From positions 1-34,934 of the IMG/VR virus record IMGVR_UViG_3300038441_000916: a DNA stretch of 34,934 bases; one strand, written 5' to 3'. This DNA is from a virus. The notes under the pieces are model-generated. The model saw only the letters and a program-made list of their open reading frames with translations. It ran no database searches and had not been told where the DNA came from. This document shows positions 1-34,934 of the stretch, piece after piece. The translations under genes and the position numbers were made by a program. How positions within the stretch are numbered: the first letter of the stretch is position 1; each line of letters begins with the position of its first letter.

Positions 1-1
1 G

Positions 2-1093
2 GTAGGCGAGCTTGATTCTAATGGCAATTCATCGTTTATCCACCGTGCTGATTCAGATCATTGGACAATAGGTACCAACTACACGTTGGTCAAACAAGTA
101 ACCCTTACTGGGGCTACCGTTGATTACGTTGATATTGCACAGTCTGATTTGGATCCCACGGTTCTGTCTGCATTAAGTGGCAAATTCGTTGTGGCCCTAG
201 AAGATGGCTACATAAGGTCGGTGAATAACATAACGTCGGTTAGCAGCAACTATAGGCTGACGTTCAACCCAGAGCCTTTGTTTGATGCCCCATTAACAGG
301 ATCTACTGCCCTACTGTATGTGAACTCGCAGATCACTACGCTGACTCTGACAGGTGACATGAACGGCTCTGCCATACTGTTTGGCAACCAGGTGACCCTT
401 AACGCTACCATTGCTAACCAGGCTATCCAAGGACGGGTCGCTAACTTCTCGACACCAGGGCCATTCGCTTTCACTGTGCCTGACAACGTAACTACACTCT
501 ACCTTAGTGGTTGTGCGGCGGGTGGCGGTGGCGGTGGCGCAGGTGGTGGCTACCCGTCTGGACCTACCCCATATGACTATATAGGTGGTGGAGGTGGAGG
601 CTCAGGTGCGGCAGGGGAATCAATTGACTCTATGGCTATATCAGTGACACCTGGTCAAGTTATAACAGGTATTATCGGCGCTGGCGGGGTAGGTGGTACC
701 GGTGCATTAGTAAACGTTTCCGGTAATGACGGTACAGCGGGCGGCAATACTACGTTTGGGGCCGTAACATTGATAGGTGGTGCGGCAGGCGAAGGCGGCA
801 AAGGTCCTTCTGGATCTACAGCTGGTGGCCCTGGTGGGTTACCCAATGGTAATTTTGGGAACGACGGTAATCTTGGTGGTTCTGGTGGACCAGGGGTTAG
901 CGGACCCTACGGTATCGGTGGTGGTGCAGGTCGTGCAGCTACTGAATCTGATGCCTCAGTTCTTGATGGTCGAGATGCTACTGGATTCGGCTCGTCAGGC
1001 GGTGGAGGCGCTGGGATATACTTTGATGTTAATAGTGGTCCAGCTGGGAATGGTGGCGACGGTGCCGGTGGATTCCTAAGGGTGGAGTGGTAA
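2..1093 (+). CDS. Glycine-rich phage tail fibre/tip protein, 5' truncated
   Basis: The frame is open from base 2 to the TAA at 1091-1093, so the true start lies upstream of the window; the TTG at 86 is only an internal in-frame codon. The visible C-terminal half holds a short beta-rich linker. It is followed (from about base 466) by a motif like FTVPDNVTTLYLSGCAAGGG, which opens a long glycine-rich domain with runs of GGGGGG and repeated GGxGG blocks, ending in GGFLRVEW. This arrangement is typical of the glycine-rich domain at the tips of phage tail fibres, where polyglycine loops contact the host receptor. The identification rests on composition and the domain-opening motif. It lies directly upstream of the Acb1-like gene with a TAATG overlap, so the two are probably co-transcribed. 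Confidence 0.75.
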   Translation, partial: VGELDSNGNSSFIHRADSDHWTIGTNYTLVKQVTLTGATVDYVDIAQSDLDPTVLSALSGKFVVALEDGYIRSVNNITSVSSNYRLTFNPEPLFDAPLTGSTALLYVNSQITTLTLTGDMNGSAILFGNQVTLNATIANQAIQGRVANFSTPGPFAFTVPDNVTTLYLSGCAAGGGGGGAGGGYPSGPTPYDYIGGGGGGSGAAGESIDSMAISVTPGQVITGIIGAGGVGGTGALVNVSGNDGTAGGNTTFGAVTLIGGAAGEGGKGPSGSTAGGPGGLPNGNFGNDGNLGGSGGPGVSGPYGIGGGAGRAATESDASVLDGRDATGFGSSGGGGAGIYFDVNSGPAGNGGDGAGGFLRVEW

Positions 1094-1593
1094 TGAAGAG
1101 GATAAACGCAGAGATCTTATACTCAGAGATAGCCGCAGAAGGCAGTGGTCTATATGTATGGGTATACCCAAACGAGAGGTCTGTTTTGGAGCTCCAACGT
1201 TTAATCGAAGGGGCCCCATTCAAGACTAAGAATAGTGCTGACTTCCACTGCACTGTAATACACAGTAAGCAGTTGGCACCCGATGTAAAGCCTATGCCAG
1301 ATCAAGTATGTGTGGGTACTATAGGTCAGATTAACCACTGGGTAGACCACAAAGGGCGTAACATAGTGGTAGCCGCAGTTGATAGTCCAGACCTGAAGGC
1401 CGTTCATAACGATTTGGCCGCCCAGGGATTGAAGCATGGATTCCCAGAATATAACGCGCATATAACGCTGGGGCACGATATCGATCTTGATGCGCGTACT
1501 AGGATATGGTTAGCGGAGACCAATGAAGTGCTAGCCGCGAAGCCCTTGCCTATAGTATTTGATGGTATCCTTAGAGGTTCCATGACTGCATAG
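1093..1593 (+). CDS. acb1: Acb1-like 2H phosphoesterase, anti-CBASS nuclease
   Basis: This 166-residue protein has the two HxT motifs of the 2H phosphoesterase fold: H52-C-T54 inside DFHCTVIHS and H123-I-T125 inside YNAHITLGHD. The spacing and the surrounding sequence (FHCTV..S near residue 50, xYxxHxTL near 120) resemble T4 gp57B, named Acb1. Acb1 cleaves the cyclic di- and trinucleotide signals of bacterial CBASS immunity and so blocks abortive infection. I chose the ATG at 1093, not the GTG at 1087, because GGTGGAG (1080-1086) sits at good Shine-Dalgarno distance and the ATG overlaps the upstream TAA. A generic 2'-5' RNA ligase-like (LigT) enzyme is the main alternative. The gene is followed by a strong hairpin terminator. 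Confidence 0.8.
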   Translation: MKRINAEILYSEIAAEGSGLYVWVYPNERSVLELQRLIEGAPFKTKNSADFHCTVIHSKQLAPDVKPMPDQVCVGTIGQINHWVDHKGRNIVVAAVDSPDLKAVHNDLAAQGLKHGFPEYNAHITLGHDIDLDARTRIWLAETNEVLAAKPLPIVFDGILRGSMTA

Positions 1594-1600
1594 CCGTAAT

Positions 1601-1631
1601 AAAGGCCAGGGTGAAATCACCCTGGCCTTTT
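1601..1631. terminator. Bidirectional intrinsic terminator
   Basis: A near-perfect inverted repeat (AAAGGCCAGGGTGA / TCACCCTGGCCTTT with a very short loop) lies between the ends of the plus-strand acb1-like gene and the minus-strand fibre gene. Each strand ends the stem in a T-rich run, so it can stop transcription from both sides. Confidence 0.85.
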
Positions 1632-1635
1632 CCAT

Positions 1636-2138
1636 TTAGAACGTCCCTTCGTTGATGTCTGGTAAGTCCGCTAACTCTAAAGCCCGGAATGTAGGATCCG
1701 CGTCTCCGCCTGATGCAGGTCCCATGTACATAGTATTGGCCCCAACTGGAACTACGGTAGCTGCAATAGCGTCATCCACATAAAGCTTATTGGCCCCATG
1801 AGTATCTTGGGTGGGCGTGTAATCTAGAGTTACTACGTCCTCGAAGGTTACGGGCCCTTGGCATTAACAGTCACAGATTTATATGTACCCGCACTGACTA
1901 TGCTTGGTAGCGTAACGTTTACGGCCGAGGTTGTACCGCTACCAGACACGTCCCCAGTTACAGTCAAAGGCATGGATCGAGGTTTGGGCTGTACTACGTC
2001 CCCACTACTATTCTTTATGAATAAAAGCTCGTCTGCCGAGTTGATAAATAGTTGCCCATTTCCTATTTGTTCAGATAAGGGCACTCTCCCAGGCACTATT
2101 GAATTACCATGTATTACCTTCTTTCCACTTAAAGCCAT
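1636..2138 (-). CDS. Small tail-fibre protein read through a -1 frameshift
   Basis: The first frame starts at ATG 2138 after a good AGAGGAC ribosome site and runs 96 codons to a TAA at 1848-1850. Its N-terminus (MALSGKK, then GQLFINSADELLFIKNSSG) is paralogous to the gene at 8743-9135, and it goes on into SGSGTT and SVTVNAKG, a motif usually followed by xVT in phage fibres. Exactly there the minus strand reads G GGC CCG TAA. A -1 slip on the heptamer gives GGG CCC GTA ACC, that is KG-P-VT, and opens about 70 more fibre-like codons (YVDDAIAA, MYMGPASGGDADPTFRALEL) to a TAA at 1636-1638, making about 167 residues. The shifted end is DINEGTF, matching DIDEGTYT and DEGTYA of two neighbouring genes. 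It may be programmed frameshifting, a recent mutation or a sequence error. Confidence 0.65.
1851..1857 (-). other. Candidate -1 frameshift slippery heptamer
   Basis: On the minus strand the codons are AAG GGC CCG TAA. The heptamer G_GGC_CCG has the X_XXY_YYZ form that allows both tRNAs to re-pair one base back, and the zero-frame stop follows immediately. I see no strong downstream pseudoknot or upstream Shine-Dalgarno-like stimulator, which weakens the case for a programmed event. Confidence 0.45.
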
Positions 2139-2188
2139 TTTTAGTCCTCTTTCTGATCTATTTTAAATGAGGAATCGCGTTAATTGAG

Positions 2189-2212
2189 AAAGGCTGGGAA
2201 TTCCCAGCCTTT
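2189..2212 (-). terminator. Perfect-palindrome terminator of the adhesin operon
   Basis: A 24-base perfect palindrome (AAAGGCTGGGAA followed by its complement) begins three bases after the stop of the 704-residue adhesin gene, which ends at 2215. On the minus strand the stem ends in TTTCTC, a moderate T-run. It closes the long minus-strand transcript, so the fibre gene at 2138 may depend on read-through or its own promoter. Confidence 0.75.
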
Positions 2213-2214
2213 AC

Positions 2215-4329
2215 CTATTGCACCTTGATGTAGGGCACCATACCACTGGCTATTGGACCTAGCAGGGGTAAGTTGAACTTTGTTGCATCTGGTTCAAGCA
2301 GTTTGGCAGTCTGTGTGTAGTTGGAAGCCAGAACTGGCATTACGCCACCACCATAAGCTGCACAAGACCAAGTATTACTCTCATTGGTAAAGCTTACGGT
2401 TGTCCAGGTTCTACCATCAGCAGACACAGCTGCCACATCGTTGTTACCAAACATCCAGAATCGAGAGCCGTCCCAAGCTATTGAAGTCCAAGTGGAACTG
2501 ATGGGCAATGTGATAATATCCCAAACTGTACCGTCTTGAGACACAGCACACGTATTACCTGTTTTAATAGCCACAAAAACAGTACCATTCCAAGTTAGAC
2601 CCACCCAGCTACCTGTTGGAATTGTTCTCTGAGTCCAAGCGATTCCATTTGTGGACGTGAAACATATATTGTTACCTACAATACAGAACACACTGCCGTT
2701 CCATTCTATGGCATTACATACGGCGATGACTGGTAGAGTTCTACCTGTCCAGGATGTGCCGTTAGTGGACGTGGCATAGTTAGTTGTCGATGTCAGAGCT
2801 ACGGCAACGAATATACCATTACCGTAGGCAACACTGGACCAGGCTTGAGATACACCTAGAGAACCAGATGACCACGAAGTACCGTTAGTGGACGTGAACA
2901 CTGCATTAGATACAGCGCCTCCACCTATAGCACAGAATATAGTGCCGTTCCATATGATCTTTGCCAAGCTTGCTGCTGATGGAAGCGTTCTCTGAGTCCA
3001 CGTAATACCATCCGGACTAGTAGCATACGCATTGGTGGTACCTACAGATACAGAGGTCTGAACCGCACAAAATAGAGACCCATTCCAGGCCACTGATCCC
3101 CAACGACCAATCTTTATATCGAAATTCGCCGCTGTCCAGGTGGTTCCATTCGTGGACGTAGCTCCAGCAGTGGTATTGTAGGCCTTACAGTAGAACACCG
3201 TGCCGTTCCAGGCTACTGTTTGCCACTGTGCCGATGATGGCATACTGGCCGTAGACCACGTAATTCCGTCAGGAGACGTAAGTACCAACGTAGTACCAGC
3301 CACACATACGAATATAGAGCCGTTCCATATGATAGTATTGGATCCACCTGCGGCACCAACAGATGAAGTTGCCGCACCCCAGTTTACGCCATCACTAGAA
3401 TAAAGAAACGATGCGGTTGCTGTACTAGATACAGCAAATACAGTACCGTTCCAAGCTATTCCTGGACGTGTGGCGCTCGTTGCAAAAGTTCTGGATGTCC
3501 ACGTAATGCCATCCGGACTCGTCATGTAAGTATTGGTAGCGACGCTCGATACAACACAAAACAAACCGAGAGACGTAGCCCACGCTACATTGTTCCACGA
3601 ACCAGATATAATAACCTGTTGAGTCCAGGTAGCACCGTTGTCATCACTTGTTGCGCCAATAGTACTGGCAGATACTAAAGCGATTAATCTACCTGAATTG
3701 TTTGAACCAACTACAGTCCAGTTGCCGGCTGCTGGCAGTGTTCTAGCAGTCCACGTAATACCGTCAGGGGACGTAATACATTGATTGCCACTATTTGGCA
3801 CTGCACAAAACACACTACCGTTCCATGTGATACACCGAAATGGAACATCAACAGGTGGCCGTATTACAGTCCAACTGGTTCCATTAGTGGAATATGCTAT
3901 CAGTGAAGGTGCAGCCACGCACACAGCAGCAAACATAGAACCACTAGCAGCTATAGACGAGAAAGCCACGGCACTCTGTGTACCAGCCATAGGTATAGAG
4001 GTAGGTGTCAGACTATCTTCTGTTATTACATCCGACAAGTCTGGATAGGCTGATCTTAATTGAGCGGATCCATCACAAACCAGATAGTCTTCTTCTGGAG
4101 TCAGTACGCCGCTAGGTGCGTCGATAATGATACCGACAGGCATACCCTCTGTAGTGCCTGTCAAAGCTAAAGTTACGTCACCAGTACCGCTGTCAGCACC
4201 AGTACTACTCGTAATCTCAACTCCGTCACCTGCTATTAGCCTACGAATTACAGACTTACCTTCAGTTGAGACATTGAATTTGCTTTTGGGCAGTACCGAT
4301 AACTGTTGACCAGTATATTCTGTTTTCAT
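2215..4329 (-). CDS. Tail adhesin with 13 Asp-box repeats
   Basis: This 704-residue protein has three parts. The N-terminal module holds IRRLIAGDGVEI and GADSGTGDV, shared with the next two genes upstream. A tail-collar-like segment follows (PVGIIIDAPSGVL, then YLVCDGSAQLRSAYPDL). The rest is an array of about 45-residue repeats of the type WNGTVFCAV, then TSPDGITWT. The SxDGxTW element is an Asp-box-like (BNR) motif; I count 13. Such arrays form beta-propellers, as in sialidases, but I see no catalytic sialidase residues, so glycan binding is more likely than hydrolysis. The start overlaps the previous stop (TAATG). It is the last gene before the 2189-2212 terminator. Role inferred: host-surface recognition. 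Confidence 0.8.
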   Translation of the reverse strand: MKTEYTGQQLSVLPKSKFNVSTEGKSVIRRLIAGDGVEITSSTGADSGTGDVTLALTGTTEGMPVGIIIDAPSGVLTPEEDYLVCDGSAQLRSAYPDLSDVITEDSLTPTSIPMAGTQSAVAFSSIAASGSMFAAVCVAAPSLIAYSTNGTSWTVIRPPVDVPFRCITWNGSVFCAVPNSGNQCITSPDGITWTARTLPAAGNWTVVGSNNSGRLIALVSASTIGATSDDNGATWTQQVIISGSWNNVAWATSLGLFCVVSSVATNTYMTSPDGITWTSRTFATSATRPGIAWNGTVFAVSSTATASFLYSSDGVNWGAATSSVGAAGGSNTIIWNGSIFVCVAGTTLVLTSPDGITWSTASMPSSAQWQTVAWNGTVFYCKAYNTTAGATSTNGTTWTAANFDIKIGRWGSVAWNGSLFCAVQTSVSVGTTNAYATSPDGITWTQRTLPSAASLAKIIWNGTIFCAIGGGAVSNAVFTSTNGTSWSSGSLGVSQAWSSVAYGNGIFVAVALTSTTNYATSTNGTSWTGRTLPVIAVCNAIEWNGSVFCIVGNNICFTSTNGIAWTQRTIPTGSWVGLTWNGTVFVAIKTGNTCAVSQDGTVWDIITLPISSTWTSIAWDGSRFWMFGNNDVAAVSADGRTWTTVSFTNESNTWSCAAYGGGVMPVLASNYTQTAKLLEPDATKFNLPLLGPIASGMVPYIKVQ

Positions 4330-7300
4330 TACTCATCCCATCGTACTTGAGGTGGAAAATTAAGGTCTCTTGGTATGATATAGGGTACATCGAAGCTTGT
4401 GGCATCTTCATTTATAGCTATAGAGACACCACCCATGTCCCCTACTATACATAAGGCACTGCCATTGGAGCCCACACCTATACTGCTATGGGTGGCAGCA
4501 CTTACAAGCCTAGGCTTCCAGTTTATACCATCAGCACTCGTAGCATATCGCGTTCCATTTGCAGCCGCTATACAGAACACACTGCCATTCCATGTGATAG
4601 CTTGCCAGTCAACGCTATCAGGTAGGGTAACGGTGGTCCAGTTAGCACCGTTAGTCGAGATAGCTGCTACATTACCTGCAGCTATGGCACAGAACACACT
4701 GCCATTCCAGGCTATGTCTCTCCAAAATAGTGATATCGGCATGGTTTGAAGTGTCCACGTAATACCGTCAGGGGACGTGGCTGCTACGTTAGAGGAGGTT
4801 GCTGCACCACCTACTGCACAGAACACAGTACCATTCCAGGCTATAGCAGCCCAGTTAGAGGCTCCCATACTACGAACTGTCCACGTAGCGCCATCAGATG
4901 ACGTATAAGCTGAGGAGGTGTTACCTATTATGCAGAATATAGAGCCGTTCCACACTATATCAGTCCACGTAGCGCTCCCACCCAGAGTTCTTCCTGTCCA
5001 CGTAATACCATCAGGACTTGTAATAACGTCTGTGCTACCGCCGACAGCGCAGAACAAACCGCCGCCGTATGTAATAGCAGCCCAGTTAGACGTCCAAGGC
5101 ATTATTTGTTGGGTCCACGTAATACCATCCGTGGATGTTGCTGCTCGCGTAGAATTAGGTGACAGAGCACAGAAGATAGTACCAGTGCCAACTATAGGTT
5201 TCCACGAAAGTATTCCAGAGGCAGCAATCTCTCTATTGGTCCAATTAATACCATCAGTAGACGTACCGGCTGTATAGGGTGAGGTAGAGAACGCACAGAA
5301 TACAGTTCCGTCCCATGTCAGGGCTCTAAATGGAGCACGGCTTGACATAACCGACGCAGTCCACGTAGCGCCATGATCAAGACTGTAGGCACCTACACTA
5401 GCAGTAGTAGCAGCCGTAGCAACTACAAGCCCACTACCGTTAGAAGCGAGATTGGTCCACGTTGAGGATCCTGGCATCGTTCTCTGGGTCCACGTTGATC
5501 CATTTGGAGACGTGGCAGCGATAGACGAGTTTGAACCTACAGCACAGAATAAACTACCAGTCCACGTAAGACCTTGCCAGTTCGTACTTACCGGCATAGC
5601 CTGTGTGGTCCAAGTAGCTCCATCGGGAGACGTAGCTGCAATGCTGCTGGCATTGGCTATGGCACAGAACACAGTTCCGTTCCAAGCTATTCTAAACCAA
5701 GTTGCTGATGAAGATATGGTTCTAGCTGTCCACGTAGCTCCATCTGGAGATGTTGCAGCAACTGAAGAAGCTCCTGAATAACCAGCTACTGCACAAAAGA
5801 CAGTGCCGTTCCAGGCTACTGATGCCCAGTTTTGAGAAGAGGGCATCGTTCTGGACGTCCAGGTAATACCATCTGGGCTTGTATAAGCAGCGCTGCTATT
5901 CTGAAGAATGACCAAAAATACGGTACCGTTCCAAGCAGCGGCTTGAATACTACCTGACCAAGGCGCTGTTCTGGATGTCCACGTAGAGCCGTGATCAGAG
6001 CTAGTGGCATACGTATTACCACCACTTGTGAACCCCAAAATAATGCTGCTATTACTTACCGCAGCCGAATAGTTTAAGGTCAGAGGAATCGTAGAATCAA
6101 TCGTTGATGTCTGATTTACGTAAGAATTCTCTGGTGTAATGGCAGACAAGAGAGGGTAAGTCGACCTAAGTTTGGTAGAGCCATCGCAGGCCAAATACTT
6201 GAGGGGATCTAATTCGGCAGCCATACATATCTGGCCCACAGCTACCGTAGAACTCATCCCCCATACCGTTACATCGCCAGTTCCACTATCAGCTCCTGTA
6301 CTGGTTAATGCTATCCCAGGTCCGGCCATAACTCGTCTAATTACTGCTTGTCCTGGTGTGGACATATTCAAGTTAGACCGCTCTATACCCTCGTCTTTGA
6401 ATTGCTCATCATTCAGTATAGTATTCATAATGCCTGTATTAGAACTGGATAATAGGCTGCCTGCTGAGGTATATTAGGCAGGTAGAACTTTGAGTTATCT
6501 TCGATTCCTCTGATTACTTGAGCTGTTGTGCTACTAGTTACAGCGCAAAATGTGGTTCCTCCAGATATTGCTCCGACTGAAGTCCATGCATTAGCTGTAT
6601 TGATATCATATGAGGTCCAAGTAGCACCATGATCCCTACTTATAGCACTTGTTCTCGAACTACTAGATAAGGCCCACAGAAGATTAGAGTTGCCAGCTAT
6701 TGTTGCCCATGTTGTGAAAATGGGCAGTGTTCTAGCAGTCCACGTAATACCGTCAGGGGACGTGGCTGCTATAGCCGTACCGGAGCCGCTTGTACCACTC
6801 GCTACCGCACAGAATACAGTACCATCCCAAACAACGTCTAACCACAACAAAGCAGCAGGCATGGTTCTAGCGGTCCACGTAATACCGTCAGTAGAGGTTG
6901 CAGCAACATTGCTACCTGCTGATGTTCCAGATATCGCACAAAACACAGTGCCGTTCCAAGCAATAGCGCGCCATTGTTGGGTAGTCGGCAGTGTTCTAGC
7001 TGTCCAACTAAGACCATTGGTGGAGGTTGCAGCAACAGTGCCGTTAGCAGACGAAATGGCACAAAACACAGTGCCGTTCCAGGCTATATCAAACCAGCCG
7101 GAAGACACCGGCATGGTACCTGTACTCCACGTAATTCCATCAGACGACGTGGCTACTAGGTTACCACCTGTTACCACCGCACAAAATATAGACCCATTAG
7201 ACGTAATTGCATTCCAAGGGTTTGCGGTTGTTGGCATTGTTCGGGTGGTCCACGTAATACCATCCGGGGATGTAGCCGCCGTGTTGTTTGCTCCATTGAT

Positions 7301-7340
7301 GGCACAGAAAACCGTACCGTTCCAAGCAACATTAGACCAG
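2400..7340. repeat. Coding repeat array of the adhesin paralogues
   Basis: Across three adjacent genes a unit of about 130-140 bases recurs, seen on the plus strand as blocks such as GTGCCGTTCCA, TCCACGTAATACCATC and GCACAGAACAC. The repeats are in frame with the Asp-box protein repeats and are therefore coding, but at DNA level they form substrates for homologous recombination. They also produce long antisense open frames with no independent support. Confidence 0.8.
4329..6428 (-). CDS. Tail adhesin with 13 Asp-box repeats, paralogue
   Basis: This 699-residue paralogue has the same plan as the gene at 2215-4329. An N-terminal module has AVIRRVMAGPGIAL and GADSGTGDV. A collar-like stretch (YLACDGSTKLRSTYPLL) leads to 13 SPDGITWT-type Asp-box repeats alternating with AWNGTVFCAV strands, and a short unique C-terminus ending in VRWDE. 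The repeat count suggests two stacked propellers of six or seven blades. The ATG overlaps the stop of the upstream adhesin gene (ATGA), showing translational coupling. The high similarity within and between the paralogues would favour recombination, either changing repeat number or swapping tips. No enzyme active site is recognisable. Confidence 0.8.
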   Translation of the reverse strand: MNTILNDEQFKDEGIERSNLNMSTPGQAVIRRVMAGPGIALTSTGADSGTGDVTVWGMSSTVAVGQICMAAELDPLKYLACDGSTKLRSTYPLLSAITPENSYVNQTSTIDSTIPLTLNYSAAVSNSSIILGFTSGGNTYATSSDHGSTWTSRTAPWSGSIQAAAWNGTVFLVILQNSSAAYTSPDGITWTSRTMPSSQNWASVAWNGTVFCAVAGYSGASSVAATSPDGATWTARTISSSATWFRIAWNGTVFCAIANASSIAATSPDGATWTTQAMPVSTNWQGLTWTGSLFCAVGSNSSIAATSPNGSTWTQRTMPGSSTWTNLASNGSGLVVATAATTASVGAYSLDHGATWTASVMSSRAPFRALTWDGTVFCAFSTSPYTAGTSTDGINWTNREIAASGILSWKPIVGTGTIFCALSPNSTRAATSTDGITWTQQIMPWTSNWAAITYGGGLFCAVGGSTDVITSPDGITWTGRTLGGSATWTDIVWNGSIFCIIGNTSSAYTSSDGATWTVRSMGASNWAAIAWNGTVFCAVGGAATSSNVAATSPDGITWTLQTMPISLFWRDIAWNGSVFCAIAAGNVAAISTNGANWTTVTLPDSVDWQAITWNGSVFCIAAANGTRYATSADGINWKPRLVSAATHSSIGVGSNGSALCIVGDMGGVSIAINEDATSFDVPYIIPRDLNFPPQVRWDE

Positions 7341-7690
7341 TTCTGTGTGGTACCCAGCATAGAACCAGCTGTTGGCTGAAATACAGTAGTGGGAAAAAGG
7401 GTGGCCAACTGTGGATAGTCGGCCACCTCTTTAACTGATCCATCACACTCTAAGAATGAGGGACCCAACACGCCGGACCGGGCTTCAACTAATTGACCAA
7501 CATTACCACCACTGTTTGCCACGCTAATGTTTACATCACCGGTCCCGGAATCCACACCCATGCTATTGAGTTGGATTCCTGTGCCGGCTATTAAACGTCT
7601 AATCATAGCACTACCCGGGGTAGTGGCATCCACCAAATCCCGGGTAATCGCCTCGTCTTTTACTTGACTACCAGTCCCTTGTGTAAGCAT
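6425..7690 (-). CDS. Tail adhesin with about 6 Asp-box repeats, paralogue
   Basis: This 421-residue protein is the short member of the adhesin family. It keeps the N-terminal signature (MIRRLIAGTGIQL, GVDSGTGDV), the collar-like FLECDGSVKEVADYPQL and then about six Asp-box repeats (SPDGITWTTRTMP and similar) alternating with WNGTVFCAI strands. Six repeats would make a single six-bladed propeller, against 13 in the two genes that follow it. It ends in YYPVLIQAL, with a stop-start overlap into the next adhesin. The upstream ribosome site is weak (AAGTGATGACGTAAA), so it may depend on coupling to the gene at 7700-8740. Confidence 0.8.
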   Translation of the reverse strand: MLTQGTGSQVKDEAITRDLVDATTPGSAMIRRLIAGTGIQLNSMGVDSGTGDVNISVANSGGNVGQLVEARSGVLGPSFLECDGSVKEVADYPQLATLFPTTVFQPTAGSMLGTTQNWSNVAWNGTVFCAINGANNTAATSPDGITWTTRTMPTTANPWNAITSNGSIFCAVVTGGNLVATSSDGITWSTGTMPVSSGWFDIAWNGTVFCAISSANGTVAATSTNGLSWTARTLPTTQQWRAIAWNGTVFCAISGTSAGSNVAATSTDGITWTARTMPAALLWLDVVWDGTVFCAVASGTSGSGTAIAATSPDGITWTARTLPIFTTWATIAGNSNLLWALSSSSRTSAISRDHGATWTSYDINTANAWTSVGAISGGTTFCAVTSSTTAQVIRGIEDNSKFYLPNIPQQAAYYPVLIQAL

Positions 7691-7699
7691 TTTACGTCA

Positions 7700-8740
7700 T
7701 CACTTGAAGTAGTAGGCCCGCAGTTTCTCGCCAGTTTCGAGAATAACTAGGGTTGTGATTGTAGTACCGGATATCGTGTAGTCGTTACCAACACCAGGCT
7801 CCAGCAATTGACCATTGCGGTACAGCATCAAACCGAAGGGTGCATTGGCCAACGTGAACGTGGTATTGACACCATTCACAGTACCGCTGGGTGTTTCATT
7901 GGCAACGAATGCATCGTATTTCAGGAAGCCAGTACCGGCAGTGGTATTAATCGAGGCAACACCAGCGTCATCAACGGCGATATCACCAGTGATAGTAGTG
8001 AATGCTGCTTCGCCAGTGCTGGTAGCAAGCATTACTTGACCACCAGCACCATCAGTGATCTTTACGCCGTCAGGGCCAACAGTCAGGCCGGGGCCATCGG
8101 CTACAACGCTGAATTCAGTACCAGTGAGGTCCAAACCGTCACCAGCGGTATAGCTAGTCCCACCACCGCTTTCGATCTCAGACCAAGCAGTGTCGGTCGT
8201 GTCCACGGTGATTGTGCCAGTAGTGGTACATACCCACTGAGTCGGCGCGCCAGTACCTTCCGTAACAACTACAGTTGCGCCTGCACGTTGAATCGAAGCT
8301 GTAGCCCAGAATGCTGGACGTGTCCACGCACCACCATCCACAACAACCCAGGGGCCGTTTTCAGAAGCATCGGTTTGACCTGTTGCCAAAACATAATCAC
8401 CATCAGCTACAGCAACGCCGTTAACTGTTTGCTCATTGGCCAAAGTCAGATTGGTAGTAGCGACAACCTTAGCAGATGGCTTGGAAGAAACTTGGTTGAC
8501 CAAGTCCTGACCACTTTCTAGATTCAGCGCATCACTAGGAGCAGTAGCCGGCGGCAGGCCCGTGACTTTAAAACCATCGGTGTCCCAATCGCTTGTCAAG
8601 GGAACAGAACCGTCAGCCTTCAGCAAAGATGTCCCATCTTGTACGTTAGCTAACGGCAGGACCAAATCACTTGCTAACTGCGCCAACTCAATTGAGTCGT
8701 CAAGTATCTGGGTATTACCGCGGATTTTTGTTTGTGCCAT
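7700..8740 (-). CDS. Tail fibre protein (non-propeller)
   Basis: This 346-residue protein starts at an ATG behind a clear TAGGAG ribosome site. The N-terminus (MAQTKIRGNTQILDDSIEL, then DWDTDGFKVTGLPPATAPSDA) is the attachment module seen in many phage fibres. The middle has NLTLANEQTVNGVAVADGD and RPAFWATA, common in fibre shafts, and TAGDGLDLTG / GPGLTVGPDGVK repeats. The C-terminus (VNGVNTTFTLANAP, MLYRNGQLLEPG) resembles a common C-terminal beta domain of phage fibres. The codons look more GC-rich than those of the adhesins beside it, as expected for an abundant protein. Exact role (shaft or distal fibre) is unknown. Confidence 0.75.
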   Translation of the reverse strand: MAQTKIRGNTQILDDSIELAQLASDLVLPLANVQDGTSLLKADGSVPLTSDWDTDGFKVTGLPPATAPSDALNLESGQDLVNQVSSKPSAKVVATTNLTLANEQTVNGVAVADGDYVLATGQTDASENGPWVVVDGGAWTRPAFWATASIQRAGATVVVTEGTGAPTQWVCTTTGTITVDTTDTAWSEIESGGGTSYTAGDGLDLTGTEFSVVADGPGLTVGPDGVKITDGAGGQVMLATSTGEAAFTTITGDIAVDDAGVASINTTAGTGFLKYDAFVANETPSGTVNGVNTTFTLANAPFGLMLYRNGQLLEPGVGNDYTISGTTITTLVILETGEKLRAYYFK

Positions 8741-8742
8741 GT

Positions 8743-9135
8743 TTATTCACTCCTAAAGTAATTGAAGATTACAACATCGCCCACCATTAAGCTCAATGTG
8801 GAGGGCAGAATTACCGTCTGACCTGACAAACTATAGGATGCAGACGACTGAGCTAATCCATTTATAAATAGACTATGACCATCCGAGTTCATAGGATTGG
8901 GTACGTTAATCGTATTTGCACCAGCACTTGTGATGGTCTGTTCTATAGTGTCTGGTACACCGCCTCCACCGCCATTGCGCTGAAAGCCTACAATTACACC
9001 GCTGCTATTCTTGATGTACAAGACCTCATCAGCGGTGTTAATGAATATCTGACCATCCAGCATCTGACCAGCATCTGGAGCTTCCCCTGATACGCTGGTC
9101 CTACCGTGTTGAAGCTTTCTTCCAGTTAGTGCCAT
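8743..9135 (-). CDS. Small tail-fibre-associated protein
   Basis: This 130-residue protein starts behind a GAGAGG site. Its N-terminal half (MALTGRKLQHG, DGQIFINTADEVLYIKNSSG) is paralogous to the frameshifted gene at 1636-2138. After a GGGGG linker the C-terminal half (INVPNPMNSDGHSLFINGL, then VGDVVIFNYFRSE) looks like a small beta domain. It ends two bases before the ATG of the 346-residue fibre gene. The INTADEVLYIK motif is common at the N-termini of phage fibre and baseplate-wedge proteins, so it may form a connector or fibre base. Assignment as structural is good; detailed function unknown. Confidence 0.65.
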   Translation of the reverse strand: MALTGRKLQHGRTSVSGEAPDAGQMLDGQIFINTADEVLYIKNSSGVIVGFQRNGGGGGVPDTIEQTITSAGANTINVPNPMNSDGHSLFINGLAQSSASYSLSGQTVILPSTLSLMVGDVVIFNYFRSE

Positions 9136-9233
9136 TTTGCAAGCCTCTCAAAATTAAAAATTCGGCAAGGCACATATAGAGCCTTATGTAAAGAGCTACA
9201 TATGTAAGTCCTTTGTCATCAATAAAATTTTGC
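9136..9233 (-). promoter_or_regulatory. Intergenic leader with AAATTTTAT element
   Basis: This 98-base gap breaks an otherwise gapless minus-strand operon. On the minus strand it has CAAAATTTTATTGATG (core 9222-9230). The AAATTTTAT core also lies about 22-24 bases upstream of the minus-strand genes at 14703 and 18237. It may be a second promoter of the adhesin operon with a leader of about 80 bases. No strong hairpin and no credible small gene were seen. Confidence 0.35.
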
Positions 9234-9560
9234 CTAAGCATATGTTCCTTCGTCTAGAAGATCATCAAGATCGCCCCAGTCACCGTCCATTCGAACATAA
9301 GGTTTACCGTCTATAGGGGCCTCTGGTATACCTGATGTTGTATCAGCAATCCACGTTGTGAGGTCTGCTTGTAGTATGTAGGTAGTATCGTTCTCTAAAA
9401 CACGACAAGCCATGCCTGCCGTTCTTCGGGCTGCTGGCAACGCATTACGGGCCACCAACGTAGCTGCTTCATGCCACCCACCTTTACCGTAGGTCGAGAA
9501 GTGGGTAGGGAAATCCTGATTGTTCTTTGGTGCTATATGGGTTATAAGGAAGATGGGCAT
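9234..9560 (-). CDS. Small fibre-cluster protein with EGTYA end
   Basis: This 108-residue protein starts behind AGGAGCGTGAG and sits two bases after the 231-residue gene. The first half (FSTYGKGGWHEAATLVARNALPAARR) is helical and unfamiliar. The second half (MACRVLENDTTYILQ, then IDGKPYVRMDGDWGDL) has the look of a C-terminal segment often seen in phage tail or baseplate accessory proteins. It ends DDLLDEGTYA, a motif shared with the ends of the genes at 12420-12929 and 1636-2138. Role inferred only: a virion or fibre-assembly component. Confidence 0.6.
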   Translation of the reverse strand: MPIFLITHIAPKNNQDFPTHFSTYGKGGWHEAATLVARNALPAARRTAGMACRVLENDTTYILQADLTTWIADTTSGIPEAPIDGKPYVRMDGDWGDLDDLLDEGTYA

Positions 9561-9561
9561 C

Positions 9562-10257
9562 TCACGCTCCTAATACTGTTACGGTGGTCAACCCTAGCCC
9601 AGAGTTTTCACTTCCATACACGTAGAAAGGTACCACGCTATTATCGTCCATAGTCATGTTTACGGTGGCCACCAGAACTATGCCACCAATGAAACCATTG
9701 ACCGAGAACTGCGAGGCCCCCAATGACACGGGGTAGCAGTAGTAAATATTCTCCCCTGCTCCCGCATTCACTGTAATGGTCTGGTCTTTATTGCCGTTAC
9801 TGCCGTTGCTGAGGCTCCGTATAAAGTCTGCGTCATACACAGAGGGTTCTACTGCTGGGCCCCAATACAGGGTAGCTTGAGGTATCTTCGTGCTCATTGT
9901 GTTGATGTACACCCTGGCAACTGTGCTTGAGCTATTGTTGGTCAAAGTGAAGCCCGTCAGAGGATTGTCTAGACATAACATTCGAGATACTACGGCATTT
10001 ATTTCACCGCTAATAGCCTGACCAACGAAAGCCAAGGGACTCGAAGTAGATACCACAAGGTTGGCCACGGCTTCCGATGTATTGGAGACGTAAGACTCTC
10101 CAGGCTTGAGTTCGACATAAAATTCAGCAATCCGAGGATCAGCGCCCATATATAGTGCGCTATAAGAACCGGAAGCCATTTGAATTTGGTTACGCCCATG
10201 TGTAACCTGAAGCTTTATGCCGAATGAAATCTGTGGGGCAGGTATGCTGGTAATCAT
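9562..10257 (-). CDS. Probable virion structural protein, unknown family
   Basis: This 231-residue protein has no recognised family. It is beta-rich with few charges: QIQMASGSYSALYMG, ELKPGESYVSNTSEAVANL, TLTNNSSSTVARVYIN and a C-terminus of alternating hydrophobics (GGIVLVATVNMTMDDNSVVPFYVYG). No signal peptide or membrane segment is visible. The ATG overlaps the previous stop and follows a GGAG site. Position between the zinc-ribbon gene and the small fibre-cluster gene suggests a tail or fibre component. Confidence 0.6.
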   Translation of the reverse strand: MITSIPAPQISFGIKLQVTHGRNQIQMASGSYSALYMGADPRIAEFYVELKPGESYVSNTSEAVANLVVSTSSPLAFVGQAISGEINAVVSRMLCLDNPLTGFTLTNNSSSTVARVYINTMSTKIPQATLYWGPAVEPSVYDADFIRSLSNGSNGNKDQTITVNAGAGENIYYCYPVSLGASQFSVNGFIGGIVLVATVNMTMDDNSVVPFYVYGSENSGLGLTTVTVLGA

Positions 10258-10469
10258 TCACATCTCCGTGCTAGTTTAACTTTCATCTCCTCGTATTCAT
10301 CTCTACAAAGACTATCGCAGAATACCTTCGGTTCCTCTAAAGGGTCCTCACAATTATAACAATGACCGTTGTATGGAAATTTTTTGATCATTGCTTTAGC
10401 CCGGGCTTGATTCACTAACTGCTCGTTCTCTAAATCGTTCAAGTCAGAGCTTATATCTGCGAAGTCCAT
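10254..10469 (-). CDS. Small C4 zinc-ribbon protein
   Basis: I start this 71-residue protein at the ATG at 10469 (MDFADISSDLNDLENEQ), because an earlier TTG start would overlap the adhesin gene deeply; AAGGGG lies upstream. Its C-terminal half has CYNCEDPLEEPKVFCDSLC: two CxxC/CxxxC pairs about ten residues apart, as in TraR/DksA-like and other small phage zinc ribbons. The N-terminal half is acidic and helical. This mix resembles small RNA polymerase-binding proteins, but a structural zinc role is possible. It overlaps the next gene by four bases. It is unusual to find it inside a tail-fibre operon. Confidence 0.65.
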   Translation of the reverse strand: MDFADISSDLNDLENEQLVNQARAKAMIKKFPYNGHCYNCEDPLEEPKVFCDSLCRDEYEEMKVKLARRCE

Positions 10470-10479
10470 GGTTGTCCCC

Positions 10480-12423
10480 TTATTGAATAGCAAAGAAGTA
10501 ATATGTTTCACCACTATTATTGATCGGTGAACCACCTCCCGGTTGTAGCAAAGTGAAACCCGCACTGTCTCGTGCTAACAGGGGATCACCTCCAACTTGA
10601 GCCCCATTAGTATCGGCCAACAGATAAGGTGTTGTTGCACCTCCCATCCCTCTATTCTTATTAAATATGTACCAATGACCTGTTAATGCGCTCTTTATTA
10701 TAACCCATCGGGCACCAATGGAGAAATCACAGTCAATATCCTGTTGTGCAGCAGTGCCGACGTAGGAGCCTGATTTAGAGTCAGGCCCATCTGAAAATAC
10801 ATACAGTATGTAAGGTTCACCCACAGCATTGACCGCACTGCTGGTACCTACTCCGAAGGTTGTACTTGTGTGAGTACCCCATACAGTAACATCGTTAGTC
10901 ACTGGATCATCTGTATCCAACGTCAGATAGTTAGCGCTGCCTAGCGCTCCAAAATATACACATAGACTGGTTGGCATCTCAAGTGCTTTGGCTATAGCAA
11001 ACGTAGGTAAAGACTCTAATATGTGAGCCAAATTCTGAGCACTACCGGTGCCTTCATACGGTACTATGTCGAAGAACTCGGCGCCTATTTTAAAACTCTC
11101 AGCATCGAACTCCTCACCTACCGCGTTCACATCAACGCTAGATCCTAAGGTGAAACCGGGTCCGTTAGAGGCAAAGCTATTATTGAAAGCCGTAAGACCA
11201 TCGTTGTCTTCGTCCTGAGCAGCAGGTGCAATCAGCAGCTTGTAGTTACCATATAGTTCCTTTCGTACTGTATCCCAGAGTGTATGAGGTGTGGTAGCCG
11301 TATAGCTTTTTATCCACACTAAACCTCCACCCTTTAGTGCCTGCAGGATACCCATTGTGTACACAGTAGTAGAGCCCGATATTACCGTTTGGACCAATAC
11401 GAACCGGCCACCACCATACGCCATAGACGGATAAAGAAAGCCTGTGGGTAGTCCTGTCGTCTTGGGGGTCCAAGTAGCACCGCCATCGTAGGACACTGCG
11501 CTCTCTATTACGTTACCTACAGCCGATGATCTATTGGTGGCTACAAATATACCTGCGCCATAAGCTATGGCCAAGCTAGCCGACGAGAATGTAGTACCTA
11601 CATTGTTGAAAATGATTACTGGCGAGGACCATGTAACACCGTCAGCAGAAGTTCTACACACGCCCCGGTTGCTCGCATCTCTATAGAGGACTATAAACAA
11701 GCCAGAGCCAAAAGCCGCATCAAAGAACGTTCCGGTCAAAGAAGTTGTCGACCACGAGGAGCCATTGTTAGACGTAACGGCTACATTGAACAAACCTGAG
11801 CCGAAAGCAAGGACCAGAAACTTCCCATTACCGAATACAACACGACCAGGGGATACGCCTACTGCTGGTCTAGTAACGGGAGTCCAAGTTATGGTATCTG
11901 TGGATATAGCAGCTATAGTTGCACTGATAATGAAGAACGTATTGTTCCCAAAACCAACGTTCTTCCATATCGAGTTCGTTACGGTCCTCAAAGTCCACGT
12001 AATCCCGTCTGGGGAAGTAGCAACTCTATTGTGATTAGCAGCAGACAACCCTTGAGATACGGCAACAAACAAACCGTTGCCAAAGCATATGTCCGCCCAA
12101 TATCCTACACCTGACTGTATGATATTAGAATTCCAGGTTACACCGTCAGAGGATACTCCAGCGTAATCCTGTACATTACCGTTGGTTACCGCAACAAACT
12201 TCCCACTACCATAGGCAACTCGATTGAAGCCCACACTAAATGGGCTAGCAGAGCTTGTTCTTGGTGCCAAGGTTGTAGACGATTGCCAAGACCCCACATT
12301 GGTATCGAAGTCCAGCCCTGTTTTCAGCGTTTGGGAACTACCAGTCCCAGGGAACAGATTAACCCTGAATAGCCGGTTTAGTACGTTCCCTCCTGCTGAC
12401 ATGAACTTCTTTAGGAGACTCAT
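10480..12423 (-). CDS. Tail adhesin: Asp-box propeller plus C-terminal beta domain
   Basis: This 647-residue protein starts at an ATG overlapping the upstream stop (ATGA). Residues about 40-360 hold roughly six Asp-box-like repeats (SSDGVTWNS, SPDGITWTL, NNGSSWST, SADGVTWSS, DGGATWTP) alternating with VAYGSGKFVAV strands, enough for one six-bladed propeller. The C-terminal 270 residues begin GGGLVWIKSYTATTPHTLWDTV. They contain two GFTLGS/TSSAVNAVGE-type copies and end WHIFNKNRG-like (HWYIFNKNRGMGG) and ETYYFFAIQ, a domain I recognise from phage and phage-like proteins usually annotated as a domain of unknown function. It differs from the other three adhesins in its N-terminus. Role inferred: host binding. 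Confidence 0.75.
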   Translation of the reverse strand: MSLLKKFMSAGGNVLNRLFRVNLFPGTGSSQTLKTGLDFDTNVGSWQSSTTLAPRTSSASPFSVGFNRVAYGSGKFVAVTNGNVQDYAGVSSDGVTWNSNIIQSGVGYWADICFGNGLFVAVSQGLSAANHNRVATSPDGITWTLRTVTNSIWKNVGFGNNTFFIISATIAAISTDTITWTPVTRPAVGVSPGRVVFGNGKFLVLAFGSGLFNVAVTSNNGSSWSTTSLTGTFFDAAFGSGLFIVLYRDASNRGVCRTSADGVTWSSPVIIFNNVGTTFSSASLAIAYGAGIFVATNRSSAVGNVIESAVSYDGGATWTPKTTGLPTGFLYPSMAYGGGRFVLVQTVISGSTTVYTMGILQALKGGGLVWIKSYTATTPHTLWDTVRKELYGNYKLLIAPAAQDEDNDGLTAFNNSFASNGPGFTLGSSVDVNAVGEEFDAESFKIGAEFFDIVPYEGTGSAQNLAHILESLPTFAIAKALEMPTSLCVYFGALGSANYLTLDTDDPVTNDVTVWGTHTSTTFGVGTSSAVNAVGEPYILYVFSDGPDSKSGSYVGTAAQQDIDCDFSIGARWVIIKSALTGHWYIFNKNRGMGGATTPYLLADTNGAQVGGDPLLARDSAGFTLLQPGGGSPINNSGETYYFFAIQ

Positions 12424-12929
12424 GTGTAAGTACCTTCATCTATATCAGAGGGTGTGCTTATGATTATCGAAGATCCTGAGCTGTTGACTGTTATATTGGA
12501 CCCCGCTGCAATACTCACTGATCCTGTTTTGCCATTGACTGCGGACACTCCACCACCAGCGCTACCTACTCTGCGAACCCCATATACATTGGGGCCTGCT
12601 TCCAACGTCAGCGTGTTAGCCAACACGCCGTTTCTGTACACTGTACCATCGGTAAGCTCTATGTCTTCGGACAGATCAAAGTAGATTGCTATATCATCGC
12701 CCTTGATGATCGATTCGCTTATGTTCACCAAAGGTATAACAAAACGCCACGTACCATTATCCAATACGTACATGCCACCTGGGAGGTTACCTATGTCGCG
12801 GGTCAATACATAGGCAGCTGTTATCTCACTAGGTGAAGGAACCGAATCAGAGAAAGGTGCAATGACCTGACCTTCAGATTCATTCTGAGTCAACGCTATG
12901 GGATAGTAAAAGTTAGCCACGTTATTCAA
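12420..12929 (-). CDS. Small fibre-cluster protein with DEGTYT end
   Basis: The frame is 169 residues from a TTG at 12929; a GTG at 12920 has better spacing from AAGG and may be the real start. The N-terminal two thirds is beta-rich (FYYPIALTQNESEGQVIAPF, ITAAYVLTRDIGNLPGGMYV). It ends in AVNGKTGSVSI, a linker repeated in many phage fibres, then ITVNSSGSSIIIS and the terminal SDIDEGTYT. That terminal motif is shared with two other small fibre proteins in this window. It overlaps the endolysin gene by eight bases and the adhesin gene by four. Probably a virion protein of the fibre network. Confidence 0.65.
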   Translation of the reverse strand: MNNVANFYYPIALTQNESEGQVIAPFSDSVPSPSEITAAYVLTRDIGNLPGGMYVLDNGTWRFVIPLVNISESIIKGDDIAIYFDLSEDIELTDGTVYRNGVLANTLTLEAGPNVYGVRRVGSAGGGVSAVNGKTGSVSIAAGSNITVNSSGSSIIISTPSDIDEGTYT

Positions 12930-13554
12930 CCTTATTTAGAATGTTTAGGACTTTTAATCTCTCGGGAACCGTTACAGCAGAACCATTAATGACTGTTGTT
13001 GCCTTGGTAAACATATCGGCATCTGCTAACACGTTCATCTTATTATTGTTCCAGAACCACCCAGCGGTAAGCATCGCATCAAGGGGTGCAGCAACTAGGT
13101 CTGGATTGATTACGAAGCGGTCATCATCGTATAGATCCTTGCTGCACTTCCTGTAGTTATCGAAGAAGGTCAGATGAAATGCACCACGCCCTCTATACTT
13201 GAAGCCATCGCCAGATTCAGGGCCCTTATTGCCTAGTCTGTTGGCGTACACTAGGTTGCCCAGCTTTTCGGAATTCTTGATATAGTCCGGTGCCCAAGCT
13301 TTGCCCACGTTCGCCTTATCCATAGTGAATCTCGTAGGCCACACGGCTACCAGTCGCTCAGGCGTAGAGTAGTAGAGTACTTCCACAAACTTGGTAAAGT
13401 TCTCGGTTTCAAACATAGCCTGGGCTATGAAATACCGTTGACGCCTCGGCGTATTTATTTCAAATCGAGCACAAGTTTCCTTTAAGGCCTCTATAAGCTT
13501 GTCTGGATCCTTGGCTTGCGGTGCGTAGGTCAAAAGCTTCTCTATTATTGTCAT
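12922..13554 (-). CDS. GH19 endolysin (chitinase-like lysozyme)
   Basis: This 210-residue protein is a glycoside hydrolase family 19 domain of the size used by phage endolysins, which cut the glycan strands of peptidoglycan at lysis. The typical landmarks are present: AQAMFETENF, where E49 aligns with the catalytic acid of the usual HESGGF motif; FVEVLYYST, where E58 fits the second catalytic Glu; YANRLGNKG; and GDGFKYRGRGAFHLTFFDNY, the substrate-groove signature. The first motif has F in place of the usual H before E49. No signal peptide is seen, so it should depend on the holin. The ribosome site is GAGGTAGAT. It lies in a lysis block with the holin and two membrane-anchored proteins. Confidence 0.9.
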   Translation of the reverse strand: MTIIEKLLTYAPQAKDPDKLIEALKETCARFEINTPRRQRYFIAQAMFETENFTKFVEVLYYSTPERLVAVWPTRFTMDKANVGKAWAPDYIKNSEKLGNLVYANRLGNKGPESGDGFKYRGRGAFHLTFFDNYRKCSKDLYDDDRFVINPDLVAAPLDAMLTAGWFWNNNKMNVLADADMFTKATTVINGSAVTVPERLKVLNILNKVE

Positions 13555-13556
13555 AT

Positions 13557-13931
13557 CTACCTCACGTTAAGAACTGCCAGCACGAACTCTTGTTGTTTCC
13601 ACGATATAGGGTTCAGTCGATAAGACACCCAGAGTATGACATTGTATTCCCCTGGTTCTAGCCTGCTGTCGGTCAATACCTTATACTGTGTTCCCTCTAT
13701 GAAGGGCTCTATTGGAGACTCATATACGGTTTTTCCTTCCAGGTCTATTAGCTTATGTCTAAGGAACGCCTTGCTGTCAACTGATACGGGAACGTCCACC
13801 ACAGATAAACTACCTGAACGTTGGACTACGTTTCGAACAGGAACCAAAGCAAAGGCTTTTGGAGGTTGAGTGGCCCAGTAAACAACTACTCCAAACGTGA
13901 TCAAGCCTACCAGGGCTAGAATCTTTTTCAT
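13557..13931 (-). CDS. Membrane-anchored beta-domain protein of the lysis cassette (a)
   Basis: This 124-residue protein begins MKKILALVGLITFGVVVYWAT, an uncleaved signal anchor or signal peptide with no lipobox cysteine. The rest is a beta domain whose core (HKLIDLEGKTVYESP, LEPGEYNVILWVSYRLNP, LAVLNV) aligns with the C-terminal domain of its neighbour at 13928-14386. It would be anchored in the inner membrane with the domain in the periplasm. Location between holin and endolysin is where spanins or lysis regulators are often found, but there is no coiled coil, lipoprotein signal or proline-rich stretch typical of Rz/Rz1. Function unknown. Confidence 0.65.
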   Translation of the reverse strand: MKKILALVGLITFGVVVYWATQPPKAFALVPVRNVVQRSGSLSVVDVPVSVDSKAFLRHKLIDLEGKTVYESPIEPFIEGTQYKVLTDSRLEPGEYNVILWVSYRLNPISWKQQEFVLAVLNVR

Positions 13932-14386
13932 TTGCTTTTCACATTTATCTGGGCGATCTCCATTTGAATTATCCCCGTCTGTTGAGGACTCATAAGGTAT
14001 TTAACATCGGCCACCAGCTTGTAATCCCCAGGTGGTACTTCACGAGGAATCTTGAACAACATGTTACCGAACTCCGGGCTGTTCTTGATATCTGTGGAAG
14101 CCTCTGGGTAATCATAGACAATCCGACCTACCCCGTCTATCAGGTAAAGCTTGTAGGCTATACGCGGTGAATTAGCAAACCAGGGTACATAGACTTCAGC
14201 ATCTGTACCTGCGGAAGCCGCTACACTCGGCCTCGAAGCCAAACTCTGTGATACCTTAGGGTACTCTAATATCCACATAAAGCTTGCACCGCTTAGAGCA
14301 GGCACGCAAATCAGGGAAAATAAAGTAAAAAGTCCATCCGCTACTTCACGGACAGACCTTAAGCCAGCTACTATGGTAGTCATCAT
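13928..14386 (-). CDS. Membrane-anchored beta-domain protein of the lysis cassette (b)
   Basis: This 152-residue protein has one membrane segment near residues 19-42 (LFTLFSLICVPALSGASFMW), then a linker and a periplasmic beta domain (KLYLIDGVGRIVYDYP, VPPGDYKLVADVKYLMSP, IAQINV). The domain is paralogous to that of the next gene downstream, which its stop overlaps (ATGA). Its own ATG overlaps the holin stop (TAATGATG), with GAGGGG upstream. The domain resembles small immunoglobulin-like or calycin-like modules in general form only. It may act in the periplasm during lysis, perhaps as a non-classical spanin or as a complex with its paralogue, but this is inference. Confidence 0.65.
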   Translation of the reverse strand: MMTTIVAGLRSVREVADGLFTLFSLICVPALSGASFMWILEYPKVSQSLASRPSVAASAGTDAEVYVPWFANSPRIAYKLYLIDGVGRIVYDYPEASTDIKNSPEFGNMLFKIPREVPPGDYKLVADVKYLMSPQQTGIIQMEIAQINVKSK

Positions 14387-14703
14387 TACTTCCCCTCCTC
14401 GTCCTTAGTGAGACCAAGACGTTTTCGGTAGAAATTTTCGAATTCGGACCACGTTCGATTACCCATCATACCTCCAATGGAAATCAAGATAGCCATTAAA
14501 GGACCTTGAATTGACATCATTTTGCAAAACCAAAAAGTTAGGAGACCGGTGTAGCCTGCGGTCAATACGGTTACTATTAGAGGCCGGAGTTTGAGTTGAT
14601 CCCCGTTTAAAAACTTTATTAGCCCTCCCACACTAGCTAATAATATGGTGAACGCATATTCTGTCCATGCGTAACCAAAGGGATCGTTGAAGTTGTAGTC
14701 CAT
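14386..14703 (-). CDS. Holin, LydA-like, three membrane segments
   Basis: I prefer the ATG at 14703 (105 residues) over a TTG at 14718; GAGGG lies upstream. Three hydrophobic segments are visible: about 14-33 (AFTILLASVGGLIKFL), 41-61 (PLIVTVLTAGYTGLLTFWFC) and 65-80 (GPLMAILISIGGMMG), followed by a charged C-terminal tail ending KDEEGK. The pattern, GGLxxFL after the first segment and GxMGNRxW after the third, fits the LydA/phage holin 3 group. Holins form the inner-membrane hole that releases or activates endolysin. It heads a four-gene lysis cassette and an AAATTTTAT element lies 24 bases upstream of its start. Confidence 0.8.
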   Translation of the reverse strand: MDYNFNDPFGYAWTEYAFTILLASVGGLIKFLNGDQLKLRPLIVTVLTAGYTGLLTFWFCKMMSIQGPLMAILISIGGMMGNRTWSEFENFYRKRLGLTKDEEGK

Positions 14704-14778
14704 CTCTGGTGCCCTCAAGTTATGCGATAAAATTTGGACTAATTTTAAATAGTAAATATAAGCCTATAAGGAGGCTTT
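14704..14778. promoter_or_regulatory. Divergent promoter region
   Basis: This AT-rich gap separates the minus-strand lysis operon from the plus-strand gene at 14779. Minus strand: AAATTTTATCGC (core 14727-14735), 24 bases before the holin ATG; the same core lies 22 bases before the tail-fibre start at 18237. Plus strand: AGTAAATA (14751-14758) ends 21 bases before the ATG, as it does before the gene at 34627, and AAGGAGG (14768-14774) is the ribosome site. A sigma70-like pair TTGGAC (14734) - 17 bases - TATAAG (14757) is also present, but would start transcription inside the ribosome site. Confidence 0.45.
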
Positions 14779-15057
14779 ATGATATATGCAGGTATAATAA
14801 TGACTGCACGAGCACTGCTGAACGCACCAAACAATGGTCGTTTGGTCATGTGCTACATCGATTTATTGGCATCTAGTCTGGAGCTCGATGCTGAGTATTT
14901 GCCGCGGATCAACGAGGCGGTCAAGCGCTATGGGCCCTACTTCTCCGTTTCTTATTATGATCCAGAAACAGATACGGTCGTTGACAGCTTAGAGGGTTCT
15001 CAATACATGTTGAGGATCGATGCGAAGGACCAACCTTACTCTATAACCCTACAATGA
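14779..15057 (+). CDS. Hypothetical protein, first gene of plus-strand unit
   Basis: This 92-residue protein starts at an ATG with an excellent AAGGAGG site. It has a helical first half (RLVMCYIDLLASSLELDAEYLPRINEAVKRYG) and a beta second half (FSVSYYDPETDTVVDS, YMLRIDAKDQPYSITLQ). No family is recognised and no metal or nucleotide motif is evident. Its stop overlaps the ATG of the exonuclease gene, so the two are coupled, and a role in DNA metabolism or its regulation is possible. Confidence 0.7.
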   Translation: MIYAGIIMTARALLNAPNNGRLVMCYIDLLASSLELDAEYLPRINEAVKRYGPYFSVSYYDPETDTVVDSLEGSQYMLRIDAKDQPYSITLQ

Positions 15058-15911
15058 AAATACTCGCCATTGATGGTAACTGGTACCTTCACAGACGGTG
15101 GTTCACGCTGAAGACTAGCCGTTCTATTGAAGAAGCTTTGCCCTATGCATTCCTAAGCATGATCATGAAGGACGCTTGTGCAGTGAAGGCTACCCATTTG
15201 TTGGTTGGCTTTGACGGTCCTTCCGTGTTCAGGTATAAGGTATATAAGGAATATAAGGGCACACGTCACAAGAATACTGAAGGCGGGGATACTGAGGATA
15301 GCAGTAAGGAAATTTATTCATACTTGCCTGCTGTACAGCGGTATCTAGAAAGCGCAGGGATTGCGTGGATACAGCCAAAGAAGTATGAAGCCGACGATGT
15401 TCTAGCCTCGGTGGCTAAACAATTCGGGAGGGGGAAGGCTAAAGTTATACTTGGCTGCCGGGATAAAGACACTTACCAAGTACTGGGCCCCAGGGTCTCT
15501 ATTTATGATTCTGCATTGGACCCGCCTGAATACATCGAGGTGGCCACAGCAGAAGCCAAGAAGGGTGTTAAGTGCTCACAGATGGTAGCGTTTCAAACGC
15601 TGATAGGTGATCCCACAGACAACATACCTCAGTATAAGACACCAAGTGAGGCTAAGAAAATACTTAAGACCTGGGGGTCGATCAAGAATTGGTACGCTAA
15701 TGGAACCCGAGAAGAAAAGCTGTGGCTAAAGACACACCACGTCGATCTACATATAAACAGGCAGCTCGTAGAGTTGGTATCCAATCTAGAGCTGCCTGAG
15801 CTTCAAGAACTTGTGGTCCCTAAGCTTAAGAAAACAAACATGCCAAAATACTGGTATGCTTATCAGGACTTCCTATATCCAAAGTCTAGAGGGCTTTTTA
15901 GAGCACCCTAG
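15054..15911 (+). CDS. 5'-3' exonuclease, FEN / Pol I N-terminal family
   Basis: This 285-residue protein carries the acidic metal-binding residues of the FEN family in order: D7 (LAIDGNW), D54 in VGFDGPSVFRYKVYKEYKGT, the YEADD motif (E112, D114, D115), D137/D139 in GCRDKDTYQVL, and D186/D189 in GDPTDNIP. The family removes RNA primers and 5' flaps during lagging-strand synthesis, as T4 RNase H and the T5/T7 exonucleases do. The GDPTDNIP region is part of the helix-hairpin-helix-like DNA-binding element. There is no polymerase domain. The 3' end overlaps the convergent tail-fibre gene by 14 bases, and no terminator lies between. Confidence 0.9.
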   Translation: MKILAIDGNWYLHRRWFTLKTSRSIEEALPYAFLSMIMKDACAVKATHLLVGFDGPSVFRYKVYKEYKGTRHKNTEGGDTEDSSKEIYSYLPAVQRYLESAGIAWIQPKKYEADDVLASVAKQFGRGKAKVILGCRDKDTYQVLGPRVSIYDSALDPPEYIEVATAEAKKGVKCSQMVAFQTLIGDPTDNIPQYKTPSEAKKILKTWGSIKNWYANGTREEKLWLKTHHVDLHINRQLVELVSNLELPELQELVVPKLKKTNMPKYWYAYQDFLYPKSRGLFRAP

Positions 15912-18237
15912 CGTAGATAATGGAGCCCGCGTCCCGAGACCAGAAAATAACGAAGTCTGTGCCGGCTGCTTGGAAGTTAGTAGCTCCCCGCAGGTTACTC
16001 ATGAAGGTAGCGAACGACGTTGTGGTGCTACCGTCAGGATTAACCCATTGCACTGCACCTGGGAACGTATGCAGACGTAGCCCACCGTTGGTAAGCTCTA
16101 CTTGAAGCTCTGCATATGTACTTGCAGGCCACCCACTGAAACTCCAGGTCATGGTAGCACCGGAGGTTACCGTAAAGTGTTGAACGTTGGCTGCATCAAC
16201 ATTAAGGTTAAACGTTGTGGACGCATTTCCGCCTTCCAAGAAGGCCAAGAACAGGCCCGTAGCTGTACCATTAACTCGATCAAGCTTATCGCCGCCCGCG
16301 GAGACCACGACATTACCGCCAGCATCTGGACTAATACCGTTAACGGTTCGGAGATTCGACGTAAGGTTACCTGTTATGTCAACGGAGAGTCCTACACCTA
16401 CTTTGACGACACCCACAGTAGATACCGTAGCGATGTTATTGCCGGTAGAGCTTAGTGTACCATCTGATGTGATGGCCAATCCTGAACCGATCTTAACGAC
16501 GCCCAGTGTAGAAGTTGTGGCAACCGCTATGTTAGCGGGATCCACTGATAGAACACCGGTACCGCTATTGATGGCTAATCCTGTGCCAACCCGTATGGCA
16601 CCTAGTATGGAGCTCGTAGCAATCGGCAGAGTGGGTGGATTGATTGTCAGAAGTCCTGAGCCATCGATGGTCAAGCCAGAACCTATCTTAACGACACCCA
16701 ATACTGTAGAGGTAGCTATCTGAATAGAACCGGTACCTACTTCTACCCAAGACTGCCACACACCCGAGGTAAGTTTGCGCCACCACTGCTTGGTCGCCGT
16801 AGTCCACCGCTGAACTACTTCACCTGTGTTATTGGTCGACAAGGGCACCACTTCTAGCGTAGCAGCACCTGTGGTTCCCGAAGGTGCGTTGGTAAGAGAT
16901 GTTGCATTGGCTACCACAACAAAGAACAGACCATTATCTGTATAGGTATCCAGATTAGCCCCGTTCGGTATCTCTGTTGGGTCAATTAAGCCCTCTACTA
17001 AGGCAACCACATTGACATTGCCATCAACGTCGGGCAACTGGCTATTAACACTCTTGACAGGTGCGAATCCCAGGTCAAGAACATCGCCTCCGGTAGTTAT
17101 CAGGTTACCGTTCAAGGGAAGTCTTGCACCACCCCGGGTCACCGTAGTCATTGCAGGCAACGAATAAGGTGTAGGTTTGTTGTTCAGGCTGTTGTAGTCA
17201 TTAGTTATGCCAACGGCTGCCAGATCAGGCAGATTACCCGCGTTGATAGTCACGTCACCAATCTGACCATTGACAGACGTAACCAAGCTCAATGCCAGAG
17301 GATCAACACTAACAACACCGTCCGGGGCAATGGTCAAGCCCGGCCCTATTTTAATGCCGCCCAATACGGTAGCCGTAGCTTGTGGTATGTTAGGTATTGT
17401 AGTCGATGATTGGGTCCTATTGAAGGTCACGAACTTATCGCCAACCTCTGGCAAGATCATCAGTGGCGTGTCGAACACCAGGGTTACTGTATTACCTGCG
17501 ACAACCGCTGTCTTTACGTAGCGGCATATGGAGAACAGTTCGCCTGTAATGAATTCCAATACCACTTCACCGAAGTAAGAGGGATTCATCTTCGGTGAGT
17601 AATGCGTGATCGACAAATCAACTGACGTACTGGTTACCGCAGTAATGGTACCCGTAACGATCGTGGCATATTGGTAAGCGTCGAAGCTCCACAAGCCATT
17701 TCTGTCAGTGAAGGCCAAGCAGGGGCCTTGAGAGCTATCAGCACCCTGGATGATGTAAGCGTTGGGTACCGCAGCATGGCTAGGTGGCAACTGGTCAGGG
17801 CTATGCAACGTAGCCATCTTGAACCTGTTGTCCGACTCAGCGTAGTCCAGCCACATATTGTAGTTGGTACCCGTAACGCTGAGGTAAACATCGATTCTTA
17901 TACTGTTGCCAACCGAGCTAGACGTAGGTGCCAATTTCTCTATCAGGGCGTTTGCTGCACCCAGAGCAAACAACTGACCTTGGTAGTAGATACCTATTTC
18001 CCCAAAGTCAAAGGGGCCTAGGTTGTACTGTAAATACATGGAATACCGAACCACGTTGGCATTCACAGCGTCAGGTACACTAACTCCCCCGGAGAATACT
18101 TCAGTACCGTGGATGTCGGTGTCTGTAGGCTGTGGTACGTAATTGTAGTCAGATCCAAGTTTGTACACGTCGAGCACTATAGGGCCGACGTTTGATTCGA
18201 TTATGGTGTGTCCATAATCTGTGATCTGGATAATCAT
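15898..18237 (-). CDS. Long tail fibre protein with pyocin-knob-like module
   Basis: This 779-residue protein starts at ATG 18237 behind GTGGAGG. The first 250 residues (MIIQITDYGHTIIESNVGP, VRYSMYLQYNLGPFDFGEIG) resemble the N-terminal domain of phage tail-collar or fibre proteins that dock on the baseplate. Next come shaft repeats such as ATATVLGGIKIGPGLTI and STVLGVVKIGSGLTI, about five copies. Between them is a pyocin-knob-like module (NLDTYTDNGLFFVVVANATS, then WRKLTSGVWQSWVEVG). After TVNGISPDAGGNV, the C-terminal 150 residues form a tip domain (FPGAVQWVNPDGSTTT). It is the only structural gene between the two plus-strand replication blocks. Confidence 0.8.
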   Translation of the reverse strand: MIIQITDYGHTIIESNVGPIVLDVYKLGSDYNYVPQPTDTDIHGTEVFSGGVSVPDAVNANVVRYSMYLQYNLGPFDFGEIGIYYQGQLFALGAANALIEKLAPTSSSVGNSIRIDVYLSVTGTNYNMWLDYAESDNRFKMATLHSPDQLPPSHAAVPNAYIIQGADSSQGPCLAFTDRNGLWSFDAYQYATIVTGTITAVTSTSVDLSITHYSPKMNPSYFGEVVLEFITGELFSICRYVKTAVVAGNTVTLVFDTPLMILPEVGDKFVTFNRTQSSTTIPNIPQATATVLGGIKIGPGLTIAPDGVVSVDPLALSLVTSVNGQIGDVTINAGNLPDLAAVGITNDYNSLNNKPTPYSLPAMTTVTRGGARLPLNGNLITTGGDVLDLGFAPVKSVNSQLPDVDGNVNVVALVEGLIDPTEIPNGANLDTYTDNGLFFVVVANATSLTNAPSGTTGAATLEVVPLSTNNTGEVVQRWTTATKQWWRKLTSGVWQSWVEVGTGSIQIATSTVLGVVKIGSGLTIDGSGLLTINPPTLPIATSSILGAIRVGTGLAINSGTGVLSVDPANIAVATTSTLGVVKIGSGLAITSDGTLSSTGNNIATVSTVGVVKVGVGLSVDITGNLTSNLRTVNGISPDAGGNVVVSAGGDKLDRVNGTATGLFLAFLEGGNASTTFNLNVDAANVQHFTVTSGATMTWSFSGWPASTYAELQVELTNGGLRLHTFPGAVQWVNPDGSTTTSFATFMSNLRGATNFQAAGTDFVIFWSRDAGSIIYARVL

Positions 18238-18270
18238 AGTTCCTCCACATAAACTGCAATAAAATTTGTC
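18238..18270. promoter_or_regulatory. Divergent 33-base promoter region
   Basis: The short gap between the tail fibre and the nuclease holds GCAATAAAATTTGTC. On the minus strand this reads AAATTTTATTGC (core 18259-18267), 22 bases before the fibre ATG, matching the element before the holin gene. On the plus strand the nuclease ATG at 18271 has no visible Shine-Dalgarno sequence. Confidence 0.4.
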
Positions 18271-19119
18271 ATGGGTATAGAACAGGAACTGACCAAGCTC
18301 TACAAATCTTGCACAGAGGTATATACGGTTACTAAAGGAGACCCTAGCCGATTAAAGTACCTCAGGCCTTCCCAATTACCTTTCTGTCCGCCTGCTTTCT
18401 TCATTAAACATGCGACAATGGGATTAGCCCAGGTAATGGATCTCAATGGTTCATTCTACACATCAGTGGGAACTACTGTCCACGAAGTTTTGCAGAAATA
18501 TCTGGGAACCAGTGGTAAGTTCCTGGCTAACTGGGAATGCAAAATATGTGGCAAGAAACGCAAGTGCTCAATGAAAAACGAGTGCTGCGATATGCCCATG
18601 AAGTACCATGAAGTGGAGATTAACCACAAAGGGGTAAAGGGTCATATCGATGCCATTTATAGGGATAATGAAGGGAATTATTGGATAGTTGATTTCAAGA
18701 CCACATCGGTAAAATCAGCGCCCAGGAAGAGGACAAATCCTGGGGTAGCTTATACAGAGCAAGTAGAAACCTATGCGCTTATGCTGTGGCGTCAATATGG
18801 TATTAAGGTCAAAGGTGTAGTCTTGATGTTCATTCGTCGAGACAACCCTACGTGGGAAGCACCTGTGATCTGGTACATGACACTGCGGACCTCAGATTTC
18901 AAGGCCATAGAGGCCCGGACCGAACGTTACAAGAAAAGGCACCAAAGAGTTTTGACCGCACAGACTGAAGAGGAGGTATTAGACTTAGCTAAATATGGAC
19001 GATGTAACAGTGCATACTGTAGGGTCTGCAAGTCCCCTACGTCACTCAAGAAGCAATTAGCTCGTGCCTACAAGACAGGCAGCCAGAAAAACCACTTACC
19101 ACTTAGCAGGCTAAAGTAA
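18271..19119 (+). CDS. PD-(D/E)XK nuclease with Fe-S-like cysteines (Cas4/AddB type)
   Basis: This 282-residue protein has the RecB-family nuclease motifs in order: H71 (GTTVHEVLQ), D127 (KGHIDAIY), D141-F-K143 (WIVDFKTT) and the QxxxY motif Q164-Y168 (QVETYALML). One cysteine near the start (C39, LPFCPPAFF) and three near the end (C245, C250, C253; RCNSAYCRVC) match the split four-cysteine pattern that holds a 4Fe-4S cluster in Cas4, AddB and Dna2 nucleases. A separate insertion (CKICGKKRKC, then CC; residues 90-106) looks like a zinc ribbon. It is the first gene of the large replication operon, so end processing in recombination or replication is the likely role. No ribosome site is visible upstream, and no earlier in-frame start exists. 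Confidence 0.85.
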   Translation: MGIEQELTKLYKSCTEVYTVTKGDPSRLKYLRPSQLPFCPPAFFIKHATMGLAQVMDLNGSFYTSVGTTVHEVLQKYLGTSGKFLANWECKICGKKRKCSMKNECCDMPMKYHEVEINHKGVKGHIDAIYRDNEGNYWIVDFKTTSVKSAPRKRTNPGVAYTEQVETYALMLWRQYGIKVKGVVLMFIRRDNPTWEAPVIWYMTLRTSDFKAIEARTERYKKRHQRVLTAQTEEEVLDLAKYGRCNSAYCRVCKSPTSLKKQLARAYKTGSQKNHLPLSRLK

Positions 19120-19123
19120 ATAT

Positions 19124-19330
19124 ATGAAGACCAAGACCATAAGCGTAACAGTAAGCCGTACCGTACAGATTCAACAATTCCACCCTTCGGTAGTGTCTAT
19201 GACAGAAACCGCAGAGATAGAGTCAGGTGATGACGTTCGTAAATGCAAGATCCAACTCTATAAAGCGTGTTCTGAAACAGTTGAGACCTGTATGAACCGA
19301 GAGATAAAGAAGTACCAAGATGAAGAATGA
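19124..19330 (+). CDS. Small hypothetical protein
   Basis: This 68-residue protein has a beta N-terminal half (TISVTVSRTVQIQQFHPSVV) and an acidic helical C-terminal half (DVRKCKIQLYKACSETVETC). No family is recognised with confidence. It begins four bases after the nuclease stop and its stop overlaps the ATG of the next gene, so it belongs to the operon. No strong ribosome site is seen. Confidence 0.6.
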   Translation: MKTKTISVTVSRTVQIQQFHPSVVSMTETAEIESGDDVRKCKIQLYKACSETVETCMNREIKKYQDEE

Positions 19331-19596
19331 AGGTCATCAAGTATGTTCTGAATTGGAGAAACCCTACCCATCGATTGATCCTCCCGAAGAGGGCCCAGAT
19401 ACTATCGGTACAGGTAGAGGTTACCACTAACTGTTTATGCCTGTGGGCTCTGGTCAACACTAGGGCTCGCAAATGCAGCCGTGTCTTTGCTTTCTACGAG
19501 ACAGGCATTGAGCTGCCACCGAAACCAGGGAGGCATGTTGCGACCACGCAGGTTCGCCCTGGTTATGTTGTTCACATATTTGAGGTTACTAAATGA
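19327..19596 (+). CDS. Small phage protein, DUF7352-like
   Basis: This 89-residue protein has the pattern KYVLNW, then LPKRAQILSVQV, LCLWALVNT, FAFYETGIELPP and VVHIFEV. I recognise this arrangement from short phage proteins commonly labelled DUF7352, whose function is unknown. The family call is from memory of the motif order only. It overlaps the preceding gene by four bases and the clamp-loader gene by four bases (ATGA), so it is translated with the replication genes. Confidence 0.65.
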   Translation: MKVIKYVLNWRNPTHRLILPKRAQILSVQVEVTTNCLCLWALVNTRARKCSRVFAFYETGIELPPKPGRHVATTQVRPGYVVHIFEVTK

Positions 19597-20687
19597 CAGC
19601 GTTTCACACAAAATATAGACCCCTCACCTTAGATACTTTGATTGGGCATGAGGCGGCTGTAACACGATTGAAAGGGATGGTTAGCTCTGGGAAGATACCG
19701 AATGCCTTGCTTATTACAGGACCCTCTTCAGTAGGCAAAACTACGTTAGCCAGAGCACTGACAGCAGCCCTTAACGGTATTGAAAAGGCTGAAGGGCATC
19801 CTGACTATATCGAGGTGAACGCTGGTGAACAAAGAACCATCGAAGATGTAAGAAGCTGGATTCAGACAGCGAAGTTTAGGCCCCAGACTAAGAAGAGGGT
19901 TATATGTATTGACGAAGCGCAAGGCGTCCTAAGCAATGCGGTAGCTTCTGCTGCATTACTGAAGCCCCTGGAAGAGCCTGCAAAGAACACTTTGTGGATC
20001 TTGTGCTCCATGGATCCCCAGAAATTCACGTCTGGTAACGGATTGGCAATCGCTAAACGCTGCACCCAATTCGTATTGGAGTCCCATACTAATTCTGACT
20101 TGCTCAAACAGGCAGTTCGTATTGCCAAGGGCGAGAAAATGAAGTATGTTATGGACGAGGAGAAGAGTCTTCTGAAGGCTATAGTTAAGGCATCGGGTGG
20201 TGAAATGCGTTCGGTGGCTAACCTTTTGCAAGCCGCCCAACAGTATTATGAAGGACTAGATACCAAACCTTCAAGACTCAGTAAGGAGCATATATCGAAG
20301 GTCTTGTCGTCCACTGAATCCTCAGATGATAGACTAGTCGTTACCATATTGACTGCCGTTTATGGAGGCAAGTTTAAGGAAGTTCAACGATCTTTGCTGG
20401 ATGCCCAAGACGGCTTCCAATTGATTAACAAACTCCTGTGGGCTAATAGCTTTGTGCTGAATGACACGGTATTGGATGGCGCACGCCACAGAAAGGTATG
20501 GGCTACGCCTATCAATAAAGAACTTCGAGGGAACGCACAGAAGCTCAAGGTAAGCTTAGGCGCGTTGGCCGCAACTAATGCGACGTTAGTTGAGATCAAG
20601 GGACTAGCACAGCAATTTGCGACATCACCCGAGGAGTTACTGTCGGCAAAGCTTTACCGCCTCATCAAGGAAATTCACCCTAAATAA
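19593..20687 (+). CDS. Clamp loader AAA+ subunit (DnaX/gp44-like)
   Basis: This 364-residue AAA+ protein begins FHTKYRPLTLDTLIGHE, the usual N-terminal box of clamp-loader ATPases. The Walker A is G43PSSVGKT50, the Walker B is VICIDEAQ (D107-E108), and K155-R156-C157 sits where the SRC motif places the arginine finger. Clamp loaders open the sliding clamp and load it at primer ends using ATP. The middle region (EVNAGEQRTIEDVRSWI, LLKPLEEPAKNTLWILCS) is closer in style to bacterial DnaX/RFC than to T4 gp44, but the DnaX zinc-binding cysteines are absent. No second subunit (gp62, delta) is evident in the window. The clamp gene lies about 4 kb downstream in the same operon. Confidence 0.9.
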   Translation: MTAFHTKYRPLTLDTLIGHEAAVTRLKGMVSSGKIPNALLITGPSSVGKTTLARALTAALNGIEKAEGHPDYIEVNAGEQRTIEDVRSWIQTAKFRPQTKKRVICIDEAQGVLSNAVASAALLKPLEEPAKNTLWILCSMDPQKFTSGNGLAIAKRCTQFVLESHTNSDLLKQAVRIAKGEKMKYVMDEEKSLLKAIVKASGGEMRSVANLLQAAQQYYEGLDTKPSRLSKEHISKVLSSTESSDDRLVVTILTAVYGGKFKEVQRSLLDAQDGFQLINKLLWANSFVLNDTVLDGARHRKVWATPINKELRGNAQKLKVSLGALAATNATLVEIKGLAQQFATSPEELLSAKLYRLIKEIHPK

Positions 20688-20699
20688 TAAGGACAGTCC

Positions 20700-22937
20700 G
20701 TGCTTTTCAATAAGATTAGGCTCCAGAACTCTATCATCTTCAAGGACGCTTCATTCGAATTCAAGCCAGGAATCTCTGTAGTATATGGCCTGAACCGTTC
20801 TAACACTAAAGCCAATAGTAATGGCAATGGTGCAGGAAAGAGTTCCCTGTTCTCTCAAGTAGGGGAGATCCTGTATGAAACACCTATCATCGGGGAACGG
20901 CAGGACTCAGTTAAAGAAGGGACGCGGGCTCTCCAGTTCATGCTGGGTAAAAAGAAGATCGTTCTACAGAAATCTGCGAGCAAGATCAAGGTCTCTATAG
21001 ATGGTACCGAAAAGAAATTTCGGACCAAACCGTTGGCCAGGCAATGGCTAAAAAAGGTATTGCCTATCAACGAGGAGGAGTTCAATACCTACGTTCACCT
21101 AGATGCTCGTATTCCCCACCCATTGGTAATGGGGTCGTCCACTGAACGAAAACGGTTCTTCAATTCCTTCTTTAGCCTGGACAAGATGGATATCGAACGC
21201 AAGCTCTTTGTGGCCGAGCTTGCGGCCCTGAATAAGGTACGTGCTGTCTATTCAGAAATCCGTGAGGAGTATGAGGCAGCGAAGGGCAATAGGATAGATA
21301 AAGATAAGTTGATCAAGCTTCGGGAATCTATTAAGATCAAGGAGTCCTTGGTAGATGAGTTGAATCAGAAGAACAGCAAGCTCCAGACCATTCACAACCT
21401 ATTAGCCTTTGAGTCCCTAGCTAAAGAGCAGATCAATGTCCTGAAGTCTCTGTGCCACGGTGAGATAACAGAAGAGTCGTTCAATGCCGTAGTCAGTGAT
21501 ACAGAATGGGCCTTAAAAAAGAACGTCCAGGAGTTAGAGGCAGCCTTGGAGTGGGAGCAGTATAAACGCGATAATGCCAATTACAGCAAGGCGTGGGATA
21601 AACTGACACCCGATGCTAGGAAGCTCATAAATAAGCTGGGTACTAAAGAAGCCAAGTCGAAGTGTAGCTCTGCTCGGTCTAAACTGTTGGAACTCAAGCA
21701 TAACCGAAAGAGCTTGAAGGCCCGTTTAGCTGACCTAGAGGCAGAGCAAGAAGGGCTGGTAGCCGAAGAGGTTGAGGCACCTGATATAGACCGTGGTGAA
21801 ACCTTAAACAAACTCCAGTCATTGGAACACCAGTATGACCATGCACAGGAGTTCAAGAGTGGCACATGTGAGACCTGCGGTCAGTCAGTACGTGTTAAGG
21901 ACCCAGAGGTCCTAAAGGCTAAGATAAAGAAGCTAGAGCGGTTACTGGCTGACTTCGACAAAGCGGAAGCCTACAAAGAGGTCAGAAGGCAGAGGGCAAC
22001 AAACAAGCAGGAAATCCGTGAGATCAAGATCGAATTAGAGAACCTGCAGCCTAGGATCGAGAAGCTAAGTCGATATGCAGACCTTAATGAAGACCTATCG
22101 AATCTGCCTCGTAAGCCCCGTCCTTTTGAGGGCAAGAAACTAGAGGCGGCGGTCAAGCAGCGAATGGTCGATGAGGACAAAGACCGATTAAAGCTCCTGA
22201 AATTTCTTCAGCCTAACCTTGATATGGTAATAGCCATTCAGAAGGTAAGCGATAAGCAGAGGGTAGCAGCGGCGGCTGCACCTCTGCTACAGGCACGTAT
22301 CAACGAAGTTCACGAAGAGTTGTCGAAGCTTAGAGCCCAGTTAGAGACCCAAAAGATGGCTTACGCCAATGTGAAGCGGCTGGCAACCAAACTAAAAGAT
22401 CTCAAGGCGCAGTTGGTGAACGAGAAGCCACTCAAGTTATTGATCGAGGCTTACTCCGATAAGGCAATGAAGAGATTAGCCGTTCAGGCAATATCGAATA
22501 GGTTGGTAACTGTAATTAACAAGTATGCGCGAATCGTGTTCCCCGAGGATTTTCAGTTTGAATTCCGATGGGATACTTCGCAACTAGCGTTATTGGTGCA
22601 CCGTAAGTATGGTAAGAAGACTAAGGTATCGGATGTTCGCAAACTTAGTGGTGCGGAATCCAAGTTGTTCACGATCATACTGGTCTTAGCCTTATTGACC
22701 TTTGTGCCCCATAAGAAGAGATCAAACATAATCATCCTTGACGAACCTACAGCCAACTTTTCTATTGAGACCACACAAGCATTCAAGGCACTGCTACCCG
22801 TGATAAATCAAATCATACCTTCGATTGTGATCATAACGCCTAAGACTGACGAGCGCTACGAAGGCGCCTCTGAGTTTACGGTCATAAAGAGTAAAGGTGT
22901 GGCCAACATAGTGAAAGGGCACCCCAGTGAGCACTAG
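20700..22937 (+). CDS. Rad50/SbcC-like recombination ATPase (T4 gp46-like)
   Basis: This 745-residue protein starts at GTG 20700 after AAGGA. It has the SMC-like layout: Walker A near residues 42-49 (GNGAGKSS), two long coiled coils, a zinc hook C390-E-T-C393-G-Q in the middle, the ABC signature LSGAES at 649-654, and Walker B IIILDEP with D681-E682. The length and layout match SbcC and T4 gp46, the ATPase half of the nuclease complex that resects DNA ends for recombination-dependent replication and host DNA breakdown. The extra residues before the P-loop (LNRSNTKANSN) are unusual. The H-loop position reads IITPK rather than carrying the usual His. The Mre11-type partner (gp47) is not in the window. 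Confidence 0.9.
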   Translation: MLFNKIRLQNSIIFKDASFEFKPGISVVYGLNRSNTKANSNGNGAGKSSLFSQVGEILYETPIIGERQDSVKEGTRALQFMLGKKKIVLQKSASKIKVSIDGTEKKFRTKPLARQWLKKVLPINEEEFNTYVHLDARIPHPLVMGSSTERKRFFNSFFSLDKMDIERKLFVAELAALNKVRAVYSEIREEYEAAKGNRIDKDKLIKLRESIKIKESLVDELNQKNSKLQTIHNLLAFESLAKEQINVLKSLCHGEITEESFNAVVSDTEWALKKNVQELEAALEWEQYKRDNANYSKAWDKLTPDARKLINKLGTKEAKSKCSSARSKLLELKHNRKSLKARLADLEAEQEGLVAEEVEAPDIDRGETLNKLQSLEHQYDHAQEFKSGTCETCGQSVRVKDPEVLKAKIKKLERLLADFDKAEAYKEVRRQRATNKQEIREIKIELENLQPRIEKLSRYADLNEDLSNLPRKPRPFEGKKLEAAVKQRMVDEDKDRLKLLKFLQPNLDMVIAIQKVSDKQRVAAAAAPLLQARINEVHEELSKLRAQLETQKMAYANVKRLATKLKDLKAQLVNEKPLKLLIEAYSDKAMKRLAVQAISNRLVTVINKYARIVFPEDFQFEFRWDTSQLALLVHRKYGKKTKVSDVRKLSGAESKLFTIILVLALLTFVPHKKRSNIIILDEPTANFSIETTQAFKALLPVINQIIPSIVIITPKTDERYEGASEFTVIKSKGVANIVKGHPSEH

Positions 22938-23646
22938 AATCATTCAAGCATTTGGTATAAGCGAGTCGCCCATTAAGATAGGTGACGTGTTCAAGGACTT
23001 GGGTATCAGCTATGGGCTGGTATCAAAAGCGGAGGTCAAAATCTTCCACTACGCTACAGAGCAACCTGCGCTACCCATCATCTTGCCTTCTGTAGCTATG
23101 GCTAAGAAGTACGAGCCTAAGACGGGCAGGCAGGTCTTGTTTATATGTGACGCTCTGGTAGCCCTATCAGAGTGCAATATTCGAATAATAAGGCACCAGG
23201 ATTTGAGAGCCAATGTTGAATCAGCCCTGCGGTTTGCGGTAGCTCACCCAGAGCAGGACTTTCAATTGGTACATAAATCACTGACAACCGCAGACTACGT
23301 TAATGTAGCGACAAAGCCTTCGTACCTGAATTTTATACAAACCGCGTTATACAAGATTTCAAAATATCAGCTACGAAAAGAGGTCCAGTTAATGATCGTG
23401 CAGTACCTTAACTCGGATATCAAGTTGCCTGCTCTGAAAGCCAAGCTCAAGTCTAACCTTAAGCTTGGGGACATACTAACGTTAGTCCTCGATCCTAGGG
23501 CTATTGATCTGAGATCAGCCGTAAAGGCCTACAAGGAGAGTCCTAAAGACAGCGCACATTTGGAGCAGATAGCTCAAGAATGGGGCTTCGACACGTTTGA
23601 AATCTTATACGTGGTGAATTCAGCGTCCCGCAATAAGGATTCATGA
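22927..23646 (+). CDS. Hypothetical operon protein, 239 residues
   Basis: This protein starts at a GTG overlapping the end of the gp46-like gene by 11 bases and ends by overlapping the next ATG. It is mostly helical. The C-terminal 60 residues (LKLGDILTLVLDPRAIDLRS, IAQEWGFDTFEILYVVNS) look like a small helical domain. No nuclease, ATPase or zinc motif is visible; in particular there is no DxH/GNHE phosphoesterase signature, so it is not the missing gp47. Position between gp46-like and clamp genes makes an accessory replication, clamp-loading or late-transcription factor possible, without direct support. Confidence 0.65.
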   Translation: MSTRIIQAFGISESPIKIGDVFKDLGISYGLVSKAEVKIFHYATEQPALPIILPSVAMAKKYEPKTGRQVLFICDALVALSECNIRIIRHQDLRANVESALRFAVAHPEQDFQLVHKSLTTADYVNVATKPSYLNFIQTALYKISKYQLRKEVQLMIVQYLNSDIKLPALKAKLKSNLKLGDILTLVLDPRAIDLRSAVKAYKESPKDSAHLEQIAQEWGFDTFEILYVVNSASRNKDS

Positions 23647-23933
23647 TGATATTAACAGTTATAACCCCTGAAGGTGAGGAGCAGCTAGGGCTCCTAGACG
23701 ATTGTTTAATCTACGATGGTCAGGCATTCATCGAACCATCTGTAGGCGAGCTCTGCTTAGTAAATAGTGACGTTGGTCCTTGGCAGTGCTTGATAACTGC
23801 TGTCGATCAGGAGGTGGTAACTGAGAATGACCCACGAATCATTACAGTGGACGCCCCTGAGGAGTGTTTCTGCGGCATCACATGCAGAGGCACAGATATA
23901 GCTTATGTAACCGTAAGGAGTGAAAATGACTAA
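23643..23933 (+). CDS. Small hypothetical protein with terminal CFCGITC
   Basis: This 96-residue protein is acidic and beta-rich (MMILTVITPEGEEQLGLLDD, GELCLVNSDVGPWQCLITAV). Cysteines cluster near the end (EECFCGITCRG), perhaps for metal binding, but there is no second pair. The ATG overlaps the previous stop and the end overlaps the next gene by eight bases. No family recognised. Confidence 0.6.
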   Translation: MMILTVITPEGEEQLGLLDDCLIYDGQAFIEPSVGELCLVNSDVGPWQCLITAVDQEVVTENDPRIITVDAPEECFCGITCRGTDIAYVTVRSEND

Positions 23934-24708
23934 CACCAACAACCAGTATGGCCTGCCTTTCGTTGAACCCGTTAAACAGACAATTCTGCCTGTGATCAAC
24001 ACGTTGACGAACGAGATATCCGGGTTCTTTGCTATCGAAGAAACAGACTTCGACGGCACAGAGACCGAATTCGAGTTACTTGAGGGCGAGGTATCGATCA
24101 CCACGGTGACACTACATCCCCGAATTCAAGATGGTTCGAACTATGGGGTTCCGCAATACATGGCTGCCTACTACAACGACCTGGAGTTCCGCTTGCGCCC
24201 ATGGCTTGGTTATACTTCATTTGTTGATACCAATTCTACAGGCTTCTATCGCTGGTTCTCTATGCCGACGCAAGGCCAGACCCTGCATTTCGGCCCAGGT
24301 GTCCTTATCGGTAACCTCACCATCACTATGGACAACGAGTCCTACACACCAGCTACGCCTACACCCCCAGAGGCAGAAGACGCGACCCTGCGCTGGGCTG
24401 CCTCTATGGCTCTGAATTCGTCACAGATGGTATGCGGCTTCTTCGACTTCCAATGGCCGTACCTGTTTCAGGCTAAATCTTCAGCACAACCCCTAAGCAT
24501 CGAGATTATAGCCAACCCTCCGGGCGGTGAGTTCAAATCGACATTGGTTGCCCAGCCCACAGTTGCACCGGGCGGCGCTATCCAGTTCAATACCGTACGT
24601 ATCATCAAACTCCAAGACCCTGCACCTGGGGACTATGAGTTCACCTATCGAGTCACAGATGATAAGAACCTCTCCACAACTTGCACACTGACCCTCACTA
24701 TTACTTGA
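23926..24708 (+). CDS. Beta-rich, virion-like protein inside the replication operon
   Basis: I place the start at ATG 23926, five bases after TAAGGAG, rather than GTG 23920. The 260-residue protein is low in lysine, rich in aromatics, Thr and Pro, and ends in a domain like an immunoglobulin or cadherin fold (PPGGEFKSTLVAQPTVAPGG, DPAPGDYEFTYRVTDDKNL, CTLTLTIT). Its codons are GC-rich: bases 24361-24420 are 63% GC, against 45% in 23701-23760 of the gene before it. This resembles abundantly made phage structural proteins such as the fibre gene at 7700-8740. It may be a decoration or internal virion protein, or an abundant DNA-associated factor. No family recognised. Confidence 0.65.
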   Translation: MTNTNNQYGLPFVEPVKQTILPVINTLTNEISGFFAIEETDFDGTETEFELLEGEVSITTVTLHPRIQDGSNYGVPQYMAAYYNDLEFRLRPWLGYTSFVDTNSTGFYRWFSMPTQGQTLHFGPGVLIGNLTITMDNESYTPATPTPPEAEDATLRWAASMALNSSQMVCGFFDFQWPYLFQAKSSAQPLSIEIIANPPGGEFKSTLVAQPTVAPGGAIQFNTVRIIKLQDPAPGDYEFTYRVTDDKNLSTTCTLTLTIT

Positions 24709-24710
24709 CC

Positions 24711-25781
24711 ATGAAAATTAAAATCGATAACACTGTTCTACAGGAGGCTATTCGCGTGGTCTCCCGACTTGCACCACCAGTATCAGGCAACATAGTTATA
24801 AAGACTGATGGTAAGAAGGCGTGGATGCAGTCTACCGCTGAAATATCGCGGTGTTCTGTATTGATGCCCTCAACGGTGAGTGGCGAGAACCTGTTTGCCA
24901 TCAGTCTTAACACACTGAGGGATGCCACAAAAGGTCGTAAGGAGTTAGAGATTCACTACGACAAGACTTTGTGCAAGATATCGGCCTCCAACTACAAATG
25001 TGAGTTGGCCACAGTTGACGCGCTAGAGGTGGAAGCCGATAAAGACACCTCAAAGGGGGAAGCCATCAAGCTTAACTCTGAACAGGCAGAATGGCTTAAG
25101 TCGGCAGTCAATACCGTAGCCTTGAAACCTAATGCACTGCTAAACACATTCATGCCCGTAGCTATCAGGCTCACGAATAAATCAGCATTCGTTGCCTGTT
25201 ACGATAGGGATCATATCGCTTACGTGAACAGCAAAGAGATTACAGGCGATATGAGCATTGTGCTGCCCTTCGATACAGCCACAGCGGTACTCGACGTATT
25301 CCATAAGGCACCTTTCAAACTGGAGCTCGGTTCATCTAACCTGCATGTTACTAATGCGTTAGTGAGAGCGTCTTTATCCCTACCTCAAGAAGATGAGGAG
25401 TCGGCCATTGGTTTGGACGCTGTGGTTACCCAGTCTAAGGCCGCGTCTAAAGCAGACGGAGCTCAAGTGGAGATCGAGAAGGCCGCCCTATTAGAATTCT
25501 TGGACAATGCTCGTGCGGTGGCCACCAAAGAGCGTTCGGAAATTGCGATAACTACAGATAAAGGTAAGGTCAAGTTCGAGATCGTGACGGCCAATGGCTC
25601 TACCCGTACGGTATTGAAGGCTGCATGTACTACCCAGACCAAGGCCAAAGTAGACTTCGAGTTCCTGGATGAAGCTGTCAGAAAGTGTGCAGGTTCGGTG
25701 GTCATGAAGATTGTAAACGATGCGTTTATCAACTTCCAGATGAAGAACTCGGCGGTTATCGTGTCTCTTAATCAGGACTAA
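24711..25781 (+). CDS. Sliding clamp, beta-clamp-like processivity factor
   Basis: I start at ATG 24711 (MKIKIDNTVLQEAIRVVSRL), two bases after the previous stop, and not at the upstream TTG 24681. The 356-residue length fits a bacterial-type beta clamp with three repeated domains rather than the 228-residue T4 gp45. Typical features are the N-terminal helix LQEAIRVVSRLAPPV, GENLFAISLNTLRDA, SASNYKCELATVDA, FMPVAIRLTNKSAFVACYD and a C-terminus in strands (VVMKIVNDAFINFQMKNSAV). The clamp ties polymerase to DNA and, in T4, also activates late transcription. It shares an operon with its loader. The call rests on length and beta-clamp-like motifs; sequence identity with DnaN is probably low. Confidence 0.8.
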   Translation: MKIKIDNTVLQEAIRVVSRLAPPVSGNIVIKTDGKKAWMQSTAEISRCSVLMPSTVSGENLFAISLNTLRDATKGRKELEIHYDKTLCKISASNYKCELATVDALEVEADKDTSKGEAIKLNSEQAEWLKSAVNTVALKPNALLNTFMPVAIRLTNKSAFVACYDRDHIAYVNSKEITGDMSIVLPFDTATAVLDVFHKAPFKLELGSSNLHVTNALVRASLSLPQEDEESAIGLDAVVTQSKAASKADGAQVEIEKAALLEFLDNARAVATKERSEIAITTDKGKVKFEIVTANGSTRTVLKAACTTQTKAKVDFEFLDEAVRKCAGSVVMKIVNDAFINFQMKNSAVIVSLNQD

Positions 25782-25785
25782 GCCC

Positions 25786-26166
25786 ATGAGTCCTCTGCTT
25801 GCGCCGCTAGATATGAAGCCCGGTACCTTTTATGATATAGGTTCGGGCTTCATGTTACCTATCCAAGAAGTTCCTTTCCATTCGAAGCTAGAGATCCAGT
25901 CTAAGCTCAGCGTGAGCTGCATGTTCGACATATTCTTTGTGAGCTGCGGTGGCACCAGGGTAGGCTTCTTCTTTGTAACCCGATTCGAGGTCCAAAACGA
26001 AGGTGGCTACTTGATAACCTACCTCCAGAATAAGGGAAAAGCCACAGAGGTAGAGGTCTTAATCAAGACCGAAGACTTAGTGGTCTATAACTATCCGAAT
26101 CGAGGGACCCTGGCTATATCACCGCTGGTAAATCCTATCATCGAGACTATATTCGAAGAGCAATAG
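25786..26166 (+). CDS. Hypothetical protein, 126 residues
   Basis: This protein follows the clamp stop by four bases with no strong ribosome site, so coupling to the clamp is likely. It is beta-rich, with KPGTFYDIGSGFMLPIQEV, FFVSCGGTRVGFFFVTRFEV and GGYLITYLQNKGKATEVEVL. No family is recognised. Its place next to the clamp suggests a replication or late-transcription accessory, but nothing in the sequence shows this. Confidence 0.6.
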   Translation: MSPLLAPLDMKPGTFYDIGSGFMLPIQEVPFHSKLEIQSKLSVSCMFDIFFVSCGGTRVGFFFVTRFEVQNEGGYLITYLQNKGKATEVEVLIKTEDLVVYNYPNRGTLAISPLVNPIIETIFEEQ

Positions 26167-26177
26167 AAAGGTCACAC

Positions 26178-26723
26178 GTGGCTAAGAACTCGAAGAACCC
26201 CAAGTCAAAGATTATTGCCGAGATCCGTGAGGACGGGCAATATAAGAAGTTTAGGGAGATAGTAAGAAATACCCGAGAGAAACTAAAGGTCGACCAAGAC
26301 CGTAATGAAGCGCTGGCATTGCATGCGGCTAGACTATCGAGGCAGATGTACGGTAAGAAGCAGTATTCACCGCAAGCCTTGTTAGAGTCCTCACTTCAAG
26401 ACTCATCATATAGATCACGTATGGTAGAAATTCGAGTACAAGCCAATCTCCATACCTCGTTGCTCGATGATGCCATTGACGTAATCAAGCGGTACATCAC
26501 CACCGAGTTCTACGATGAGCTAAGTGGCTATAAGACGGTGGACCAACGTAAGTCTATGATCGACCGCATAGTCGCTTCCGCATTAGAACTCAAAAGCGAA
26601 GGTGAAGCATTGGTCGAATTGTTGGACACTTTGGTCAGGGACATTGACCAGACTTCGTTCCAACTTGAGCGCATGATCAAGGCTCTTGAACTATTGAGTC
26701 ACTCGAAGGGAAAGCTGGCATGA
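26178..26723 (+). CDS. Helical hypothetical protein, 181 residues
   Basis: The start is GTG 26178 behind AAAGGT. The protein begins with a basic stretch (MAKNSKNPKSKIIAEIRED) and is almost fully helical, with heptad-like segments in the last 60 residues (LELKSEGEALVELLDTLVRD, then LERMIKALELLSH) that could form a coiled coil. It overlaps the next gene by four bases. No family is recognised; a nucleic-acid-binding or adaptor role would fit the basic N-terminus, but is a guess. Confidence 0.6.
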   Translation: MAKNSKNPKSKIIAEIREDGQYKKFREIVRNTREKLKVDQDRNEALALHAARLSRQMYGKKQYSPQALLESSLQDSSYRSRMVEIRVQANLHTSLLDDAIDVIKRYITTEFYDELSGYKTVDQRKSMIDRIVASALELKSEGEALVELLDTLVRDIDQTSFQLERMIKALELLSHSKGKLA

Positions 26724-27181
26724 TAATCGATACAGCCTATGACGTGGTTGAAGGTTGGTGCACACCCTATAAGGTATATCAGAAACTATTATTTAAAGTA
26801 GTTGGTTCACAGAAGATGCCTGTGCTCATGTGTGCGCTAATAACTAACAGTGTAAATAAAGAATGTGTCCTCGACATAAACGAACAGTTAGCGCATGTAG
26901 GTCCTTATGCAGTAGGGAAGTTCTTGAGAGACGGCCCGCACGTCAATATGGTGCTCAATGAGTTGCCTAAGATTAGGGCCCTGCTTGACTTGTTTATGTA
27001 CCAATCGCTTCAGTACACCAATGGTTTGGAGTTCGTGTTCGAGGGCCAGCTTAATAAGAACGATAGGGTGTGTACGATGAGGATCTTGGGTATTCAGAGA
27101 ATATCTGAGTACCTGAGGGCTGATCCCCTCCGCTGTCAAGAACCCAGGTTAATTGTGCGGCACGTATCAATGGGGAACTAA
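26720..27181 (+). CDS. Hypothetical protein, 153 residues
   Basis: This protein starts at an ATGA overlap. It begins IDTAYDVVEGWCTPYKVYQK and has mixed alpha/beta content, with hydrophobic strands (VLMCALITNSV), a helical middle (VLNELPKIRALLDLFMY) and cysteines at scattered positions that do not form a clear zinc motif. It precedes the SF2 helicase gene by 26 bases. Family and function unknown. Confidence 0.6.
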   Translation: MIIDTAYDVVEGWCTPYKVYQKLLFKVVGSQKMPVLMCALITNSVNKECVLDINEQLAHVGPYAVGKFLRDGPHVNMVLNELPKIRALLDLFMYQSLQYTNGLEFVFEGQLNKNDRVCTMRILGIQRISEYLRADPLRCQEPRLIVRHVSMGN

Positions 27182-27207
27182 ATGATCCAAATATTTGAGT
27201 TAGTCCT

Positions 27208-28746
27208 ATGCCTGACGCCGAAATCACTCTAGTTAAACGCGAAGCCCTGTTCGTAAAGAAATCCTCTATAGGGGAGAAGCTAACTCAGAGACTCATAACC
27301 AAGAATACATTCTACTTCTTCGAAGAGAGGGCATGTAAGGAGTGTGAGTGGCATGATGATCGATTGTCCTCAGAGACCAAGTTAGCAGAAGCCTGCCCTA
27401 ACTGTGCGGCCTTCAAGGGTGGTATAGCCCTTGCCAAGGAATTGAAGATAGGCGGCAATACATACCTGTCGGTCCCCGCTGGTACAGAAGCGTCTCTGAA
27501 ATCTGTGCTCAAGAAGAAGGGCGATCTGACCATAAAGTCTAAACGACCGAGTTCAGAATTCAAGCGCAAGATCAAGTTCAGTGGTACTCTGAAAGACTTC
27601 CAGAAAGAAGCGGTAGCTGCCATCATTGAGAAAATGTATGGGGTTATCAAGGCACCGCCACGTAGCGGTAAGACTGTGTTGTCCACAGCGGCTATCTGCA
27701 AGATTGGTCAAAAGGCTATAGTGTTAGCAGCCCAAAGGGAATGGCTCGATGGCTTCTACGAGACTTTCTGCGGCTCTGGTACGCAAGCAGCTTTAACTAC
27801 GGCCAAGAAGAACCAAGTAGGGTTCGCCAAGAAGTATAAGGACTTCCTAAAGTATGATGTATGTTTAGTTACCTACCAGACGTTCAGGTCTGAGAAAGGT
27901 AAGAAACTCTTAGAGAAGATCAGGGACATGTTCCCTGTTATGGTCCTTGACGAAGTACACATGGGTGCAGCAACGGGCTTTGCTACCGTAGTGTCCAGGC
28001 TTAACTGCAAGTGGAAGATAGGACTCTCTGGTACGCCTTCCCGTAAAGACTTGAGATACGTAGTCGTCGAAGCCCTGATAGGACCCATCATATATGAAGC
28101 CAAGGTGGAGAGGCTGAAGCCCACGATCAAGCTTGTACGAACAGGCTACAAGGCACAGCATAAAGGTGGCCTATGGACATCGATGGTCTCTCGCTTAGAG
28201 AAGAACCCAGCTAGATTGAAGTTGATAGCAAAATGGGCGCTGAAGGACGTAAAAGATGGGCACATGGTCCTTATACCCCTTGCGCAGGTCACGCCGATTA
28301 AAGCCCTTTGTTTGGCTATCAATCGCATGGCTGGCAAAAGAGTGGCCCACCCGTTCTTTGGTGGGCTCAAGAAGGATCTCAGGAAGAAATTGATTCAGGA
28401 TGCTCGGAACTATAAGGCTCGTATTCTAGTAGGCAATACCAAGCTGCTATCAACAGGCATCAACATACCTCGGGCATCTGCAATATATGACACGACACTG
28501 AGCTCGAATATCGAGAACTGCGAACAGCGGGTATCTCGCGTACTTACTCCTTGGGAGGACAAGCCGCCACCGATCTTGCGTATCTTTTTGGACGACATGA
28601 ATGTTCGGCAGCGGTGCTTGAGCAACGAGTGGTTCAACTGCATTAAGCCCAAGTTCAAACCTATAATAACAGAACGGGATCAAATAGCACTAAAGAGTTA
28701 CTTGACACAAAAGAAAAGCGCAACATTACCTAGTTGGGAGTTATGA
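27208..28746 (+). CDS. SF2 DEAD/H-type helicase (UvsW-like)
   Basis: This 512-residue protein has the superfamily 2 motifs: Walker A A149PPRSGKT156, Walker B D248EVH251, motif III-like SGTPSRKD (274-281), motif V near LSTGINIPRAS and motif VI EQRVSRVL. The class includes T4 UvsW, which unwinds R-loops and branched recombination intermediates. An extra N-terminal region of about 120 residues contains C43-x2-C46 and C63-x2-C66, a probable zinc ribbon. No ribosome site is obvious, and the upstream in-frame stop leaves ATG 27208 as the first start. It overlaps the next gene by four bases. Confidence 0.88.
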   Translation: MPDAEITLVKREALFVKKSSIGEKLTQRLITKNTFYFFEERACKECEWHDDRLSSETKLAEACPNCAAFKGGIALAKELKIGGNTYLSVPAGTEASLKSVLKKKGDLTIKSKRPSSEFKRKIKFSGTLKDFQKEAVAAIIEKMYGVIKAPPRSGKTVLSTAAICKIGQKAIVLAAQREWLDGFYETFCGSGTQAALTTAKKNQVGFAKKYKDFLKYDVCLVTYQTFRSEKGKKLLEKIRDMFPVMVLDEVHMGAATGFATVVSRLNCKWKIGLSGTPSRKDLRYVVVEALIGPIIYEAKVERLKPTIKLVRTGYKAQHKGGLWTSMVSRLEKNPARLKLIAKWALKDVKDGHMVLIPLAQVTPIKALCLAINRMAGKRVAHPFFGGLKKDLRKKLIQDARNYKARILVGNTKLLSTGINIPRASAIYDTTLSSNIENCEQRVSRVLTPWEDKPPPILRIFLDDMNVRQRCLSNEWFNCIKPKFKPIITERDQIALKSYLTQKKSATLPSWEL

Positions 28747-28973
28747 TGAGCCTGCTATTAGTTACCGAAGGTCTAGGGGAAACAGTATTGGTCTTGAATG
28801 CGGAGCTCTGTGGCATACATGTGAGGCTCGTAAGTGAGGGGCTTACGGCTGCTCAAGTTCAGCAGTTGATGGGCATGTCCGTAAAGGGGAACATAGCGGC
28901 CGAGCTAAAGGTTAGCCAAGACAAATCTATAAAGACCAATGAGGTAATAACAGGGATCGAAGTAGTATGGTAG
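28743..28973 (+). CDS. Small hypothetical protein
   Basis: I place the start at ATGATG 28743-28748 with GGGAG just upstream; either ATG may be used. The 76-residue product begins MMSLLLVTEGLGETVLVL and is a small alpha/beta protein (AAQVQQLMGMSVKGNIAAEL). It overlaps the helicase stop and the next gene by a few bases, so it is a real operon member. No family recognised. Confidence 0.55.
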   Translation: MMSLLLVTEGLGETVLVLNAELCGIHVRLVSEGLTAAQVQQLMGMSVKGNIAAELKVSQDKSIKTNEVITGIEVVW

Positions 28974-29632
28974 ACGTAATCAAGCCCCGAGGGAAAGGGC
29001 TTAAAAGAGGTTACGATTCCCTAAAGGTCAAACGCAGTGAGGAGGGCGTATACGAAGGCATAAAGATTGAGGTCAAACAGGGACCTCAGATAAGGGCAAT
29101 AGTGCCTAGTCATGTGTGGCGAACTTCTGCCTTCAAGTTTGATCCCGTACCTTTTGTACCCGATGCTGAAACACTGGACGGCAAGTTCATTGAACCAAAG
29201 GTACAAGTAGCTTCATTGAGGAGATTCTTGAAGAACCCGGAGGTTCCCATGATATACGGGATATCCGGTAATCCAGATGACTCCAAGGCCAAGTATTTTG
29301 CGGCCTACCTAGTAGAGGCCCATCTAAAGGCTTTGGGTTCAGATGCCAACGTGGTATGGAATCCGGTATTTGGGGGCTTCGACAATCCACTGATGGACCA
29401 CGATCGAGCACCGCCGACAATGATAGTGCTGACCAACCTAACGGCCCTATCGACGCCTATGCGGCTGGAGAAGGCAAGGGATATAGTAGAGAAGCACCCC
29501 GACGTGCCTCGCATAGTAGTCATAGCTGGCTGCGATCCTCTATCCTTTTTAGCAACCAAGCTTTTCACACCGATAAACGGGCTAGCTTATTTCAGCGAAA
29601 GCCTTATTAAACAAAGAGTGGAGGTAGTGTGA
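28967..29632 (+). CDS. Probable degenerate AAA+ protein, possible helicase loader
   Basis: This 221-residue protein has a basic N-terminus (PRGKGLKRGYDSLKVKR) and then an ATPase-like order of strands. MIYGISGNPDDSKAKYFAAY (residues 95-114) is where a P-loop would sit, TMIVLTNLTAL (151-161) matches a Walker B strand, and PRIVVIAGCDPLSF (181-194) matches a sensor strand. The canonical GxxxxGK[S/T] and DE residues are missing, so it is probably not an ATPase. The gene is two genes before the replicative helicase, where phage helicase loaders are often found. It may be an inactive DnaC/gp59-like loader; this is inference from layout and strand pattern. Confidence 0.5.
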   Translation: MVDVIKPRGKGLKRGYDSLKVKRSEEGVYEGIKIEVKQGPQIRAIVPSHVWRTSAFKFDPVPFVPDAETLDGKFIEPKVQVASLRRFLKNPEVPMIYGISGNPDDSKAKYFAAYLVEAHLKALGSDANVVWNPVFGGFDNPLMDHDRAPPTMIVLTNLTALSTPMRLEKARDIVEKHPDVPRIVVIAGCDPLSFLATKLFTPINGLAYFSESLIKQRVEVV

Positions 29633-29892
29633 AAAAGCACCGAGAGTCCAAGCTTGATCCCTATGAAATGCCACTATATTTGCAGGAGGAACTCACAGGC
29701 TTATTGTACAAACGGTTCAGAGATACAAATACCGTTGCGGAGCGCGGTACACCTCTAGTAGTCAGAAAGTTCGTGACCAGCTGGTTAGACAGAAAATATG
29801 AGGTTCGCACCTTACCCAGAGTATTCGTGGACTACGTGGATATTAAGGGAAGTGCCGTAGCGATAACTTTTGGTGTGCCTAAGAAAAAATGA
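29629..29892 (+). CDS. Small basic hypothetical protein
   Basis: This 87-residue basic protein starts at a GTG overlapping the previous stop. It is helical at first (KHRESKLDPYEMPLYLQEEL) with beta strands at the end (RVFVDYVDIKGSAVAITFGV). Its stop overlaps the helicase ATG. Its place between the AAA+-like protein and the helicase suggests a primosome accessory, without motif support. Confidence 0.6.
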   Translation: MKKHRESKLDPYEMPLYLQEELTGLLYKRFRDTNTVAERGTPLVVRKFVTSWLDRKYEVRTLPRVFVDYVDIKGSAVAITFGVPKKK

Positions 29893-31214
29893 AACTAGCG
29901 TCCCCTAAAGCAGAGTTGACCGTATTACGAGGCTTGTGTCACCGCGATAAGAAGATTGCGGGAACTCTAATGCGGTCTATAGACGAGTCATACTTTTACA
30001 GCCCGGAGTCTGTGGAGGTATATAGGTCAATACTAAGGCTTACTGCGGAGAACGGGCAGTCCCCTACGTACAGGCTTCTAATAGAAGATCCTGATATCAG
30101 CGAAGAGGCACGGTCCCATCTAAGGGATTCCATAGCTACAGTCCAGAACGTGGACGACGCTGGTAGGGCTGCCAAGATACTCAACAAGTACAGACAGAAA
30201 CGAGGTATATACAACCTTGCAGCCTATTTGGGCGATCACATTAGCAAGTCTAAGGTTGATATCGACGACCTACTCCAGAAGTCGGCAACTGCGCTTAACA
30301 TAATTAGGTCTAGGAAGAGCACTGAAGACTCTTTCGTTCACTTTGGCAAGAACAATTCGAGCCTAAAGATAGCGCAAAGTCTTCTGTATGAAGATAATTC
30401 AGAAGACGTTATACCCACTGGTATATCACCGTTTGATGATGCCTCTGGTGGCCTTCTTAGGGGCTCTCTGTTCACTATAGGGGCTACTTCCGGTGGTGGT
30501 AAGTCAGCTATGGCCGCACAGATAGCTATCAACCAAGCAGAGATGGGCTACAAGGTACTTGTCGTACCCCTAGAAATGTCCAAACGGGAAATGACAGCCC
30601 GTATTATGGCCAACGTGACGGGCTATGATGTGACTGACATTCTGACCCAGCGCTTGTCCACAGATGACAGAGACCGGTGTTATCGCAAGTTCAGAAAGTG
30701 GCTCAAGAGGGTACGGCTGAAAGGCGGTCGCTTAACGATCTTCAAGCCCGAAGAGGACATGACGGCCGAAGAGATTATGGCCGCAACTGCTGCATACAAT
30801 GTGGACGTTATTACCATTGACTACATATCGCTTTTGAAGGGTATGGATGGTGATGACCAGTGGAGGCAGCTGGGTGCCGTAGCTCGATATGGCAAGATCA
30901 ACGCGGAGAACCAGAACCGTGTAGTTATATTGCTGTGTCAGGTAGATGAGTCAGGTAAGATACGGTATGCTCGTGCTATATCAGAACACTCGTCCAACAG
31001 TTGGATATGGATAGCTACGAAAGAAACTAAGGAGACTGGGTTGACTAAGATCGAACAACCTAAGTCCCGTAACAGTAAGTCCTTTGCTTTCTACGTGAAG
31101 TTTGATTACTCTAAGATGAGGGCACGGGGCGTGAAGATGGATAGTGAATCGCTTGGATCGGTTAGTGGCAAAGAGGAATCGATACCTAACTTAGCGGAAG
31201 GATCTGATGTATGA
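29889..31214 (+). CDS. Replicative DNA helicase, DnaB/gp41-like
   Basis: This 441-residue protein has a helical N-terminal domain (about 1-140) and a RecA-like core. The core has Walker A G198ATSGGGKS206, the catalytic E229 in VVPLEMS, Walker B DVITIDYISLL (D311), the LLCQVDE motif (Q351), and a C-terminal region KSRNSKSFAFYVKFDY that resembles the arginine-finger and closing strand. This is the hexameric 5'-3' helicase that opens the fork, as T4 gp41 and DnaB do. The linker before the core (EDVIPTGISPFDDASGGLLRG) is the usual H1-like segment for F4 helicases. No primase domain is fused to it. It is coupled to the genes on each side. Confidence 0.92.
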   Translation: MKLASPKAELTVLRGLCHRDKKIAGTLMRSIDESYFYSPESVEVYRSILRLTAENGQSPTYRLLIEDPDISEEARSHLRDSIATVQNVDDAGRAAKILNKYRQKRGIYNLAAYLGDHISKSKVDIDDLLQKSATALNIIRSRKSTEDSFVHFGKNNSSLKIAQSLLYEDNSEDVIPTGISPFDDASGGLLRGSLFTIGATSGGGKSAMAAQIAINQAEMGYKVLVVPLEMSKREMTARIMANVTGYDVTDILTQRLSTDDRDRCYRKFRKWLKRVRLKGGRLTIFKPEEDMTAEEIMAATAAYNVDVITIDYISLLKGMDGDDQWRQLGAVARYGKINAENQNRVVILLCQVDESGKIRYARAISEHSSNSWIWIATKETKETGLTKIEQPKSRNSKSFAFYVKFDYSKMRARGVKMDSESLGSVSGKEESIPNLAEGSDV

Positions 31215-31624
31215 GGCACCAATTCACGATCACTCATAAGGGTGCGGTACGGAACTTCTTAAGCCTGCCCTTAGCCTTAGCGGAGATAGGGGCCGCTAAC
31301 TATGACATAGCCGTCTTGTATACCGAAGTATGGCCCTGGCTAGATAATAGCGGGGTCACAATATGGGCAGACCGTTACTATATGGTATCGCCGGATACCA
31401 GGCGGCTAATTGGTTCGCCAAGGGGCTATGACAACCCAGACTTTATGCCCCGTAATGATCAATCATTAGTAATGACCGGCAGAGAGTACGTGAACAACCT
31501 GTATAAGGGAGGTCGAATAGAACACTATGGAGAATGGGCAGATGGCGATTTCGCGTTTACACTTTACTATGGAATCAATAAACTACGGGGCAATAGGAAA
31601 GACCTGCCCAGTACACACGAGTAA
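31211..31624 (+). CDS. Hypothetical protein, 137 residues
   Basis: This protein overlaps the helicase stop by four bases. It has mixed content with many tryptophans and tyrosines (VLYTEVWPWLDNSGVTIWAD, IEHYGEWADGDFAFTLYYG). No family is recognised and no catalytic motif is evident. It is the second-last gene of the operon. An overlapping frame from 31527 has no support and is not annotated. Confidence 0.6.
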   Translation: MRHQFTITHKGAVRNFLSLPLALAEIGAANYDIAVLYTEVWPWLDNSGVTIWADRYYMVSPDTRRLIGSPRGYDNPDFMPRNDQSLVMTGREYVNNLYKGGRIEHYGEWADGDFAFTLYYGINKLRGNRKDLPSTHE

Positions 31625-31716
31625 TGAACCAGACGTGTTGATCATAGTGGGACCCACTAGTAATATAGGTAGGTCCTTGGGGCGCAATGGCGAACGAATT
31701 ATTTCAGGAGGTATAA

Positions 31717-31998
31717 GTGGTAAACGACGAACATAAGGAAACGACAGTAGGCCAGGAAACGAGGGTGGGCTTTGAGGCCGCATTGGACGAGTATTATCCA
31801 GAATGGAGGTCCATATACAGTGAGAACCAGCTAAGAATGTTGAAGCACTTCTATATGGCTGGCGTTAGGGACACCGGAACCTTGGCGTCATATAGCGTAA
31901 TCGGTACTGGCAATAAGACCGTAGAGGCTACCTTGGAGAGTATAAAGAAGGGCGTAGAGTGGATGCAAAATCACTGTGATCTAATACAGCCTACTTAG
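31717..31998 (+). CDS. Small hypothetical protein, last gene of the operon
   Basis: The start is GTG 31717 with a strong CAGGAGG site. The 93-residue protein is acidic, with RVGFEAALDEYYPEWRSIYS and a helical end (NKTVEATLESIKKGVEWMQN). Family unknown. Between it and the previous gene (31625-31716) I see only a short open frame without a ribosome site. A strong terminator lies about 100 bases downstream. Confidence 0.6.
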   Translation: MVNDEHKETTVGQETRVGFEAALDEYYPEWRSIYSENQLRMLKHFYMAGVRDTGTLASYSVIGTGNKTVEATLESIKKGVEWMQNHCDLIQPT

Positions 31999-32085
31999 AG
32001 CTAAATTAAGGGCCCTATAGAATGCCTGCTTATCTGTGGTTATAATGTAGTATGGTGCGCTAGGTGCTCGTAATGCGGTACCCAT
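31981..32085 (-). CDS. Possible 34-residue mini-protein
   Basis: On the minus strand an ATG at 32085, five bases after GGAG, opens a 34-codon frame ending at TAG 31981-31983. The product has a coding-like ending (APYYIITTDKQAFYRALNLA) and overlaps the 3' end of the convergent plus-strand gene by 18 bases. It lies beyond the terminator at 32104-32134, so expression would need read-through or its own promoter. Low confidence; it may be a gene remnant. Confidence 0.3.
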   Translation of the reverse strand: MGTALRAPSAPYYIITTDKQAFYRALNLALSRLY

Positions 32086-32103
32086 AGGTTCTCCAAAGGA
32101 AAC

Positions 32104-32134
32104 AAAAGGGTGGCTAGATTCTAGCCACCCTTTT
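32104..32134. terminator. Strong bidirectional terminator
   Basis: A 14-base-pair perfect stem (AAAAGGGTGGCTAG paired with CTAGCCACCCTTTT, three-base loop) lies between the end of the plus-strand replication operon and the minus-strand gene ending at 32138. Both strands end in TTTT, so it works for both. Confidence 0.9.
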
Positions 32135-32137
32135 CTA

Positions 32138-32911
32138 TTACAGAGCTGCGGACTCTTCGATTTGGCTAATCACTTCGTCCAGATAGTCAGGTGCGTAAGC
32201 GTAAAGCTGCGAGTAGTAGTCCTTAGACTGCTTCACGTCATCACGGGTCCAACCAGCGGCCGTGATTTTCTTGTGTGCAGACAGCGGAATCTTGATGTCA
32301 TACACACCAGCTACAGCCGACATGGGGATAACAACGGTTTCCCGGCTAGACTTCGATACGACCTTCAGCACCTCGTCCTTGGTAGACGCTTGAATGCAGA
32401 AGCCATACTCCATATCACCGCTGGAACCTGCGTAGGCAACGAACTCCTTAACGCCTGCAGTGGCCAGTGCCAGATTGCGAATCTTCGGTATATCTGTACG
32501 GTTCTTGGTTGCTGCATGCACCAGTTCCGACAAGTCCTCTTCACCATGACGGGCCAGAAACTTGCCGCCCGTACCTTCTTTCAGTTCCCACAAAGTACGG
32601 TCACGATTATCCATCATGATATTGGAGGCCATAACCCGATAGTTGGCCTTCAATTGGTTGTCGTCATCAACAGCACGAATCTCACGATTGGCCCGAATGA
32701 AGCCAACAGCGACATTGTCCTTAACGATACGGAAGGACGACTCGATCGGTGTAGCCAGGTGCTTCAGTTGCGCAGTCAAAGCCTCGGTCAGGCTTTCTTT
32801 CGTTTGCCTGCCTGTGAAAGCAACGATTACCTTTGCTACCTTAGCCGCAACGATTTGGTGATCAGTAATAGAGACCGTGGATGTGGCAAGGCCTTTGGTA
32901 TTGATGTTCAT
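32138..32911 (-). CDS. Probable virion protein, 257 residues, unknown family
   Basis: This protein begins MNINTKGLATSTVSITDHQ behind GGAGCACTAA. It is alpha/beta in mix, with AAKVAKVIVAFTGRQTKESL near the start, FLARHGEEDLSELVHAATKN in the middle and an acidic helical end (APDYLDEVISQIEES). Codon use is GC-rich, as for abundant virion proteins, and it has its own strong terminator. No family is recognised. It could be an internal or head-associated protein. Confidence 0.6.
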   Translation of the reverse strand: MNINTKGLATSTVSITDHQIVAAKVAKVIVAFTGRQTKESLTEALTAQLKHLATPIESSFRIVKDNVAVGFIRANREIRAVDDDNQLKANYRVMASNIMMDNRDRTLWELKEGTGGKFLARHGEEDLSELVHAATKNRTDIPKIRNLALATAGVKEFVAYAGSSGDMEYGFCIQASTKDEVLKVVSKSSRETVVIPMSAVAGVYDIKIPLSAHKKITAAGWTRDDVKQSKDYYSQLYAYAPDYLDEVISQIEESAAL

Positions 32912-32979
32912 TTAGTGCTCCAAATGTGACATTCTACGATGAGAGGAGGATTGGTGACTTGGCCCACAGGGGCACATAA

Positions 32980-33282
32980 TCATTTGTCCAAGAAATAGAC
33001 TCGTATGTAACCATCACATACGAATATCTCTATTTCATACTTGGATTCGAGTGCAGACAACAACCGGGAGAGAACAAGCAACCCCTGCGGCTTGACTATT
33101 GATTCCCGAGACATAGTGGATTTTCCACGAGGCCTGAACGTTATACGGACAGGACCAGTCTTGGTCTCCTCTATGTCGAAACCACTTTGTGCGATCTTTT
33201 TGACCACATTCTGGATATGTGTGTCTTCTATTTCGCTTAGACCAGAGTCGGCCTGAAGCCGGGTCGCTGCGTTAACCTTCAT
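32980..33282 (-). CDS. NAATRL-leader protein (a)
   Basis: I start at ATG 33282 (AAGGAGAAGCAA upstream), giving 100 residues rather than 110. The N-terminus MKVNAATRLQAD is shared with the two genes that precede it on this strand, while the rest (IQNVVKKIAQSGFDIEE, VRITFRPRGKS, EIEIFVCDGYIRVYFL) differs. The leader and ribosome site are nearly identical in DNA to those at 34021-34053. Shared short N-termini on different bodies recall capsid-targeting leaders of T4 internal head proteins; that role is inferred. Confidence 0.65.
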   Translation of the reverse strand: MKVNAATRLQADSGLSEIEDTHIQNVVKKIAQSGFDIEETKTGPVRITFRPRGKSTMSRESIVKPQGLLVLSRLLSALESKYEIEIFVCDGYIRVYFLDK

Positions 33283-33293
33283 TTGCTTCTCCT
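33261..33293 (+). repeat. Direct repeat copy 1, ribosome site plus leader
   Basis: This 33-base block matches 34021-34053 at 29 of 33 bases. It spans the ribosome site, start codon and first codons of the minus-strand NAATRL protein (a). Confidence 0.75.
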
Positions 33294-33661
33294 TAAAGAG
33301 GGAATTTATCAAACAGAGCTGCGATGCTGGTCAACCCCTCTGGCCCACCAGCTTTAATCTGTTTGGCTATGCTATGCCTATTGATCTTCAAGCTGCCCTT
33401 CAATTGCTTTAGAAAGTCATTTAGATCAGTCGCATAAAATCCGAAGTTATAGATGTCCAGGTCCGAGCTACGGAAATGAAGCTCAAAATATAGCTCGCCC
33501 TCGTTCCGTAGCTCAGCATTCCACAGTGGACCTGACCATTGTATGGACTTGTTGGCTACTTTGCCTCGCCCAAGAGCCTTACACAGGAGTTTGATTACCT
33601 GCTTTAGGTCCTCTATAGAAGCAGCCACCAACCTAGCAGCCGCATTGATTCGAGTACCCAT
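33293..33661 (-). CDS. NAATRL-leader protein (b)
   Basis: This 122-residue protein begins MGTRINAAARLVAASIEDL, a looser copy of the NAATRL leader of its neighbours. The body (LWNAELRNEGELYFELHFRS, DIYNFGFYATDLNDFLKQL) is an alpha/beta domain of unknown family. No good ribosome site is seen. Same possible leader role as its neighbours; its divergence suggests an older duplication. Confidence 0.65.
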   Translation of the reverse strand: MGTRINAAARLVAASIEDLKQVIKLLCKALGRGKVANKSIQWSGPLWNAELRNEGELYFELHFRSSDLDIYNFGFYATDLNDFLKQLKGSLKINRHSIAKQIKAGGPEGLTSIAALFDKFPL

Positions 33662-33670
33662 GATTAATCA

Positions 33671-34042
33671 CTAGAGCTGGTCTCTGAAGAATTTCTTACA
33701 GCCACTATATTTAGTAACTGGGCCATCTATAACAATGATGTCAGAATGTGGAATAAACTGTATGTGAAGACCAACATTTTCTGAATAGGGGGCAATGATA
33801 TAGGTAGCACGTTTTGAGACTTCCAAGTCAAAGAACCGGGGATCAACTGCCTCCTTTATCGTAGCTATTTTATCTTTGATACTTGCTGGAGTGATTGCCA
33901 ACTTTGCAGTGACAAGCCAGCTACCATCCTCTATTGAGATATTCTTTGCCCCTATTCCTAATTCATCGAGGATCTTAAGAACGTCTCGTTTAGAAAGGTT
34001 ATTAATAGCGGCCGCCAACCGAGTTGCTGCGTTAAGTTTCAT
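33671..34042 (-). CDS. NAATRL-leader protein (c)
   Basis: This 123-residue protein begins MKLNAATRLAAAINNLSKRD with AGGAGAAGCAA upstream, almost the same start region as the gene at 32980-33282. The rest (LKILDELGIGAKNISIEDGS, DPRFFDLEVSKRATYIIAPY) is alpha/beta and unfamiliar. It is the next gene after the tail tube on this strand, so a virion role is likely. Confidence 0.65.
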   Translation of the reverse strand: MKLNAATRLAAAINNLSKRDVLKILDELGIGAKNISIEDGSWLVTAKLAITPASIKDKIATIKEAVDPRFFDLEVSKRATYIIAPYSENVGLHIQFIPHSDIIVIDGPVTKYSGCKKFFRDQL

Positions 34043-34053
34043 TTGCTTCTCCT
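34021..34053 (+). repeat. Direct repeat copy 2, ribosome site plus leader
   Basis: The second copy of the 33-base block, at the start of NAATRL protein (c). It supports duplication of a start region, not just similar proteins. Confidence 0.75.
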
Positions 34054-34073
34054 ATTAAATTGAATTTTGTGGA

Positions 34074-34580
34074 TCAAGAATCTTCCCAGTAGTCGTATCG
34101 GAAGGAAATCTGAAGCGTAATGAGATTCGATGCAGAACCATCCAGAGGAACTTCAGTAACGGTTTCAGGCCACAAGCCAATGATATTGCAGGTCCTTACG
34201 ACTTCAGGTATGTCGTTATAGACCACAATCTGCGCATTCACTTTATAGGCAGCAGCAATGGACCCACTATTGTTAGTCCACGACCGCATTTCATCATGCC
34301 ACCTCTTGAACTTCTCACGGGTGGACCAATCAGCGGTTTCCAGAAAGGTAGCATTCAGGGTATGCGTATAAATACGACGGCCCGCATACTGAAGGGAGAC
34401 GCCATGCAAAGCGACTTCCATATTATCCATCCCTGAACCGGGGAGATCAGTCGTCATGCATTTGTAAGTCAAATCACGGGTATCTGAAGAACCTGGGATT
34501 GTTGGCAGGAAAAGATCGAAGTTCCAGGAAGAAGCCGGATCCTGAAGCGATAGAACATCAAACAAAGAAGAACGTGGCAT
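34074..34580 (-). CDS. Tail tube protein (T4 gp19-like)
   Basis: I start at ATG 34580 (MPRSSLFDVLSLQDPASSW) behind GAAGGAGC, giving 168 residues; an upstream frame extension has poor composition and no ribosome site. The sequence follows T4 gp19 (163 residues): YKCMTTDLPGSG near the start, GRRIYTHTLNATFLETADWS in the middle, then KFKRWHDEM, IIGLWPETVTEVPLD and the terminal FRYDYWED, each with a clear counterpart. The protein forms the inner tube of contractile tails, through which DNA passes. It is the clearest evidence here that the phage is a myovirus. Confidence 0.9.
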   Translation of the reverse strand: MPRSSLFDVLSLQDPASSWNFDLFLPTIPGSSDTRDLTYKCMTTDLPGSGMDNMEVALHGVSLQYAGRRIYTHTLNATFLETADWSTREKFKRWHDEMRSWTNNSGSIAAAYKVNAQIVVYNDIPEVVRTCNIIGLWPETVTEVPLDGSASNLITLQISFRYDYWEDS

Positions 34581-34626
34581 TATTAGCTCCTTCAGTTCAG
34601 TAAATAATGTGTTTAAGGAGGATCGT
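34581..34626. promoter_or_regulatory. Divergent promoter region with AGTAAATA element
   Basis: This gap lies between the tail tube (minus) and the plus-strand gene at 34627. AGTAAATA (34599-34606) ends 21 bases before the ATG, the same spacing as at 14751-14758. AAGGAGG (34615-34621) is the ribosome site. For the minus strand, GAAGGAGC is the tail tube's ribosome site. Confidence 0.4.
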
Positions 34627-34934
34627 ATGATACTTGAATCTGAATTTGAAAACGACGGATTTATTGATGATATTGCGGAAGCCTTTATTAAGGACCAGTT
34701 CGACAGCTCTGACCTAGATGACGAAGTGAAGGAAGTTCTGGGTAATGCTATTGCATATGGCATGCTTCACGCCCTGCTTACCGTAACCAATGGTAAACCC
34801 ATTAAAGATGCTGAGGGTAAGGTAACAGACGTGAAGTATTACACCATTGAAGAGCTATTGGTTCAAGCAGAATCGCGATTGGGCATCGATGTAGAAGAGC
34901 AAGAACCACCTAAATCAGATACCGGTGTCTTGCA
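34627..34934 (+). CDS. Hypothetical acidic protein, 3' truncated by window end
   Basis: From ATG 34627, behind AAGGAGG, a frame stays open to the end of the window, 102 codons. The visible part is acidic and helical (LESEFENDGFIDDIAEAFIK, then DLDDEVKEVLGNAIAYGMLH), followed by KYYTIEELLVQAESRLGIDV. No family is recognised. It has a good ribosome site and a possible phage-type promoter. Confidence 0.6.
   Translation, partial: MILESEFENDGFIDDIAEAFIKDQFDSSDLDDEVKEVLGNAIAYGMLHALLTVTNGKPIKDAEGKVTDVKYYTIEELLVQAESRLGIDVEEQEPPKSDTGVL

Follow-up and report, generated by a model that had tools for sequence, protein, structure and literature searches.

A small tail-fibre gene interrupted at a GGGCCCG heptamer in a viral contig, probably by a recent single-base length change

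A small tail-fibre gene on the minus strand of the analysed viral DNA (IMG/VR record IMGVR_UViG_3300038441_000916; the whole stretch of 34,934 nucleotides is referred to as the window) is divided over two reading frames, and the most probable explanation, to which we assign a probability of roughly three in four, is that a short G/C-rich stretch recently gained or lost one base, which broke a formerly continuous gene. This reading is preferred because both halves show coding signal and homology, three assemblies share the break, and distant module homologues are unbroken. We infer the direction and the recency of the mutation, as well as the loss of the C-terminal half, and the ancestral state would be read from module homologues of ~30-65% identity, not from the whole gene. 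In the proposed course of events, a modular tail-fibre/adaptor gene of ~167 codons would have been hit by a one-base length change within a stretch of 13 bases, such that the 0 frame would come to stop at codon 97, the protein would be cut to 96 aa, and the C-terminal module with its terminal peptide would be lost. The heptamer at the break, G_GGC_CCG, would then be a by-product of encoding the K-G-P stretch of the module.

Two halves of one fibre gene

The original prediction had described a frame that reads AAG GGC CCG TAA, a heptamer that fits the X_XXY_YYZ rule with the stop directly behind it, and a -1 frame that goes on as fibre sequence for about 70 codons, and all of this was confirmed: the 0 frame ends in these codons after 96 codons (ORF 2138-1848), the heptamer (1857-1851) lies in the proper phase, and the continuation comprises 71 codons, down to position 1636 (Table 1). 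Bounded by a -1-frame TAA at 1866-1864 and a 0-frame TAA at 1850-1848, the frame change is confined to 1863-1851; from 1863 onward the -1 frame is open up to its stop at 1638-1636. The break falls exactly between two residues of a conserved A-K-G-x-V-T motif, with no residue gained or lost, and the two halves together span ~167 codons.

Table 1. Sequence features at and around the frame break
Feature	Coordinates	Strand	Basis
ORF of 96 aa before the break: virion adaptor-like segment at the N-terminus (aa 1-55), then fibre module TGDVSGSGTT...TYKSVTVNAKG	1848..2138	-	phrog_5181, E 1e-5
Heptamer G_GGC_CCG, abutting the 0-frame stop	1851..1857	-	sequence
0-frame stop TAA	1848..1850	-	sequence
Sole 13-base stretch able to hold the change into the -1 frame	1851..1863	-	bounded by two stops
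Continuation of 71 codons in the -1 frame, with its stop; contains YVDDAIAA and PTFRALELADLP segments and ends in DINEGTF	1636..1851	-	fibre-like homology, codon usage
Inverted repeat (hairpin) between convergent genes	1601..1630	.	opposite-strand self-match, 93% over 30 nt; terminator-like by position
Perfect inverted repeat between the broken gene and the upstream gene 2215-4329	2189..2212	.	opposite-strand matches in two sister contigs

Both halves carry a coding signal. When codon usage was compared with that of the other genes in the window, the upstream part scored +11.5 in the 0 frame and strongly negative in the other sense frames, and the 71 downstream codons yielded a log-likelihood of +11.7 in the -1 frame, the two remaining sense frames scoring -26.8 and -24.3. 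No additional decay is seen in the -1 frame, as would be expected of a recent event but also of a frame that is still translated. Re-initiation as a means to translate the downstream frame was considered and is unlikely: the first ATG, GTG or TTG in that frame is the GTG at 1779, ~70 bases past the 0-frame stop, and no clear ribosome-binding site precedes it, so that coupling is improbable.

By tblastn and PHROG matches, all of them modest, the encoded product is a modular tail-fibre protein; Pfam returned no match for it. Residues 1-55 are similar to the N-terminus of the protein encoded at 8743-9135 of the same virus (27/54 residues identical, 50%), and the start of the tail-fibre family PHROG 10316 was matched both by that 130-aa protein (E 4.5e-6) and by the read-through protein (E 4.7e-5). 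Next follows the module TGDVSGSGTT...GTYKSVTVNAKGxVT, which is widespread in the fibre-like proteins that many viral contigs encode, and then YVDDAIAA and the PTFRALELADLP segments; the 71 aa of the downstream part run VTFEDVV...YVDDAIAA...GPASGGDADPTFRALELADLPDINEGTF. The C-terminus DINEGTF had been put forward as a motif shared with two neighbouring proteins. Two other proteins indeed end alike, namely DIDEGTYT (12420-12929) and DLLDEGTYA (9234-9560), but the ends are similar rather than identical and the genes lie 7-11 kb away. The likeness speaks for an authentic C-terminus in the downstream frame. Homology, codon usage and this C-terminal peptide together suggest that both halves once formed a single fibre protein, in line with the earlier supposition of two halves of one former gene. 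Where the protein sits in the virion, and whether the form of 96 aa would still function, we infer rather than observe. The ends LLDEGTYA, DIDEGTYT and DINEGTF (1636-1659, minus strand) close three otherwise unrelated proteins and may represent a C-terminal docking tag that the three have in common; such ends were not found at the other loci inspected.

Several neighbouring genes were recorded as well. On the plus strand, 1087-1593 encodes a protein of 168 aa with a match to the anti-CBASS family Acb1 (Pfam PF23474, E 8e-19) and two H-x-T motifs (HCT and HIT), the family being labelled RNA ligase by PHROG; this gene is directly convergent with the broken fibre gene. The hairpin between the two was not called by a scan for T-run terminators, and scans for Rfam families, tRNAs, promoters and terminators returned nothing. 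On the minus strand, 2215-7690 encodes three tandem large proteins with repeats like WNGTVFCAV...SPDGITWT, which match DUF6242 (the third below the curated cut-off); probably, duplication has produced a set of beta-propeller-like fibre or receptor-binding proteins here.

Conservation of the break

An identical break is present in two more IMG/VR contigs, 3300028809_000078 and 3300028590_000052, with 100% identity around it. Aligned with the window, they show a single SNP (at 15800) in 18,103 bases and no SNP in 14,661 bases, and since their ends differ they are separate contigs. The three records represent approximately the same virus and provide no evolutionary test; the break would be fixed or common in the virus population. 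Because three assemblies carry the same break, a one-off sequence error is an unlikely cause. More generally, a sequencing or assembly error that conceals an intact gene is quite improbable: breaks of a single base frequently turn out to be errors in metagenome contigs, and the sister contigs may stem from related samples or a shared co-assembly, but the same bases occur in records with different ends, one of them with the SNP, and the runs (three G, three C) are short for indel errors of short reads. Contig 3300028590_000052 continues ~23 kb past base 1 of the window, and the window continues ~20 kb past the other end of that contig, which implies a virus genome of at least ~58 kb, of which the window is a fragment.

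In more distant viral contigs, 37 copies of the V-T-V-N-A-K-G-x-V-T module were recovered, which are homologues of the module (~30-65% identity) and not orthologues of the whole gene. Every copy lies in a single uninterrupted frame, A-K-G-x-V-T or a close variant being followed by at least 92 open codons (37/37), and the heptamer is missing from all 37. A search over the full length of 20 of these contigs gave 30 matches, distributed over 11 records, with not a single internal stop. Queries against the viral contigs comprised the upstream and downstream parts, the N-terminal alignment and the neighbouring proteins; closer relatives with an intact gene were found neither among phages (DNA and protein) nor among viral or genome contigs, and a degenerate pattern for the uninterrupted form of the exact peptide retrieved no relative beyond the two near-identical contigs. 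The proposed check, whether relatives conserve both frames and the heptamer, came out negative among the module homologues compared, as the heptamer is common only to the near-identical contigs. Frame transitions that homologues do not share are usually read as errors or recent mutations (PMC3711429).

The heptamer as a candidate slippery site

The principal alternative, favoured by the original prediction, is programmed -1 ribosomal frameshifting on G_GGC_CCG, giving a major form of 96 aa and a minor one of 167 aa. It can account for an X_XXY_YYZ heptamer in the right phase, inside the only possible 13-base stretch and with a stop directly after it, for a shifted product without a missing residue, and for a break that is stable across three assemblies. 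In a survey of all 64 heptamers in E. coli (PMC4066793), however, CCN codons are less shift-prone, as are ZZN codons that mix purine and pyrimidine and X/Z pairs of unlike type, and G_GG.C_CC.A is among three motifs that not even the IS3 pseudoknot lifted above threshold. Judged by its class and by this sister motif, G_GGC_CCG would be on the poor side of each rule, the rules being those of E. coli and maybe not those of the host. Nor was a stimulator found: the downstream RNA folded no better than shuffled sequences (z from -0.9 to +0.6, in folding without pseudoknots), and no Shine-Dalgarno-like sequence lies 10-15 nt upstream of the heptamer. Together with the absence of the heptamer from the 37 one-frame module copies, this renders frameshifting unlikely, and it is the fallback of the original prediction, a copy that mutated recently, that gains support.

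The heptamer itself calls for little explanation. GGGCCCG is not enriched in the window (one observed, 2.9 expected in shuffles), and in-phase heptamers occur at 0.2% of its codons (21/10,555), which over four or five possible positions makes a heptamer at the break a ~1% event a priori. Given K-G-P, however, the codon usage of the window yields the heptamer with a probability of ~0.19, i.e. about one time in five. Indels are favoured at runs of identical bases, and with this codon choice the coincidence is therefore modest.

A selected truncation in which the 96-aa form alone functions, or a reversible on/off switching at the G/C runs with both states coexisting, is very unlikely, for although the N-terminal adaptor is still intact and the paralogous N-terminus at 8743-9135 is joined to another, short C-terminal part, runs of three are atypical as phase-variation tracts, a single state is seen in 3/3 records, and the stop lies midway through a module.

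Comparison with known systems

Programmed -1 frameshifting is familiar from the tail assembly chaperones (lambda G/GT type; Pakpunavirus), with which the present gene shares a common N-terminus for a short and a potential long form, and a slippery-type motif that closes the short frame. Unlike them, the protein is not a chaperone by homology, its gene is not beside the tail tube gene, and the motif is made of G and C only, at an unconserved site where no stimulator was found. A small literature search turned up frameshifting in tail assembly chaperones (PMC12846349) but no frameshifting fibre gene. The genes behind the tail tube (32980-34042), considered as a chaperone frameshift control, could not serve as one, being small paralogues without a PHROG match; these three consecutive minus-strand genes encode proteins that share an N-terminus like MK[LV]NAATRL (MGTRINAAARL in the middle one). 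That a G/C-only heptamer, normally a poor one, yields short and long fibre forms differing by a C-terminal module with a docking-type end peptide is, in our estimation, distinctly improbable; if true, frameshifting here would enlarge the small set of recoded virion genes by fibre proteins whose length is controlled at a docking peptide.

The preferred reading, a recent mutation, places the gene with the frame-disrupted (pseudogenised or truncated) fibre genes of phages, which are likewise modular, keep two recognisable halves in separate frames, and are broken at a short run; an intact close relative that would prove the direction of change was not found here. The broken fibre gene is real but ordinary, and it advises caution: when the motif class is poor and relatives are unbroken, an X_XXY_YYZ heptamer where a frame breaks counts for little as evidence of programmed frameshifting.
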